DNA of 64,000 bases from Pseudomonas borbori. GTDB lineage: Bacteria; Pseudomonadota; Gammaproteobacteria; Pseudomonadales; Pseudomonadaceae. Below, in pieces: positions 1 to 64,000 of this stretch; the stretch's first letter is position 1; each line of letters starts with the position of its first letter. Location of the stretch: contig NZ_FOWX01000011.1 in assembly GCF_900115555.1 (NCBI RefSeq), positions 62,001 through 126,000 of the forward strand, in the 5' to 3' direction. Below the pieces are notes generated by a model that was given only the letters and a program-made list of their open reading frames with translations, did no database searches and was not told the origin of the DNA. Both the position numbers and the translations under genes were made by a program.

Positions 1-1200
1 AGCGGCCAGCTGCAGCCGGGCGGCACCATCATCGAGGCCACCGCCGGCAACACCGGCCTGGGCCTGGCCCTGGTCGCCGCGCAGAAGGGCTACCGCATGC
101 TGCTGGTGGTGCCGGACAAGATGAGCCGCGAGAAGATCTTCCACCTCAAGGCCCTCGGCGCCGAGGTGCGCCTGACCCGCTCGGATGTCGGCAAGGGCCA
201 TCCCGACTACTACCAGGACCTGGCGCGCAGCATCGCCGCGCAGACCCCGGGCGCCTTCTATATCGACCAGTTCAACAACCCGGCCAATGCCTGGGCCCAC
301 GAGAGCGGCACCGGTCCGGAAATCTGGCGGCAGATGGAACAGCGGGTCGATGCCGTGGTGGTCGGCGTCGGCTCCGGCGGCACCCTCGGCGGCCTGACCC
401 ATTTCTTCCAGAAGGTGGCGCCCCGGGTCGAGATGGTCCTGGCCGACCCGGCAGGCTCGGTGCTGGCCGACTACGTGGAGACCGGCCGCTTCGGCGCGGC
501 CGGCAGCTGGCTGGTGGAGGGCATCGGCGAGGACTTCGTGCCGAGCATCGCCGACTTCGCCCTGGTCAAGCGCGCCTACCGCATCTCAGATGCCGAGAGC
601 CTGCACACCGCGCGCCTGCTGCTCAAGGAGGAGGGCGTGCTGGCCGGCTCCTCGTCCGGCACCCTGCTGGCCGCCGCCCTGCGCTACTGCCGCGAGCAGA
701 CCAGCCCCAAGCGGGTGCTGACCTTCGTCTGCGACAGCGGCAACAAGTACCTGTCGAAGATGTTCAACGACTACTGGATGATCGACCAGGGTCTGATCGA
801 GCGGCCCAAACAGGGCAACCTGCGCGACCTGATCGCCCGGCGCTACGACGAAGGCACCACCGTCACCTGCAAACCCGACGAGACCCTGGCGGCGGTGTAC
901 GGGCGCATGCGCTTCCACGACATCGACCAGGTACCGGTGATGGAGGGCGATCAGGTGATTGGCCTGATCGACGAGTGGGACCTGCTGCGCGCGGTCAAGG
1001 ACGCCCCCGCGCATTTCCAGCTGGCGGTGCGCGAGGCCATGGTCAGCAAGCTGCAGACCCTCGACCCGGACGTGCCGCTGGAGCGCCTGCTGCAGACCTT
1101 CGACGAGGGCCATGTGGCGCTGATCGTCGAACAGGGCCGCTTTCTCGGCCTGATCACCAAGAGCGATGTGCTCAACCTCTGGCGCCGCACCCTGCGCTGA
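1..1200 (+). CDS. cbs: Cystathionine beta-synthase, 5' end outside window
   Basis: Condenses serine with homocysteine to cystathionine, the first step of reverse transsulfuration, using PLP. The frame is open from base 1, so the N-terminus with the PLP lysine lies outside. Visible parts are the GNTG phosphate-binding stretch (TAGNTGLGLA) near the start, the glycine-rich GVGSGGTLGG, the GSSSGTLLAA segment and CDSGNKYLSK. The last ~130 residues form two CBS repeats (from about RDLIARRYDEG to the end), which separates it from plain cysteine synthases. It is followed after 97 bases by cystathionine gamma-lyase, so the pair would turn homocysteine into cysteine. CBS pairs often bind adenosyl ligands, but nothing here shows which. 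Family assignment is firm; only the missing 5' end limits it. Confidence 0.93.
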   Translation, partial: SGQLQPGGTIIEATAGNTGLGLALVAAQKGYRMLLVVPDKMSREKIFHLKALGAEVRLTRSDVGKGHPDYYQDLARSIAAQTPGAFYIDQFNNPANAWAHESGTGPEIWRQMEQRVDAVVVGVGSGGTLGGLTHFFQKVAPRVEMVLADPAGSVLADYVETGRFGAAGSWLVEGIGEDFVPSIADFALVKRAYRISDAESLHTARLLLKEEGVLAGSSSGTLLAAALRYCREQTSPKRVLTFVCDSGNKYLSKMFNDYWMIDQGLIERPKQGNLRDLIARRYDEGTTVTCKPDETLAAVYGRMRFHDIDQVPVMEGDQVIGLIDEWDLLRAVKDAPAHFQLAVREAMVSKLQTLDPDVPLERLLQTFDEGHVALIVEQGRFLGLITKSDVLNLWRRTLR

Positions 1201-1297
1201 TGGTCGCTTCGTAGGATGGGTCGGGCCGCGTAGGTTGAGCACAGCGATACCCATCCGGCCTTGGCCGCGCCCGGACTTGATGAATACAGGAGCCAGC

Positions 1298-2455
1298 ATG
1301 AGCGAATTCGAAACCCTGACCGTGCACGCCGGCTACGAGCCGGACTGGACCGGCGCGGTGATGCCGCCGATCTACGCCACCTCGACTTTCCGCCAGCAAT
1401 CGCCCGGGGTGCACGCCGGCTACGAATACGGGCGCAGCCAGAACCCCACGCGCCAGGCGCTGGAACGGGCCATCGCCGAGCTGGAGGGCGGTGCCCACGG
1501 CTATGCCTTTTCATCCGGCCTGGCGGCCTGCGCCACGCTGCTGGAGCTGCTGCCGGCGGGCAGCCACATAGTCGCGGTGGACGACCTCTACGGCGGCACC
1601 TACCGCCTGTTCGAGCGGGTGCGCAAGCCCGACGCCGGCCTGCAAATCAGCTACGTCCCGGCCGATGCCGACACGGCCACCCTGGCCGCCGCGCTCAGGC
1701 CCGAAACGCGGATGATCTGGGTCGAGACCCCGACCAACCCGACCCTGAAACTCTGCGACCTGGCCCAGGTCGGCCAGCTCGGTCGCGCCCGCGGCATCCT
1801 CACCGTGGCCGACAACACCTTCGCCTCGCCCTACCTGCAACGGCCGCTGGAACACGGCTTCGACATAGTCGTGCACTCGGCGACCAAGTACCTCAACGGC
1901 CATTCCGACGTGATCGCCGGGCTGGTGGCTATCGCCGACCGCGCCGAACTGGCCGAGCAGTTGAGCTTCCTGCAGAACTCGGTAGGCAGCATCCTCGATC
2001 CCTTCTCCAGCTTCCTCTGCCTGCGCGGCATGCGCACCCTGGCCCTGCGCCTGCAACGCCACGTCGCCAACGCTGGCGAGCTGGCCGCCTGGCTGGCGCG
2101 CCAACCCCAGGTCGCCTCGGTGCTCTATCCCGGCCTGCCCAGTCACCCGCAGCACGACCTGGCGGCGCGGCAGATGCGCGGCGCCGGTGGCCTGATCAGC
2201 CTGAATCTCGCCACCGACGGCGAAGGCGCCCGGCGCTTCCTCGAGGCCACCCAACTGTTCACCCTGGCCGAGAGCCTGGGCGGGGTGGAAAGCCTGATCA
2301 GCCTGCCGGCCAAGATGACCCACGCCTCCATCCCCGCCGAACGCCGCGCGCAGCTCGGCATCGGCGACAACCTGGTGCGCCTGTCGGTGGGCATCGAGCA
2401 TGTCGAGGATCTGCGCCGCGACCTGCAGCAGGCGCTGGCGGCCATCGCGCCTTGA
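1298..2455 (+). CDS. Cystathionine gamma-lyase / gamma-synthase family enzyme
   Basis: Cys/Met-metabolism PLP enzyme of 385 residues. With the upstream cystathionine beta-synthase the likely role is cleavage of cystathionine to cysteine, 2-oxobutyrate and ammonia. Seen: the N-terminal TLTVHAG motif, YEYGRSQNPTR, the GSHIVAVDDLYGGTYRLF segment and the PLP lysine in VVHSATKYLNGHSD. ATG at 1298 is chosen because AGGAG lies 5 bases upstream and the family begins at this point; a longer open frame to 1166 has no homology-like content. Gamma-lyase, gamma-synthase and O-acetylhomoserine enzymes share these motifs, so substrate preference rests on the cbs neighbour rather than on sequence. Confidence 0.9.
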   Translation: MSEFETLTVHAGYEPDWTGAVMPPIYATSTFRQQSPGVHAGYEYGRSQNPTRQALERAIAELEGGAHGYAFSSGLAACATLLELLPAGSHIVAVDDLYGGTYRLFERVRKPDAGLQISYVPADADTATLAAALRPETRMIWVETPTNPTLKLCDLAQVGQLGRARGILTVADNTFASPYLQRPLEHGFDIVVHSATKYLNGHSDVIAGLVAIADRAELAEQLSFLQNSVGSILDPFSSFLCLRGMRTLALRLQRHVANAGELAAWLARQPQVASVLYPGLPSHPQHDLAARQMRGAGGLISLNLATDGEGARRFLEATQLFTLAESLGGVESLISLPAKMTHASIPAERRAQLGIGDNLVRLSVGIEHVEDLRRDLQQALAAIAP

Positions 2456-2579
2456 GCACGACCGCATGGCGCCTCGCGGCGCTGACGGGGGTGTGGCTGG
2501 CTATAGTTTTCTTATGCTTCCTTAACCGGGCAGGGGTGCCGAGTGGGTGCCAATGTCCGCTCGACGAGGAGTAACGGCC

Positions 2580-3053
2580 ATGCCCATGACGCTCAGTTCC
2601 GCCGCTTTTCCTGACTGGGGCGCGATCCCGCGGCGTTATACCTGCGAGGGCGAGGATATCTCCCCGCCGCTGGCGTGGAGCGGCGTGCCGCCGGGCAGCG
2701 AGAGCCTGGTGCTTATCGTCGACGACCCGGACGCACCGGACCCGGCCGCGCCCAAGATCACCTGGGTGCACTGGCTGCTGTACAACCTGCCGCCGACCAC
2801 CGGCGAGCTGGCGGAAGACCTGCAGACGTTGCCGCCCGGCACCCTGCAGGGCCGCAACGACTGGCGCAAGACCTGCTACGGCGGGCCCTGTCCGCCGATC
2901 GGCACTCACCGCTATTTCCACAAGCTCTACGCCCTGGACTGCGTCCTGGCGGATCTCGGCCGGCCGACCAAGGCCCAGCTCGAAAGCGCCATGCAGGGCC
3001 ATGTCCTGGCCCAGGCCGAGTTGATCGGCACCTATTGCAAGACGCGCCGCTGA
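2580..3053 (+). CDS. YbhB/YbcL (PEBP, Raf-kinase-inhibitor-like) family protein
   Basis: 157-residue protein of the phosphatidylethanolamine-binding protein family, a small cytoplasmic or periplasmic fold with an anion-binding pocket. In bacteria its ligand is usually unknown. Seen: YTCEGEDISPPLAW, the DDPDAPDPA ligand-site motif, WVHWLLYNLP and GTHRYFHKLYAL, in the family order and spacing. ATG 2580 is preferred over GTG 2547 because AGGAG precedes it by 8 bases. No signal peptide is apparent. It converges on the truncated thioredoxin-like gene, with only 6 bases between the two stop codons, and no terminator could be seen there. Confidence 0.88.
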   Translation: MPMTLSSAAFPDWGAIPRRYTCEGEDISPPLAWSGVPPGSESLVLIVDDPDAPDPAAPKITWVHWLLYNLPPTTGELAEDLQTLPPGTLQGRNDWRKTCYGGPCPPIGTHRYFHKLYALDCVLADLGRPTKAQLESAMQGHVLAQAELIGTYCKTRR

Positions 3054-3059
3054 GAATTC

Positions 3060-3731
3060 TCAGCCCGCCTCCTGCATTTTCAGGCAGTGTTGCAGCAGCG
3101 CGGCCGGGTTGGGGAACTTCGGCGCCTGGCCAAGGCCGCCGTACAACGGGTCGCTGTGCGCGGCGAACAGCCGGGCGGCCACTGCCGGCAGGTCCTCTTG
3201 CGCAGGCGCCTGAGCCGCCAGCAGGCGCGCCTCGAGGGTCTGGTAACCCTGGAGAAATTGCCCGGCCTGCTGCCGCAGCGCCGTGCGCTGCTGTTGCCAG
3301 GCCTCGCCCAGCTCGCGCAGGACCCGGGCGAAGCCAGGGCGGCCGTAGCCGTCCGCGGGCGGGAAGTAGGTGCCGGCGAAGAACGGCTCGCCCTGCGGGG
3401 TGAGGAACACCGTCAAGGGCCAGCCACCGCCCTGGCCGAGCATCTGCAGCGCACCCTGGTAGAGTTCGTCGAGGTCGGGGCGCTCCTGGCGGTCGACCTT
3501 GATGTTGATGAAGTACTGGTTCATCAGGCGGGCGATCTCCGGGTTGGTGAACGACTCGTGGGCCATCACATGGCACCAGTGGCAGGCGGCATAGCCCAGC
3601 GACAGCAGGATCGGCTTGTCCTCCTCGCGCGCCCGGCGCAAGGCCGCCTCGCCCCAGGGGTACCAGTCGACCGGGTTCTCCGCGTGCTGGCGCAGATAGG
3701 GCGAGCTTTCCCCGCTCAGTCGATTGCTCAT
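3060..3731 (-). CDS. Thioredoxin-like DUF255 protein, N-terminal domain only (truncated)
   Basis: 223 residues matching the N-terminus of the DUF255/YyaL/SPATA20 family. Full-length members are roughly 650-750 residues, a thioredoxin-like domain followed by a six-hairpin glycosidase-like domain. Seen: [21 protein letters not shown], a CHWC redox motif in [15 protein letters not shown], and [16 protein letters not shown]. The frame stops in [21 protein letters not shown], where the second domain would begin, 6 bases from the convergent PEBP stop. This looks like a 3' deletion, yet the redox domain is intact and a good ribosome site (GAGGAAG) precedes the ATG. It lies 38 bases after the SufT fusion and is probably co-transcribed with suf. 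A residual redox function is possible but unproven. Confidence 0.75.
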
Positions 3732-3769
3732 GACGGCTTCCTCACACGTGGTTCTTCACCGCAGGCCCC

Positions 3770-4600
3770 TCATAACAGGCCGAGCTGCAGGCGCGCCGCC
3801 TCGGACATGCGGCTCTGGTCCCAGGGCGGCTCCCAGACCAGCTCGACCTCGACCTGGCTGACCCCGGGGAGCGCCTGTACCTTGGCCCGGGCCTCTTCCT
3901 TGAGCACGTCGCCCATGCCGCAGCCGGGCGCGGTCATCGACATCTTGATGCTCACCCGCTGGCCGCCGTCCTCGAGCGGCTGCGCCTGGCACTGGTAGAT
4001 CAGCCCGAGATCGACCACGTTGACCGGAATTTCCGGGTCGTAGACGGTCTTGAGCGTCTCCAACACCTGCTGGATGTCGAAGGCGCCGGCCGCCGCCGGT
4101 AGCTCCGTCTGCAGCGCTTCCAGCCCGAGGGCGTCGGCATGCTCGCCGGCGATCCGGGCTAGCTGGCCACTGGCGGTCCTCACCGTGAAGCTGCCGCCGA
4201 GCGCCTGGGTCACCAGCACCCGCTCGCCCTGCTTCAGCAGCAGCGGCTCGCCGTGGGGAATCAGGGTGGCGGGGCAGTCGCGCCTGAGTGCCTGCGGCAG
4301 GGTCTGGGCTGGCCGGTTGGGGTTGGCAAAGTACAGGCCGGTACCCTGCAGGCCTTCCCGGTAGTCGATGGACAGGCCATGGGCGCGTTGCGCGCTGAGC
4401 GGATCGAGCAGCAGGCAGATGCCGTCCACCTCGACGGCGATGTCGCCCTCGGCGCCGGGCTCGAATAGCAGCTCATGGGCGAAGTGCGGGTCGATCTTCA
4501 GCCGCAGCCAACTGCCGCCGCCCCGGGCCAGGGCGTCGGCCAAGGTCTGGCGGGCCGCCTCGCTGAGGCGAATGTGCGGGTTCGGGTGTTCGCTGTTCAT
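3770..4600 (-). CDS. sufT: SufT (DUF59) fused to a degenerate A-type (HesB/IscA-like) domain
   Basis: 276-residue fusion. Residues ~9-97 follow the HesB/IscA/SufA pattern (IRLSEAARQTL..., CLLLDPLSAQRAHGLSIDY, GTGLYFANPN), but the three cluster-binding cysteines of A-type carriers are missing: there is none in the first loop and no CGCG-like tail after FANPN. Residues ~105-276 match SufT, with the DUF59/MIP18 domain from ~173 (VLETLKTVYDPEIPVNVVDLG) and its conserved cysteine at ~227 in APGCGMGD. SufT proteins help mature iron-sulfur enzymes. The ATG follows GGAGTAAGCC and begins 3 bases beyond the sufU stop. The fused domain probably acts as a structural or docking module rather than a carrier; that is inference. 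Confidence 0.82.
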   Translation of the reverse strand: MNSEHPNPHIRLSEAARQTLADALARGGGSWLRLKIDPHFAHELLFEPGAEGDIAVEVDGICLLLDPLSAQRAHGLSIDYREGLQGTGLYFANPNRPAQTLPQALRRDCPATLIPHGEPLLLKQGERVLVTQALGGSFTVRTASGQLARIAGEHADALGLEALQTELPAAAGAFDIQQVLETLKTVYDPEIPVNVVDLGLIYQCQAQPLEDGGQRVSIKMSMTAPGCGMGDVLKEEARAKVQALPGVSQVEVELVWEPPWDQSRMSEAARLQLGLL

Positions 4601-4603
4601 GGC

Positions 4604-5059
4604 TTACTCCGTCGAGACCGGCGCAGGGTCGCCGGCGAGGGCGCTGCGCAGGGTGTGCCAGGCCAGGCTGGCGCATTTGACCCGTAGCGGGAACTCCCAG
4701 ACCCCGGCCAGCACCGCCAGTTTGCCGAGCGCCTCCGCGGGCAGCTGACTGTTCGGCCCCTCGGTGAGCAGCATATGCACGCGGGCGAACAGCTCCAGTG
4801 CCTGCTCCTGGCGCATGCCCTTGACCGCCAGGGTCAGCAGGGAGGCCGAGGCCTGGGAAATGGCGCAGCCTTCGCCCTGGAAGGCGATGTCCTCGATCAC
4901 CCCGTCGACGAGTTTCAGCTCGAGCCTGAGCTGGTCGCCGCACAGCGGATTGAAGCCCTGCGCCGTATGGCTGGGGGCCTCGATCCGGCGGAAATTGCGC
5001 GGCCGCTTGCCGTGGTCGACGATCACCTCCTGGTACAGCTCGCGCAGTGCGTCGCTCAT
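4604..5059 (-). CDS. sufU: SufU-type iron-sulfur scaffold / sulfur-relay protein
   Basis: 151 residues of the SUF-system NifU/IscU family. SufU accepts persulfide sulfur from SufS (zinc-bound in Gram-positives) and passes it to SufBCD. Seen: LYQEVIVDHGKRPRNF, the three conserved cysteines in NPLCGDQ, EGCAISQAS and RVKCASLAWH, and an 18-20 residue insertion before the third cysteine, as in SufU rather than IscU. The ATG overlaps the sufS stop by four bases and has AGGAGGTG upstream, pointing to translational coupling. SufU is commonest in Firmicutes and Actinobacteria, whereas standard pseudomonads use the isc system. Confidence 0.9.
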   Translation of the reverse strand: MSDALRELYQEVIVDHGKRPRNFRRIEAPSHTAQGFNPLCGDQLRLELKLVDGVIEDIAFQGEGCAISQASASLLTLAVKGMRQEQALELFARVHMLLTEGPNSQLPAEALGKLAVLAGVWEFPLRVKCASLAWHTLRSALAGDPAPVSTE

Positions 5060-6321
5060 CGAAACACCTCCTGCACCTTGGCCAGGCCGGCCAGCAGCGC
5101 ATCAATGTCCTGCTCGTTGCTGTAGCAGCCGAGCGAGGCGCGGGCGGTGGCGGCCAGGCCGTAGCGTTGCATCAACGGTTGGGCGCAATGATGGCCGGTG
5201 CGGATGGCGATGCCCTCGCGGTCGAGGATGGTGCCGATATCGTGCGGATGGATGCCGTCGAGGACGAACGAGAGCACGCCGATCTTGTCCCGTGCGGTGC
5301 CGATCAGCCTGAGCCCGGGTACCGTCGCCAGGGCCTCCTGGGCGTAGGCCAGCACGGCCTGCTCGTGGGCGGCCAGGGCGTCTGCGTCGAGCCCGCCGAG
5401 GAAGTCGATCGCCGCGCCCAGGCCGATCGCGCCGACCATGTTTGGCGTGCCGGCCTCGAAGCGGTATGGCGGCTTGTTGTACAGGGTCTTGTCGAAACTG
5501 ACCGAGAGGATCATGTCGCCGCCGCCCTGGTAGGGTGGCATCGCCTCGAGCAGCTCGCGGCGGCCGTAGAGCGCGCCTATGCCGGTGGGACCGTACATCT
5601 TGTGCCCCGACAGGGCGTAGAAGTCGCAGCCCAGCGCGCGCACGTCGAGCTGCAGGTGCGGAGCGGCCTGGGCGCCGTCGACCAGCACCGGCGCGCCCTG
5701 GGCGTGGGCCAGTTCGACGATGGACTGGATCGGGTTGACGGTGCCGAGCACGTTCGACACATGGCTGATGGCCAGCAGCTTGGTCCTGGGCCCGATCAGC
5801 CGTTCCAGTTCATCCAGCTGGAGTTCCCCGGCGTCGTCGATCGGCGCCACCCGCAGCCGCGCGCCGCTCTGCTCGCAGAGCATCTGCCAGGGCACGATGT
5901 TGGAGTGGTGCTCCATGGCGCTGATCAGCACCTCGTCGCCCGCGTGCACATGCACCTTGCCGTAGGTCTGCGCCACCAGATTGACCGCTTCGGTGGTGCC
6001 GCGGACGAAGACGATCTCCTCGGCGTGCGCGGCGTTGAGGAAACGCTGGACCTTGGCCCGCGTCTGCTCGTAGGCCTCGGTGGCGCGCAGCGAGAGGTAG
6101 TGCACGCCACGATGGACGTTGGCGTTCTCCTCGAGGAAGAAGCGCGACATGGCGTCGATCACCGCCTGGGGCTTCTGGCTGGTGGCGGCGCTGTCGAGGT
6201 AGACCAGCGGCTTGCCGTAGATGCGCTGGGCGAGGATCGGGAAGGCCTGGCGCAAGCGCTCGACCTGATAGGGCTCGAAGCGCTGCACCAGGGGCTGCAG
6301 GCTGCTTTCGCGCTCGCTCAT
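5056..6321 (-). CDS. sufS: SufS-type cysteine desulfurase
   Basis: Class II PLP cysteine desulfurase of 421 residues; removes sulfur from cysteine as a persulfide for cluster assembly. Seen: YLDSAATSQKPQAVIDAM near the N-terminus, RGTTEAVNLVAQTY, PLP lysine in ALSGHKMYGPTGIGALYG, and the persulfide-forming cysteine in RTGHHCAQPLMQRYG. ATG 6321 is chosen because GGAGGTGG sits just upstream and family members start about here; an open extension to 6525 is low-complexity Arg/Ala/Gly and looks like read-through. It overlaps sufD by four bases upstream and sufU by four bases downstream. Cysteine from the nearby transsulfuration pair may be its substrate supply. Confidence 0.93.
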   Translation of the reverse strand: MSERESSLQPLVQRFEPYQVERLRQAFPILAQRIYGKPLVYLDSAATSQKPQAVIDAMSRFFLEENANVHRGVHYLSLRATEAYEQTRAKVQRFLNAAHAEEIVFVRGTTEAVNLVAQTYGKVHVHAGDEVLISAMEHHSNIVPWQMLCEQSGARLRVAPIDDAGELQLDELERLIGPRTKLLAISHVSNVLGTVNPIQSIVELAHAQGAPVLVDGAQAAPHLQLDVRALGCDFYALSGHKMYGPTGIGALYGRRELLEAMPPYQGGGDMILSVSFDKTLYNKPPYRFEAGTPNMVGAIGLGAAIDFLGGLDADALAAHEQAVLAYAQEALATVPGLRLIGTARDKIGVLSFVLDGIHPHDIGTILDREGIAIRTGHHCAQPLMQRYGLAATARASLGCYSNEQDIDALLAGLAKVQEVFR

Positions 6322-7633
6322 GGCGCCACCTCCAGGCTGCGCAACTGCACGGCGACCAGGCGCTCCACCCGGCTGCGCAGCGGCGCCAGGCGGATCGCTT
6401 CGAGCATCTCGCTGACGAAGGCGTGGGTCAGCAGCGCGCGCGCCGCCGGCTCGGTCAGCCCGCGCGAGCGCAGGTAGAAGATCGCCTGTTGATCCAGCTG
6501 GCCGACGGCGGCGCCATGGGCGCACTTGACGTCATCGGCGAAGATCTCCAGGCGCGGCTGGGCGTTGGCCTGGGCCGTCGCCGACAGCAGCAGGTTCTTG
6601 ATGGTCTGGCTGGCGTCGGTCTTGAGCGCGCCCGGGCGCACGATGATGCGGCCGTCGAAGACCCCGTGGCCGCGGCCGCCGATCACCCCCTTGTAGCGCT
6701 CGCGGCTGGTGCAGTAGGGCGCCAGGTGCTCGATGCAGGTCTGGTTGTCCAGATGCTGCTCGCCGCCGGGCAGGTACAGGCCGTCCAGGGCTACCCGGGC
6801 GCCGGGGCCCTCGAGCGCGATCCGCACCTCGTGGCGGCCGATGGCCCCGCCGCAGGCCGTCAGGTGCGCGCTGAAGCGGCTGTCCCGGGCCTGGCGCACG
6901 TCCAGGCGGGCGAGATGGAAGGCGCTGCGGCTGGCGTCCTGCAGGCTGTAGTGCTCAAGCTCAGCGCCGGCCTCGAGCACGACCTGGCTCAGCGCGTTGC
7001 TCAGGTAGATCCCGGCGCCGCTGGCGACATGGCTTTCCACCAGACTCGCGCGGCTGCCGGCGCCGAGCTGGATCAGGGCGCGCGGATGCACCGCCAGCGG
7101 CGCAGCGTCCGAATCGACGAGGAACACCAGGTGGATCGGCCGCTCGAGCGTGCAGTGGGCGGGGATCTGCAGCACGGCGCCGTCCTCGCCGAGGGCGGCG
7201 TTGAGCGCGCCGAAGGCATGCGGCGCCACCTGCAGCACACGCGCCAGCAGGGGCTCGAGCACTGCGCGCTCGGCGTCCGGCAAGGCCGCCAGGTTGCTCA
7301 GGCGCACGCCCACGGGCAGCCCGGCCCGCGCCGAGAGCGGCGCGGCGAAATGGCCATTGACGAACACCAGCCGCGGGCCGCCGTAGTCGCCGACCAGCTG
7401 CGCGAGGCGGGCGGCGGACAGGCGCCGGTTCGGCTGCGCGGCGGCCGGCTGGAACGGCACCGCGAGGATGGGCGCGACCCGGGTGTACTTCCAGGCTTCG
7501 TCCTTGGCCGTGGGAAAACCGTGCTCGGCCAGCCATTGCCAGGCCGCGCCGCGCAATTGCCGGCGCCAGGCGGGTTGGCGGGCCGGCTCGGCGGCTTGCA
7601 GGGCCGTCAGCAGGGGCACCTGGGTTGCACTGC

Positions 7634-7637
<4 letters not shown>
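6318..7637 (-). CDS. sufD: SufD, Fe-S scaffold subunit
   Basis: 439-residue SufD, partner of SufB and SufC in the SufBC2D scaffold. Seen: the N-terminal helix-rich segment with DEAWKYTRVAPIL, a beta-helix core, and the C-terminal SufB/SufD signature from GVFDGRIIVRPGALKTDASQ through FADDVKCAHGAAVGQLDQQ to YLRSRGLTEPAARALL. The FADDVKCAHG motif is the family hallmark. The gene overlaps sufC by four bases (ATGA) and sufS by four bases, so the four genes sufC-D-S-U form one coupled block. The order sufB-C-D-S is the common proteobacterial one. Confidence 0.93.
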
Positions 7638-8395
<758 letters not shown>

Positions 8396-8410
8396 GCTCC
8401 ACCTCCGGCC

Positions 8411-9859
<1,449 letters not shown>

Positions 9860-9976
9860 CGTTGCCTCCTCGTGCTGCTGGCAACTGCCTTCAACTATAC
9901 CGCTTTGAACACTTTGGAAAGAATGTTCTTTACAAAGTATAGATTCCCTGAACTGCCTGGGCTGGCGGAGCGGTCA
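9860..9976 (-). promoter_or_regulatory. sufB upstream region with promoter-like boxes
   Basis: The 117-base gap between the Rieske gene and sufB is AT-rich compared with its flanks. On the minus strand there are two possible -10 elements, TATACT (9936-9941) and TATAGT (9894-9899). An imperfect operator-like repeat GAACA-N12-TGTTC spans 9907-9928. The word TACAAAGT occurs both here (9932-9939) and in the sufR promoter region (10383-10390). No start site can be fixed by eye. Confidence 0.4.
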
Positions 9977-10291
9977 TCAAGGCTCGGGCCGGCGCAGCAG
10001 GATGTCGTCACCGTCCACGCGTACCTCGAAGCGTTCGACGCAATAGGCCGAGTCGGTGAGGCATTCGCCGCTGCTGACGTCGAACTCGTAGGCGTGTACG
10101 GGGCAGGTCACCACGCTGCCGCACAGGCTGCCTTCGCCCAGCGCACCGTCCTCGTGCGGGCAGTCGTTGTGGATGGCGTAGAAGCGGCCGTCGACATTGA
10201 ACAGGGCGACCGGCGTCGTCCCCAGGTAGCGGGTCGTGCCGCTGCCGGGGGCGATGTCGCCTACCCGGGCGACCTTGACGAATTCACTCAT
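9977..10291 (-). CDS. Rieske-type [2Fe-2S] ferredoxin
   Basis: 104-residue small Rieske protein, probably a soluble electron carrier. The cluster ligands are visible as CPH (HNDCPHEDGALGEG) and CPVH (VVTCPVHAYEFDV), with the spacing expected for a bacterial Rieske ferredoxin or a NirD-like subunit. No transmembrane segment. ATG 10291 follows GGAGGAACGCC. It leads the suf transcription direction and starts divergently from sufR. In actinobacterial suf operons a small Rieske ferredoxin gene is also embedded, so it may supply electrons to Fe-S assembly here; that role is inference. Confidence 0.88.
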   Translation of the reverse strand: MSEFVKVARVGDIAPGSGTTRYLGTTPVALFNVDGRFYAIHNDCPHEDGALGEGSLCGSVVTCPVHAYEFDVSSGECLTDSAYCVERFEVRVDGDDILLRRPEP

Positions 10292-10346
10292 GGCGTTCCT
10301 CCGCCTCGCGACCGCACGGCGCGCGGTGGCCAGACGCGACCGTTGG

Positions 10347-10364
10347 CTAGACGAATAAGTCTAG
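10347..10364. promoter_or_regulatory. Candidate SufR operator (inverted repeat CTAGAC-N6-GTCTAG)
   Basis: A perfect 6-bp inverted repeat with a 6-base AT-rich spacer lies between the divergent sufR and Rieske-suf genes, 56 bases before the Rieske ATG and 54 bases before the sufR ATG. SufR repressors of cyanobacteria and actinobacteria bind inverted repeats in just such a divergent region and repress both directions when loaded with a cluster. Binding here is inferred from position and symmetry only. Confidence 0.45.
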
Positions 10365-10417
10365 ATTGCCAATAATTTACTGTACAAAGTTTGCACACTT
10401 GCAGAAAGGACGGGGCG

Positions 10418-11089
10418 ATGGACGTTGCCAGCAGCAAGACCGAGTTGCCCACTTGCGCACGGGAACGGGTTATGTTGCTGATCAAGCGCGACGGCCCGCA
10501 AACCGTGGCGCGGCTGGCCCGGCAGTTGGGCGTGAGCAGCATGGCGGTGCGCCAGCAACTGGCCCTGCTGAGTGCCGAGGGTCTGGTCGCGTTCAGCGAC
10601 GAGCCGCGCCGGATCGGCCGGCCGGCACGGGTCTGGCGGCTGACGGCCAAGGCCGATGCGCGTTTCCCCGATCGGCATGGCGCCCTCGCGGTCTACCTGC
10701 TGCAGGGGGTGCAGAGCGCCTTCGGCGAGGCAGGCTTGCAGCGCCTGACCGCTGGCTGGACGCGCCAGCAGTTGGCGGCTTACCGCGCACAGATGCCCGC
10801 CGCGGACCTGCCGCTGGCACAGCGGGTCGCCGCGCTGGCACGTATCCGCTGTGCGGAAGGCTTCATGGCCGAGTGCCGGCCCGCCGCGGATGGCGTGCTG
10901 GAACTGGTGGAAAACCACTGCGCGATCGCCCAGGCGGCGACCGTCTGCCAGCGGCTCTGCGGCGGCGAGCTGGCGCTGTTTCGCGAGCTGCTCGGCGAGG
11001 GGGTCAGGGTCGAGCGCGGCGAACACCTGCTGGCGGGGGACCACCGCTGCACCTACCGCATCTTCAGTAGCCGCGACGCGCCGCCGTAG
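10418..11089 (+). CDS. sufR: SufR-type Fe-S-sensing transcriptional regulator
   Basis: 223-residue helix-turn-helix repressor. The N-terminal winged helix (~17-75) shows LARQLGVSSMAVRQQLALL and GRPARVWRLT. The C-terminal half carries the SufR cysteine signature: ENHC at ~168, LC at ~181 (a C-x12-C pair) and GDHRCTYRI at ~211, with GEHLLAGD between. SufR uses these to hold a labile cluster and repress suf when supply is adequate. ATG 10418 is chosen over TTG 10391 because AAGGA lies 7 bases upstream. Divergent from the Rieske-suf operon with 126 bases between. SufR is typical of cyanobacteria and actinobacteria; proteobacterial suf is more often under IscR, Fur or OxyR. Confidence 0.85.
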   Translation: MDVASSKTELPTCARERVMLLIKRDGPQTVARLARQLGVSSMAVRQQLALLSAEGLVAFSDEPRRIGRPARVWRLTAKADARFPDRHGALAVYLLQGVQSAFGEAGLQRLTAGWTRQQLAAYRAQMPAADLPLAQRVAALARIRCAEGFMAECRPAADGVLELVENHCAIAQAATVCQRLCGGELALFRELLGEGVRVERGEHLLAGDHRCTYRIFSSRDAPP

Positions 11090-11260
11090 GGGCGCTCGCC
11101 CAGTCTGCGATGCAGCGCTGGCTCCTATAAAAAACCTCATGCCCCATAGAATCAATGACATGCGGGTTGTTTTATAAGAGATCCCCCGTCGTCCAGACGC
11201 TGCGCTGTCGCGCAGCAGCGGGGGAAGTTGCGTCTGTCGGCTTGTAGGCTTGTAGGTACT

Positions 11261-11314
11261 TGCAGGAGCGGGCCATGCCCGCGATGCGTTTCGCGGGCAT
11301 GGCCCGCTCCTGCA
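11261..11314. repeat. REP-like hairpin, 24-bp perfect inverted repeat
   Basis: Arms 11261-11284 and 11291-11314 are perfectly complementary, with a 6-base loop. The arm sequence (GGAGCGGGCCATGCCCGCGA) resembles the REP/REPIN elements common between Pseudomonas genes. It lies in the gap between the sufR end and the convergent thioesterase, and may also stop transcription, although no T-tract adjoins it. Confidence 0.75.
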
Positions 11315-11357
11315 GGTCTTTGTGCGGATTAAATTTATCTATAAACAATGAGTTATT

Positions 11358-11807
11358 TCAGTTCGACAAGAGCCAGTTGACCTTGGGGAATTTGCTGCTG
11401 AACACCGTCGGCATCTCTACCACCTTGCCGAGCCTGTAGTCGAAGAACACGAAGCCCGACTTGGCCATCGCCACCAGGCTGCCGTCGGCCGGGCGGGTGA
11501 TGCGGAAGGTAATGTCGCCGCCGTACTTGTTGAAGTCCATCACGCCGACCTCGAACAGCAACTGATCGCGCGCATGGGCTTCGGCGCGGTAGGTGGTGGC
11601 CAGGTCGGTGACGATGATGCCGGTGCCATCTGCGCGGGTTTCGCCGATGCCGAACTCGAACAGGAAACGCGCCCGTGCCTCGGAAATCATCGAGATCATC
11701 GAGTCGTTGCCCAGGTGGTTGGCGGCATTGATGTCGGTCACGCGCACGGTCAGGTGGGTGCTGTAGCAGTATTGGTCTTCGGGGAACTCGAGTTTCAGGC
11801 GGGCCAT
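11358..11807 (-). CDS. Hot-dog fold acyl-CoA thioesterase-like protein
   Basis: 149-residue protein of the 4HBT/YbgC-like thioesterase group, expected to hydrolyse acyl-CoA or acyl-ACP esters in the cytoplasm. Seen: VTDINAANHLGNDSMISMISEARARF, where the Asp/Asn-rich start of the hot-dog helix sits in the usual place, and the following strands YRAEAHARDQLLFEVGV and SGFVFFDYRLGKVVEMP. ATG 11807 is preferred; an in-frame ATG at 11861 would add 18 poorly conserved residues. Substrate unknown. Confidence 0.75.
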   Translation of the reverse strand: MARLKLEFPEDQYCYSTHLTVRVTDINAANHLGNDSMISMISEARARFLFEFGIGETRADGTGIIVTDLATTYRAEAHARDQLLFEVGVMDFNKYGGDITFRITRPADGSLVAMAKSGFVFFDYRLGKVVEMPTVFSSKFPKVNWLLSN

Positions 11808-11916
11808 GGGCAGCTCTCGTGCAGGCGGGATAGGGCGGCGCAATTGTACGTGGGCTTTCATCGATTTCGCCCTATCGGCCCGGTGAATGATGCCCCGCCC
11901 TGGCTACCCGTTGGCC

Positions 11917-12606
11917 TCAGCGGTGCAGGGAGTTCAAGTGATAGAAGGTCACCCGTCCGCCTTCGTTGGAGGGGCCGTAATTGTCCTGAATATAGGCGCC
12001 GGCCTTGAAGTACAGTTGTTCCTTGCTCCAGTACGCGCTCAATTGCTGATAGAGCGAGCCCTTGTCGCCGTCACTGCTCTGGACGCTGACGCCAAGCTTG
12101 CCGCTCGGCGTGATGCGCAGCTTATAGCTGAAGCGCTCGTTCAACTGGATGTTCTCGGCCAGCAGGATGTTCTGTACCTCGGCATCGCCCGGGCGTTTGC
12201 GCAGCAACAGTTCCAACCGGCCGACGCCGCGCCGGTAGTGGTATTGCAGTTTGGCCAGCGGGTCGTTGTCGCTGCCGGGTTCGTCCTTGCTGTGGATCTG
12301 GCCGATGACGACCTTGTTCTGGCTCGGCACCTGGTTGATCGTCAGCACTGCGCTCAGGTAGTTGTCGGCGCTGTAGTAGTACCAGTTGCTCAGCGTGCCG
12401 TCGGCCTGGGTTTCGCGCAGCTCGCTACGCGGGTAGCGGGCGTCGGCGGTATGCGAGCCGTCGACCGGCACCCAGAAGGTGAGGCTGCCGTCGTCATTGC
12501 GGCGCATGTATTGGCTTTCGTAACCGTTGTTCAGGCGCGGGGTTTCGATGGTGGTGGGGGATGGGTCGGTGGGAACCGAGAGGTTCCAGGTGGTGAGATC
12601 GAGCAC
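11917..12606 (-). CDS. Polysaccharide lyase family 7 (alginate lyase)
   Basis: 229-residue PL7 lyase that cleaves alginate or related polyuronates by beta-elimination. The three PL7 signature blocks are present in order: RSELRE (~60), VVIGQIHSKDE (~98, catalytic Q-x-H) and YFKAGAYIQDNYG near the C-terminus with the catalytic tyrosine. From memory the closest P. aeruginosa counterpart is PA1784, near nasTS there too. No signal peptide is visible: the protein starts MLDLTTWNLSVPTDP directly, so it may be intracellular or leave by another route. Beyond its stop lies the thioesterase gene on the same strand. Confidence 0.9.
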   Translation of the reverse strand: MLDLTTWNLSVPTDPSPTTIETPRLNNGYESQYMRRNDDGSLTFWVPVDGSHTADARYPRSELRETQADGTLSNWYYYSADNYLSAVLTINQVPSQNKVVIGQIHSKDEPGSDNDPLAKLQYHYRRGVGRLELLLRKRPGDAEVQNILLAENIQLNERFSYKLRITPSGKLGVSVQSSDGDKGSLYQQLSAYWSKEQLYFKAGAYIQDNYGPSNEGGRVTFYHLNSLHR

Positions 12607-12779
12607 GACTGATCCTTAATGATCTTGAACGACTGTGAATGGCTGGGTTTCGGTGGCCGCCAGCGCAGTAAGTTCAATCGGATCGGGAATTTCTCAACCA
12701 GGCTGCCGGGATCGATCGAGCTGGTTGGCCGGGAATTCTGGGTGTCTAGGGGAGATGCTTCTTGGTCCGGATTCAGGTG

Positions 12780-12810
12780 GCACCACCCACACTTGCCGTG
12801 TGGGTGGTGC
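12780..12810. terminator. Strong hairpin downstream of nrtC
   Basis: Arms 12780-12792 and 12798-12810 form a 13-bp perfect stem with a 5-base loop (TTGCC). It lies 21 bases beyond the nrtC stop on the minus strand. No T-run follows on either strand, so it may be a weak terminator or an mRNA 3'-stabilising hairpin. The rest of 12607-12831 holds nothing recognised. Confidence 0.5.
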
Positions 12811-12831
12811 GGACTCGTACAAGGGTACAGC

Positions 12832-13626
12832 TCAAGCCGCCGGACGCTGCTGCTTCTGGTAGAGGAACTCCAGCACGGCGGCGCGGTATTCGTGATAACG
12901 CGCGTCATGGGCCAAGGCAATGCGCTCGCGCGGGCGCTGCAGTTGTATGTGCAGGATTTCGCCGACACTGGCCGCCGGGCCGTTGCTCATCATGACGATG
13001 CGGTCGGACAGCAGCACGGCCTCGTCGACATCATGGGTGATCATGATCACGGTGTTGCCCAGTTCGGCGTGGATCTCCATCAGCGAATCCTGCAGATGGG
13101 CGCGGGTCAGGGCGTCGAGGGCGCCGAAGGGTTCGTCCATCAGCAATACCTTGGGCTGCATGGCCAGGGCGCGGGCGATGCCGATGCGCTGTTTCATGCC
13201 GCCGGAGATCTCGCTGGGGCGCTTGTCCTTGGCGTGCATCATGTGCACCAGTTCCAGGTTGTGCTCGATCCAGTCGCGCATTTCGCCGCGCGATTTGCTG
13301 TTGCGAAACACCTGGCGCACCGCCAGTTCGACGTTCTGGTAGCAGCTCAGCCAGGGCAGCAGGCTGTGGTTCTGGAACACCACGGCGCGCTCGGGGCCGG
13401 GTTCGTCGACCTCACGGCCGTCGAGGATGACCCCGCCGGTGGTGGCCTGGTACAGACCGGCGACGATGTTCAGGACGGTGGATTTGCCGCAGCCGGAGTG
13501 GCCGATCAGGGAGACGAACTCGCCCTTGTCGATGCGCAGGTTGACGTTCTGCAGCGCGCGGTACAGGCCCTTGTCGGTGGGGAAGTCGATGCCGACGCCG
13601 GTCAGTTCGAGGTGTGAATGGCTCAT
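12832..13626 (-). CDS. nrtC: Nitrate ABC transporter ATP-binding protein (NrtC/NrtD-like)
   Basis: 264-residue ATPase of the nitrate/taurine/bicarbonate importer group. Seen: Walker A GHSGCGKST, Q-loop VFQNHSLLPWLS, signature ISGGMKQR, Walker B VLLMDEPFGALD and switch histidine MITHDVDEA. It lacks the NrtA-like C-terminal extension of cyanobacterial NrtC, so it is closer in layout to NrtD or SsuB. Starts 14 bases after the permease stop in the same operon as a binding protein whose promoter and leader are nitrogen/nitrate type, which supports nitrate or nitrite as the substrate. Confidence 0.85.
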   Translation of the reverse strand: MSHSHLELTGVGIDFPTDKGLYRALQNVNLRIDKGEFVSLIGHSGCGKSTVLNIVAGLYQATTGGVILDGREVDEPGPERAVVFQNHSLLPWLSCYQNVELAVRQVFRNSKSRGEMRDWIEHNLELVHMMHAKDKRPSEISGGMKQRIGIARALAMQPKVLLMDEPFGALDALTRAHLQDSLMEIHAELGNTVIMITHDVDEAVLLSDRIVMMSNGPAASVGEILHIQLQRPRERIALAHDARYHEYRAAVLEFLYQKQQRPAA

Positions 13627-13640
13627 GGGAGGTCTCCTGA

Positions 13641-14633
13641 TTAGCGCAGTACGGCGTTCTTGTCCCAGCTGAACTGGCGTTGCAGCAGGAGCATGAGGCG
13701 GTCGAGGGCGAAGCCGATCAGGCCGATGACGATCACCGCCACCATGATCCGGCCGAGGGAGCTTGCGCTGCCGTTCTGGAACTCGTCCCAGATGAATTTG
13801 CCCAGGCCCGGGTTCTGCGCCAGCATCTCGGCGGCGATCAGCACCATCCAGCCGGTACCGAGCGACATGCGCAGGCCGGTGAAGATCATGGGCACGGCGG
13901 CGGGCAGGACGATGCGCCGCACATGCGACAGCGGCGACAGGCTCAGCACCTTGCTGACGTTGTTCAGATCCTGCTCGATGCTGGCCACGCCCACCGTGGT
14001 GTTGATCACCGTCGGCCACAGGCAGCACAGCGCCACGGTGATGGCCGAGGTGAGGAAGGATTTGGCGAACAGCGGATCGTCGCTGACATACAGGGCGCTG
14101 ACCAGCATGGTCACCAGAGGCAGCCAGGCCAGTGGGGAGACCGGTTTGAACACCTGGATCAAGGGGTTGATGGCGGTGTAGATGGTCTTGCTCAGGCCAC
14201 AGACGATACCCAGCGGAATGGCGATCAGCGAGGCGATGGCAAAGCCGGCCATGACGGTGTAGAGGCTGGTGAAAATCTGCTGAACGAAGGTTGGTTTGCC
14301 GGTATAGGGGCGCACCTTCACCTCGGCGTCCGGGTTTTTCGCCAGCAAGGCGGCGTTGCGTGTGTCCTGGCGCTCGTAGAAGACCCGGGCCTTTTCCCGC
14401 TCCCTGAGGTGGGCGCTGACCAGGCCGGAGAACTGTTCGGAAACCTGCACCGGTCCAGGGAACTGGCCGAGGCTGGTCTGAATGTTGTTGGCTACCAGCT
14501 GCCAGCACAGCAGGAAGCCGATAATTCCGAGCAGGGGCAGGATCAAGGGCGGTGCCCAGCGCTTGAGGAGCGCACTGCTGCGCGCCGTTTTCAGTGTTTC
14601 GGTTATCGGGGTGGCGACGCTCGGATTGCTCAT
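13641..14633 (-). CDS. nrtB: Nitrate ABC transporter permease (NrtB-like)
   Basis: 330-residue inner-membrane permease. An N-terminal TM segment (PPLILPLLGIIGFLLCWQLV) is followed by a charged periplasmic stretch, then a TM cluster with the BPD-type EAA region (HVRRIVLPAAVPMIFTGLRM, GTGWMVLIAAEML) characteristic of the NrtB/SsuC family. ATG 14633 is chosen because AGAGGACAGG precedes it; the open frame extends to 14687 without a better ribosome site. Middle gene of nrtABC, 54 bases after nrtA. Confidence 0.88.
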   Translation of the reverse strand: MSNPSVATPITETLKTARSSALLKRWAPPLILPLLGIIGFLLCWQLVANNIQTSLGQFPGPVQVSEQFSGLVSAHLREREKARVFYERQDTRNAALLAKNPDAEVKVRPYTGKPTFVQQIFTSLYTVMAGFAIASLIAIPLGIVCGLSKTIYTAINPLIQVFKPVSPLAWLPLVTMLVSALYVSDDPLFAKSFLTSAITVALCCLWPTVINTTVGVASIEQDLNNVSKVLSLSPLSHVRRIVLPAAVPMIFTGLRMSLGTGWMVLIAAEMLAQNPGLGKFIWDEFQNGSASSLGRIMVAVIVIGLIGFALDRLMLLLQRQFSWDKNAVLR

Positions 14634-14687
14634 CGTCCTGTCCTCTTTGTTGGAAGGGAGCCGGCTTGGCGGCTCCGGGAGTGACAA

Positions 14688-16076
14688 TTAGATTTGCGTG
14701 TCGCCCTTCAGACCGATCTCGAACTGCTCGAGATAGGCATTGGGCTTGCGACCGTCGTAAGGCACGCCGTCGATGGTGTCGGTCAGCGGCGCACGGAAGC
14801 CATCGTCATCGGCCGGCGGGAAATCGCTGGCCGCGAACTTGCCTTCTGCCACCAGTTCGGCGGCCGCCTCGCGGTAGATCGCCGGCAGGTAGACTTTCTT
14901 GGCCATCTCCAGGTACCAGTTGTCCGGCTTGGCTTCGGCGATCTGGCCCCAGCGGCGCATTTGCGTCAGGTACCACACGGCGTCGGAGTAGTAGGGGTAG
15001 GTGGCGTGGTAGCGGAAGAACACGTTGAAGTCCGGAGTCTCGCGCTTGTCGCCCTTCTCGAACTCGAAGGTGCCGGTCATGGAGTTGGCGATCACCTGGG
15101 CGTCGGCGCCGACGTACTCGGGCCGGGAGAGGATTTCCACGGCTTCCTGGCGGTTGGCGTTGTTGTCGGCGTCCAGCCATTGGCCGGCGCGAATCAGCGC
15201 CTTGACCACGCGCTTGTGGGTTTCCGGGTTGGCTTCGGCCCAGCTCTTGGACACGCCGAAGACTTTCTCCGACATGTTCTTGCGGATGGCGTAGTCGGCG
15301 ACTACCGGTACGCCGATGCCCTTGAACACGGCGGCCTGGTTCCACGGCTCGCCGACGCTGTAGCCGTGAATGGTGCCGGCCTCCATGGTGGCCGGCATCT
15401 GCGGCGGCGGGGTCACCGAGAGCAGCGCCTTGGCGTCGATCTGGCCGCTGATGTCGCCCTTGTGCGGGGCGTAGTAACCGGGGTGGATGCCGCCAGCGGC
15501 GAGCCAGTAACGCAGCTCGTAGTTATGGGTGGAAACCGGGAACACCATGCCCAGGTTGAACGACTTGCCGCCGGCGTTGATCTTGTCGATCACCGGCCTC
15601 AGGGCATCGGCCTTGATCGGGTGAACCGGCTTGCCACCTTCCATGGGCACATGCTGCTTCATCTCCTCCCAGACCGCATTGGAGACGGTGATGGCGTTAC
15701 CGTTGAGGTCCATGGTGAAGGCGGTGACCACCTCGGCCTTGGTGCCGAAGCCGATGGTGGCGCCGATCGGCTGGCCGGAGAGCATGTGCGCGCCGTCCAG
15801 TTCGCCGTCGATCACCCGGTCCAGCAGCACCTTCCAGTTGGCCTGGGCTTCCAGGGTGACGTAGAGGCCTTCATCCTCGAAGAAGCCCTTTTCATAGGCG
15901 ATGGCCAGTGGCGCCATATCGGTCAGCTTGATAAAGCCGAACTTCAGCTCGTCCTTCTCCGCCTCGGCTGCGAGGGCGATCTGCAGGCTCAGCGGCGACA
16001 GCAGCATGACCGCGGCACAGCCGAGGCCAGCCAGGGTTTTTTTCAGTAGCGAACGGCGAGTGGTGGAGTTACGCAT
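14688..16076 (-). CDS. nrtA: Nitrate-binding protein of an ABC transporter (NrtA/CmpA family)
   Basis: 462-residue periplasmic binding protein for nitrate/nitrite. The N-terminus ([17 protein letters not shown] then a hydrophobic stretch and ALAAEA) is a Tat-like signal peptide with a twin arginine. Family blocks seen: [63 protein letters not shown] and [26 protein letters not shown] good ribosome site (TGAGGAACC) precedes the ATG. First gene of nrtABC, behind a long structured leader and a sigma-54 promoter. Full length for the family, with no visible lesion. Confidence 0.9.
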
Positions 16077-16101
16077 GGTGGTTCCTCAAGTCCCAGAAAC
16101 G

Positions 16102-16158
16102 AAAAAAGACGTCGCGGACAGCCCAACCAGTAGTTGGCCGAGTGTCGTTGACGTCTTT
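16102..16158 (-). terminator. Leader terminator (attenuator) of nrtABC
   Basis: Read on the minus strand, AAAGACGTC (16150-16158) pairs with GACGTCTTT (16105-16113), enclosing an inner CCAAC/GTTGG hairpin, and runs directly into TTTTTT (16107-16102). It stands ~26 bases before the nrtA ATG, inside the leader rather than after a gene, so it should block nrt transcription unless anti-terminated. The NasT gene nearby is the expected antiterminator. Confidence 0.8.
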
Positions 16159-16171
16159 GTCAATTCGTCCC

Positions 16172-16213
16172 GATCACCGCCGTTGGCGACCCGAAGACGT
16201 GTGTTGGTGTCTT
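16172..16213 (-). promoter_or_regulatory. ANTAR (NasT) target hairpins in the nrtA leader
   Basis: On the minus strand the proximal hairpin (16172-16191) is GGTCGCC AACGGC GGTGATC: a 7-bp stem with two wobble pairs and a hexaloop with A at position 1 and G at position 4, the pattern known for ANTAR-domain RNA targets. Just upstream of it, 16194-16213 forms a second 5-bp stem (AAGAC/GTCTT) with a 10-base loop that is not canonical. The two hairpins lie between the predicted start site and the terminator, as in NasR/NasT-regulated leaders. Confidence 0.72.
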
Positions 16214-16224
16214 GAGGTGATATA

Positions 16225-16240
16225 AGCAAGGGGCTTGCCA
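16225..16240 (-). promoter_or_regulatory. Sigma-54 promoter of nrtABC
   Basis: Minus-strand TGGCAAG CCCC TTGCT matches the -24/-12 consensus TGGCACG-N4-TTGCW except one base, with the invariant GG and GC correctly spaced. Start would be near 16214, so the transcript would begin right at the first leader hairpin. It fits control by NtrC under nitrogen limitation; no clear NtrC site was identified upstream. Confidence 0.75.
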
Positions 16241-16547
16241 GGTTTGCTCGGTGATCGCCGTAGCAGGTTTGACGCATGCCTTTGTGGCAGCTGGGACGAG
16301 TCTGTAATGGTAACAATATATGATATAAATCAATGATTTATGGTGTGTATTAAATCCTGTTTGTTGTTTGTGTTGCCGGTTCGAAGACGGCGATATCGAG
16401 CAGCCAGCCCCCCCAGCGCTCTGCAGCTTCTGAACCATTGGCGTGCATGCATCCAGATGCCTTGAGCGCTATTGGTTCGGTTTTCAACCACGGACGCTGA
16501 GGCGACAGGGCCGGCCATGGGCGGCGAACAACAGCGGTCTGATCAGC
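16241..16547. other. AT-rich upstream region of the nrt promoter
   Basis: Non-coding stretch between the sigma-54 promoter and the next minus-strand gene. 16300-16375 is strongly AT-rich, which would suit IHF or an enhancer. A near-match to an Anr/FNR box (TTGAT-TTAT-ATCAT on the minus strand, 16320-16333, one mismatch) is present. No convincing gene was seen in either strand. Confidence 0.4.
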
Positions 16548-16898
16548 TCATACGACCCGGCGGCAACTTTCCAGCCTCCTGGTGCAGGGGCCGGAGTGTG
16601 CCTGCGTCTCCTCGACAAACTCCTTCAGCCACTTGAGCACGTCAACGGCCTCCCAGCGCGCCGGGTCGAACATGGCGTAGGCAAGGCCCTGATAGCCCAC
16701 CACATCCAGTTGCCTGTGATAGCCGGCACGCTGCAACAGGGCTTCGATTTCGGCGAAGCAGGTATTGAAGTGCACGCGGGTGAAAGGCGTTCGACCCTCG
16801 GTGACAATGCCCTCCAGATGCAATTCGGCGACTGTCGCGCGGACTTTTTCCAGTGGCATCCGGTTCACGCTGTGTTTCAGTTGCAAGACGTCCAGCAT
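16548..16898 (-). CDS. Small protein of unknown function, possibly SOS-regulated
   Basis: 116-residue protein that I do not recognise. It is likely real: the ATG has GGGAG upstream with a 7-base gap, and the composition is that of a folded cytoplasmic protein, without TM segments or a signal. Notable parts are VNRMPLEKVRATVAELHLEGIV, TPFTRVHFNTCFAEIEALLQRAGYH (alternating charged/hydrophobic helix) and ARWEAVDVLKWLKEFVEE. The Arg-rich C-terminal tail (CTRRLESCRRVV) looks less conserved. A LexA-type palindrome lies 90 bases upstream of its start, so damage induction is possible. Confidence 0.6.
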   Translation of the reverse strand: MLDVLQLKHSVNRMPLEKVRATVAELHLEGIVTEGRTPFTRVHFNTCFAEIEALLQRAGYHRQLDVVGYQGLAYAMFDPARWEAVDVLKWLKEFVEETQAHSGPCTRRLESCRRVV

Positions 16899-16983
16899 GG
16901 TTGTGCTCCCGATTGACGCTGTGGGTTGCCAGGTGTCGCTGCCGCGCAGACCTGACGAATGGTTGAGACAAGCCTAGCTAAAA

Positions 16984-17007
16984 ATACTGTACAAATAAAC
17001 AGTATTC
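16984..17007. promoter_or_regulatory. LexA (SOS) box candidate
   Basis: A perfect 8-bp inverted repeat AATACTGT-N8-ACAGTATT with an AT-rich centre contains CTG-N10-CAG (16988-17003), the LexA consensus of gamma-proteobacteria. It lies in the divergent gap, 86 bases before the unknown minus-strand gene and 89 bases before the plus-strand lipoprotein, so either or both could be controlled. Confidence 0.65.
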
Positions 17008-17096
17008 GGCAATAGTAAAGCCAAGACCCATCTCGATCACCCCTGCCGGTTGTTGCAACGCCAACGGCTGTCGGGACTGCAGAGGAGCGACCAGTA

Positions 17097-17483
17097 ATGC
17101 AACAGATGCTGATGACAATCGTGTTATCGGGGCTGCTGGCAGGCTGTGCCCAGCCGCAGATGGAGCAACCCAAGGCCAATGGCTCTTATCTGGTGATCGA
17201 AAACAGCCAGGCCTGGGCGGTGCTGGTCGCGGATGGCAAGCGGGTGGAGGAGCGCGGCACCGTGGTGGATGTGATCAAGCGTCAGCATGCTGCAGTTGCC
17301 GCCAGCTATGTGATCGAAACGGCCAATTGCGGGCGGGTGCAATGGTTGACCCAGCGCGCCGATGCTGCGGACGGCGCCACCACCCTGATGTTGCTGCACG
17401 ACAATCAGCAACTTGGCGACGCCGGCTGCGTGATTGGCGAAGGACTGACGCGCGTGTGGACGGTGCTGGATTATTCGGGCTGA
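17097..17483 (+). CDS. Small lipoprotein of unknown function
   Basis: 128 residues. The N-terminus MQQMLMTIVLSGLLAGC is a short signal peptide ending in a lipobox (LLAGC), so the mature protein would be lipid-anchored at the cysteine. The mature part contains two more cysteines (ETANCGRVQW and LGDAGCVIGEG), which could form a disulfide, and is otherwise soluble. AGGAG lies 9 bases before the ATG. No family recognised. It converges on alaC across a strong hairpin, and starts from the region with the LexA-like site. Confidence 0.7.
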   Translation: MQQMLMTIVLSGLLAGCAQPQMEQPKANGSYLVIENSQAWAVLVADGKRVEERGTVVDVIKRQHAAVAASYVIETANCGRVQWLTQRADAADGATTLMLLHDNQQLGDAGCVIGEGLTRVWTVLDYSG

Positions 17484-17498
17484 GGCGAGGGTTTGCCA

Positions 17499-17533
17499 GG
17501 TGGGTGCCGCGAAAAAATTTCGCGGCACCCACC
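17499..17533. terminator. Bidirectional terminator between lipoprotein gene and alaC
   Basis: A 16-bp perfect stem (17499-17514 with 17518-17533) with an AAA loop; the innermost three pairs are A-T. It sits exactly between two convergent genes, 15 bases after the lipoprotein stop. T-tracts outside the stem are absent, so efficiency is uncertain. Confidence 0.6.
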
Positions 17534-17549
17534 CAGGGTGACAGCTGGC

Positions 17550-18791
17550 TTAGCTAGGCGGGGCCTTGCGCGGTTTGCTCGGCACTGGCGCTTGAATCAG
17601 GCCATCTGCCCGGAACATCGCCTTGATTCCGCGCACGGCCTGGCGGATGCGATCCTGGTTTTCGATCAGGGCAAAGCGCACATGGTCATCGCCATAATCG
17701 CCGAAGCCGATGCCGGGTGAGACGCAGACCTTGGCATCCAGCAGCAGCTTCTTGGCGAACTCCAGGGAGCCGAGCTGGGCATAGGCTTCGGGAATCTTGG
17801 CCCAGACGTACATCGAGGCTTTCGGATTCACCACCATCCAGCCGATCTCATGCAGCCCCTTGACCAGCACATTGCGGCGCTGGCGGTACTGCTCGGCGAT
17901 ATCGCGCACGCACTGCTGATCGCCCTCCAGGGCCGCGATGGCGGCGACTTGCAGCGGCGTGAAGGTGCCGTAGTCGTGGTAGCTCTTGATCCGCGCCAGG
18001 GCGTTGACCAGTTCCTTGTTGCCGACCATGAAGCCGATACGCCAGCCGGCCATGTTGTAGCTTTTCGACAGGGTGAAGAACTCCACGGCAATGTCCTTGG
18101 CCCCCGGTACCTGCATGATCGAGGGCGCCTTCCAGCCGTCGTAGACGATGTCGGCATAGGCCAGGTCGTGGATCACCAGCACGTCGTACTGCTTGGCCAG
18201 GGCCACCACGCGCTCGAAGAAATCCAGCTCCACGCACTGCGCGGTGGGGTTGGAGGGAAAACCGAGGATCATCATCTTCGGCTTGGGAATCGACTCGCGG
18301 ATGGCCCGCTCCAGCTCGGCGAAGAAATCCACGCCGGGGATCAGCGGCACCGAGCGCACCTGGGCGCCGGCGATCACTGCGCCGTAGATATGGATCGGAT
18401 AGCTGGGGTTGGGCACCAGTACGGTGTCGCCATGATCCAGGGTGGCGAGCATCAGGTGTGCCAGGCCTTCCTTGGAGCCGATGGTGACGATGGCTTCGCT
18501 TTCCGGATCGATCTCCACGTCATAACGATCCTGGTACCAGCGCGAGATGGCGCGGCGCAGACGCGGGATGCCACGGGAGGTGGAATAGCCGTGGGTGTCG
18601 TCGCGCTGAGCGACCTGCACCAGCTTCTCGACGATATGCGGTGGTGTCGGGCCGTCGGGGTTGCCCATGCTGAAGTCGATGATGTCTTCGCCACGGCGGC
18701 GGGCAGCCATCTTCAGTTCGGCGGTGATATTGAAAACGTAGGGGGGGAGTCGATCGATGCGCGCGAAGCGGCGCGAAGCTTGGTCAGCCAT
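17550..18791 (-). CDS. alaC: Alanine/pyruvate-type aminotransferase (AlaC-like)
   Basis: 413-residue fold-type I PLP aminotransferase. Seen: [21 protein letters not shown] near the N-terminus, [15 protein letters not shown], the PLP lysine in [20 protein letters not shown], the aspartate and tyrosine in [15 protein letters not shown], and the substrate arginine in [18 protein letters not shown]. The MGNPDGPTP and [10 protein letters not shown] motifs match AlaC, which makes alanine from pyruvate and glutamate; related family members transaminate other amino acids, so specificity is by similarity. Pro/Lys-rich tail of ~12 residues. Monocistronic by position. Confidence 0.85.
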
Positions 18792-18939
18792 GCTTTCCTC
18801 GAAAACGTAAGCGCCCGGAACCGTCCGAGCGACGTTGGCCAGTGCGCTGGCCAGGTGGCGAAGATAAGCGGGAAGGGTAGGGGCTGTCGAGAGGCAGGAA
18901 GGCTGGGTATGGGTAACTTGGCCAGCCTCCCCGCTTTTA

Positions 18940-18967
18940 CTTGCAGCTTATGGCTTGCAGCTTGTCG
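18940..18967. repeat. Two 14-bp tandem copies of CTTGCAGCTT(A/G)T(G/C)G
   Basis: 18940-18953 and 18954-18967 are direct repeats differing at two positions, located just 3' of nasT. A stem (18970-18985, GGCGGC TTCA GCCGCC) then overlaps the nasT stop. The repeat has no obvious function; it resembles short slippage-type repeats seen between Pseudomonas genes. Confidence 0.5.
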
Positions 18968-18976
18968 CTGGCGGCT

Positions 18977-19555
18977 TCAGCCGCCCAACATATCGTGCAT
19001 GGCGATGATCTGTTCGGCGACCTGCAACAGCTTCTGCTGTCGGCTCATGGCCTGACGGCGCATCAGAGTGTAGGCCTCTTCCTCGTTGCAGCTTTTCATC
19101 TTCATCAGCAGGCCCTTGGCCAGTTCGATGCGTTTGCGCTCGGCAAGCTGCGCGTCGCGGGCCTGCAGTTGTGCGCGTAGCGCCTGATCGCTCTCGAAGC
19201 GGGCCATGGCCACATCGAGGATGGGTTGCAGGCGTTGGGCGTGGATGCCTTCGACGATATAGGCGCTGACTCCGGACTGGATGGCCTGGCGCATTACGCC
19301 CGGGTCGTGTTCGTCGGTGAACATGACGATTGGGCGCGGTTGGTCGCGGCTGACCAGCACCACTTGCTCCATCACGTCGCGGCTGGGGGATTCGGTGTCG
19401 ATCAGGATCACGTCGGGACGTACTGCCTCGACGCGTTCGGGCAGGTCGATGGTCAGCCCGGACTCGTCTATCACTTCGAAGCCGGCTTCGATCAGGGCGG
19501 TTTTCAGGCGGCCGACCTTCTTCGGGGTGTCGTTGATCAATAGGATGCGCAGCAT
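18977..19555 (-). CDS. nasT: NasT, ANTAR-domain nitrate antiterminator
   Basis: 192-residue response-regulator-like RNA-binding protein. The N-terminal receiver domain (LRILLINDTPKKVGRLKTAL, ILIDTESPSRDVMEQV, PIVMFTDEHDPGVM) has Asn-Asp in place of the usual acidic pair, so phosphorylation may not control it. The C-terminal ANTAR helix bundle (ERKRIELAKGLLMKMKSCNEEEAY) binds leader RNA. NasS holds NasT until nitrate binds; free NasT then prevents termination in assimilation leaders. ATG 19555 is chosen because CGGAG precedes it; the longer frame to 19681 overlaps nasS. 19 bases after nasS, same operon. Confidence 0.92.
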   Translation of the reverse strand: MLRILLINDTPKKVGRLKTALIEAGFEVIDESGLTIDLPERVEAVRPDVILIDTESPSRDVMEQVVLVSRDQPRPIVMFTDEHDPGVMRQAIQSGVSAYIVEGIHAQRLQPILDVAMARFESDQALRAQLQARDAQLAERKRIELAKGLLMKMKSCNEEEAYTLMRRQAMSRQQKLLQVAEQIIAMHDMLGG

Positions 19556-19574
19556 GGGGTGAATCTCCGGGCAA

Positions 19575-20786
19575 TTACAGGGCGACAGCGTCGCTGTCGG
19601 CCAAGGCGTGGAGGGTAAAGCTGCGGGCATAGCCAGCCGGATCTGAGCCATCCCAGGTCCTGCCATCGAGCAGCGTGGCACTGCGCTGTTCGGCCGGTAC
19701 CCTGATATTCAAAGCCTCCGCCGCTTGGCGGTAGAGGTCAAGCTGTTGCACCTGACGGGCGATAGCGTGGTAATCGGGATCGTCGCGCAGCAGGCCCCAG
19801 CGGCGGAACTGGGTCATGAACCACATGCCGTCGGAGATGTAGGGCATGTTGACTGCGCCGTCAGCGTGAAAGCGCAGCGGATGCGTATCCAGCCAGGCAT
19901 GACCGAGGCCGTCCTGATACTGACCGAGGAAGCGGGGCTGGATGGCGCTCAGTGGTGCATCCACATAGTCGCTGCCACTGAGCAGTTGCGCGGTGCTGCG
20001 CTTGTTCTCTTCATTCTCGTCAATGAAGCGGCTGGCCTCCAGCACGGCCATCACCAGGGCGCGCGCGGTATTGGGGTGTTGCTCGACAAAGGCGCGGGTA
20101 CAGCCGAGTACCTTTTCCGGATGGTCCGGCCAGATCGACTGGGTGGTGGCCAGGGTGAAACCGAGGTTCTCATCGACCGCCTGGGCGCACCAGGGCTCGC
20201 CGGCGCAGAAACCGTCGATGCGCCTGGCTTTGAGATGAGCGACCATTTGTGGTGGCGGCACCACTACGCTGTCGACATCGTGGAGTGGGTGAACTCCCTG
20301 GCTGGCGAGCCAGTAATACAGCCACATGGCATGGGTGCCGGTGGGCAGGGTCTGGGCGAAGGTCAGTCTTGCGCCTTTTTGGTGCGCGCGCAGATTCAGT
20401 GCGTCGCTTGTGGTCACCCCGGCGAATTGCAGGGCATGCGACAGGTTGATGCTCTGGCCGTTCTGGTTCAAGCCCATCAACACCGCCATATCGGTAGCAG
20501 GTGCACCACCAAGGCCGAGTTGTACGCCATAGATCAGGCCGTAGAGGCTGTGCGCCGCATCGAGTTCACCGCTGAGCAGTTTGTCGCGCAGGCTGGCCCA
20601 GGATGCCTGGCGCTGCAAATTGATGGTCAAACCATACTTCTCGGCAAACCCCTGAGTGGCGGCGACAATCACCGAGGCGGCATCGGTCAGGGCCATGAAG
20701 CCCAGATTCAGTATGCGTTTTTCCGGTGCCGAGCTGCCGGCAGCCCAAGCCTGTCTATCGATACGGCTATTTTCATCTTCGCTCAT
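19575..20786 (-). CDS. nasS: NasS, cytoplasmic nitrate sensor
   Basis: 403-residue NrtA-like protein without a signal peptide (it starts MSEDENSRIDRQAWAAG), as expected for the cytosolic sensor NasS rather than a periplasmic binding protein. Family blocks: LNLGFMALTDAASVIVAATQG, LSGELDAAHSLYGLIYG, VVPPPQMVAHLKARRIDGFCAGEPWCAQ and MWFMTQFRRWGLLRDD, parallel to the local nrtA. It binds nitrate/nitrite and releases NasT. Its gene has its own leader with an ANTAR-like hairpin and terminator. Confidence 0.92.
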   Translation of the reverse strand: MSEDENSRIDRQAWAAGSSAPEKRILNLGFMALTDAASVIVAATQGFAEKYGLTINLQRQASWASLRDKLLSGELDAAHSLYGLIYGVQLGLGGAPATDMAVLMGLNQNGQSINLSHALQFAGVTTSDALNLRAHQKGARLTFAQTLPTGTHAMWLYYWLASQGVHPLHDVDSVVVPPPQMVAHLKARRIDGFCAGEPWCAQAVDENLGFTLATTQSIWPDHPEKVLGCTRAFVEQHPNTARALVMAVLEASRFIDENEENKRSTAQLLSGSDYVDAPLSAIQPRFLGQYQDGLGHAWLDTHPLRFHADGAVNMPYISDGMWFMTQFRRWGLLRDDPDYHAIARQVQQLDLYRQAAEALNIRVPAEQRSATLLDGRTWDGSDPAGYARSFTLHALADSDAVAL

Positions 20787-20808
20787 GGCGCTTTTCCCAG
20801 ATCAACAC

Positions 20809-20858
20809 AAAAAGATGCCGCGCCAATGCTTGAATGACCCAGCGATTGGCGCAACACC
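20809..20858 (-). terminator. Leader terminator upstream of nasS
   Basis: Minus strand: a 14-bp stem with wobble pairs formed by 20845-20858 and 20814-20827 (core GCGCCAAT/ATTGGCGC), with a 17-base loop, then TTTTT (20813-20809). It stands 23 bases before the nasS ATG, inside its 5' leader. This predicts attenuation of the sensor operon itself. Confidence 0.65.
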
Positions 20859-20874
20859 ATTGTCTATCAAGCCG

Positions 20875-20909
20875 CTTCCGCCGTTGGAAGGGTTCTGTTG
20901 TCAGGAACC
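20875..20909 (-). promoter_or_regulatory. ANTAR-like hairpin(s) in the nasS leader
   Basis: Minus-strand CTTCC AACGGC GGAAG (20875-20890) is a perfect 5-bp stem with exactly the same AACGGC hexaloop as the nrtA leader. Directly upstream, 20891-20909 can form a second stem (GGTTC/GAACC). The shared loop followed by a terminator supports NasT control of its own operon. Confidence 0.6.
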
Positions 20910-20910
20910 A

Positions 20911-20926
20911 AGCAAGTGGTATGCCA
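20911..20926 (-). promoter_or_regulatory. Possible sigma-54 promoter for nasST
   Basis: Minus-strand TGGCATA CCAC TTGCT has the invariant GG/GC pair with correct spacing and two mismatches to consensus. The predicted start (~20900) would fall inside the upstream leader stem at 20891-20909, so either that stem or this promoter is fortuitous. The proximal AACGGC hairpin would still be transcribed. Confidence 0.45.
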
Positions 20927-20986
20927 CTACGCAATAGGGCGGCGGAACCATGGCTGGCGCAATAGTGGCAGTGTGGCGGGTTTGAC

Positions 20987-21196
20987 TCAGCGCTCAAGCA
21001 TTTGCTTGATGTTGCCTTGCGGGATCTGCTGCTTGCGGCCCTCGCTGTCGGTGAATTCGATCATTCCAGTGTCTTTGTCCAGGTGAGGCTTGCCATCGCT
21101 GGTCAGCATCTGGCCATCGGTGGTGGTGATGATGTATTCGCTGCTGCAGCCTGCCAGGGTGAAAGCGCACAGAGCTGCGATTAGCCAGTTTTTCAT
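20987..21196 (-). CDS. YgdI/YgdR (DUF903) family lipoprotein
   Basis: 69-residue small lipoprotein. The signal peptide MKNWLIAALCAFTLAGC ends in a lipobox. The mature part (SEYIITTTDGQMLTSDGKPHLD, then GMIEFTDSEGRKQQIP) matches the short beta-rich DUF903 fold of enterobacterial YgdI/YgdR, whose function is unknown. A strong ribosome site (AGGAGAAATGC) precedes the ATG. It lies downstream of acnB behind that gene's terminator, so it is probably transcribed on its own. Confidence 0.85.
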   Translation of the reverse strand: MKNWLIAALCAFTLAGCSSEYIITTTDGQMLTSDGKPHLDKDTGMIEFTDSEGRKQQIPQGNIKQMLER

Positions 21197-21280
21197 GCAT
21201 TTCTCCTGATGCCGTAAGTGTGTTCGTTGATATTCCTATTGAAAAGGTAGCTGCTGGGTATTCGCCTGCAAGAGCTTCAG

Positions 21281-21309
21281 AAAAGAAAAAGCCCCGCACT
21301 GGGCGGGGC
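21281..21309 (-). terminator. acnB intrinsic terminator
   Basis: GCCCCGC (21291-21297) pairs with GCGGGGC (21303-21309), followed on the minus strand by TTTTTCTTTT (21290-21281). It begins 20 bases beyond the acnB stop. Confidence 0.9.
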
Positions 21310-21329
21310 TCTTCTGACGCGGGTAACGC

Positions 21330-23939
21330 TTAGGCTTGAACGACCGGGATCTGGGCGTTGGCCGCGGCTTCACGGAACTCGGCGATCTGGTCGAAACTCA
21401 GGTAGCGGTAGACGTCCGCTGCCATGGTGTCGATTTCCTTGGCGTAGACCATGTACTCCTCGACGGTCGGCAGGCGACCGAGGATCGAAGCTACCGCGGC
21501 CAACTCGGCCGAAGCCAGGTAGACGTTGGCGCCATCGCCCAGACGGTTGGGGAAGTTACGGGTCGAGGTCGAGACCACGGTGGCGTTCGCCTCAACGCGT
21601 GCCTGGTTACCCATGCACAGCGAGCAGCCCGGCATTTCCATGCGCGCGCCGGCTTTGCCGTAGATGCCGTAGTAGCCTTCTTCGGTCAGCTGATGCTGGT
21701 CCATCTTGGTCGGCGGCGACAGCCACAGACGAGTCGGCAGAGTGCCTTCGACTTTTTCCAGCAACTTGCCGGCCGCGCGGAAGTGACCGATGTTGGTCAT
21801 GCACGAGCCGATAAAGACTTCGTCGATCTTCTCGCCCTGAACCGAGGACAGCAGACGGGCGTCGTCCGGATCGTTCGGTGCGCAGAGCACCGGCTCGTTG
21901 ATCTCGGCCAGGTCGATTTCGATGACTTCGGCGTACTCGGCGTCCTTGTCGGCTTCCATCAGTTGCGGATCGGCCAGCCAGGCTTCCATCGCCTGGGCGC
22001 GACGTTCCATGGTGCGGGCATCGCCGTAGCCTTCGCTGATCATCCAGCGCAGCAGGGTGATGTTCGAGCGCAGGTACTCGGCGATGGCCTGTTCCGGCAG
22101 CTTGATGGTGCAACCCGCAGCGGAGCGCTCGGCAGAGGCGTCGGACAGCTCGAAAGCCTGCTCCACGGTCAGCTCGTCCAGGCCTTCGATCTCGAGGATG
22201 CGGCCGGAGAAGATGTTCTTCTTGCCTTTCTTCTCGACGGTCAGCAGGCCTTTCTGGATGGCCACGTAAGGGATGGCATGCACCAGGTCACGCAGGGTGA
22301 TGCCCGGTTGCAGTTTGCCCTTGAAGCGCACCAGTACCGACTCCGGCATGTCCAGCGGCATTACGCCAGTGGCAGCGGCGAAGGCGACCAGGCCGGAACC
22401 GGCCGGGAAGGAGATGCCGATCGGGAAGCGGGTATGCGAGTCGCCACCGGTGCCGACGGTGTCCGGCAGCAGCATGCGGTTCAGCCAGCTGTGGATGATG
22501 CCGTCGCCAGGACGCAGGGACACGCCGCCACGGGTGCGGATGAAGTCCGGCAGGGTGTGGTGGGTGGTGACGTCGATTGGCTTCGGGTACGCGGCGGTGT
22601 GGCAGAACGACTGCATTACCAGGTCGGCGGAGAAGCCCAGGCAAGCCAGGTCTTTCAGCTCGTCGCGGGTCATCGGGCCGGTGGTGTCCTGGGAACCGAC
22701 GGTGGTCATCTTCGGTTCGCAGTAGGTGCCAGGGCGCACGCCTTGACCTTCCGCCAGACCGCAAGCCTTGCCGACCATCTTCTGCGCCAGGGTGAAACCC
22801 TTGGTGCTGGCGGCGGGTGGCTCAGGCAGTTTGAACAGATCGGTTGGGCCCAGGCCCAGTTCGGCACGGGCTTTGTCGGTCAGGCCGCGGCCGATGATCA
22901 GCGGGATGCGGCCGCCGGCACGGACTTCGTCGAGCAGGACCGGGGTCTTCATTTCGAAGGTGGCCAGCACCTCGTCGGTGCCGTGCTTGCAGACTTTGCC
23001 AGCATGCGGGTACAGGTCGATCACGTCGCCCATATGCATGTTGGAAACGTCGAATTCGATTGGCAGGGCGCCGGCATCTTCCATGGTGTTGTAGAAGATC
23101 GGCGCAATCTTGCTGCCGAAGCAGAAACCACCAGCGCGCTTGTTCGGCACGTTGGGGATGTCGTCGCCGAAGAACCACAGCACCGAGTTGGTGGCGGATT
23201 TACGCGAGGAGCCAGTGCCGACCACGTCGCCGACGTAGGCAATCGGGAAGCCTTGGCCGCGCATGGCTTCGATCTGCTTCATCGGGCCGGTTACGCCTTG
23301 CTCGTCCGGCACGATGCCGTCACGGGCCATTTTCAGCATGGCCAGGGCGTGCAGCGGGATATCCGGGCGCGACCAGGCGTCTGGAGCCGGCGACAGGTCG
23401 TCGGTGTTGGTTTCGCCGGTGACCTTGAATACGCGCAGGCTGATCTTGTCGGCCAGGGTCGGGCGGTTCTTGAACCACTCGCCGTCAGCCCAGGATTGCA
23501 GCACGCCTTTGGCGTGAACGTTGCCGTTCTTGGCTTTTTCCGCGACGTCGTGGAAGGCATCGAACATCAGCAGGGTGTGCTTCAGTTGCTCGGCAGTCAC
23601 GCCAGCCAGTTCGCTGTCGTCGAGCAGCTCGACCAGGGTGGCGATGTTGTAACCGCCTTGCATGGTGCCGAGCAGTTCGACGGCGTGTTGCTTGCTGATC
23701 AGTGGGGAAGTGACTTCGCCTTTGGCAACGGCAGAGAGGAAACCGGCCTTGACGTAGGCGGCTTCGTCGACGCCTGGCGGCACGCGGTTGGTGATCAGGT
23801 CGAGGAGAACGGCTTCTTCACCGGCCGGCGGGTTTTTCAGCAGCTCGATCAGGCCTGCGGTTTGTTCGGCGTTCAGCGGCTGGGGCACGATACCCTGAGC
23901 GGCACGCTCTGCTACATGTTTGCGATAGGCTTCAAGCAC
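21330..23939 (-). CDS. acnB: Aconitate hydratase B
   Basis: 869-residue bifunctional aconitase B / 2-methylisocitrate dehydratase of the TCA cycle. It has an N-terminal HEAT-like domain ([30 protein letters not shown]), a swivelling domain ([22 protein letters not shown]) and the [4Fe-4S] domain with ligand cysteines in [24 protein letters not shown] and [18 protein letters not shown] at 23939 is chosen as start because it gives the conserved [10 protein letters not shown]-terminus and GAGG lies 9 bases upstream; ATG 23954 would be non-canonical. It is a major Fe-S enzyme and so a likely client of the suf system in this window. Confidence 0.95.
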
Positions 23940-24058
23940 AGTTATTACCCTCATCAGTGGTCCCAAAGGGTTGTCCGGGACGCGATCCAGAAAACCCTGA
24001 ACCAGGCGCTTCGTGGCGTTGTGGGCCGCTCAGCCGAGGTTTCAGGGGTTTCTTTGCA

Positions 24059-24197
24059 GAAGCTGTTTTCAAAGTTTTACGCCGGCAGGACGGCTTGATG
24101 AGGGCTGGCGCAGACACTTGAAAGGGCGTTCCAGGTGCCTGTGCCAACATCGTACCTGCAGGATCTACTGTGCTCGTGACGCTTTGAAAACAGCTTC
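24059..24197. repeat. 16-bp inverted repeat enclosing 107 bp upstream of acnB
   Basis: GAAGCTGTTTTCAAAG (24059-24074) is exactly complementary to 24182-24197. The enclosed 107 bases show no gene. It lies 120-258 bases before the acnB start, in a 551-base gap (23940-24490) with no other recognised feature apart from a small CTAAC/GTTAG repeat near 24451-24474. It could be a long leader stem in acnB mRNA or a relic mobile element. Confidence 0.6.
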
Positions 24198-24490
24198 CAA
24201 CGGACATTGGCGCCTATAAAAGGCGGGCCGATTCTACTGGAAAGCTCGGATAAAGTTAAGCTAAAGCCCCGCGGCGCGCAGGCCGGGCAAATATCCGGTT
24301 TAAGACGGACAGGTGCTGGGAAAATCGGCGAAAAGCTTGATTTTCATGCGGTTAGGACGCTTGTCCGGCCTTTTGTCCATGCCGCAGCCAGGCGCGCGGT
24401 AGTGTCCAGTCAGCCCGTCGACAAGGGTGAACTGACTTAGACAAAGGGCTAACATGCCAGCCTTTCCGTTAGCATGTACCCATCTTCGCC

Positions 24491-24967
24491 ATGCCCAACC
24501 AGCGCATCAAAACCCCATGTGTCGGCCTCTGCTCCACTGTCTATGGTGACCTGGTGTGCCGTGGCTGCAAGCGCTTTCACCATGAGGTGATCAGTTGGAA
24601 CGGCTATAGCGACGAGGAAAAATACGCAGTCTGGCTGCGCCTCGAGGTGCTGCTGGTGCAAGTGATGACGGCAAAGCTGGAGGTCTTCGATGACGCGCGC
24701 CTGCGCTGCCAGTTGGAGCGGCGGGGGATTCGTTTCGTGCCGCGGCAGTCGCCTTATTGCTGGGCCTACCAACTGATTGCCCGTGGTGCACGAGCGATCA
24801 ACCAGCTGCAAGCCTACGGTATTGTGTTGTTGCCCGAGTTTCGCGACTGGACCTTGCCAGAGTTGCGTGATGCCATCGATCGCGAGTTTTTCCTGCTCTC
24901 CGAGGCCCATTACGAGCGCTATATCGCGCCGAAATTCATGCGTGAGGGCTTGTTGCCTCGCCTCTGA
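24491..24967 (+). CDS. DUF1289 domain protein
   Basis: 158-residue protein whose N-terminus carries the DUF1289 signature: TPCVGLCSTVYGDLVCRGCKRFHHE, four cysteines probably binding a metal or cluster. The remaining ~110 residues are a soluble helical domain (DEEKYAVWLRLEVLLVQVM, FRDWTLPELRDAIDREFFLLSEAHYERY). From memory, acnB is followed by a DUF1289 gene (PA1788) in P. aeruginosa as well. Ribosome site is weak, so the start is by homology. Function unknown. Confidence 0.82.
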   Translation: MPNQRIKTPCVGLCSTVYGDLVCRGCKRFHHEVISWNGYSDEEKYAVWLRLEVLLVQVMTAKLEVFDDARLRCQLERRGIRFVPRQSPYCWAYQLIARGARAINQLQAYGIVLLPEFRDWTLPELRDAIDREFFLLSEAHYERYIAPKFMREGLLPRL

Positions 24968-25313
24968 TTAATCGTATGCAGCCAAAGGCGCCGTCTCTAC
25001 CGCTGGTTCGTGCGGGCAGTCTGGCCCGGTGCAGGCCGGAATGCCTCGGTGATCCTGATCGATGGAGCGTGCCGGGTCGGGGGGAATGGGCTTGCCATAT
25101 TGGCCTGGGCGATTGTCTCCCTTCTTTCTCGAACTGGCTGGAAGTGGCCCGAAATGCTGCTGCGTGCTGGCATGTATTAGGGCCACCTTCGGCGTCGCTG
25201 CTCAGTCGATACTCCTGTAGAACGCTCTGGTGAGCACCGTCAGGCGCTGCCTTGATAGGCTTTTCCGCAGGCAGCCTTTCGGCTAATGTGGCGCCCCCGC
25301 CTAGGAGTCATCA
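24968..25313. other. Intergenic region, nothing recognised
   Basis: 346 bases between the DUF1289 gene and the next small gene. The overlapping frames lack ribosome sites and family motifs. No strong hairpin or promoter was identified. Confidence 0.4.
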
Positions 25314-25616
25314 ATGCCGCGTTCTGCCTGGTCCTTGTACGCCTATCAACTGATCGAACCGGATGAGCAGCTTGACCTGTTCGCCTGTCGTGAGGTGCGC
25401 GTGCATCTGGTCGCGCGTCAGCTCGAGTTGGGTGGCTTTGCCGATCGTACTTTGTGCGGTGGGTTGTTGCCGGCGCAGCCGCTCTGGCGCGAGCTGGACA
25501 AGACCAGGCTGCGCGACGCGCGCCTGTGTTCGGCATGCCGTACTACCCTCGACGCGCATCGCCGTGGGCAGCGGTCGCTCTGGCCTGAGCATCCCGCTTG
25601 CTATGACCGCCGCTGA
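25314..25616 (+). CDS. Small cysteine-containing protein of unknown function
   Basis: 100 residues; family not recognised. ATG 25314 has TAGGAG 7 bases upstream, which supports expression. The protein starts MPRSAWSLYAYQLIEPDEQLDLFACREVRVH and ends with a CxxC plus further Cys/His residues (RLCSACRTTLDAHRRGQ, HPACYDRR), suggesting a small zinc-binding domain. No signal or TM segment. The next gene is 190 bases away, so it is probably monocistronic. Confidence 0.6.
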   Translation: MPRSAWSLYAYQLIEPDEQLDLFACREVRVHLVARQLELGGFADRTLCGGLLPAQPLWRELDKTRLRDARLCSACRTTLDAHRRGQRSLWPEHPACYDRR

Positions 25617-25806
25617 CGTTGCGTGGTGCGCCTTGCCGTGAGCACCTGGATACGGCTAGGCGCGACGGCGTTCGATATTTCACCGGCTGAGCGGTTGTGA
25701 GATCACTTTCGTCTTGCTGTGCCCAATCTCGGCACATTGGATATTTTCACAACCGATGTACAATTACCCGGTTATTTGTCAGCCATTTTTTGTCAGGGAT
25801 TTCCGG

Positions 25807-26763
25807 ATGTTGCCGCGCCTTTCTATAGTCGCCCGTTGCTTGCCGCTTTGCGCGTTGCTCGGCGCCAGCTCAGTCTCTGCCATGGAGTTGCCTTTGCCGC
25901 CGCCCGGCGAGGATATTGTCGGTCAGGTGCAGGTGATCAAGGCCAGGTACGAAGATACCTTTGCCGATCTTGGCGTGGCCAACGATCTGGGTTATCTGGA
26001 AATGATCGCGGCTAACCCCGGGGTTGATGCCTGGCTGCCGGGTGAGGGTACGGAAATCATCCTGCCCACGCGTTTCATTCTGCCTTCCGGGCCGCGCGAG
26101 GGGATTGTGATCAACCTTGCCGAGTACCGCATGTATTACTTCCCGAAAGGGCAGGACGTGGTGCACACCTATCCCCTGGGTATTGGTCGCGAAGGCTGGA
26201 GCTCTCCGGTGACCGATGCGCGTATCACGGCTAAAACGCCGAACCCGGGCTGGACTCCACCGAAGTCGATCCTCGAAGAGCACGCTGCCGATGGCGATCC
26301 GCTGCCGGCTTATGTGCCGCCTGGGCCGAATAACCCGCTGGGACCCTACAAGATGTCATTGTCGACCCCCGGTTACCTGATCCATGGCACGAATAAGAAA
26401 TTCGGTATCGGTATGCGCGTCAGCCACGGCTGTTTCCGTATGCTCAACCATAACGTGCTGCAATTGGCCGACATGGTGCCGGTCGGCACGCCTGTGCGGA
26501 TCATCAACGAGCCATACAAATTTGGCTTGAGCAACGGCAAGGTGTACCTGGAGGCGCATGCGCCGCTTGACGACACAGGCGAGTCCTCCATCGTTGACAG
26601 GCATGCGGCGGTTATCAATGCGCTACTCAAGCGCGAAGAGCTGGGCGGTCTGCGACTGGATTGGGATATGGTGCGCGAAGTGGTGGCCGCTGAAGATGGA
26701 CTGCCGGTGTCTATTGCCGAATCGGGCGTGACCGTAGCCGCTAGTGGCGTCGACGATATCTGA
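25807..26763 (+). CDS. L,D-transpeptidase (YkuD, ErfK/YbiS family)
   Basis: 318-residue periplasmic cell-wall enzyme. The signal peptide is MLPRLSIVARCLPLCALLGASSVSAME. The YkuD domain follows, with GIVINLAEYRMYYFPKG and the catalytic motif HGTNKKFGIGMRVSHGCFRM carrying the nucleophile cysteine and two histidines. Such enzymes form 3-3 peptidoglycan crosslinks or attach the Braun-type lipoprotein to peptidoglycan, and oprI lies directly downstream on the other strand, an attractive substrate. ATG 25807 is preferred over an open frame to 25714, because it begins the signal peptide and has AGGG upstream. Confidence 0.9.
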   Translation: MLPRLSIVARCLPLCALLGASSVSAMELPLPPPGEDIVGQVQVIKARYEDTFADLGVANDLGYLEMIAANPGVDAWLPGEGTEIILPTRFILPSGPREGIVINLAEYRMYYFPKGQDVVHTYPLGIGREGWSSPVTDARITAKTPNPGWTPPKSILEEHAADGDPLPAYVPPGPNNPLGPYKMSLSTPGYLIHGTNKKFGIGMRVSHGCFRMLNHNVLQLADMVPVGTPVRIINEPYKFGLSNGKVYLEAHAPLDDTGESSIVDRHAAVINALLKREELGGLRLDWDMVREVVAAEDGLPVSIAESGVTVAASGVDDI

Positions 26764-26781
26764 TTGCCGGAAACCGACCAG

Positions 26782-26814
26782 AAACCGCTGCGCGGAAACG
26801 CCGGCGGTTTTTTT
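26782..26814 (+). terminator. Terminator after the L,D-transpeptidase gene
   Basis: AAACCGC (26782-26788) pairs with GCGGTTT (26804-26810), followed by a 7-base T run (26808-26814). Located ~20 bases after the stop codon. Confidence 0.8.
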
Positions 26815-26840
26815 ATGGGTGCGCCCGGCCGGGCCACCAT

Positions 26841-26870
26841 AAAAAAGCCGATCCTGTTAAGGGATCGGCT
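26841..26870 (-). terminator. oprI terminator
   Basis: Minus strand: AGCCGATCC/GGATCGGCT stem (26846-26854 with 26862-26870) and a TTTTTT tract (26846-26841). Starts about 21 bases after the oprI stop. Confidence 0.9.
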
Positions 26871-26891
26871 TTAGTTAGCCTTTTAGGGCTA

Positions 26892-27143
26892 TTACTTGCG
26901 GCTGGCTTTTTCCAGCATACGCAGAGCGCGCTCATTGGCTTCGTCAGCAGTTTGCTGAGCCTTCTGAGCAGCTGCCATAGCGTCGTCAGCCTTGCGATAG
27001 GCTTCATCGGCACGGGCTTGAGCACGAGCAGCAGCGTCTTCGGTAGCGGTCAGACGTGCTTCGGTTTCTTTGGACATGCTGCTGCAACCGGTAGCCAGAA
27101 CAGCGGCCAAAGCCAGAGCAGAGAATTTCAAAACATTGTTCAT
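26892..27143 (-). CDS. oprI: OprI, major outer-membrane (murein) lipoprotein
   Basis: 83-residue Lpp-like lipoprotein. Signal peptide [20 protein letters not shown] with lipobox ATGC, then a continuous alpha-helical heptad region ([25 protein letters not shown]) as in trimeric coiled-coil Lpp, and a C-terminal RMLEKASRK ending in lysine, the residue that can be linked to peptidoglycan. Very abundant in pseudomonads. Strong ribosome site AAGGGG and a strong terminator are consistent with that. Confidence 0.95.
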
Positions 27144-27644
27144 CGTGTTCCCCTTGAGGTGGAGTTATCCATAAAAGCAATTTCCAGACAGTAGGAAATT
27201 AGCCGGCGTACATACTACCCATAACTTTTAGTAAGTAAATGTAGGCGGTGCAAGCGCAGCATGTTTTTTTCATGTTGGCCGAGGACGTAGTGTCAAGTTG
27301 TGCTGCGCTGTATGAAAAACATACGGTTTTCGTTGTTTCTGCAGCCTCGCGGAGTTTGCTGCTATAACACGTCACGCCATCGCGACGGCGGTGAAGCCGC
27401 TGACCCGGGGCGGACTTGCTGCGAAAGTCTGGATGTCAGCTGCTTTTTTGTCGAGACGGTTAAAGGGGGGGCTTGCTGCGGTTGTTGCAAACAGGGCGTC
27501 CGGGCAGTCGTGGCAAGCGCTGGATTTCATCCTGCGCATCGGGCTTGAGTGAGCGGCATTGCGTTGGGGCCGGGGTGTGGCTGCGCGAGCATGCGCTGCA
27601 GTTCAGCATGATCGATAGGCACAAGAATTAATGGAGGTTGACAG
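27144..27644. other. oprI promoter region and gap before the GntP permease
   Basis: 501 bases with no convincing gene; a plus-strand frame 27300-27548 is Cys-rich but has no family or ribosome site. On the minus strand TTGCAC (27248-27253) and TAAAAG (27225-27230) with a 17-base spacer are a fair promoter for oprI. Small inverted repeats occur at 27310-27324 (GTATG-N5-CATAC). Confidence 0.45.
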
Positions 27645-29021
27645 ATGCTTGGGAATGCGGGGTTGCTGGTTGGCTTGGGCTTACTGATTTTCATGGCGCT
27701 GCGCGGAGTGAATATATTCATCGCGGCCCTGTTCTGCGCCCTGATGGTGGCGCTGAGCAATGGCTTGCAAGCCCCCCAGGCGCTACTCGAGCATTTTCCT
27801 TTCGGTCCGTTGGGTGCCTTTACCTTTGCCGGTAAGTTCTTCGTGCTGTTCCTCTGTGGCGCCATCTTTGGCAAGGTCATGGCTGCGAGTCAGGCGGCCA
27901 GCAGCATTGCCCAGGCGATTACGCGCAGTCTCGGCATTAGTCGGACCCTGTGGGTCACCATGCTGGTCTGTGCAGTGTTGACCTATGGCGGGGTGGTGGT
28001 GTTTGTAGTGATTTTTACCATGTATCCCCTGGGTATCACCTTGATGCGTGAGGCCAACCTGCCCAAGCGTTTGTTCTGTGCCGCCACGGCGTTGGGCGCC
28101 GGTACCTTCACCATGACCGCTATGCCGGGTACGCCCTCGATTCACAATGTCATCGCCGCCAGCGCCTTGGGCACCGATCTGTTTGCCGGTGCCTGGATTG
28201 GTGTGGCAGCGAGCGTGTTGATGGTTGTGTTGGGCATGGCTTACGTTCAGCGTGAATGGCGCCTGGCGCGCGAGCGCGGCGAGGGTTTTGCGGCCAATGC
28301 ACAGGATTTACGCATGGAACAATTGGCCAGTGCGCCGGGTTCCGGGCCGCATTGGGGGCTGGCTGTCGTACCTATCCTGGTGGTGCTGGGCGTCATCATA
28401 CTGCCGCGCGTGCTGCTGCTGAGTGGCGCGATCGCCCCGGGACAGGGCCTGCTGGGTCAGTTGCTGGGCTTCAGTCTGCAGCAGCCGATTCTCTGGCCGA
28501 GCCTGGCCCTGGTTTTCGCCACTGGGATTGCGGTCATGCTGTTCGCTGGCTTGCGGAGCAATACGCTCGCGCTGCTCGGCCAGGGGGCCGACGATGCGAT
28601 CATGCCGCTACTGAACACAGCTGCGGTGATCGGCTTTGGTGGCGTGGTCACCCAGACCCCCGGCTTTGCCCAGTTTGCCCAGTGGGTTCTGACGGTGGAT
28701 TTGCCGCCGCTGTTGTCGATTTTTGCCTCGGTCAGCGTGGTTTCGGGGATCGTAGGTTCTTCCTCCGGCGGTTTGCAGATATTCATGCAGACCCTGGCGC
28801 CGAAATACCTGGACATGGGCGTCGAGCCCGAAGTCCTGCACCGTATAGCCAGTATCGCCTCGGGTGGCTTTGACTCGCTGCCACACTGCGGAGCAGTGAT
28901 TGCCATGCTGATGATCATGGGCTTGACCCACAGGCAGGCTTACAAGGATATTTTCATCGTGACGGTATTGATTCCGGTGATCGCTGTGCTGTTCTGCATC
29001 GCCTTTTTGAGTGTGTTCTAG
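27645..29021 (+). CDS. GntP-family permease (gluconate/organic acid transporter)
   Basis: 458-residue inner-membrane transporter of the GntP family, with about 12 hydrophobic segments: MLGNAGLLVGLGLLIFMAL at the start and DIFIVTVLIPVIAVLFCIAF at the end. Family blocks: FGKVMAASQAASSIAQAITR, GTFTMTAMPGTPSIHN, and the C-terminal SGIVGSSSGGLQIFMQTLAPKY and GGFDSLPHCGAVIAML. GntP members import gluconate, fructuronate, citrate, lactate or similar acids by proton symport; the substrate here cannot be told. GGAGGT precedes the ATG by 7 bases. No catabolic gene adjoins. Confidence 0.85.
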   Translation: MLGNAGLLVGLGLLIFMALRGVNIFIAALFCALMVALSNGLQAPQALLEHFPFGPLGAFTFAGKFFVLFLCGAIFGKVMAASQAASSIAQAITRSLGISRTLWVTMLVCAVLTYGGVVVFVVIFTMYPLGITLMREANLPKRLFCAATALGAGTFTMTAMPGTPSIHNVIAASALGTDLFAGAWIGVAASVLMVVLGMAYVQREWRLARERGEGFAANAQDLRMEQLASAPGSGPHWGLAVVPILVVLGVIILPRVLLLSGAIAPGQGLLGQLLGFSLQQPILWPSLALVFATGIAVMLFAGLRSNTLALLGQGADDAIMPLLNTAAVIGFGGVVTQTPGFAQFAQWVLTVDLPPLLSIFASVSVVSGIVGSSSGGLQIFMQTLAPKYLDMGVEPEVLHRIASIASGGFDSLPHCGAVIAMLMIMGLTHRQAYKDIFIVTVLIPVIAVLFCIAFLSVF

Positions 29022-29051
29022 CTGTCCGGATAGTCGGCATGCCTGCATACG

Positions 29052-29093
29052 CCCCCCCCCCCGCTTTTAACTGAAAAGGGCATCCGGGGGGGG
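29052..29093. repeat. Homopolymer inverted repeat C11...G8
   Basis: A run of 11 C (29052-29062) and a run of 8 G (29086-29093) flank a CTTTT AACTG AAAAG hairpin, giving a potential long GC stem 30 bases after the permease stop. It may act as a terminator. Long homopolymers are also slippage- and sequencing-error-prone, so exact lengths are uncertain. Confidence 0.55.
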
Positions 29094-29223
29094 CATGGAA
29101 TGCCGGTCAATGCCCACGATTACGCCCGCAAGGGCGATGATGGTGCAATGTCAAGGTCGCTTCGCTTGGAAAATATCGTTAAGGTGCGGGTATGGTTTGC
29201 AGGTTATTTTTAGAGGAGTTGCG

Positions 29224-29505
29224 ATGAGCGAGGTGTTGTCCATTCACCATGACCTTGTGGGTCATCAGTTCGAGACCACAGTGGATGGTGATCGTGCGTA
29301 CCTGGCCTATATGGATTTGGGCAAGCAGACCCTGGACATCTATCGCACCTTCGTGCCGAACACCTTGCGCGGTCGTGGTATTGCCGCGGCATTGACCGAG
29401 CATGCCCTGCAGTACGCGGAGCGCATGGATTATTCGGTGATTCCCTCGTGTTCCTACGTCGAGCGTTATATGGAGCACCGTCAGCGCCATAGAGCCAAAG
29501 GCTGA
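29224..29505 (+). CDS. GNAT-like N-acetyltransferase (YjdJ/COG2388 type)
   Basis: 93-residue short GNAT domain. The CoA-binding motif appears as TFVPNTLRGRGIAAALTEHAL (V-P-x-x-R-G-x-G), preceded by strands AYLAYMDLGKQTLDIY and followed by VIPSCSYVERYM, all standard for this compact acetyltransferase group. Substrate unknown. ATG 29224 is chosen over the longer frame since TTAGAGGAG is correctly placed. It converges on the DAHP synthase gene with a shared terminator. Confidence 0.85.
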   Translation: MSEVLSIHHDLVGHQFETTVDGDRAYLAYMDLGKQTLDIYRTFVPNTLRGRGIAAALTEHALQYAERMDYSVIPSCSYVERYMEHRQRHRAKG

Positions 29506-29521
29506 GGTAGATGTTTGCGAA

Positions 29522-29548
29522 AACGCCGGGCAGAGCCCGGCGTTTTTG
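29522..29548. terminator. Bidirectional terminator between acetyltransferase and DAHP synthase genes
   Basis: AAACGCCGGGC (29522-29532) and GCCCGGCGTTT (29536-29546) form an 11-bp stem with a 3-base loop. T-tracts lie on both sides (29544-29548 on plus, 29524-29521 on minus). Confidence 0.9.
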
Positions 29549-29560
29549 TGTCTGTGGCAT

Positions 29561-30637
29561 TTAGCCGCGATGACGTTTGGGCAGTACATCCTTGAGTTTG
29601 GCATGCATGCTGCGCAGGGTTTTTTCGGTGCTGTCCCAGTCGATGCAGGCATCGGTGACCGACACGCCGTACTTGAGCTGGTTGAGGTCCTTCGGTATCG
29701 ATTGATTGCCCCAGCCCAGATGGCTCTCGACCATCAGGCCAACGATCGATTGGTTACCTTCGAGAATCTGGTTGGCGACATTGTCCATCACCAGCGGTTG
29801 CAGTGCCGGATCCTTGTTCGAATTGGCATGGCTGCAGTCGACCATGATGTTCGGGCGGATACCGGCCTTGGTCAGCTCCTGCTCGCAAACGGCAACGCTG
29901 ACCGAGTCGTAGTTCGGCTTGCCGTTGCCGCCGCGCAGCACCACGTGGCCGTAGGCATTGCCCTTGGTGGTGACGATGGACACGCCACCTTCCTGGTTGA
30001 TGCCGAGGAAGCGGTGCGGGCTGGAAACCGATTGCAGTGCGTTGATCGCTACGGTCAGGCCGCCGTCGGTACCGTTCTTGAAACCAACTGCCGAGGACAG
30101 GCCCGAAGCCATTTCCCGGTGAGTCTGTGATTCTGTGGTGCGTGCGCCGATGGCCGACCAGCTGATCAGATCCTGCAAGTACTGTGGGGAGATCGGGTCG
30201 AGGGCTTCGGTAGCGGTTGGCAGGCCCATTTCCGCCAGGTCACGCAGCAACTGGCGACCGATGTGCAGGCCGTCCTGGATCTTGAACGAGTCGTCCAGGT
30301 AGGGGTCGTTGATCAATCCTTTCCAGCCCACCGTGGTACGTGGTTTTTCGAAGTACACGCGCATCACCAGATACAGGCTGTCCGACACTTCTGCTGCGAG
30401 CGCCTTGAGGTGTTCGGCGTAATCGTGGGCGGCTTTGATGTCGTGAATCGAGCAGGGGCCGACCACCACGAACAAGCGATGGTCTTTGCCATCGAGGATG
30501 TCGCGAATCACCTGACGGCCAGTGGCGACAGTGTGCAGCGCGGCATCGGTCAGCGGAATTTCGCGTTTGAGCTGATCGGGCGTGATCAGGGTTTCGTTGG
30601 AGGCAACGTTAAGGTCATCGATCGGTAAGTCAGCCAT
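29561..30637 (-). CDS. 3-deoxy-7-phosphoheptulonate (DAHP) synthase, class I
   Basis: 358 residues; condenses erythrose-4-phosphate and phosphoenolpyruvate at the entry to the shikimate pathway. Seen: FVVVGPCSIHD (metal/PEP site), MRVYFEKPRTTVGWKGLINDP, SWSAIGARTTESQTHREMASGL and NIMVDCSHANSNKDP. The set matches the AroFGH-type class I enzymes, which are feedback-regulated by an aromatic amino acid; which one is not clear. Start at 30637 (MADLP) is chosen as conserved in Pseudomonas; ATG 30649 four codons earlier is possible. Monocistronic. Confidence 0.93.
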   Translation of the reverse strand: MADLPIDDLNVASNETLITPDQLKREIPLTDAALHTVATGRQVIRDILDGKDHRLFVVVGPCSIHDIKAAHDYAEHLKALAAEVSDSLYLVMRVYFEKPRTTVGWKGLINDPYLDDSFKIQDGLHIGRQLLRDLAEMGLPTATEALDPISPQYLQDLISWSAIGARTTESQTHREMASGLSSAVGFKNGTDGGLTVAINALQSVSSPHRFLGINQEGGVSIVTTKGNAYGHVVLRGGNGKPNYDSVSVAVCEQELTKAGIRPNIMVDCSHANSNKDPALQPLVMDNVANQILEGNQSIVGLMVESHLGWGNQSIPKDLNQLKYGVSVTDACIDWDSTEKTLRSMHAKLKDVLPKRHRG

Positions 30638-30782
30638 CGTGCTTTTCATCAGGTCAGGGTCGTCAGGTCACGGGTGCCGGCCGCCAGCGCTCCCCGTGTG
30701 GCGGAGCGCAGCATTTATGAGCACAGCGGGGATACGGAACCTTAGCGCGTTACAGGCGGGCTAGACAATGGGTCTAAGGTCG

Positions 30783-31220
30783 TTAAACGGAATGAAACGG
30801 CGATTGCAGGCTGGCATTGGAGAACTCGGCCGCGTGTTGGGCGATCCATTCCTCGGCGATGCTCTCGATCGCCAGGTGCTCGCCCAGTTCGAGTTCGCGT
30901 TGCTGGCGGTAGTGTTCGATCTGGCAGACCTGTTCGACCATGCGTGCACGAAATAACGTGTCTTCGTCGATAAAGGCAATGCCGACCAGGTAATCTTCGG
31001 GCTGTTTGCGGCACCAGGCCACCACCCCGGGGTAGCGTGCCTGCTCGCCAAATAGCGGGATGCGCAGCTCGATCGCGGTGCCACGACGAAAGCCGCATCT
31101 GCAATTGCACGCCACCCCGCCGAGACTGATATTGTTGAGCCGCTGTTTGGGGATAAAGGTCTGTTTGCGGAGTACCAGCTCCACCGGCATATCGCTGGGG
31201 TGACGCAGAAAATGTCGCAT
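30783..31220 (-). CDS. PilZ-domain protein (probable c-di-GMP receptor)
   Basis: 145 residues with a PilZ domain from the N-terminus: RHFLRHPSDMPVEL contains the RxxxR motif and NNISLGGVAC the [D/N]-x-S-x-x-G motif, together the c-di-GMP binding signature. A C-terminal helix follows (QQRELELGEHLAIESIAEEWIAQHA). No other domain, so it probably acts by binding a partner. Two cysteines sit in CNCRCGF right after the NISLGG loop, an unusual cluster. Neighbours do not indicate the target. Confidence 0.85.
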   Translation of the reverse strand: MRHFLRHPSDMPVELVLRKQTFIPKQRLNNISLGGVACNCRCGFRRGTAIELRIPLFGEQARYPGVVAWCRKQPEDYLVGIAFIDEDTLFRARMVEQVCQIEHYRQQRELELGEHLAIESIAEEWIAQHAAEFSNASLQSPFHSV

Positions 31221-31615
31221 GACAATCGCTTCCCTATGCCATTAATTTGCCATCGTTTTGGACAGTATAGTGACTGAATCGCAACTGACCGACTGTGCTG
31301 CGGATCGTCAGCTTGCTGGCTCTACCCGGTACTTCGCTGGTGATTTTTACCCGCACAGGTTGTAACGATTGCTGCTGGACGCACCGGGAACTGCTGGTAT
31401 TGGTCTTGCCGATCACGCGCCTGGCCGGGATCGACGGTCGACCATGCGGGCCTGGCTGCACGCCATGAGGTGTTTCACTGCCGACGCTGTTTGTCGTGCG
31501 GGATGGGCGCGCATTCGTTTGCGCCTGGCTGATTCGCTCGAGGCCTTGAGCGGGGCATTGGCCCGCTCGGATGGTCGCACATGGTGGCCGAATACTTACG
31601 GATATTGAGGTGAGC
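31221..31615. other. Intergenic region, nothing recognised
   Basis: 395 bases between the divergent PilZ and 5'-nucleotidase genes. A 79-codon frame on plus (31369-31608) has no family or ribosome-site support. Promoters for both genes must lie here but none stands out. Confidence 0.4.
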
Positions 31616-32521
31616 ATGAGCACGGGAATGGGCGACAAGCTGGTGCTGGCGATTTCCTCGCGGGCGCTGTTCGATCTGCGCGAGAGTCATCGTGTGTACG
31701 AGGGGGAGGGGGTCGAAGCCTATCGCCGCTATCAGATCGAACATGAGGACGAGATTCTCATGCCCGGTGACGCTTTCCCCCTGGTCGAGAAGCTGCTGGG
31801 GTTGAACAGTGCTTTGGGCCAGGCGCGGGTGGAGGTGATTCTGGTGTCGCGCAACAGCGCCGATACCGGCTTGCGCGCGTTCAATTCGATCCAGCACTAC
31901 GGCCTGGGCATCTCGCGCGCGGCCTTTGTCGGCGGGCGCAGCCCCGATCCCTATCTGGCGGCGTTCGGCTGCCATCTGTTTCTCTCGACGCACGCCGAAG
32001 ATGTACGCAGCGCGCTACGCTCGGGATTCGGCGCGGCCACCATCCTCTCCGGTGGGGCGCGGCGGGCCGCGAGCAATGAGCTGCGCATTGCCTTCGACGG
32101 CGATGCCGTGCTGTTTTCCGACGAGTCCGAGCGGGTCTATCAGCAGGGTGGCCTGGAGGCCTTTCAGAGCCATGAGCGTGAGTCGGCTCGTGAATTGCTT
32201 GGCGGTGGGCCCTTCAAGCCCTTCCTGGCTGCCCTGCATCTCCTGCAGCAGGAGTTTCCCGAGGAGGCCTGCCCGATTCGCACGGCCCTGGTCACTGCTC
32301 GTTCGGCTCCAGCCCACGAGCGGGTGATCCGTACCTTGCGCGAGTGGAATATTCGCCTGGATGAGTCATTCTTTCTGGGCGGGCTGGAGAAGGCGGCGAT
32401 TCTCGAGACCTTCGGTGCCGACGTTTTCTTCGACGACCAGGCGGGACACTGCGAGAAAGCCCGCGAGGTCGTCGCTACCGGGCATGTCCCCCATGGAGTG
32501 AGCAACGAGCCGCACCTCTAG
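31616..32521 (+). CDS. 5'-nucleotidase (PF06189 type, cytosolic)
   Basis: 301 residues; removes the 5' phosphate from nucleoside monophosphates. It matches the cytosolic 5'-nucleotidase-1-like bacterial family, with DKLVLAISSRALFDLRESH at the start, EVILVSRNSADTGLRAFNSI, the acidic motif RIAFDGDAVLFSDESERVY (DxD catalytic site of the HAD fold), CPIRTALVTARSAPAHERVI and ETFGADVFFDDQAGHCE. No signal peptide. ATG 31616 has GAGG five bases upstream; the open frame starts earlier but without homology. Confidence 0.85.
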   Translation: MSTGMGDKLVLAISSRALFDLRESHRVYEGEGVEAYRRYQIEHEDEILMPGDAFPLVEKLLGLNSALGQARVEVILVSRNSADTGLRAFNSIQHYGLGISRAAFVGGRSPDPYLAAFGCHLFLSTHAEDVRSALRSGFGAATILSGGARRAASNELRIAFDGDAVLFSDESERVYQQGGLEAFQSHERESARELLGGGPFKPFLAALHLLQQEFPEEACPIRTALVTARSAPAHERVIRTLREWNIRLDESFFLGGLEKAAILETFGADVFFDDQAGHCEKAREVVATGHVPHGVSNEPHL

Positions 32522-32688
32522 ATTTGTGGGTTGTCCTGTTGCGTAAGCCTGAATCCGGGTGCCGTATCCAGCGGCTCTCAGCCACGCTCATATAACCATT
32601 CGTCCTGAACGGCTGCAGTTTTGTTGACTTGCAGATGGCACTGCTAAGCTCAAGTTAGGCCTGCCAGCTAGGCAGTCTAGGAGGCCGC

Positions 32689-33189
32689 ATGATTCGCTCG
32701 ATTCTCTATGCTACCGACCTTGGTCTTTATGCTCCCTATGTCTTGCAACATGCCTTGGCCCTGACTCGTGCTTTCAATGCCAGCCTGTATGTCGTGCATG
32801 CGGTGGAACCAATGGGGTTGTTTGCCGAGTCGGTGCTGCAAACCTATCTGGATGAAGAGCGTCTCAAGGAGTTGCGCACTAAAGGCTTGAGTACGGTTAT
32901 GGCGAGTATCGAGCAACGGGTATTGGAGGGGTTTCGTGATGAGCTCGGCGAGTCCCAGCATGAGCTCGAGGTGATCCGTGCGGTGCAGGTGGTGCAGGGC
33001 GATCCGCCCCTGGTGATTCTCGAGGAGGCGCAGAAACGTGGAGTGGATATGCTGGTCGTCGGCAGCCACAGCCATGGCGCCGGCCTGGATATCCCGTTGG
33101 GGCGTACGGCGGCGCGTCTGGTGCAGTTGTCCGAAGTGCCGGTGTATCTGGTGCCGATGCTGCAGCACCGAGCCCGGGGGGAGGTCTGA
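32689..33189 (+). CDS. Universal stress protein (UspA family)
   Basis: 166 residues, single Usp domain. Seen: SILYATDLGLYAPYVLQHALALTRAFNAS at the N-terminus and the ATP-binding pattern VVGSHSHGAGLDIPLGRTAARLVQLSEVPVYLVP (G-x2-G-x9-G-S/T related). It would bind nucleotide and help survival in stress. ATG 32689 has TAGGAGG upstream. In P. aeruginosa a Usp gene (PA1753, from memory) also precedes cysB. No Anr box was found in the 167-base upstream gap. Confidence 0.88.
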   Translation: MIRSILYATDLGLYAPYVLQHALALTRAFNASLYVVHAVEPMGLFAESVLQTYLDEERLKELRTKGLSTVMASIEQRVLEGFRDELGESQHELEVIRAVQVVQGDPPLVILEEAQKRGVDMLVVGSHSHGAGLDIPLGRTAARLVQLSEVPVYLVPMLQHRARGEV

Positions 33190-33246
33190 GGGCTATTTAT
33201 ATTTTGAAGAATAATCGGCAAGGCCAAATATAATCATCTAGATTAA

Positions 33247-33269
33247 ATGGTTAAACCATATATATGGTT
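33247..33269. promoter_or_regulatory. Operator-like palindromes upstream of cysB
   Basis: ATGGTT-A-AACCAT (33247-33259) and AACCATATATATGGTT (33254-33269, perfect 16-bp palindrome) share a half-site, giving three alternating ATGGTT/AACCAT copies in an AT-rich stretch. It lies 53 bases before the cysB ATG, a position suited to autoregulation by CysB or control by another factor. Confidence 0.5.
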
Positions 33270-33313
33270 ATATAACGCCGCCGGCCATTGAACGGCTGCT
33301 TATTCTGCTTTGA

Positions 33314-34297
<984 letters not shown>

Positions 34298-34316
34298 GAG
34301 GCGTTCGAGTAGGAAG

Positions 34317-34341
34317 AAAACCGGCCAGGTGCCCGGTTTTT
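34317..34341. terminator. cysB terminator (shared with cysH side)
   Basis: AAAACCGG (34317-34324) and CCGGTTTT (34333-34340) form an 8-bp stem with an 8-base loop and a T-tract (34337-34341). A-tract on the left arm allows function on the minus strand as well, for the convergent cysH. Confidence 0.8.
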
Positions 34342-34405
34342 CTGCGGGTCGGCGCATCAGAGGTTGTGAAAATATCGCAGTAGGCGAGAGTTTTTTCACA
34401 AGCTC

Positions 34406-35140
34406 TCAGTTCTTCGCGATCAGGTTGCCGGCGTGCAGGCCGCACTCCTTCTGCGTGGCTTCCTCCCACCACCAGCGGCCTTCGCGCTCGTGCTGGTTGG
34501 GCAGCACGGGGCGGGTGCATGGTTCGCAGCCGATGCTGATGAAGCCGCGCTCGTGCAGGCTGTTGTAGGGGATTTCCAGCATGCGGATATAGGCCCAGAT
34601 GTCTTCGCTGCTCATCTGCGCCAGCGGGTTGAACTTGTACAGGGTGTTTTCCGCGGTGGAGAAGGCCGTGTCGATTTCCACCACAGCGACCTGGCTGCGG
34701 GTGCCGGGACTCTGGTCGCGGCGCTGGCCGGTAGCCCAGGCCTTGACGGTGGCGAGCTTGCGCCGCAGCGGGGCGGTCTTGCGAATACCGCAGCATTCGC
34801 TGTGGCCATCCTTGTAGAAGCTGAACAGGCCTTTTTCCTTGACCAGGGCCTCTAGCGCGGTCGCCTCGGGGGAGAGTACGTCGATGGCGATGCCGTAGTG
34901 CTCGCGCACCTGCTCGATGAAGCGGTAGGTCTCCGGGTGCAGACGGCCGGTGTCGAGGCTGAAAACCTTGACGTTTTTATTCAGCTTCCAGGCCATGTCC
35001 ACCAGTACCACGTCCTCGGCGCCGCTGAAGGAAAGCCACAGCTCATCACCAAAGTGCTCGAAGGCAAGTTTGAGAATGTCCTGGGGCGACTTGCTGGCGT
35101 AGCTTGCGGCCAGTTCGGCTACATCGAATGGGTGGCTCAT
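34406..35140 (-). CDS. cysH: Phosphoadenylyl/adenylyl-sulfate reductase
   Basis: 244 residues; reduces activated sulfate to sulfite. Seen: [20 protein letters not shown] (PP-loop), [17 protein letters not shown], a double cysteine in [16 protein letters not shown] and a second pair in [10 protein letters not shown], four cysteines that bind the [4Fe-4S] cluster of APS-type reductases. So it is probably APS reductase, as in other pseudomonads, not a cluster-free PAPS enzyme. Start MSHPF at 35140 is chosen by homology. It is another Fe-S client in this window. Confidence 0.93.
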
Positions 35141-35372
35141 CGGGCTGGATTCCTGGTTGGGGTGGCGCTGGGAGGGTGCCGCCAGGCGATTGAGCCTGGT
35201 GTGTTGGCATCCTCGGGACGCTCTGTGCGTCGATGGTAGCAAAAAGGCGTTATAGCGCTAAATAACCAAGTGCAAGGATGACCATCTTGTTTGGGTATAA
35301 GCCGTGCGTTGCGCAGCCTCCGACGAGCCGCTAGAGTGCCGCCTTCTTTCAAGCCCAAGCTAGGAGTGTCCC

Positions 35373-35990
35373 GTGGAAATCGCTTGTCTCGACCTGGAAG
35401 GTGTTCTGGTCCCGGAGATCTGGATCGCCTTCGCGGAAAAAACCGGCATCGAATCGCTGAAGGCGACCACCCGGGATATTCCGGATTACGACGTGCTGAT
35501 GCAGCAGCGCTTGCGCATCCTCGATGAGCATGGCCTGAAGCTGAACGACATCCAGCAAGTCATCGCCACCCTCAAGCCGCTGGACGGCGCGGTGGAGTTC
35601 GTCGACTGGCTACGTGAGCGCTTCCAGGTGGTGATCCTCTCCGACACCTTCTACGAATTCTCCCAGCCGCTGATGCGTCAGCTGGGGTTCCCGACGCTGC
35701 TGTGCCACAAGCTGGTCACCGACGAGAACGATCGCGTGGTGAGCTACCAGCTGCGCCAGAAGGATCCCAAGCGGCAGTCGGTGATCGCGCTCAAGAGTCT
35801 CTACTACCGCGTACTGGCCGCAGGCGACTCGTACAACGACACCAGCATGCTCAGCGAGGCCCATGCGGGCATCCTGTTCCATGCGCCGGAAAACGTGATT
35901 CGCGAGTTCCCGCAGTTCCCGGCGGTGCATACCTTCGATGATCTCAAGCGCGAGTTCATCAAGGCGTCCAATCGCGAGCTGAGTCTGTGA
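35373..35990 (+). CDS. thrH: ThrH, phosphoserine phosphatase / homoserine phosphotransferase
   Basis: 205-residue HAD-family enzyme starting at GTG, with TAGGAG at a good distance. The nucleophile motif is CLDLEGVLVPEIW (DLE in place of DxD), typical of ThrH. Later motifs VILSDTFYEFSQPLMRQLG and the K/acidic box AAGDSYNDTSMLSEAHAGILF match the phosphoserine phosphatase group. In P. aeruginosa thrH sits after cysH in the same way. Acts on phosphoserine and can transfer phosphate to homoserine. Confidence 0.93.
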   Translation: MEIACLDLEGVLVPEIWIAFAEKTGIESLKATTRDIPDYDVLMQQRLRILDEHGLKLNDIQQVIATLKPLDGAVEFVDWLRERFQVVILSDTFYEFSQPLMRQLGFPTLLCHKLVTDENDRVVSYQLRQKDPKRQSVIALKSLYYRVLAAGDSYNDTSMLSEAHAGILFHAPENVIREFPQFPAVHTFDDLKREFIKASNRELSL

Positions 35991-36056
35991 TCGCAGCGGC
36001 GAGCCTGCAAGAGTAGGGCGAAGGCGGTCGTCCCGATACTCGCTTGCGGCTTGCCG

Positions 36057-37400
36057 CTACATCCCCTCCAGCGTTTCCAGCAAGACCTTCACCTTGGTGA
36101 TGGACTCCTGGTATTCCGCCTGCCAGTCGGAATCGGCGACTATCCCGCCGCCGCCCCAGCAACTGATCTGCCCGTCCTTGGCCAGCAGGCTGCGGATGGC
36201 AATCGAGCTGTCCAGCTCACCACGCACGTCCAGGTACAGCAACGAGCCGCAATAGAGTGCGCGGCGGGTGGGTTCCAGTTCGTCGATGATCTGCATGGCG
36301 CGGATTTTCGGTGCGCCGGTGATCGAGCCGCCGGGGAAGCTGCCGGCGATCAGATCCAGGGCGTCTTTGCCTCGTGCCAGCTCGCCGGTCACCGCGCTGA
36401 CCAGATGGTGCACGTTGGGATAGCTCTCCAGGGCGAACAGTTCCGGCACGCGCACCGAGCCGATCGCGCAACTGCGGCCGAGATCGTTGCGCAGCAGATC
36501 GACGATCATCAGGTTCTCGGCGCGATCCTTCAGGCTGGCCAGGAGCATTTCGGCTTGCGCGGCATCCTGCTCGGGGTCGCTGTGGCGTGGGCGTGTGCCC
36601 TTGATCGGACGGGTTTCCACGTGACCTTCACTGACGCGCAGGAAACGTTCGGGCGAGAGGCTGATGATCGCGCCGTTATCCGCCAGGGCCAGGTAGCCGG
36701 CGAAGGGGGTTGGGCAGGCGGCACGCAAGGCGCGATAAGCCGTCCAGGGGTCGCCCCGGTAGTGGCTGCGAAAGCGTTGGGCAAAGTTCACCTGGTAACA
36801 GTCGCCGGCCTGGATATAGGTCTGGATGCGTTCTATGGCATGGCGATAGTCGTTTTCATCTATATCTGCCCGAAATGCCCCCTCCAGCTTGAAAGGCGCC
36901 TGCGTTTGCGCTGGCGGTGCCTCGAACAGCTCGATCAGGCGCTGCTGCCGTTCACGGCTCAGCGCTGGATGAAACATCAGCTGGCTGGTGCCCAGATGAT
37001 GGTCGGTGATCAGGGCCCAGGGATACAAGCCAAGTTGCGCGTCGGCCAGGCCCAGGTCGTCGCTTGCCTGTTCGGGCATGGTTTCCAGGCGCCGGCCGAA
37101 GTCGTAGCCCAGGTAGCCAATCAAGCCGCCGACGAAAGGCAGTGGGCAGTCCTCAGGCGCTTTGGCCTCACCCAGTGCGGCCAGACTGGCACGCAGGCGC
37201 TGGAGGAAGTCCTTGGCCGGTTCGTCAGGCATCGGCGTCAGCTCGGCCGTTGGCCAGGCGCTGATCAGGTCATAGCGTCCCCGTAGGGCGGCCGGGCGGC
37301 CTGCATCCAGCAGCACCGCCCCGGGCGCGTGATAGACAGCACTGAAGTAGGTGGCCGGGTCGGCACGGTAGGGTAGGGCGTGTATAAGGCAAGTAGGCAT
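36057..37400 (-). CDS. pabB: Aminodeoxychorismate synthase component I
   Basis: 447 residues; converts chorismate and ammonia to 4-amino-4-deoxychorismate for folate. Seen: GGLIGYLGYDFGRRLE, the lysine that attacks chorismate in RPIKGTRPRH (PIKGT distinguishes PabB from TrpE), MIVDLLRNDLGR, SFPGGSITGAPKIRAM and CWGGGGIVADSDWQAEY. Its amidotransferase partner PabA is not in this window. It converges on thrH with a 66-base gap and no obvious terminator. Confidence 0.93.
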   Translation of the reverse strand: MPTCLIHALPYRADPATYFSAVYHAPGAVLLDAGRPAALRGRYDLISAWPTAELTPMPDEPAKDFLQRLRASLAALGEAKAPEDCPLPFVGGLIGYLGYDFGRRLETMPEQASDDLGLADAQLGLYPWALITDHHLGTSQLMFHPALSRERQQRLIELFEAPPAQTQAPFKLEGAFRADIDENDYRHAIERIQTYIQAGDCYQVNFAQRFRSHYRGDPWTAYRALRAACPTPFAGYLALADNGAIISLSPERFLRVSEGHVETRPIKGTRPRHSDPEQDAAQAEMLLASLKDRAENLMIVDLLRNDLGRSCAIGSVRVPELFALESYPNVHHLVSAVTGELARGKDALDLIAGSFPGGSITGAPKIRAMQIIDELEPTRRALYCGSLLYLDVRGELDSSIAIRSLLAKDGQISCWGGGGIVADSDWQAEYQESITKVKVLLETLEGM

Positions 37401-37756
37401 GCGAGGCTTTCAGAGGCGCGCGGCAGGCGATTGTAGAACGCCAGCAGCTTTCATCCTAGAGCTTCTGTCTGACTGTCGTGCGCAGGCGGGAGCGCTCGTT
37501 GCCTGGTCTCGGATTGCCCGTGGGGGGCAGAAATTACGCGGCATGCTTCGACAGGTTGCTACTTCTCTGTCGAGCTGCCTCGCCCATCGCTTATGCGTTC
37601 AGTAAAACCTGAGAGACTGGGAAAAATCGCTTGCCTGCTGCGACCGCCGTCGGGCGGCTGCAACTGCGTTGCGCTACGTGAAAAGTGCGGGCACTTGGCT
37701 CACTGAACATTCCCGCTCCTTGCGCAGCGCGCCTTGCCTAGCCGTCGCTCGCTACA
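37401..37756. other. Intergenic region between pabB and the PyrD-like gene
   Basis: About 370 bases with small hairpins such as CCGCC-GTCGGGCGG near 37640-37660. Its right border is a diverged end of the 16-bp inverted-repeat family seen at 57.8 kb. No gene was recognised in either strand. Confidence 0.4.
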
Positions 37757-37772
37757 TTTTTCAACGGCCTGC
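37731..37772. repeat. Diverged half-copy of the terminal-inverted-repeat element
   Basis: 37757-37772 is TTTTTCAACGGCCTGC, identical to the 16-bp repeat end at 57883-57898. The bases before it (CTTGCCT...CGCTAC) resemble the reverse complement of the other end at 57757-57795. The complementary end is not visible, so this is a fragment. It abuts the stop codon of the PyrD-like gene. Confidence 0.55.
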
Positions 37773-38617
37773 TAGTATTTGCAGCCGGCAAGCAGGCGGT
37801 GCGCCTGCCAGGGCCAGGCACGTAGCAGGACGCTGTGTACCTGTACCAGCTCGGCCCCGGCGGCGAGTCTGGCGGTGACGTGCTCGAAGGTCTGGATACC
37901 GCCGACCGATATCAGTGCCATCTGCTTGCCACACAATTGTCGCAGTTGCTCGATCTGCACGCAGGCCTGGGTCTGCTGGGTTGGGTTCTGCCAGGCGCGG
38001 TAACGCTGGCGAGTCGCCGGAGGGCCCGGGTCATGGGCCGCGAGCAGGCCGTCGTAGCCCAGCTCCAGCAGCAGTTCGACCAAGGCCAGGGGCACCCGGC
38101 CGGGCAGGCAGCGCAGCTTTACCACCAATGGCACGCGGCGTCCGGCCCGGTCCAGGCGCCGCTGCTCGGTGCGCGCAGTGGCCAGCAGCTGGCGCAGTCG
38201 TGGGCGTTGTTCGGCGCCGAGTAGCGCGGCACTGTTGGGGCCGATCAGGTTGAGCGTCAAGTAGTCGGCCAGTGGCCAGGCGCAGGCCAGACCGGCACGC
38301 AGTGTATGCAGGGAAAGATCTGCGTCGAGGCTCAGATTAAGCCCCAGTAGCGCCGTTCCGGGCGCGGGTGTCGCCAGCCGGGACGTTGCAGCGAGTGCGA
38401 GGCTGCCGATCTCATTGCAGCCGAAACCCAGCGCGCCGGCACGCCGGCCGAGCCGGCCAAACCGGTCAAAACCGGCGGCGATGCCCAGCGGCGAGTTGAA
38501 GTGCAAGCCCATGACTTCGAGCGATTTTACTGTCATGGGCGTCCTGGGGTAGCGGGCGCTGAGGCAGGCCAGGCGCAGGGCCAGCTGCTGGCCGAGGTGG
38601 CGCATGGCATCAGCCAT
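37772..38617 (-). CDS. PyrD-like FMN-barrel protein lacking the catalytic serine
   Basis: 281 residues resembling dihydroorotate dehydrogenase class 2, but divergent and shorter than the usual ~335. Retained: MGLHFNSPLGIAAGFDRFGR (FMN entry segment), VPLVVKLRC with the FMN-contacting lysine (~167) and ISVGGIQTFEHVTARLAAGAELVQVHS (phosphate-binding end of the barrel, ~237). Lost: the catalytic SSPNT loop reads NLIGPNS (~123-129), so the serine base is gone, and the usual orotate-binding Asn-rich motifs are not seen. It is probably an FMN oxidoreductase with another substrate. ATG 38617 overlaps the preceding SerC-like gene by eight bases. Last gene of the pqqADE operon. Confidence 0.7.
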   Translation of the reverse strand: MADAMRHLGQQLALRLACLSARYPRTPMTVKSLEVMGLHFNSPLGIAAGFDRFGRLGRRAGALGFGCNEIGSLALAATSRLATPAPGTALLGLNLSLDADLSLHTLRAGLACAWPLADYLTLNLIGPNSAALLGAEQRPRLRQLLATARTEQRRLDRAGRRVPLVVKLRCLPGRVPLALVELLLELGYDGLLAAHDPGPPATRQRYRAWQNPTQQTQACVQIEQLRQLCGKQMALISVGGIQTFEHVTARLAAGAELVQVHSVLLRAWPWQAHRLLAGCKY

Positions 38618-39731
38618 GGTGGCGTTCGAAATCGTGCATGAAGTCCCGCAAGCGTTCGACCCCGGCCAGTGGCATGGCGTTGTACAGGCTGGCGCGGATG
38701 CCGCCGACGGCGCCGTGGCCCTGCAAGTTATACAGTCCGACCTGCTGCGCTTCGGCCAGGAAACTCGGTAACAGATGCTCGTCGCGCAATTGGAAACACA
38801 GGCTGATGGGCGAGCGATCCGGCGCGCGTTGGGGGCAATGGTAGAGGGCGCTGGCATCGATGGCGCGATACAGCAGCTGGCTCTTCTCCCGGTTGGCGCG
38901 GGCCATGGCGTCCAGTCCGCCCTGCTGGCCGATCCAGCGCAGCATCAAGGCGGCGCAATACAGGGCGAAGGTCGGCGGGGTGCACAGGCGGCTCTGCTGT
39001 TCGGCCTGCAGGGTGTAGCTGAACGGCGACGGCAGTCCGGCCTGCGGCGGCTTGAGCAGGTCGTCGCGGACGATCAGCAGGCACAGCCCGGCGACGCCGA
39101 GGTTCTTCTGGGCGCTGGCGTAGATCAGGCCGAAGCGCTCGATCGGCAGTGGGCGGGTGAGAAAGTCCGAAGTCATGTCCGCCACCAGCGGCACCGGCAG
39201 CTCGGGGAAATCCTGGAGCTGCAGGCCGTTGGCGGTCTCGTTGCTGGTGATGTGGCAGTAGCCGGCCTGCGAGTTCAGGCGCCACTCTCTGACGTCTGGA
39301 ATCGCCGTGAAGCCGTCGTGTTCGCCACTGGCGATGATGTTCAGCGGTACATGGCGACGGGCTTCGGTGATTGCCTTGGTCGCCCAATAACCGCTTTGCA
39401 GATAATCGGCCGACTGGCCGGCGGCGAGCAGGTTCAACGGCAGCAAACCGAACTGGCAGGAGGCGCCGCCATGCATGAACAGCACACGGTAGTTCGAGGG
39501 GATGGCCAATAGCTTGCGCAGATCCTGTTCGGTCTCGTGCATCAGGTCTTTGAACGGCGCGCCGGTGAATGGCAGTTCCAGTATCGACTGACCGCTGGCG
39601 CGCCAGTCCGGCAGCTCGTCCTGAATCTGCGCGAGCACCGTCGGCGGCAGCATCGCCGGCCCGGCGGCGAAGTTGTAGCGCTCGCCGCCGCGGGTCGCCG
39701 GTGCGTCTTCAGGAAAACAGGTGCAGGCCAT
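38610..39731 (-). CDS. SerC-like PLP aminotransferase with altered phosphate site
   Basis: 373 residues, clearly related to phosphoserine aminotransferase: RYNFAAGPAMLPPTVL, FMHGGASCQFGLLPLNLL, DMTSDFLTRPLPIERFGLIYA and the PLP lysine in ASAQKNLGVAGL, ending GGIRASLYNAMPLAGVERL. The substrate-phosphate residues of E. coli SerC (His41-Arg42 and Arg329, from memory) are replaced: the SHR segment reads PFT (54-56) and GHR reads GHG (338-340). Arg346, which would bind the carboxylate, is kept. So a non-phosphorylated amino- or keto-acid substrate is likely. The first ~14 residues (two Cys) are an extension. Overlaps the membrane gene upstream by 23 bases. Confidence 0.8.
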   Translation of the reverse strand: MACTCFPEDAPATRGGERYNFAAGPAMLPPTVLAQIQDELPDWRASGQSILELPFTGAPFKDLMHETEQDLRKLLAIPSNYRVLFMHGGASCQFGLLPLNLLAAGQSADYLQSGYWATKAITEARRHVPLNIIASGEHDGFTAIPDVREWRLNSQAGYCHITSNETANGLQLQDFPELPVPLVADMTSDFLTRPLPIERFGLIYASAQKNLGVAGLCLLIVRDDLLKPPQAGLPSPFSYTLQAEQQSRLCTPPTFALYCAALMLRWIGQQGGLDAMARANREKSQLLYRAIDASALYHCPQRAPDRSPISLCFQLRDEHLLPSFLAEAQQVGLYNLQGHGAVGGIRASLYNAMPLAGVERLRDFMHDFERHHG

Positions 39732-40209
39732 GACCGCCAGCCGCCATCAGAAACAACAAGGGTATCGACAGGATGGTGTTGCTGCGCGAGGAGAGGAAGG
39801 TGATCCGTGAGCAGCGTACCCGCTCCTCCAGGCTGGCCGGAACGAAGCCCAGCAGCTTCTTCTGGTGCGGCCAGAGCACCAGCCACAGATTGAGCAGCAT
39901 CAGGGTGCCAATCCAGGCGCCGAGGCCGATCACCGCCAGCGGGCCCTGCAGCAGCAGGGCGTCTTCCAGCCAGCCGCGCTGCCAGAGCATCAGCAGGCCG
40001 GAGATCCAGACCACCAGCGAGGCGTAGCGGAAGATGCCGTGCTCGCGCTTCATCCGCTGTTCCAGATCGCGGTTCAGGGTGCTGGTGTCGATACCGTTCT
40101 GCAGCGGCACGAACCTGGGGTTCTGGATGAAGTTGGCGTAGTTGTGGCCGACCCAGACCAGGGCGAACAGCAGGTGGGCGTAGCGAGCCAGTAGATCGAT
40201 GACGGCCAT
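39709..40209 (-). CDS. PuuD/DUF989-like membrane protein
   Basis: 166 residues, mostly hydrophobic, with about four TM segments (IDLLARYAHLLFALVWVGH, YASLVVWISGLLMLW, AVIGLGAWIGTLMLLNLWLVLW, ILSIPLLFLMAAGGHGLHLF). Motifs VGHNYANFIQNPRF, LWPHQKKLLG and RSNTILSIPLLFLM match the membrane domain of urate hydroxylase PuuD / DUF989; no C-terminal cytochrome c domain is present. Several histidines lie in or near the helices (H12, H22, H56, H114), which could bind haem. TAGGAG precedes the ATG. It lies between the small peptide gene and the SerC-like gene, overlapping the latter. Confidence 0.72.
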   Translation of the reverse strand: MAVIDLLARYAHLLFALVWVGHNYANFIQNPRFVPLQNGIDTSTLNRDLEQRMKREHGIFRYASLVVWISGLLMLWQRGWLEDALLLQGPLAVIGLGAWIGTLMLLNLWLVLWPHQKKLLGFVPASLEERVRCSRITFLSSRSNTILSIPLLFLMAAGGHGLHLFS

Positions 40210-40218
40210 GGGCAGCTC

Positions 40219-40314
40219 CTATACCAGCCAGAACTGGAGCAACAGGTAGCAGCCCAGGGTCAGTGCGAGGCCGGCGCCGACGGTGCCGGCGAAGGAGTCA
40301 TGGGGCAGTTTCAA
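40219..40314 (-). CDS. 31-residue single-span membrane peptide gene
   Basis: A small frame starting at TTG 40314 with AGGGGG 7 bases upstream, overlapping the 3' end of pqqE by 17 bases and ending 9 bases before the next ATG. The product starts MKLPHDSFAGTVGAG and continues as one hydrophobic helix (LALTLGCYLLLQFWLV). The spacing fills the gap between pqqE and the membrane protein gene exactly, and its stop codon is part of the next ribosome site. Similar short subunits accompany membrane oxidases, so it may assemble with the PuuD-like protein. Function inferred only from position. Confidence 0.6.
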   Translation of the reverse strand: MKLPHDSFAGTVGAGLALTLGCYLLLQFWLV

Positions 40315-41443
40315 GGTTCACCCCCTGGCTGGCGTGGCGCGCAATCAGTGTGCCCGTCGGCTGTGGCGGCTGCTGCGCCAGTTCCACCGCCTGCTGGATC
40401 AGGTGGTGATGCGGCGACTTGCTGCACGCCGGGTCGGTGTTGTCGCCGGAACCGGTGAGCAACAGCGCCTGGCAGCGGCAACCGCCGAAGTCCTTTTCCT
40501 TCTCGTCGCAGCTGCGGCACGGCTCGGGCATCCAGGCATCGCCGCGGTACAGGTTGAAGACCGGCGAGTCGTGCCAGATCTCGCTCAGAGGCTGTTGGCG
40601 TACGTTGGGGAACTCCAGATCCTTGAAACTACTGGCCTGGGAGCAGGGCAGCACATTGCCGTTGGGTGCGATGGTCAGGTGGATGGCGCCCCAACCGTTC
40701 ATGCAGGCCTTGGGCCGGCCTTCGTAATAGTCGGGGATGACGAAGAAGATGGTCAGGCGCTCGCCCAGACGTTTGCGAGCTTCTTGCACCTGGGCTTCGG
40801 CGCGCAGCAGTTCCTCGCGGGTCGGCATCAATTGCTCGCGATTGAGCAGCGCCCAGTTGTAGTACTGCACGTTGGCCAGTTCCAGATACTCCACCCCCAG
40901 CTCGGCGGCGAAGTCGATGATCTGCGGGATCTGGCCGATATTCTGCCGGGTGATGGGCACGTTGAGCACCATCGGGAAGCCCTGGGCCTTGATGGCGCGG
41001 GCCATGCCGAGCTTGCGCTCCAGGCAATCGACGCCGGCCAGCTGATGCGCCGTGGCCTTGTCGGTGGACTGGAAACCGAGCTGGATATGCCGCAGGCCGG
41101 CGTCTTTGAGTGCGCGCAGGCGGGCATCGGTGAGACCTATGCCGGAGGTGATCAGGTTGGTGTAGTAGCCCAGGCGATCGGCTTCGGCCACCAGAATTTC
41201 AAGGTCCTTGCGCAGCGTCGGTTCGCCGCCGGAAAAACCGATCTGCATGGCGCCGAGTTCGCGGGCCTGACGCATCACGTCGATCCATTCCGCCGTGCTC
41301 AGCTCATTGCGGCGGTAGTCGGCAAAGTTGCGTGGGTTACTGCAGAACACGCATTGCAACGGGCACTGGTAGGTTAACTCCAATAGCAACCAGACCGGGT
41401 TGCCGTTGCCATCAAGCCTTAATTCGGATCCAGCCTTTGCCAC
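40298..41443 (-). CDS. pqqE: PqqE, radical SAM enzyme
   Basis: 381 residues; crosslinks Glu and Tyr in the PqqA peptide as the first step of PQQ formation. Radical SAM ligands CPLQCVFC (C-x3-C-x2-C) follow LLELTYQ; the SPASM domain has the auxiliary-cluster cysteines in ACMNGWGAIHLTIAPNGNVLPCS and EPCRSCDEKEKDFGGCRC. GTG 41443 is chosen as start because GGAGG lies 6 bases upstream and it yields the canonical N-terminus; the ATG at 41473 has no such support. Overlaps pqqD by 32 bases, as is usual. No pqqB or pqqC adjoins. Confidence 0.93.
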   Translation of the reverse strand: MAKAGSELRLDGNGNPVWLLLELTYQCPLQCVFCSNPRNFADYRRNELSTAEWIDVMRQARELGAMQIGFSGGEPTLRKDLEILVAEADRLGYYTNLITSGIGLTDARLRALKDAGLRHIQLGFQSTDKATAHQLAGVDCLERKLGMARAIKAQGFPMVLNVPITRQNIGQIPQIIDFAAELGVEYLELANVQYYNWALLNREQLMPTREELLRAEAQVQEARKRLGERLTIFFVIPDYYEGRPKACMNGWGAIHLTIAPNGNVLPCSQASSFKDLEFPNVRQQPLSEIWHDSPVFNLYRGDAWMPEPCRSCDEKEKDFGGCRCQALLLTGSGDNTDPACSKSPHHHLIQQAVELAQQPPQPTGTLIARHASQGVNLETAP

Positions 41444-41705
41444 GGGACACCTCCAGGAAGCGCAGGACGCCATTGCGAATCACATCCGCGTCGGATACTT
41501 CATACAGTGCGCCAAGTTTTTCGATCAATTCGGCTACGTTAGTATTGCCATCGCAGCAGTTGAGAATGTCGCCGCCGGTTTTATTGAGTTTGACGATGCC
41601 TTCCGGATAAAGAAGGACATGGGCTTGCTGCGACTGTTCCCAGCGGAACATGAAAGGCGGACGAATTTCGAAACGATCTGCCGGGTCTATCGAAGCAGTT
41701 GTCAT
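41412..41705 (-). CDS. pqqD: PqqD, peptide chaperone for PqqE
   Basis: 97-residue RiPP-recognition protein. It binds PqqA and presents it to PqqE. Seen: RFEIRPPFMFRWEQSQQAHVLLYPEGIVKLN, the wing-helix pattern TGGDILNCCDGNTNVAELIEKL, and the tail DVIRNGVLRFLEVSRGKGWI. Start at 41705 (MTTAS) is preferred; a 15-codon extension to 41750 is possible. It begins 62 bases after the pqqA stop, where pqqB and pqqC normally stand. Confidence 0.9.
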   Translation of the reverse strand: MTTASIDPADRFEIRPPFMFRWEQSQQAHVLLYPEGIVKLNKTGGDILNCCDGNTNVAELIEKLGALYEVSDADVIRNGVLRFLEVSRGKGWIRIKA

Positions 41706-41767
41706 GGGGTCTTTCTCGCAGTTGATGCGGCGGAGCGCCATCTCAGGCACCCCGCCGGGTTAACGGC

Positions 41768-41842
41768 TTAGCGCACGTAAACGTACGCGGTGACTTCGAA
41801 GCCCAGACGCAGGTCGCAAAAGTCCGGATCTATCCACTGCAT
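41768..41842 (-). CDS. pqqA: PqqA, precursor peptide
   Basis: 24-residue peptide, too short for ordinary gene calling. It starts MQWIDPDFCDLRLGFEV and contains the conserved E-x3-Y pair (Glu16 and Tyr20 in FEVTAY) that PqqE joins. CAGGAG lies 8 bases before the ATG. It opens the minus-strand operon pqqA-D-E and is divergent from the aldehyde dehydrogenase gene. A cysteine at position 9 is present in the leader part. Confidence 0.88.
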   Translation of the reverse strand: MQWIDPDFCDLRLGFEVTAYVYVR

Positions 41843-42511
41843 GGCCTATCTCCTGTTTTGGCTAAGTTTAATGTTTTGCGGTGATGCAGCTTGAGGTTAC
41901 AGGCAGGTTTTGGCGCACATTAATACGACTTTGGAGTCAATTTTCCGGGTAGTTGGTCGTAGAGTCGTTGCGTTATTTAAATAGTTGGAGCGATGGTTGG
42001 TGTTGTTGATTTTAATCAAGGCTGAATGCGTGCTTGTCTGGGAGGCTTAACGCTTTTTTTGTTTGCTGGTTATATTGCGGATTGTTTTCTCGAGCGAGAT
42101 AACTTTAATGGGCGGGCAGTTTTCTGACTATATGAGCCGGTGCCGAACACGGCGGCGGCTTGCCGATTATGTCGATGCTCAGCGAAAGCCGAGTAGGCCA
42201 TTCATGCGGGAGTGGGAGGCTGTATGGGCGCTGCTGCCAATCTGTGCTATCGCTCTTGCTCGGCATGCTCATATATATGCCCGTTTTGGCCGGATGCCGG
42301 CAGCGCGCGGTAGTAGAAGCAGCTACGCTGGGATGTCCAGCCCCAACTCGCTGGCAGACCCCGGCATAGGCACCTGCGCATCTACTACCAAATGACGAGA
42401 GGTTTTGTGCCATGGGCGCATACCGGCCGAGCTGGCGGCTTCCTAATATCGAACCATGACCTGTTCCGCGCTCCTGGGGCAGGCTCCGACAAAACAACAG
42501 AGGTCATCATC
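41843..42511. other. Divergent control region between pqqA and the aldehyde dehydrogenase gene
   Basis: 669 bases, AT-rich in the first half. It holds a perfect Anr/FNR box at 42006-42019. The plus-strand frame 42063-42395 and the minus-strand frame 42105-42497 have no recognised family or ribosome sites and are treated as spurious. Confidence 0.5.
42006..42019. promoter_or_regulatory. Anr/FNR-type binding site
   Basis: TTGAT-TTTA-ATCAA matches the consensus TTGAT-N4-ATCAA at every fixed position. It lies 164 bases upstream of pqqA and about 490 bases upstream of the aldehyde dehydrogenase gene. This points to oxygen-dependent control of the pqqADE operon, probably through Anr. Confidence 0.7.
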
Positions 42512-44032
<1,521 letters not shown>

Positions 44033-44153
44033 GTCAAATGCTGCTCCTCGGCGCACGTGCTCCCGTGCGCCGGGTTACCCTGCGATAGGCCCCTTAGGGC
44101 GAGATTTGCAGCAGGCTGCAGTGGCCTGATCAACGGCAGCAAATCACTCTCGC

Positions 44154-44177
44154 AACGCGGCTTCGGCCGCGTTTTTT
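44154..44177 (+). terminator. Terminator after the aldehyde dehydrogenase gene
   Basis: AACGCGGC TTCG GCCGCGTT (44154-44173) forms an 8-bp stem with a stable TTCG loop and runs into a T-tract (44172-44177). It lies about 120 bases after the stop. Confidence 0.85.
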
Positions 44178-44661
44178 ATGTGGTGCGCCAGGCATGGGCG
44201 CTATCTTGCGGGTGAATTGATCACCGCGAAGGCGGTGAAGTGGTCGCATGCAGCCGCTCGGCGATACTCTGCGGCCAAGGCTTGCTGGCTGGAAAGCCTG
44301 CTTCATCAGGCCAGCCTGCGGTTGTTGCTCCGCTGTGTTGCGGGGACGTCTGGTCCTGGCCTCGGTTGCATCGTCTGGGGGCAATGGTCTGTTGGAGCGA
44401 TCCAGTTCAGGCAGTGGAAGTGCGATCCTGCGATTTATCGAGAATTGCGATCACTGGGCGCGTGGCAGCAGGTCGTGCAGAAGGTAGCCGAGCACTCGCA
44501 TCGTTGCTGGCATAACAGTCTTCCGGGCTTGAGTCGCGCGTTGAACATTGCGTGGTTCGGGTGCGTCTCTCATGGTCTCGAGGCGCGGACCCGCAGGCCG
44601 GGTGGTGTGGCAGGGGAACGGCCTGTACAGGCCGTCTCCCTGCCGATTCACGGGGTCGCGA
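44178..44661. other. Non-coding gap before fabI
   Basis: Overlapping plus-strand frames (one of 172 codons from 44178) show no recognisable family. At 44609-44644 there is a 36-base hairpin whose core ACGGCCTGTACAGGCCGT is a perfect palindrome, flanked by GGCAGGG/CCCTGCC. It lies 18 bases beyond the fabI stop on the minus strand and may end that transcript although no T-run follows. Confidence 0.45.
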
Positions 44662-45456
44662 TCAATCTTCCATCGCACCCATGGCGGTGGTGTTGAAGCC
44701 GCCGTCGACGTACATGATTTCGCCGCTGACACCCGAGGCCAGGTCGGAGCAGAGGAAGGCGCCGGCGTTGCCGACTTCTTCGATGGTCACGTTGCGGCGC
44801 AGCGGGGTCTGCTTCTCGTTGGCGGCGAGCATCTTGCGGAAGCTCTTGATCCCCGACGCAGCGAGGGTGCGGATCGGTCCGGCGGAGATAGCGTTGACCC
44901 GCGTGCCTTCCGGGCCGAGGCTGCCTGCCAGGTAGCGTACGCCGGCTTCCAGGCTGGCCTTGGCCATGCCCATGACGTTGTAGTTGGGCATGGTGCGTTC
45001 GGCACCCAGGTAGGAGAGGGTCAGCAGGCTGCCGTTGCGGCCTTTCATCATTTCGCGGCCGGCCTTGGCCAGGGCGACGAAGCTGTAGGCGCTGATGTCG
45101 TGAGCGATGCGAAAGCCTTCGCGGGTGGTGACGTCGGTGAAGTCGCCATTGAGTTGATCGCCGGGGGCGAAACCGACCGAGTGGACGATGCAGTCCAGGC
45201 CGTCCCATTGTTTGCCCAGGGCTTCGAATGCCGCGGCGATTTCCTCGTCGCTGGCGACGTCGCAGGGAAAGCACAGCTCGGGACCGGAGCCCCAGCCGGC
45301 GGCAAATTCTTCGACGCGACCCTTGAGTTTTTCGTTCTGATAAGTGAAGGCCAGTTCGGCACCTTCGCGGTGCATGGCCGCGGCGATGCCCGAGGCGATG
45401 GACAGTTTGCTGGCAACGCCAACGATCAGTACGCGCTTACCGCTTAGAAAACCCAT
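44662..45456 (-). CDS. fabI: Enoyl-[acyl-carrier-protein] reductase (FabI)
   Basis: 264 residues; reduces enoyl-ACP in the last step of each fatty-acid elongation round, with NADH. Seen: [21 protein letters not shown] (cofactor motif), [16 protein letters not shown], the catalytic Tyr and Lys in [21 protein letters not shown], and [19 protein letters not shown] 45456 follows from homology; the open frame extends to 45561. FabI is the triclosan target. It follows the peptide transporter operon by 31 bases and could be co-transcribed, as in P. aeruginosa. Confidence 0.94.
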
Positions 45457-45487
45457 GTGTGCTCTTCCTCTTCCTGCTTTTAAGGAT

Positions 45488-47101
45488 TTAGTCAGCAGTG
45501 CCGGGAGCCAATAAGGCGGCTTCGAGCAACTGCTGGGTATAAATTTGCTGTGGCGCGGCAAAAATCGCCGCGGCCGGGCCTTGTTCGACTGCTTGACCCT
45601 CCTTGACCACTATCAGGTGGTGGCTGATAGCGCGGACCACCGCCAGATCGTGGCTGATGAACAGGTAAGTCAGGTTGTACTTGGCCTGCAACGAACGCAG
45701 CAACTCCACTACTTGACGCTGAACGGTACGGTCGAGCGCCGAAGTCGGCTCGTCCAACAGTATCAGCGCCGGTTTCAGCACCAATGCGCGGGCAATGGCA
45801 ATCCGCTGCCGTTGCCCCCCGGAAAACTCGTGAGGGTAGCGGTGCCGGGTGTCCGGATCCAGGTCTACCTCCAAAAGTGCGTCGATGATCGCCTGTTCCT
45901 GTTCCGCCTCTGTGCCCATACGGTGAATGCGCAGGCCCTCGCCGACAATCATGCCCACCGTCATGCGTGGGCTCAGGCTGCCGAACGGGTCCTGAAAGAC
46001 CACCTGCATTTGTCGGCGCAGCGGCCGGACCTGGTGCTGCGTCAAGCCATTCAGTACCTGACCCTGAAAGCGAATGGCGCCCTGACTGCCGATCAGTCGC
46101 AGGATGGCCAGACCCAGGGTGGACTTGCCGGAACCGCTTTCGCCAACGATGCCCAGGGTCTGGCCCTGGGGCAGGCTGAAATTGATCCCGTCCACCGCTT
46201 TCACATAATCGACGGTACGGCGCAGCAGTCCTTTCTTGATCGGGAACCACACGCGCAGATCGTCGACCTCCAGCAGCGGCTCGCCGGCAGGGTTGGCCAC
46301 CGGCTCGCCGCTGGGCTCGGCGCCGAGCAGTTCCTGGGTATAGGGATGCTGCGGCGCATGGAACAGCTGTTCACACGACGCTTGTTCGACGATCTTTCCC
46401 TGCTGCATGACACATACGCGATGGGCAATTCGCCGAACCAGGTTGAGATCGTGGCTGATCAGCAGCAGCGCCATGCCCAGGCGCGCCTGCAGATCCTTGA
46501 GCAGTTCGAGGATTTTCAACTGTACGGTGACGTCCAGCGCGGTGGTCGGCTCGTCGGCGATCAGCAGCTCCGGCTCGTTGGCCAGGGCCATGGCGATCAT
46601 CACCCGTTGCCGTTGGCCGCCGGAGAGTTCATGGGGGTAGGCCTTGAGCCGCTTGTGCGGCTCGGGGATGCCGACCAGTTCGAGCAGCTCCAGGGTTCGC
46701 GCGCTGGCCGCTTTGCCGGTCAGCCCTTTATGCAGGGCCAGCACTTCATTGATCTGCTTTTCGATGCTGTGCAGCGGGTTCAGCGAGGTCATGGGTTCCT
46801 GAAAGACCATGGCGATGCGGTTGCCGCGGATATTGCGCAGCTTGTTTTCGCTGAGCTTGAGCAGGTCCTGGCCGGCATAGTGGATGCTGCCGCTCGGATG
46901 CCGGGCCAGCGGATAGGGCAGCAGGCGCAGGATCGAGTGGGCGGTGACCGATTTGCCTGAGCCGCTTTCGCCGACCAGGGCCAGGGTCTCGCCGCGGTGG
47001 ATGGTGAAGTTGACGCCTTCGACCACGCGCTGCCTGGAGTCGCCGTTGACGAATTCGACGGCCAGGTCACGTACTTCGATAAGGGTATCGGGTCGGGTCA
47101 T
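45488..47101 (-). CDS. nppD: Peptide ABC transporter ATPase, double domain (YejF/NppD)
   Basis: 537 residues with two ABC domains in one chain. First: [16 protein letters not shown] and [12 protein letters not shown]; second: [17 protein letters not shown] and [11 protein letters not shown], each followed by an H-loop ([20 protein letters not shown]). This is the YejF layout. From memory the matching P. aeruginosa operon was reported to import peptidyl-nucleoside antibiotics (npp). ATG 47101 is chosen, with GAGG upstream; it starts immediately after the permease stop. Confidence 0.9.
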
Positions 47102-47102
47102 C

Positions 47103-48122
47103 TCATTTCCTCGGATCGAAGGCATCGCGTGCCGCTTCGCCGATAAACACCAGCAGGCTGAGCATCAACGCCAGCACGCTGAAGGCGCTGATACCGAGCC
47201 AGGGCGCCTGCAGATTGGATTTGCCCTGGGCGACCAGTTCGCCCAGGGAAGGCGCGCCCGGCGGCAGGCCGAAGCCGAGGAAGTCCAGTGCGGTCAGGGT
47301 GCCGATGGCGCCGGTGAGAATGAAGGGCATGAAGGTCATGGTCGAGACCATGGCGTTGGGCAGGATGTGACGAAACATGATGGCGCCGTTCTCCATGCCC
47401 AGGGCGCGGGCGGCGCGTACGTACTCCAGGTTGCGCCCGCGGAGAAACTCGGCACGCACCACATCGACCAGGCTCATCCAGGAGAACAGCAGCATGATGC
47501 CCAGCAACCACCAGAAATTCGGCTGCACGAAGCTGGCGAGAATGATCAGCAGGTAGAGCACCGGCAGGCCCGACCAGATTTCCAGGAAACGCTGCCCGGC
47601 CAGGTCGACCCAGCCGCCATAGAAGCCCTGCAAGGCGCCGGCGAACACGCCGATGATCGAGCTGAGGATGGTCAGGATCAGGGCGAACAGCACCGAGATG
47701 CGGAAGCCGTAGATCACCCGGGCCATGACGTCGCGGCCCTGGTCGTCGGTACCCAGCCAATTGTCGGCGGAAGGCGGTGCCGGGGCGGGCACCTGCAGGT
47801 CGTAATTGATGCTGGAGTAGCTGAAGGGGATCGGCGGCCAGAGCATCCAGCCGTCTTTCTGGGCGATCAGCTCCTGGATATAGGGGCTCTTGTAATTGGC
47901 CTGCAGGGGGAATTCGCCGCCAAATACGGTTTCCGGGTAGCGCTTGAGCACCGGGAAATACCAGTCGCCGTCGTAGCGCACGGCCAGCGGTTTGTCGTTG
48001 GCGATCAGTTCGGCGCCCAGGCTCAGGCCGAACAGGGCGAGGAAGATCCATAGCGACCACCAGCCGCGTTTGTGCGCCTTGAACAGTTCGAAGCGCCGTC
48101 GATTGAGTGGAGAAAGCGTCAT
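47103..48122 (-). CDS. nppC: Peptide ABC transporter permease (YejE/NppC)
   Basis: 339 residues. N-terminal TM segment (GWWSLWIFLALFGLSLGAEL), a periplasmic insert of ~90 residues (YDGDWYFPVLKRYPETVFGG... NWLGTDDQGRDVMARVIYG) and then the DppC-like TM core with EAA loop ARALGMENGAIMFRHILPNAM. Start MTLSPLNRRR at 48122, immediately downstream of the YejB-like gene. Together with the partner permease it forms the membrane channel. Confidence 0.9.
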   Translation of the reverse strand: MTLSPLNRRRFELFKAHKRGWWSLWIFLALFGLSLGAELIANDKPLAVRYDGDWYFPVLKRYPETVFGGEFPLQANYKSPYIQELIAQKDGWMLWPPIPFSYSSINYDLQVPAPAPPSADNWLGTDDQGRDVMARVIYGFRISVLFALILTILSSIIGVFAGALQGFYGGWVDLAGQRFLEIWSGLPVLYLLIILASFVQPNFWWLLGIMLLFSWMSLVDVVRAEFLRGRNLEYVRAARALGMENGAIMFRHILPNAMVSTMTFMPFILTGAIGTLTALDFLGFGLPPGAPSLGELVAQGKSNLQAPWLGISAFSVLALMLSLLVFIGEAARDAFDPRK

Positions 48123-48123
48123 C

Positions 48124-49197
48124 TCAACCCTCCCGGCTTTCGAAGTCGATGCGCGGATCGACCAGGGTATAGGTGATGTCACCGATCAATTTCACGGTCA
48201 ATCCCAACAAGGTGAAGACGAACAGGGTGCCGAAAACCACCGGGTAGTCGCGGTTGATGGCCGCCTCGAAACTCATCAGGCCAAGGCCGTCGAGGGAGAA
48301 AATCACCTCGATCAGTAAGGAGCCGGTGAAGAAGATGCCGATAAAGGCCGAGGGAAAGCCGGCGATGATGATCAGCATGGCGTTGCGGAACACATGGCCA
48401 TAGAGCACGCGGTTGTTGCTCAGGCCCTTGGCCCTGGCGGTAGTCACATACTGCTTGTTGATCTCGTCGAGAAAGCTGTTCTTGGTCAGCAGGGTCAGGG
48501 TGGCGAAGTTGCCGATCACCAGCGCGGTCACGGGCAACGCCAGGTGCCAGAAATAGTCGAGGATCTTGCCGCCGAGGCTGAGCTCGTCGAAGTTGTTCGA
48601 GGTCAGGCCGCGCAGCGGGAACCAGTCGAGGTAGCTGCCGCCGGCGAACACCACGATCAGCAGAATGGCGAAGAGGAAGGCTGGGATCGCGTAGCCGACG
48701 ATGATCGCCGAGCTGGTCCAGACGTCGAAGGCGCTGCCGTGGCGGGTGGCCTTGGCGATGCCCAGAGGGATGGAGACCAAGTACATGATCAGGGTGCTCC
48801 ACAGGCCCAGGGAGATAGACACCGGCATCTTCTCGATAATCAGGTCGATTACCCTGGCATCGCGGAAAAAGCTCTCGCCAAAGTCGAACTGGACATAATT
48901 TTTCAGCATGATCCAGAAGCGTTCGGGGGCCGGCTTGTCGAAGCCGTACAGGCGCTCTATCTCGGCGATCAGTTCCGGGTCGAGGCCCTGGGCGCCGCGA
49001 TAGTTGGAACCGGCCACGGCGACTTCGGCACCGCCGCCGGCGATGCGACTGGTGGCGCCCTCGAAGCCTTCCAACTTGGCGATCATCTGTTCCACCGGGC
49101 CGCCCGGGGCGGCCTGGATGATGATGAAGTTGATCAGCAGAATGCCGAACAACGTGGGAATGATCAGCAACAGGCGACGAATGATATACGCCAGCAT
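48124..49197 (-). CDS. nppB: Peptide ABC transporter permease (YejB/NppB)
   Basis: 357 residues. Starts with [26 protein letters not shown], the classical DppB/YejB N-terminal helix, followed by a long periplasmic insert with [14 protein letters not shown] and a TM core. The EAA motif is in [23 protein letters not shown]. One base separates its stop from the next start. Full-length. Confidence 0.9.
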
Positions 49198-49198
49198 C

Positions 49199-51043
49199 TT
49201 ATCGCTCCGTGCTCGCCGCTGCGGCGTTGTCCGTGGCGGCGGGTTCCGGTTGCGGGCGAACCCACCAGGTGTTCAGGCCAATGTCGTATTTTGGGGTGAC
49301 CTTCGGGTGCTCGAGGTGGTTCCAGTAGGCCACGCGCCAGGTCTTGATGTGCCAGTTGGGGATGACGTAATGGCCCCACAGCAACACGCGGTCGAGGGCC
49401 CGGGTGTGGGCGACCAGACTCTGCCGCGAGTCGGCATTGATCAGGCCATCGACCAGTTGGTCGATGGCAGGGTCCTTCAGGCCGATGAAATTGCGGCTGC
49501 CGGGGTTGTCGGCGCTGCTCGAATGCCAGTATTCGCGCTGCTCGTTGCCCGGCGAGTTGGATTGGCCGAAGCCGCCCACGATCAGGTCGAAATCCCGCGA
49601 GCGCAGACGGTTGATGTACTGCGAGACATCGACCCGACGGATCACCAGTTCCATGCCGAGATCGGCCATGTTGCGCTTGAACGGTAGCAGTACGCGTTCG
49701 AATTCGGTTTGCGCGAGGAGGAACTCGAAGCTGACCGGCTTGCCTTCGGCATCGAGCATCTGGTCGCCTTCGATACGCCAGCCGGCTTCCTGCAATAATT
49801 GGTAGGCGCGCCGTTGCTGCTCGCGGATGATACCGCTGCCGTCGGTGACGGGGACGCGGAATTCCTCGGTGAACACCTGCGCCGGGATCATGTCGCGCAA
49901 CGGCCCGAGGAGCTTCAGCTCATCGGCGCCGGGCAGGCCGCTGGAGGCCAGTTCGGAGTTGTCGAAATAGCTGCGGGTACGGGTATAGGCGCCATTGAAC
50001 AACTGGCGGTTGGCCCATTCGAAATCGAACAGCAGACCCAGTGCTTCACGCACCCGTTTGTCCTGGAACAGGGGCCGGCGGGTATTGAAGATGAAGCCCT
50101 GCATGCCGGTGGGGTTGTGGTTGTCGATCTCTTCCTTGAGCAGTTGGCCATTGTCGACGGCGGGGCTGTCGTAGGCGGTGGCCCAGTTTTTCGCGCTGCT
50201 TTCCAGCCAGTAATCGAATTGCCCGGCTTTCAGCGCTTCGAGGGCCACTGTGTTGTCGCGGTAGTAATCGATGCGCATGCTGTCGAAGTTGTAGAAGCCG
50301 CGGTTGACCGGCAGATCCTTGCCCCACCAATCCTTGACCCGCTCATAGCGAATCGAGCGCCCGGCTTTGACTTCGGCAACCCTGTAGGGGCCGCTGCCCA
50401 GCGGAATCTCCAGATTGCCCTTGCTGAAGTCGCGTTCGGCCCACCAGTGCTTGGGCAGCACCGGCAGTTGCCCGAGAATCAGCGGCAGTTCGCGGTTGCC
50501 GGCATGCTTGAAGATAAAGCGCACCTGGCGCGGGCCTTCGACTTCGACCCGTTCGACATCGGCGTAATAGGCACGGTAGGTAGGGGCGCCATGGGTCATC
50601 AGGGTTTCGAACGTGAACTTGACGTCCTCGGCGGTCACCGCCTGGCCGTCGTTGAAACGCGCCTCGGGACGCAGGTAGAAACGCACCCAGGCGTTGTCCG
50701 GGGCTTTCTCGATTGTTTCCGCGAGCAGGCCGTATTCGCTGAAGGGTTCGTCCAGGCCATGGCGAGTCAGGGTGTCGTAGATCAGGCCGATGTCATCGGC
50801 CGCCACACCTTTGTTGATGAAGGGGTTGAGGCTGTCGAAACCACCAAAGCCGGCCTGACGCAAGGTACCGCCCTTCGGGGCGTCGGGGTTCACATAGTCG
50901 AAATGTTGGTAACCGGCCGGGTATTTGGCGGGTTCGTCATACAGGGTCAGGGCGTGCTTGCCTGCGGCCTGGACCAGGCTGGCCAGGGCGAGCAGGGCGA
51001 TGCTGCTGCCGTGCAATAGAAATGAACGCAGGGACAGCGTCAT
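49199..51043 (-). CDS. nppA2: Peptide-binding protein of ABC transporter (YejA-like, second copy)
   Basis: 614 residues with signal peptide [26 protein letters not shown]. The family start [36 protein letters not shown] is followed by the class-C (SBP_bac_5) pattern, e.g. [11 protein letters not shown]-like [20 protein letters not shown], and [22 protein letters not shown]. It is closely similar in plan to the upstream binding protein and overlaps it by four bases (ATGA). Two tandem binding proteins suggest a widened or divided substrate range for one channel. Confidence 0.9.
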
Positions 51044-52872
51044 CGGGCATTCTCCGTGGGTTTCAGCCACCAGGTGCGCAGGCCCAGGGTATAGGGCGGC
51101 GTGGTGACGAAGGCAAACCGGTTGCGGTAGGCCAGGCGGTGATAGTTGATATACCAATTGGGGATGGTGTAGTGCTGCCACAGCAGCACCCGGTCCAGTG
51201 CGCGAGTGGCGGCGATTTGTTCATCGCGGGTTTGCGCCGACAGCAGTTTGTCGAGCAGGGCGTCGACCACTGGATGGTTCACCCCCGCATAGTTCTTGCC
51301 GCCCTTGACCGTGGCCTGGCTGGAGTGGAAGTACAGCCATTGTTCAAGGCCCGGGCTGAGGGTTTGTGGCAGGGTCAGCAGGATCATGTCGAAATCGAAT
51401 TGATCCAGGCGCTGTTTGTATTGCGCGCGATCGACGGTGCGCAGGTTGGCCTGGATGCCGATGCTGGCGAGGTTCTCGGTGAACGGCTGGAGGATGCGTT
51501 CGAGATTGGGATTGACCAGCAAAATCTCGAACTGCAGCGGCTGGCCCTTGGCGTTCAGCAGATACTGGCCGGACGGTTTCCAGCCAGCCTCGGCCAATAG
51601 ACCGAGGGCGCGGCGCAAGGTTTCCCGGGGGATGCCGCGGCCATCGGTTTGCGGTATGGCGAAGGGTTCGCTGAACAGGCGTTTCGGCAGTTGCTGGCGA
51701 TAAGGCGACAGCAGCAGCCATTCGGCGCCTTCGGGCGTGCCGGTGGCGGAGAATTCGCTGTTTGGGTAATAGCTCTTGGCGCGCAAATAGGAACTGTTGA
51801 ATAGCGCGCGGTTGGTCCACTCGAAGTCGAACATCAGCCCCAGCGCTTCGCGTACCTTGCGTTCGGCGAAAGCCGCGCGCCTGCTGTTCATGAACAGAGC
51901 CTGGGTCTGGGTGGGGATCTGGTGCGGGATCTCCGCACGGATCACCTCGCCGCGCGCAATCGCCGGAAAGCGGTAGCCGTTGGCCCAGTTCTTCGCTTGT
52001 TGCTCGATATAGAAGTCGAACTCACCGGCCTTGAAGGCTTCGAAGGCCACATGGCTGTCGCGGTAGAACTCCACCTCGACCCGATCGAAGTTGTACTTGC
52101 CGCGATTGACCGGCAGTTTCTCGCCCCACCAATCTTTCACCCGTTCAAAGGTCAGGCTGCGCCCTGGGTTGACCTGGGTGATGCGGTAAGGACCGCTGCC
52201 CAGCGGCGGCTCGAAGGTGGTGGCCTTGAAGTCGCGATCCTTCCAGTAATGCTGCGGCAGTACCGGCAATTCGCCCAGGCGCAGGATCAGCAGCGGATTG
52301 CCCGAGCGTTTGAAGACGAAGCGGATGCGGTGGCGATTGAGGATGTCGACCCGTTTGACTTCCTGCAGGCTGGTGCGGTACTGCGGGTGCCCCTCCTTGA
52401 GCAGCAGCCGATAGGAAAACGCCACGTCGTAGGCCGTGATCGGTTTGCCGTCATGGAAGTGCGCTTGCGGGCGCAGATTGAACACTACCCAGCTGCGGTC
52501 TTCGCTGTATTCGACCGACTTGGCGATGAGGCCGTAACTGGAGGCTGGCTCATCGCCGGAGGGGTCGTAATGACCGGTGCCGGCCATCAGCGGTTCGTTC
52601 AGCCCGGTGACGCCGTATTGCAGGAAATTGGCGGTGGAAATCGGGCTGGTGCCCTTGAAGGTGTAGGCATTGAGGGTGTCGAAGGTGCCCATGCCCATGA
52701 AACGCAGCATGCCGCCTTTCGGCGCATCGGGATTGACCCAGTCGAAATGGCTGAAGCTGGCCGGGTATTTGAGCGCGCCAAATTGCGCATAGCCGTGGCT
52801 TTCGCTGACGGTCGCCCACGCGGGAAAGCCGATGACCAAACTGAGGACTAGCGAGAGGAGGGGACGTATCAA
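51040..52872 (-). CDS. nppA1: Peptide-binding protein of ABC transporter (YejA-like, first copy)
   Basis: 610 residues, signal peptide MIRPLLSLVLSLVIGFPAWA. Same family: [64 protein letters not shown] and the C-terminal LRTWWLKP. First gene of the five-gene transporter operon, divergent from the HDOD gene with a gap of ~155 bases. Periplasmic. Confidence 0.9.
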   Translation of the reverse strand: MIRPLLSLVLSLVIGFPAWATVSESHGYAQFGALKYPASFSHFDWVNPDAPKGGMLRFMGMGTFDTLNAYTFKGTSPISTANFLQYGVTGLNEPLMAGTGHYDPSGDEPASSYGLIAKSVEYSEDRSWVVFNLRPQAHFHDGKPITAYDVAFSYRLLLKEGHPQYRTSLQEVKRVDILNRHRIRFVFKRSGNPLLILRLGELPVLPQHYWKDRDFKATTFEPPLGSGPYRITQVNPGRSLTFERVKDWWGEKLPVNRGKYNFDRVEVEFYRDSHVAFEAFKAGEFDFYIEQQAKNWANGYRFPAIARGEVIRAEIPHQIPTQTQALFMNSRRAAFAERKVREALGLMFDFEWTNRALFNSSYLRAKSYYPNSEFSATGTPEGAEWLLLSPYRQQLPKRLFSEPFAIPQTDGRGIPRETLRRALGLLAEAGWKPSGQYLLNAKGQPLQFEILLVNPNLERILQPFTENLASIGIQANLRTVDRAQYKQRLDQFDFDMILLTLPQTLSPGLEQWLYFHSSQATVKGGKNYAGVNHPVVDALLDKLLSAQTRDEQIAATRALDRVLLWQHYTIPNWYINYHRLAYRNRFAFVTTPPYTLGLRTWWLKPTENAR

Positions 52873-53027
52873 GTGAAATATCCGATCCAGAGCGGCTTTT
52901 GGGCTTCTTGTCCAGTACAGTAACAGCTTGTATCCGCAGGAAAAAGGCCAAGTCTATTGGCAGGACATGCTGGCATTATTACGCTCTTCATTACGCTCCT
53001 CCGATTAATCACCACGAGGCCTTGAAC

Positions 53028-54473
53028 TTGGATACACGTAGCCATGGTCTGCAGTCATGGATCGAGCGTCTGAATCAGGCCGAATTACCGGCCCTGGCTG
53101 CGGTGGTGCAGGATCTGCAGCGCCTGGCGCAACAAGAGCACGCGTCTGTTCAGCAACTGGCGGACGTCCTGCTGCGCGATGCCTCGTTGACCTCCAAGGT
53201 GCTGCGAGTCGGCAATAGCGCCTATTACAACCCTTCGCAAGAAACCATCAAGACCATCTCGCGGGCCATCGTCCTGATCGGCTTCGACAATGTACGCCTG
53301 ATCAGTCTCTCCGTGAGCCTTATCGATGGCTTGCTCACCCGGGCGCCGCGTGAGCAGTTGCAGGAACTGCTCGCGCGCTCGTTTCATGCGGCCGTACAGG
53401 CGCGCAATATTGCCGGCTACGTGCTGACAAGGTACGAGGAGGAGGTCTTCATCGCGGCCCTGCTCTATCACCTGGGCGAACTGGCTTTCTGGGGCTGTGG
53501 CGGTGAACAGGCGGACGAACTGGCCAGCGCCTTGTCCCAGCCAGGAGTCGATGTCGAGGAAGCGGTGCGAGCGGTGCTCGGCACCAGTTTCCGCCAGCTG
53601 ACCCAGGGGTTGGTGAAAGGCTGGAATATCGGCGAGATCGCCAGCCTGGCGCATAACAGCGTCAACCATAACGACCCGGCGGTGCGCGCGGTCAGTCTGG
53701 GCGCCCGGATCAGTGAGGCAGCGCTCGGTGGTTGGGACTCGCCTGCGATGGAGGCCGTGGTCGGCGAGATGGCGACATTCATCGGGGGCAGCCCGCAGGA
53801 GGCCATGCAGCAGGTTCTTGCCAGTGCCGATGAAGCGGTCAAGGTGGCCGCGACCTTTGGCGCCAGTCAGCTCTGCCGCCTGATCCCCAATACCGATCCC
53901 GAGCAAATCCGTCTGCAGCAGGAGCAGCGCAAGGCGAGCCTGTTGCAGCCCAATCTGCAGCTGCTGCAGCAGGCCCTGCAGGATCTGGGATTGCTGGCGT
54001 CTCGCCGAGGCGATCTCGACTTGATTCTCGATACCCTGCTCAAGGGGCTGCATCAGGGCGCGGGGCTGGAACGGGTGATGTTGGTAGTGCTGGCCGGAGG
54101 ACAAAGTTGTTTTCGGGCCAAACGGGTGGTGGGCGAAGAAACCGAAGGCTGGTTGCGCGATTTCCTGCTGCCGGTCGAGTCACGCGAGCAACCGCACATC
54201 TTCAGCTACGTGTTGCGCAATAAGGAAGCCGTGTGGATGGGGGTACCTGCCAGCTACAGCCTCAACGAACTGGTGACCCAGCCGATACGTCAGCGGCTCG
54301 GCCAGGGCATGTTCTTTATTGCCCCGCTATTGGCCGGCAACCGCGAGATCGGTGTGATCTATGCCGACAACCGGGTGTCCGGGCGCGCCTTGAAGCATGA
54401 GCAGTTCGTTGCCTTCCAGCGCTTTACCCAACTCACCCGACGTTGCCTGGAGGCGTTGAGTCAGCGCGCTTGA
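53028..54473 (+). CDS. HDOD-GAF signalling protein
   Basis: 481 residues. HDOD domain at ~10-210 (LPALAAVVQDLQRLAQQE, SLTSKVLRVGNSAYYNP, RAIVLIGFDNVRLISLS, AALLYHLGELAFWG), a phosphohydrolase-like fold that usually lacks catalytic metal ligands and acts in signalling. A C-terminal GAF-like domain (~330-475; DLILDTLLKGLHQGAGLERVML, MFFIAPLLAGNREIGVIYADN) would bind a small ligand. Start is TTG 53028 with GAGG 8 bases before; TTG 53022 is an alternative. Divergent from the peptide transporter and convergent with mltD. No output domain present. Confidence 0.82.
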   Translation: MDTRSHGLQSWIERLNQAELPALAAVVQDLQRLAQQEHASVQQLADVLLRDASLTSKVLRVGNSAYYNPSQETIKTISRAIVLIGFDNVRLISLSVSLIDGLLTRAPREQLQELLARSFHAAVQARNIAGYVLTRYEEEVFIAALLYHLGELAFWGCGGEQADELASALSQPGVDVEEAVRAVLGTSFRQLTQGLVKGWNIGEIASLAHNSVNHNDPAVRAVSLGARISEAALGGWDSPAMEAVVGEMATFIGGSPQEAMQQVLASADEAVKVAATFGASQLCRLIPNTDPEQIRLQQEQRKASLLQPNLQLLQQALQDLGLLASRRGDLDLILDTLLKGLHQGAGLERVMLVVLAGGQSCFRAKRVVGEETEGWLRDFLLPVESREQPHIFSYVLRNKEAVWMGVPASYSLNELVTQPIRQRLGQGMFFIAPLLAGNREIGVIYADNRVSGRALKHEQFVAFQRFTQLTRRCLEALSQRA

Positions 54474-54484
54474 GTGCTGCTCGA

Positions 54485-56041
54485 TCAGGGCAGACGCAGG
54501 GTCAGGGTTTGCCCTGGCTTGATGACGTTGCCCGTGCGTGGATTCCAGCGTTGCAGGTGCTGCATCTCGACCTTGAAGCGTTTGGCGATGGCGTACAGCG
54601 AATCGCCTTTGCGCACCTTGTAATAGGTCGTAGCGCCACGTCCGCTAGCGCTGGATGTCGCCGGCATCTGGCCGCCGTGTAGCGCCAGAGTCTGGCCGGC
54701 GCGCAGGTTGTGGCTTTTGAGGTTGTTCCAGCGCTGCAAGTCCTTGGTCGAGACCTGGTGGTTCTTGGCGATTTGCCAGAGGCTGTCGCCGTTTTTCACT
54801 CGATAACTGCGTGATTGCGCAACAGAACGGGCAGCAGGCTGGAACAGCGGCTCTTTCGGCGAGACGCCCGGTTGCGCGGGAATGCTGAGTACCTGGCCGA
54901 TACGCAAATGGTTGCTGGACAGCTTGTTGATGTCTTTGAGGGTACTGACTGTCAGGTGATAGCGGTTGGCGATGCTGTTGAGGCTGTCGCCGGAACGAAC
55001 GCTGTACTGCTGCCAGTCCACCAGATCCTGCGGTTTCATCAATGCCAGGTTGGCAGCCAGCAGTTCCGCATTGGCGGTCGGCACCAGCAGATGTTGCGGG
55101 CCGTCCAGGGTGATGCGTCGTTTAAAGGCCGGGTTGAGCTGGTACAACTCGTCCTCGTCCAGGTCAGCCATGGCGGCGACCCTGGACAGGTCCATGCGCT
55201 GCTTGAGTGCGACTTTCTCGAAATAGGGTTCGTTGGCAATCGGTTCGAGGTCGACGCCGTAGGCCTGCGGGGACATCACCACCTGCGACAGGGCCAGCAG
55301 CTTGGGCACGTAATTCTGCGTCTCCTTGGGCAGCGTCAGGTTCCAGTAGTCGGTCGGTAGGCCGAGTTGCTGGTTGCGTTCGATGGCCCGGCTGACACGG
55401 CCTTCGCCGGCATTGTAGGCGGCCAGGGCGAGCAGCCAGTCGCCGTTGAACATCTCATGCAGGCGTGACAGGTAGTCCATCGCCGCATTGGTCGAGGCCG
55501 TGACGTCGCGGCGCCCGTCGTACCAGCTGGTCTGGCGCAGGTTGAAATGCCGGCCGGTGGAGGGGATGAATTGCCACAGACCGACCGCATTGGCGTGGGA
55601 ATAGGCGAAGGGGTTGTAGGCGCTTTCGATCATCGGCAGCAACGCCAGCTCCATCGGCATGTTGCGCTCTTCCAGGCGCTCGACGATGTAATGGATATAG
55701 GGGCCGCTGCGTTCGCCGGATTTTTCGATAAAAGAAGGGTTGCTGACGAACCACAGGCGCTGCTGCTCGATGCGCGGGTTGATGCCGATCTGATCCTGCA
55801 TCTGGTAGCCATCACGGACACGCTGCCAGATATCCTCGGGCTCTGCCGTGGCGATGCTGTCGGTCAGCCAGACCGGTTCGCGTTCCAGGCCCACCGTCAG
55901 ATCGGTGTCGTTACCGCTGTCCTCGGTGTTATTGCCCGTGCTCTGGCAGCCGGCCAGGGTTGCACAAAACACCACCACCAGCGCCTGTGCGCCTTGTGCC
56001 AATGCCTTTAGATTCAATGTCTTGCGTGGTGATAAAGGCAT
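54485..56041 (-). CDS. mltD: Membrane-bound lytic murein transglycosylase D
   Basis: 518 residues. A lipoprotein signal ends in a lipobox (FCATLAGC). The SLT catalytic domain contains ESAYNPFAYSHANAVGLWQFIPSTG (catalytic Glu) and LLALAAYNAGEGRVSRAI. Three LysM repeats follow (~347-390, ~418-461, ~474-517; e.g. YRVKNGDSLWQIAKNHQVST), binding peptidoglycan. It cleaves glycan strands to 1,6-anhydro products. E. coli MltD has fewer LysM repeats; pseudomonad versions like this carry more. Monocistronic, convergent with the HDOD gene at 11 bases. Confidence 0.93.
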   Translation of the reverse strand: MPLSPRKTLNLKALAQGAQALVVVFCATLAGCQSTGNNTEDSGNDTDLTVGLEREPVWLTDSIATAEPEDIWQRVRDGYQMQDQIGINPRIEQQRLWFVSNPSFIEKSGERSGPYIHYIVERLEERNMPMELALLPMIESAYNPFAYSHANAVGLWQFIPSTGRHFNLRQTSWYDGRRDVTASTNAAMDYLSRLHEMFNGDWLLALAAYNAGEGRVSRAIERNQQLGLPTDYWNLTLPKETQNYVPKLLALSQVVMSPQAYGVDLEPIANEPYFEKVALKQRMDLSRVAAMADLDEDELYQLNPAFKRRITLDGPQHLLVPTANAELLAANLALMKPQDLVDWQQYSVRSGDSLNSIANRYHLTVSTLKDINKLSSNHLRIGQVLSIPAQPGVSPKEPLFQPAARSVAQSRSYRVKNGDSLWQIAKNHQVSTKDLQRWNNLKSHNLRAGQTLALHGGQMPATSSASGRGATTYYKVRKGDSLYAIAKRFKVEMQHLQRWNPRTGNVIKPGQTLTLRLP

Positions 56042-56141
56042 TGTTTGGCTGGGGCTTCCCGGGGTAAAGGTCGGGCGATTCTAGGAATCGAAGCCGGAGT
56101 GGTCAAGTTTTAACCACTCTTTTGCAGGGTTGTCGAGGTTT

Positions 56142-56915
56142 TTAGAAATTATCCTTCCATGCGCGCAGGCGCGCGAAGACTTCGCTGGGCGAGCGTTTTT
56201 GCGCGCCGTCATGCTCGTCAATTTTTGCTATGACCGCCTCTTCGGTGCTGCGCAAGAAGGGGTTGGTCGCGCACTCCAGGGCCAGGCTGGACGGTAGGCT
56301 GATGCGGCCTTCGGCGCGCCAGGCACTGACCTCTTGCAGGCGCTGGGTGATCTGCAGGTTGTCCGGTTCGACCGCCTGGGCAAAGCGCAGGTTGCTCAAG
56401 GTGTATTCATGGGTGCAGTACACCCGGGTTTGCCCTGGCAGGGCCGCCAGGCGGCTGAGCGAGTCGTGCATCTGCGCGGGGCTGCCTTCGAACAGGCGCC
56501 CGCAGCCGGCGGCGAACAGGGTGTCGCCACAAAACAGCCAGTGCTGCTCTGCCTGGTAATAGGCGATATGGCCCAGGGTGTGACCCGGTACTTCGATCAC
56601 CCGAAGGCGCTGGCCGAGCACCTCGACCTCATCGCTTTCGCGCAAGGCCAGATCGCGCGCGGGGATCTTTTCCTGCGCCGGGCCGAGTACCCGTGCCCCG
56701 GTGGCCGCCTTCAACGGCCGGATGCCGCCGACATGGTCGGGGTGATGGTGGGTGATCAGAATGTCGCTCAATTGCCAGTCCGGGTGGCTGCCCAGCCAGG
56801 CCAGCACCGGCGCCGCATCACCGGGGTCGACCACCGCGCAACGGCGCTGTGCGAGGTCTTGCAGCAACCAGATATAGTTGTCCGAGAAGGCGGGCAGGGC
56901 GTCGATCTTTATCAT
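56142..56915 (-). CDS. gloB: Hydroxyacylglutathione hydrolase (glyoxalase II)
   Basis: 257 residues; hydrolyses S-lactoylglutathione in methylglyoxal detoxification. Metallo-beta-lactamase motif [16 protein letters not shown], further metal ligands in [30 protein letters not shown] and [32 protein letters not shown] marks the GloB N-terminus. Two adjacent ATGs (56915, 56918) could start it; 56915 fits the conserved beginning. Confidence 0.93.
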
Positions 56916-56991
56916 CATGCGGGTCGCTAAGCAGGCCATAAAGGTGCATCTTAGGACTCATTGGCGGTGCTGGCTACGCAGGTAATCCTTT

Positions 56992-57750
56992 ATGTCCGAT
57001 CATCCTTTCGCTCAGGCCGATGCCGATTGGCTCAAACTTATCGGCACGGCGCGCCACTGGTTCAACGGGCCCTACGGGCAGTTGCTGCTGGAGGACGAAC
57101 AGCGCTTGCTCGAGGAAGAGTTGGCGCGCTTCTTCGGCGGTTACATGGTGCACTACGGCCCTTCCGCGCAAGCCTCGCCGAATGCCGCGCAGATCCAGCG
57201 CAACGTGCGGGTCGGCGCGCCCTTCAGCGGGGTGGAGATCGTCTGCGAGGAGCAGGCCTGGCCGCTGACCGAATATGCCGCCGATGTCGTGTTGCTCCAG
57301 CATGGCCTGGACTTCAGTCTGTCGCCCCATGGTCTGTTGCGCGAAGCGGCCCACAGCGTGCGCCCGGGCGGCCATCTGCTGGTGGTCGGGATCAACCCGA
57401 GGAGCGCCTGGGGCGTGCGCCATCTGTTCGCCCGCGATGCCTTGCGTCAGGCCCGCTGCATTGCGCCCAACCGGGTCAGTGACTGGCTGCACCTGTTGGG
57501 CTTCGCGCTGGAGAAACGCCGCTTCGGGTGCTATCGTCCGCCGCTTGCTTCCACTGCCTGGCAGGCTCGTCTGGCTCCGCTGGAAACCTGGGGCGACGCC
57601 TGGCAATCGCCAGGCGGCGGCTTCTATCTATTGGTCGCGCGCAAGCTGGTGATCGGCTTGCGCCCGTTGCGGCAGACGCAGCGAGCGCCCATGGGCAAGC
57701 TGGTGCCCATGCCGGTAGCCAAGGTCAGTCGCCGCGAGCCGAAGCCCTAA
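56992..57750 (+). CDS. Degenerate class I SAM methyltransferase-like protein
   Basis: 252 residues. The C-terminal half of the Rossmann fold is present: YAADVVLLQHGLDFSLSPHGLLREAAHSVRPGGHLLVVGINP is the motif II/III region of Methyltransf_11 proteins, and RVSDWLHLLGFALEKRRFGCYRP follows. A clear motif I (E/D-x-G-x-G-x-G) is not visible in the preceding stretch, so SAM binding is uncertain. The equivalent gene in P. aeruginosa also lies between gloB and rnhA. Arg/Pro/Lys-rich tail. Function unknown. Confidence 0.7.
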   Translation: MSDHPFAQADADWLKLIGTARHWFNGPYGQLLLEDEQRLLEEELARFFGGYMVHYGPSAQASPNAAQIQRNVRVGAPFSGVEIVCEEQAWPLTEYAADVVLLQHGLDFSLSPHGLLREAAHSVRPGGHLLVVGINPRSAWGVRHLFARDALRQARCIAPNRVSDWLHLLGFALEKRRFGCYRPPLASTAWQARLAPLETWGDAWQSPGGGFYLLVARKLVIGLRPLRQTQRAPMGKLVPMPVAKVSRREPKP

Positions 57751-57756
57751 GCGCTT

Positions 57757-57898
57757 GCAGGCCGTTGAAAAAACGTAGGCGAGGCAGGCAAGACAAGGCA
57801 AAACGGCCGAAAAAGCGCAGTTTACGTGCTGTAAATGAGCATTTTGAGGCCGTTTTTAACGCAGTATTGCCAACGCAGGTAGTTTTTCAACGGCCTGC
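57757..57898. repeat. 142-bp element with 16-bp terminal inverted repeats (MITE-like)
   Basis: Ends GCAGGCCGTTGAAAAA (57757-57772) and TTTTTCAACGGCCTGC (57883-57898) are perfect inverted repeats. Inside are two nested palindromes: AAAACGGCC/GGCCGTTTT (57800-57808 with 57848-57856) and TTTAC-GTGCT-GTAAA (57821-57835). One end recurs at 37757-37772. It lies between the methyltransferase-like gene and rnhA and codes for nothing. Confidence 0.75.
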
Positions 57899-57939
57899 TA
57901 GAGCCTGCCGAGCGGAATTTATTGAGAGATTGGCTCTGC

Positions 57940-58392
57940 ATGAATGAACAAGTCGAGATTTACACCGATGGTGCCTGCAAGGGCAATCCTGGGGTCGGTG
58001 GCTGGGGCGCCTTGATGATTTTCAAGGGCGTGGAGAAGGAACTCTGGGGCGGCGAGGCCGAGACCACCAACAACCGCATGGAACTGACCGCGGCGATTCG
58101 CGCCCTGGCCGAGCTGAAGCGTGCCTGCGACGTGCGTCTGGTGACCGACTCGCAGTACGTCATGCAAGGTATCCAGGACTGGATGCCGAACTGGAAGAAA
58201 CGCGGCTGGAAAACCGCCGCCAAACAGCCGGTGAAAAATGCCGATCTGTGGCGCGAACTGGACGAGCAGGTCAATCGGCACAAAGTGACCTGGCAGTGGG
58301 TGCGCGGTCATACCGGTCACCCCGGCAACGAGCGTGCCGACCAATTGGCCAATCGTGGCGTCGAAGAAGTGAGAGGGCTGCAACGTGCGTAG
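57940..58392 (+). CDS. rnhA: Ribonuclease HI
   Basis: 150 residues; cuts RNA in RNA-DNA hybrids. Active-site carboxylates are seen in [18 protein letters not shown] (Asp), [15 protein letters not shown] (Glu), [12 protein letters not shown] (Asp) and [17 protein letters not shown] (His, Asp). ATG 57940 gives the standard N-terminus; ATG 57922 would extend it by six residues. It overlaps dnaQ by eight bases. Confidence 0.95.
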
Positions 58393-59113
58393 CGTAGTGC
58401 TGGATACTGAAACCACCGGCATGCCGGTCACCGATGGTCACCGGATCATCGAGATCGGCTGTGTCGAACTGATCGGCCGGCGTCTGACCGGGCGGCATTT
58501 CCACGTCTATCTGCAGCCGGATCGCGAGATCGACGAGGGCGCCATTGCGGTGCACGGCATCACCAACGATTTCGTCCAGGACAAGCCGCGCTTCAAGGAA
58601 GTGGCCGACGAGTTCTTCGAGTTCATCAAGGGCGCGCAGCTGATCATCCACAACGCGGCGTTCGACGTTGGCTTCATCAACAACGAATTCGCCCTGATCA
58701 AGCAGCAGGATCGCGCCGACATCAGCGAGCATTGCTCGATCCTCGATACCCTGCTGATGGCCCGCGAGCGTCATCCGGGGCAGCGCAACAACCTCGATGC
58801 CCTGTGCAAGCGTTATGGCGTCGACAACTCCGGCCGCGACCTGCACGGTGCCTTGCTCGATGCCGAGATCCTCGCCGACGTCTACCTGACCATGACCGGT
58901 GGGCAGACCAATCTGTCCCTCGCTGGCGACGGTTCGGAAGGCGACAGCAATGGCCGTCAGCAGCCCAGCGCGATTCGTCGTTTGTCCGCCGATCGCCAGC
59001 CCACCCCGGTGGTTCGCGCCACCCAGGCCGAACTGGAGGCGCATGCCGCGCGGCTGGCGGCGATCGAGAAAGCGGCCGGCGGCCCGGCGCTGTGGGCGAC
59101 CCTGGAGCCCTAG
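58385..59113 (+). CDS. dnaQ: DNA polymerase III epsilon subunit (proofreading exonuclease)
   Basis: 242 residues, GTG start, ribosome site GAGAGGG. DEDDh exonuclease motifs: VLDTETTG (I), [13 protein letters not shown] (II) and [12 protein letters not shown] (III, with His and Asp). The C-terminal ~60 residues (after [10 protein letters not shown]) form the flexible polymerase-binding tail. The rnhA-dnaQ overlap in one operon is conserved in pseudomonads; in enterobacteria the two are divergent. Confidence 0.95.
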
Positions 59114-59344
59114 CCGGCAACCGATTCGGCAGCCCAGCCGATGCCCGGCGGCGCAGCGTGCGTCTGCAGGCGCCGCCGATCATCGAGCCGCCGCATTGGC
59201 GCTTGTCGAGCGTTGTCTGGCACGTTGCCGGTCGTTTGTCGCTGGTGGCCACAGCTGTGCACGGGGCATGCGGATGTGTCCAGCGGCGGGCGGGGTGAGT
59301 CTAGAAAGTTCTAGGTCACCTTTTCCGAGCCGCAGAGAGTCGCC

Positions 59345-60577
59345 ATGCACCCGCTACGAGAAAGCCTGCACGATGAGCTGCATGCCCGGCCGTCGATCTA
59401 CTTCGACGGCCCGGCCCATGTCTACCATTTCGCCTTGCTGGACGACGGTGTTTGCATCGACCCGATCATCGCCCAGCTCGAAGGACTGGCCGATCGGCAC
59501 AGCCATGGCGCCTCGCGCCATGGCCTGCTGCGGATCGACGGCTGCCCGTTCAAGTGGGAGCGTCACAGCGAATTCCTCTCCCTGACCTGGGTGGTGCCGC
59601 GCACGCACCAGACGCCGCTCTGGGCCGAACTGCCTGAGCCGCTGCGCGGCCTGCTGCAGACCCATCAGGCGTCGATCATCAATGCCCTGGTGGTACTGGT
59701 CGAAGACGCGCAGGCGGCGCTGGACGATCCCGCCGCCTACGGATTCAAGGATCCCGCCGGCTCCCATGTGGGCGGTGGCGATGCCACGGTGTGGAGCGAT
59801 TTTCGCCTGTCGGAGCAGGGCTTCAACCGCATCCTGCTGACCAACCGGGGCCTGAATGCCTACCGCCTCGGCCGCATGATCCGCCGCCTGCTGGAGATCG
59901 AAACCTACCGCATGCTCGCCTCCCTGGCCCTGCCCACCGCGCAGAACATCGGTGTCACCCTGCAGGAACTGGATCGCAGCCTGATCCGCCTGGCCGAGCG
60001 CAATGCCGGGGCGGGCAATAGCGAGGCCAAGGAACTGCTCGACGCCCTCACCGAACTGTCCGCCCGCCTGATGCGCTGCGGCGCCGCCTGCCGGCCGCGC
60101 TTCAGTGCCGCCGAGGCCTATGCGCAAATCGTCTTCGAGCGCATCGGCGAACTGCGCGAGAGCCATGTCGGCGGCAGCCAGCGACTCGGCGTGTTCATCG
60201 AGCGGCGCTTCAAACCGACGGTGCGCTACTGCGCCGCCACCGAACGCCGCCTCGACCGCCTGGCCAGCGGCATCGCCAACCTCGGCGACCTGCTGCAGGC
60301 ACGGGCCCAGGTGGAGGTGGAGGAGCAGAACAGCGAGATCCTCGAGAGCCTCAACGCGCGCACCAGCACCCAGCTGAAAATCCAGAAGGCGGTCGAGGGC
60401 TTCTCCCTGATCGCCATCAGCTACTACCTGGTCGGCCTGCTCAAACTCACCCTGGAAGGCCTGGCGGCGCTGGGCACACCGTTTTCCAGCAAGGTGCTGT
60501 TCGCCGTGCTGGCGCCGCTGTTTCTGCTGACCCTGTTGCTGCTGGCCCGGCGCCTGAAAATCGCGGCGCGGCATTAG
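59345..60577 (+). CDS. DUF3422 family membrane-anchored protein
   Basis: 410 residues of unknown function. N-terminal PLRESLHDELHARPSIYFDGP is the family hallmark. A long helical, coiled-coil-like region (~170-340; RLGRMIRRLLEIETYRML, AQVEVEEQNSEILESLNARTS) precedes two C-terminal TM segments (SLIAISYYLVGLLKLTLEGL and VLFAVLAPLFLLTLLLLARRL). The large soluble part should face the cytoplasm or periplasm as a single domain. From memory the same gene (PA1817) precedes ldcA in P. aeruginosa. Confidence 0.82.
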   Translation: MHPLRESLHDELHARPSIYFDGPAHVYHFALLDDGVCIDPIIAQLEGLADRHSHGASRHGLLRIDGCPFKWERHSEFLSLTWVVPRTHQTPLWAELPEPLRGLLQTHQASIINALVVLVEDAQAALDDPAAYGFKDPAGSHVGGGDATVWSDFRLSEQGFNRILLTNRGLNAYRLGRMIRRLLEIETYRMLASLALPTAQNIGVTLQELDRSLIRLAERNAGAGNSEAKELLDALTELSARLMRCGAACRPRFSAAEAYAQIVFERIGELRESHVGGSQRLGVFIERRFKPTVRYCAATERRLDRLASGIANLGDLLQARAQVEVEEQNSEILESLNARTSTQLKIQKAVEGFSLIAISYYLVGLLKLTLEGLAALGTPFSSKVLFAVLAPLFLLTLLLLARRLKIAARH

Positions 60578-60696
60578 GCGCTCGTCCGACAATACCGATC
60601 TGCCGGGTTTCGCGTGCTGGGCGTTGCGCCGCCAGGATTTATGCCGTGCCGGTGAGTATGGTGCACGGCCTGCGGCGAGTGACACCCTGCGGGCGG

Positions 60697-61650
60697 TTAG
60701 TCCCGCGCGCCAGCGGCGGCGCGCGCCTGTAACCAGGCGAACAAGCGTTCGGTGTCGGCACGGCGGCACAGTTCGCTGCCGGCGGTCATGATCGCCGCGC
60801 TGCCGGCGGCGACGCCGTAGCGTGCCGCCTCGCTCAGGCTCGCGCCCTGGGCCAACTTGAGGGTGACGGCGCCGACCAGGCTGTCGCCGGCGCCCACGGT
60901 GCTGAGTTTTTTCACCGTTGGCGCGGTGATCCGCTCGCTCAGCTCGCGGCTCGTCAGCAGCGCGCCCTGGGGGCCGAGCGAGACCAGCACGGCGGTGCAT
61001 TGGCCCGCATCGACCAGGCCGCGGGCCACCCTGAGCAACTGATCCGGCTCGCCGATGTCCTCCCCGGCCAGAGTACGGAGTTCGTTGAGGTTGGGCTTGA
61101 TCAGGAACAGCCCGCCGATGTCCAGCGCCTGGCGCAACACCTCGCCCGAACTGTCGAGAATGCAGCGTGCGCCGCGCTGCTCAGCGGTCTGCAGCAGGCG
61201 CGGGATGAAGTCTGCGGCGAGCCCGGCGGGCAGGCTGCCGCTGATCACCAGGTAGTCCAGCTCGGGCAGATCGGCCAGCGCCGCCAACAGCTGCGCCTGT
61301 TCGGTCTCGCTCAGGCGCGCACCGGGCAGCACGAAGCGGTACTGCTGGGCGCTGGCCTGCTCCACCACGTTGAGGCATTCGCGGGTCCAGGCGTCGATCG
61401 GCAGGGCCTGGCAGGGGACGCCTTCGGCGGCCAGCAGTTCGGCCAGGTGCAGGCCGGTGGGGCCGCCAGCCGGAAACAGCGCCAGCGCACTGCCGCCGAG
61501 CTGGTGAATCGCCCGGGCGACGTTGATGCCGCCGCCGCCGGGCGCATAGCGCGGTTCGCTGCAGCGTAGCTTGGCGTCCGGGCACAGGCGCGCAATGCTG
61601 GTGGCGCTGTCGAGCGCCGGGCTGAGGGTCAGGGTAACGATACTGGCCAT
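60697..61650 (-). CDS. pfkB: 6-phosphofructokinase II (PfkB-type sugar kinase)
   Basis: 317 residues of the ribokinase/PfkB family, extremely close to E. coli PfkB in its signature blocks: TLTLSPALDSATSIA, APGGGGINVARAIHQLGGSA, AGGPTGLHLAELL, VISGSLPAG, the nucleotide site SLGPQGALL and the catalytic motif STVGAGDSLVGA. PfkB phosphorylates fructose 6-phosphate, which pseudomonads usually cannot do. FruK or tagatose-phosphate kinase activity is the alternative. Start at 61650 (MASIVTLTL). No pts or fru gene adjoins. Divergent from ldcA. Confidence 0.82.
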   Translation of the reverse strand: MASIVTLTLSPALDSATSIARLCPDAKLRCSEPRYAPGGGGINVARAIHQLGGSALALFPAGGPTGLHLAELLAAEGVPCQALPIDAWTRECLNVVEQASAQQYRFVLPGARLSETEQAQLLAALADLPELDYLVISGSLPAGLAADFIPRLLQTAEQRGARCILDSSGEVLRQALDIGGLFLIKPNLNELRTLAGEDIGEPDQLLRVARGLVDAGQCTAVLVSLGPQGALLTSRELSERITAPTVKKLSTVGAGDSLVGAVTLKLAQGASLSEAARYGVAAGSAAIMTAGSELCRRADTERLFAWLQARAAAGARD

Positions 61651-61900
61651 GCACGACTCCCCGGGCGGCTGGATGCCCGCACTGGCCGCGCCCATTGGCT
61701 GGCCTCAAGGATAAAGATAGTGCCTGGGAGGAGGGGCACGAAACCGGGCAATCGGCGACTCGACAAGACCCGGGGTCCGGCAATGATTCAAAAATGCGAC
61801 AAAGCATTATCGAGGTCGCCGGCCCGGTTTCCTAAAAGGTCGTTGCATGGTGTTAACTGAGTGCCGTTGCCCAATCGCTAAGTGGATGCCGGATTGCCCC

Positions 61901-64000
61901 ATGTATAAAGACCTCAAGTTTCCCGTACTGATCGTGCACCGCGACATCAAGGCCGACACCGTGGCCGGCGATCGGGTGCGTGCCATCGCCGCCGAACTGG
62001 AGCAGGACGGTTTCAGCATCCTCTCCACCGCCACCTCCGCCGAGGGGCGCATCGTCGCCTCGACCCATCACGGCCTGGCCTGCATCCTGGTGACTGCCGA
62101 GGGGGCGGGGGAGAACAAACACCTGTTGCAGGACATGGTCGAGCTGATCCGCATCGCCCGGCGGCGGGCGCCGCAGCTGCCGATCTTCGCCCTCGGCGAA
62201 CAGGTGACCATCGAGAACGCGCCGGCCGAAGCCATGGCCGACCTCAACCAGTTGCGCGGCATTCTCTACCTGTTCGAGGACACGGTGCCGTTCCTCGCCC
62301 GCCAGGTCGCCCGCGCCGCGCGCAACTACCTGGACTGCCTGCTGCCGCCGTTCTTCAAGGCGCTGGTGCAACACACCGCGCAATCCAACTACTCCTGGCA
62401 CACCCCCGGCCATGGCGGCGGGGTGGCCTATCGCAAGAGCCCGGTCGGCCAGGCCTTCCACCAGTTCTTCGGCGAGAACACCCTGCGTTCCGACCTCTCG
62501 GTATCGGTGCCGGAACTCGGTTCGCTGCTCGATCACACCGGCCCCCTGGCCGAGGCCGAGGCCCGCGCGGCGCGCAACTTCGGCGCCGACCACACCTATT
62601 TCGTGATCAACGGCACCTCGACCGCCAACAAGATCGTCTGGCACGGCATGGTCGGCCGCGACGATCTGGTGCTGGTCGACCGCAACTGCCACAAATCGAT
62701 CCTCCACGCGATCATCATGACCGGCGCGATTCCGCTGTACCTGTGCCCGGAGCGTAACGAGCTGGGCATCATCGGGCCGATTCCGCTGTCCGAGTTCAGC
62801 CGCGAGTCGATCCAGGCGAAGATCGACGCCAGCCCCCTTGCTTGTAACCGTGAGCCGCGCGGCCGCGTGCCCAGCAGCAGCGGGGCCATGGTCAAGCTGG
62901 TGGTGGTGACCAACTCGACCTACGACGGCCTGTGCTACAACGCCGAACTGATCAAGCAGACCCTGGGCGACAGCGTCGAGGTGCTGCATTTCGACGAGGC
63001 CTGGTATGCCTACGCGGCCTTCCACGAGTTCTATGCCGGGCGCTATGGCATGGGCACTACCCGCACTGCCAATGCGCCGCTGGTGTTCAGTACCCACTCC
63101 ACGCACAAGCTGCTGGCGGCGTTCAGCCAGGCCTCGATGATCCATGTGCAGGATGGCGGTGCGCGCCAGCTGGACCGCGACCGCTTCAACGAAGCCTTCA
63201 TGATGCATATCTCGACCTCGCCGCAGTACGGCATCATCGCCTCGCTGGATGTGGCCTCGGCGATGATGGAAGGCCCGGCCGGGCGTTCGCTGATCCAGGA
63301 AACCTTCGACGAGGCGCTGAGCTTCCGCCGGGCCCTGGCCAATCTGCGGCAGAACCTCAGCGTCGACGACTGGTGGTTCAGCATCTGGCAACCGCCCCAG
63401 GCCGAGGGCGTCGACGAGGTGGCGACCGAGAGCTGGCTGCTGCAGCCGCAAGCCGACTGGCACGGCTTCGGCGAGGTGGCCGAAGACTACGTGCTGCTCG
63501 ACCCGATCAAGGTCACCCTGGTGACCCCCGGCCTGACTGCGGGCGGCAAGCTCGATCAGTGCGGGATTCCGGCGGCGGTGGTCAGCAAGTTCCTCTGGGA
63601 GCGTGGCCTGGTGGTCGAGAAGACCGGCCTGTATTCCTTTCTGGTGTTGTTCTCCATGGGCATCACCAAGGGCAAGTGGAGCACCCTGCTCACCGAACTG
63701 CTGGAGTTCAAGCGCAGCTATGACGTCAACCTGCCGCTGACGGTCGCCTTGCCCTCGATCGCCCAGGCCGGCGGCGCGCATTATCACGGCATGGGCCTGC
63801 GCGACCTGTGCGATGCGCTGCACCGTTGCTACGGGGAGAACGCCACGGCCAAGGCGATGAAGCGCATGTACACGGTGTTGCCGGAAGTCGCCCTGAGGCC
63901 GGCCGATGCCTACAACCAGCTGGTGCGCGGCGAAGTCGAGGCCGTGCCCATCGACCGGCTCGACGGGCGCATCGCCGCGGTCATGCTGGTGCCCTATCCG
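61901..64000 (+). CDS. ldcA: Orn/Lys/Arg decarboxylase (LdcA-like), 3' end outside window
   Basis: 700 codons are present and the frame is still open at the last base; family length (~750) implies ~50 residues missing. N-terminal receiver-like wing domain (~1-125; FPVLIVHRDIKADTVAGDR, RRRAPQLPIFALGEQ), then the PLP fold: SWHTPGHGGGVAYRKSPVGQ, FVINGTSTANKIVWHG, VEVLHFDEAWYAYAAFH and the PLP lysine in FSTHSTHKLLAAFSQ. In P. aeruginosa the equivalent (PA1818, from memory) decarboxylates lysine to cadaverine. No ribosome site is clear, but the ATG starts the conserved N-terminus. Confidence 0.9.
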   Translation, partial: MYKDLKFPVLIVHRDIKADTVAGDRVRAIAAELEQDGFSILSTATSAEGRIVASTHHGLACILVTAEGAGENKHLLQDMVELIRIARRRAPQLPIFALGEQVTIENAPAEAMADLNQLRGILYLFEDTVPFLARQVARAARNYLDCLLPPFFKALVQHTAQSNYSWHTPGHGGGVAYRKSPVGQAFHQFFGENTLRSDLSVSVPELGSLLDHTGPLAEAEARAARNFGADHTYFVINGTSTANKIVWHGMVGRDDLVLVDRNCHKSILHAIIMTGAIPLYLCPERNELGIIGPIPLSEFSRESIQAKIDASPLACNREPRGRVPSSSGAMVKLVVVTNSTYDGLCYNAELIKQTLGDSVEVLHFDEAWYAYAAFHEFYAGRYGMGTTRTANAPLVFSTHSTHKLLAAFSQASMIHVQDGGARQLDRDRFNEAFMMHISTSPQYGIIASLDVASAMMEGPAGRSLIQETFDEALSFRRALANLRQNLSVDDWWFSIWQPPQAEGVDEVATESWLLQPQADWHGFGEVAEDYVLLDPIKVTLVTPGLTAGGKLDQCGIPAAVVSKFLWERGLVVEKTGLYSFLVLFSMGITKGKWSTLLTELLEFKRSYDVNLPLTVALPSIAQAGGAHYHGMGLRDLCDALHRCYGENATAKAMKRMYTVLPEVALRPADAYNQLVRGEVEAVPIDRLDGRIAAVMLVPYP

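Follow-up and report, generated by a model that had tools for sequence, protein, structure and literature searches.

What might a set of pqqA, pqqD and pqqE genes be for when it lacks pqqB and pqqC and runs on into four genes of other families? The question is raised by seven minus-strand reading frames at 37772-41842 of the window (the whole stretch of 64,000 bases analysed here), ordered pqqA, pqqD, pqqE, membrane peptide, PuuD/DUF989-type, SerC-like and PyrD-like. The cassette and its surroundings comprise the following features:

37772..38617, minus strand: PyrD-like flavoprotein; ATG 38617 start, dihydroorotate dehydrogenase catalytic Ser gone
38610..39731, minus strand: SerC-like class V aminotransferase; PLP lysine retained, phosphate-pocket residues gone
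39709..40209, minus strand: short membrane protein of DUF989/Urate_ox_N type; three cassette-specific histidines
40219..40314, minus strand: 31-residue membrane peptide; TTG start
40298..41443, minus strand: pqqE2, radical SAM/SPASM enzyme; GTG 41443 start, in-frame ATG 41473 also present
41412..41705, minus strand: pqqD2, peptide chaperone of 97 residues; ATG 41705 start, in-frame GTG at 41750 also present
41768..41842, minus strand: pqqA2, 24-residue precursor MQWIDPDFCDLRLGFEVTAYVYVR with E-x3-Y
41978..41983, minus strand: possible -10 element TATTTA, 22 bases past the box listed next
42006..42019, no strand assigned: perfect FNR/ANR/DNR-type palindrome TTGAT-N4-ATCAA, starting 177 bases before pqqA2
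42488..44032, plus strand: divergent neighbour, exaC-type acetaldehyde dehydrogenase (NF050026, 946.5 bits, cut-off 900)

All seven frames described in the earlier note are present, and Pfam and NCBIfam profiles confirmed their families except for the 31-residue peptide, which had no family match in either collection. With starts at ATG 41705 (pqqD) and GTG 41443 (pqqE), the spacings given there also hold, namely a 62-base gap followed by overlaps of 32, 17, 23 and 8 bases. No frame for pqqB or pqqC lies between the seven genes.

A conserved seven-gene unit

The cassette is a real conserved unit, beyond chance. The seven genes occur with identical content and order in 12 genomes from four families, this one included, which agrees with the earlier proposal of a single coupled unit and answers its suggestion of a survey for the same order elsewhere; the 32-base pqqD/pqqE overlap recurs in five of the 11 other cassettes. 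The survey covered overlapping samples of 398 (genus), 390 (order) and 369 (class) genomes. Beyond the GTDB class, a pattern scan, which detects close relatives only, found two species, and published alphaproteobacterial clusters were thus not recovered. Neighbourhoods inspected outside the genus were those of six matches above 200 bits and of five weaker ones (at most 129 bits; one of them, L109, a 7.3-kb contig), the latter being devoid of pqq genes. The presence of the cassette in further genomes rules out a one-species oddity. A plasmid-borne cassette was likewise rejected, the PyrD-like protein having no match at 1e-8 among 72,556 plasmid records.

A duplicated pqqADE set accompanied by drifting bystander genes, with no special role, is strongly disfavoured. 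The SerC-like and PyrD-like genes do evolve faster than other cassette genes (dN/dS 0.24-0.32), as such drift might suggest, but comparison with five Pseudomonas relatives indicated purifying selection, with dN/dS of 0.05-0.36 for six genes and no amino-acid change in PqqA. The single order of the seven genes in 12 genomes of four families, the invariant PqqA2 core and the upstream box in 9/12 cassettes also weigh against it.

Canonical pqq genes and the anaerobic context

The absence of pqqB and pqqC claimed in the earlier note stands for the operon and fails for the genome. The genome search proposed there, for pqqB, pqqC and a second pqqA, found all three: besides the cassette, contig C49 carries a complete canonical pqqABCDE set, with a further pqqA and pqqE, in which every gene from pqqB to pqqE scores above its curated cut-off and which holds the sole pqqC match of the genome. 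This full set rules out an assembly artefact or a loss as the reason for missing pqqB/pqqC. Canonical pqqC is present in all 12 cassette genomes; the evidence for pqqB comes from this genome, the other 11 having been tested by pqqC. As a joint argument against its reading, the earlier note had named a complete set elsewhere together with an unconserved gene order; the set exists, and the order is conserved.

The cassette could be pictured as a low-oxygen booster that supplies extra cross-linked PqqA peptide, which canonical PqqB and PqqC finish in trans with trace O2, the remaining four genes having a tuning or supporting role. The presence of canonical pqqC in every holder favours such a role, as does the position of the canonical operon directly beyond exaC in two genomes (G308 and G420). 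It would, however, leave without a role four genes that are conserved in order over four families and are all under purifying selection, and we regard it as improbable.

The main clue, unseen in the earlier note, is the anaerobic context. The palindrome at 42006..42019 is the only perfect TTGAT-N4-ATCAA box in the window, where 0.02 would be expected. When 500 bases before pqqA2 were scanned, a perfect box was found 153-218 bases ahead of the gene in 9 of the 12 cassettes, and a tenth cassette had a 9/10 site; the best site of L106 scored 8/10 and L103 had none of at least 8/10. Across the 12 loci, which span 265,195 bases, there are 11 perfect boxes in all, and these nine are among them. For canonical pqqA, 400 bases upstream of 11 genes were scanned (L128 and L130, with no pqqA match, are left out of this count), and no box of even 8/10 was found. 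The distance to TATTTA, a possible -10 element by the spacing rule for class II FNR promoters, is retained in the six Pseudomonas loci, unlike in the more distant loci. The box sits between divergent genes in L107 and the Pseudomonas loci and may serve the other gene. We infer that FNR, ANR or DNR may turn the cassette on in anoxia.

Genes for nitrate respiration accompany the cassette. By one profile or one query at fixed thresholds, narG was detected in 11/12 cassette genomes (not in G909) and NorB in 10/12 (no match at E 1e-40 in G1116 and G896), this genome (G000) having two narG genes and NorB. In the genus sample, all five holders had narG, against 87 of 393 others (p 6e-4), as did six of the seven remaining holders, and the NorB count compares with 10/35 same-genus comparators (for the six Pseudomonas holders, p 1.8e-3). 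Because six of the 12 loci belong to close Pseudomonas relatives, the counts lack independence, and the p-values take no account of ancestry. Since narG is frequent without the cassette (the 87 genomes above and also G054), and NorB occurs without it in G663, anaerobic respirers do not require the cassette. In G697, the cassette is flanked by narG at a distance of about 5 kb and, on the opposite side, by norB at about 8 kb, and a histidine kinase/response regulator pair adjoins pqqA2; in G909 the divergent neighbour is the anaerobic nrdD. A PQQ alcohol dehydrogenase adjoins the cassette in 6/7 Pseudomonadaceae loci, and none was found within the surrounding 19-kb stretches of the five distant cassettes. 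The exaC-type neighbour probably belongs to the same physiological system as the cassette.

We consider it reasonably probable that the cassette is a second, anoxia-induced PQQ-type pathway, making PQQ or a close relative and replacing the O2-dependent PqqB and PqqC during nitrate respiration.

Protein features and proposed chemistry

PqqA2 (PF08042, 40.1 bits, cut-off 21.1), PqqD2 (PF05402, 60.6 bits, cut-off 23.4) and PqqE2 (TIGR02109, 507.2 bits, curated cut-off 381.35) were clearly assigned. The last 15 residues of PqqA2 are identical in all 12 cassettes, with E-x3-Y intact, and differ after Tyr from canonical PqqA of the same genomes; PqqE2 groups in a clade of its own, separate from canonical PqqE. 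With its motif intact, PqqA2 is predicted to receive a Glu-Tyr carbon-carbon cross-link from PqqE2.

The short Urate_ox_N protein (PF06181, 40.4 bits, cut-off 26.9) has 166 residues and no CXXCH, which is present in three same-genus PuuD proteins, and its extra His residues occupy columns not matched in those three. Of the three histidines, the one in its EHG motif is least specific, because PuuD has a His one residue later. The rows compared were L038, L039 and L046, with L040-L045 and L047 left out for wrong reading frames. The 31-residue peptide encoded upstream starts with M-x-L-P-H-D/E in 12/12 cassettes.

The remaining two proteins matched Aminotran_5/SerC-type and DHO_dh profiles. The former scored 442.3 bits on PRK05355 (cut-off 253), and its alignment retains the PLP-binding lysine (QKN or QKT) in 12/12. 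Its phosphate pocket, which we take to comprise His41-Arg42, Arg77 and Arg329 of SerC, is altered in all 12: HR is replaced by F then T/S/G, GGAR by GGA then S/T/C/Y, and GHR by GH then G/A/C/S/P, the HR and lysine sites, and the GG stretch in two rows, being taken from the alignment of the 12 cassette sequences. In the PyrD-like protein, which reached the cut-off of none of the PyrD models displayed, N-L-I-G-P-N aligns to human N-V-S-S-P-N, an instance of the N-x-S-S-P-N motif that holds the catalytic Ser of class 2 dihydroorotate dehydrogenase; the 12 cassette rows have G, N, R or a gapped region at the Ser position. Judged from these alignments, in which some starts are rough, for example for the PyrD-like protein of G420 and the SerC-like proteins of G909 and G896, key residues of both parent reactions are gone in 12/12. 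Structures predicted from three-row alignments had a mean pLDDT of 54 (PyrD-like) and 50 (DUF989) and gave no usable information.

The earlier suggestion that the enzymes replace PqqB/PqqC or divert the Glu-Tyr core is plausible on both counts. For the favoured PQQ-type pathway, the reactions that follow PqqE are a proposal only. PqqD2 and PqqE2 would link Glu and Tyr of PqqA2 in a radical SAM step for which O2 is not needed, and a peptidase encoded elsewhere would release the cross-linked pair. The DUF989 membrane protein, with the small peptide as partner, and the PyrD-like flavoprotein might then carry out the ring oxidations normally performed by PqqB/PqqC with O2, passing the electrons to the respiratory chain, and the SerC-like enzyme may act on the amino-acid arm of an intermediate in place of phosphoserine. 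During nitrate respiration, the product would be used by the periplasmic alcohol dehydrogenase whose gene adjoins the cassette in most Pseudomonadaceae loci. The Glu nitrogen and the Tyr nitrogen are both retained in PQQ, so an aminotransferase has no obvious step here, which counts against this reading.

We know of no counterpart of an aminotransferase in PQQ synthesis, and this speaks for a different PqqA2-derived molecule, for instance a keto- or amino-quinone, to which the aminotransferase and flavoprotein would divert the Glu-Tyr core as a separate cofactor or small molecule for anoxia. The invariant PqqA2 core, unlike canonical PqqA after Tyr, the separate PqqE2 clade and the constant availability of canonical PQQ synthesis in the holders are in keeping with such a product. 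We nevertheless hold it to be a minor possibility, since an ordinary PQQ-family alcohol dehydrogenase adjoins 6/7 Pseudomonadaceae loci, E-x3-Y is intact, and anoxia alone would explain a swap of the O2-dependent steps with no need for a new product. We also think it rather unlikely that new O2-free chemistry, with a membrane DUF989 oxidase plus peptide subunit and two repurposed enzymes, the aminotransferase and the dihydroorotate-dehydrogenase-like flavoprotein, makes from PqqA2 a non-PQQ redox cofactor to which some periplasmic dehydrogenases switch over in nitrate respiration.

Significance and relation to known systems

PQQ synthesis is taken to need O2, and PQQ enzymes in anoxic cells have consequently been supposed to depend on PQQ that was carried over or imported (PMC11102522; PMC12997753). 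Were the cassette to make PQQ or an equivalent without O2, it would explain how PQQ enzymes can serve alcohol-fed denitrification and point to an O2-free chemistry for the oxidation that PqqC performs with molecular oxygen. It would also be a further case of paired aerobic and anaerobic cofactor routes, of which the ubiquinone hydroxylases UbiIFH and UbiTUV are an example (PMC12423496). With its upstream box, 12 natural variants and few genes, the cassette is directly testable in laboratory Pseudomonas; P. aestuarii SA3-5 is one environmental strain that has it.

The cassette shares homologues of pqqA, pqqD and pqqE and the E-x3-Y precursor with canonical pqqABCDE, from which it differs in having four other genes in its unit and no pqqB/pqqC, in the separate clade of its PqqE, and in the perfect FNR-type box (9/12 cassettes against 0/11 canonical loci). 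It works like mycofactocin, in which a ribosomal peptide, a PqqD-like chaperone, a radical SAM/SPASM enzyme and a flavoprotein yield a redox cofactor, but its precursor is of PqqA type and PqqE2 falls below the cut-off of the mycofactocin enzyme model (92.9 bits, cut-off 265). With PuuD, a membrane cytochrome c urate oxidase, the DUF989 protein has the Urate_ox_N/DUF989 core helices in common, differing in its shorter length, the lack of a cytochrome c domain and its extra histidines; short four-helix DUF989 proteins are mentioned in other gene contexts in PMC4562309.

The closest relatives are clusters of pqqA, pqqD and pqqE with puuD-, serC- and pyrD-like genes, found alongside canonical pqqABCDE in denitrifiers and described in June 2025 (PMC12423496, section 2.9), so that the novelty which the earlier note held possible is not supported. 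That paper assigns the cluster of Hyphomicrobium denitrificans to Hden_0548-0553, gives transcript data in Hyphomicrobium and speculates on O2-independent PQQ synthesis, an independent proposal in line with the reading favoured here; neither 'fnr' nor '31 amino acids' occurs in its main text. Beyond this paper we recognised no report of the cluster in the literature covered, with preprints outside its scope and most entries judged from listings. Likened by gene content and description, the cassette and the published clusters share the same named genes, a separate canonical pqqABCDE and denitrifying hosts, a trait that the present host displays by its genes only (narG, NorB), whereas the hosts themselves differ. 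As PMC12423496 already described such clusters and speculated the same, the cassette analysed here adds a member and further evidence to a known kind of cluster.

The cassette and the canonical pqq set of the same genome

The window (G000:C44:62001-126000) belongs to a 5.27-Mb genome in 96 contigs, whose named close relatives are Pseudomonas. Seven consecutive frames, separated by gaps of at most 62 bases or by short overlaps, form the cassette:

41842 to 37772, minus strand: pqqA2, pqqD2, pqqE2, a 31-residue membrane peptide, a 166-residue DUF989/Urate_ox_N protein, a SerC-like aminotransferase and a PyrD-like flavoprotein, in this order

In profile searches the cassette PqqA, PqqD and PqqE scored above curated cut-offs, with PqqD2 accepted by PF05402 and TIGR03859 and below the stricter PRK02079 cut-off. 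The divergent neighbour of the cassette is exaC, and the gene on the opposite side resembles pabB. Elsewhere in the window, frames at 14688-16076, 18977-19681 and 19575-20786 resemble NrtA/NasS-type nitrate-binding proteins and a NasT-like regulator, a possible nitrate-assimilation region.

The earlier note had described the seven-gene cassette correctly, but its claim that pqqB and pqqC are absent proved wrong at the genome level, since contig C49 carries pqqA, pqqB, pqqC, pqqD and pqqE in this order, followed by a frame resembling a peptidase. A PqqE search of the genome ranked the C49 copy above the cassette copy (609 vs 507 bits), and a second pqqA is present. The cassette thus supplements normal PQQ synthesis and is no truncated form of it.

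Profile scores of the canonical pqq genes on contig C49
pqqB: 410.7 bits, cut-off 245
pqqC: 404.8 bits, cut-off 240
pqqD: 136.5 bits, cut-off 101
pqqE: 609.6 bits, cut-off 381.35

Two frames upstream of this canonical pqqA (L030:14546-15399) resemble an IS630-type transposase. Another cassette holder, G909, has two pqqC copies and, besides its cassette copy, two canonical-type PqqE (loci L127 and L128), one on a long branch.

Conservation of the seven genes and their encoded proteins

A pattern scan with the PyrD-like protein, covering 84,980 species, identified one relative each in Pseudomonas aestuarii SA3-5 and Pseudomonas sp. sp1636; both lie in the identical seven-gene order. With the DUF989 protein as probe, strong matches came from 5 of the 398 genomes sampled in the genus. 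Beyond it, matches above 200 bits came from one genome of the same family, two of a second family in the order and three of two more families in the GTDB class. The seven genes keep their order in all 12 loci, six from Pseudomonas (the window, L031, L032, L049, L050 and L051) and six from outside the genus. PqqA2 ends in 15 residues (DLRLGFEVTAYVYVR) that are invariant in all 12 cassettes, across which the small membrane peptide keeps M-x-L-P-H-D/E. PqqE2 and DUF989 gave dN/dS values of 0.05-0.18 against five Pseudomonas relatives, PqqD2 0.12-0.28, the SerC-like and PyrD-like proteins 0.24-0.32, and the 31-residue peptide 0.08-0.36. When 12 cassette PqqE sequences were placed in a tree with 13 canonical ones, a single branch with 100/100 support divided the two sets, with broadly similar branching inside each, which argues that PqqE2 is an old paralogue and not a recent copy.

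Structurally characterized phosphoserine aminotransferases align with the SerC-like protein along its length; it retains the PLP lysine and the arginine of GG-x-R, and is still accepted by the PRK05355 model. Because the residues that we take to hold the phosphate are substituted in all 12 copies, it is unlikely to act on phosphoserine. Likewise, all 12 PyrD-like copies keep the glycine pair and G-A of the presumed FMN-phosphate region and have lost the catalytic serine, making activity as a dihydroorotate dehydrogenase unlikely. Of the four extra proteins, DUF989 is the best conserved. Six cassette copies carry an RCSR motif and three histidines, one each in GHNY, EHG and WPHQKK, that are missing at those columns from five stand-alone short DUF989 and three PuuD proteins; all 12 cassette copies have them. 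PMC4562309 describes PuuD as oxidizing urate and suggests that electrons pass to cytochrome c rather than forming H2O2, which by analogy would make the cassette DUF989 a reasonable candidate for ring oxidation without O2. The matching of enzymes to individual steps is one that we infer.

Short DUF989 membrane proteins also occur widely on their own in the order and class samples, for example at these loci:

L109:2301-2916, stand-alone DUF989
L110:8882-9385, stand-alone DUF989
L111:8676-9161, stand-alone DUF989
L112:8157-8804, stand-alone DUF989
L113:9208-9699, stand-alone DUF989

Genes resembling argD, argF or argG adjoin it in three of the five (L109, L110 and L113). The L109 protein follows a small membrane peptide resembling that of the cassette, so such a DUF989-peptide pair may be an older two-subunit module.

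The FNR-type box and nitrate respiration genes

A perfect TTGAT-N4-ATCAA palindrome, which we take to be the FNR/ANR/DNR consensus, occurs exactly once in the window (42006-42019; 0.02 expected by chance), starting 177 bases before pqqA2. Perfect boxes with varying inner bases start 153-218 bases before pqqA2 in nine of the 12 loci; in L105 a 9/10 box occupies the position of the box in its relative L104, the best match upstream of pqqA2 in L106 is only 8/10, and L103 has no box of at least 8/10 there. These nine are among just 11 perfect boxes in the 265,195 bases of the 12 loci, the remaining two lying elsewhere in L106. The 400 bases before the canonical pqqA, examined in 11 of the 12 holders (11 genes), contained no site of at least 8/10. 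The Pseudomonas loci are near relatives, which reduces the independent cases to perhaps four lineages, and in these loci and L107 the box sits between divergent genes. All six Pseudomonas loci have a TATT element (ACTATT or ATTATT) at constant distance after the box, presumably placing the box centre near -41 by the FNR spacing rule; the distant loci have no such element at that spacing.

Among the sampled genus members narG was found in all five cassette holders vs 87 of 393 others (Fisher p 6e-4, kinship ignored), and in six of the seven remaining holders, G909 being the exception. NorB was present in 10 of 12 holders (absent in G1116 and G896, and at only 39% identity in G909) and in 10 of 35 cassette-free genus members (p 1.8e-3 for the six Pseudomonas holders, kinship ignored). 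A strict link is countered by G054 and G663, which have narG and NorB, respectively, and no cassette. In G697 the cassette is flanked by narG (~5 kb away) and, on the opposite side, norB (~8 kb away), and genes for a histidine kinase and a LuxR-type response regulator immediately precede pqqA2; in G909 the divergent neighbour is nrdD (anaerobic ribonucleotide reductase). The window contig also carries a second narG copy ~45 kb from the cassette (G000:C44:148619-152347), and one narG of G244 lies ~13 kb from its cassette (G244:C12:101347-105075).

Associated alcohol dehydrogenase and comparison with known clusters

Six of seven Pseudomonadaceae loci encode a PQQ alcohol dehydrogenase of 591 residues (TIGR03075, 793 bits, cut-off 480) immediately after the cassette on the opposite strand, with exaC on the far side; in the window genome it lies ~76 kb off on the same contig. 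The canonical pqqABCDE of G308 and G420 sits just past exaC. The 19-kb stretches surrounding the five more distant cassettes gave no match to this enzyme. An aspartate two residues after the catalytic one marks lanthanide-dependent enzymes. The dehydrogenase (L032:9037-10812 and orthologues, e.g. G000:C44:22008-23780) has a W-D-F-D-G stretch, and may therefore use a rare earth.

We consider an O2-independent branch of PQQ-type cofactor synthesis the most likely function of the cassette, and a reasonably probable one; its main rival, that the cassette yields a different PqqA2-derived product, appears rather unlikely. PMC12423496 (Mol Microbiol, June 2025) describes, in Hyphomicrobium denitrificans, a second pqqA, pqqD and pqqE accompanied by puuD-, serC- and pyrD-like genes, names further carriers among alpha-, beta- and gammaproteobacterial denitrifiers, and finds it "tempting to speculate" that these genes complete PQQ synthesis without O2. 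It also reports that Hden_0551-0553 transcripts drop, together with denitrification genes, in two regulator mutants, and that Klebsiella and P. aeruginosa, with canonical genes only, gave no anaerobic PQQ production. The gene content named there recurs in the window cassette. To the literature searched, our analysis adds the FNR-type box, together with its comparison against canonical pqqA genes; the conservation of the small membrane peptide; a PqqE clade distinct from the canonical one; the loss of active-site residues of the parent enzymes; and the histidines specific to cassette DUF989.
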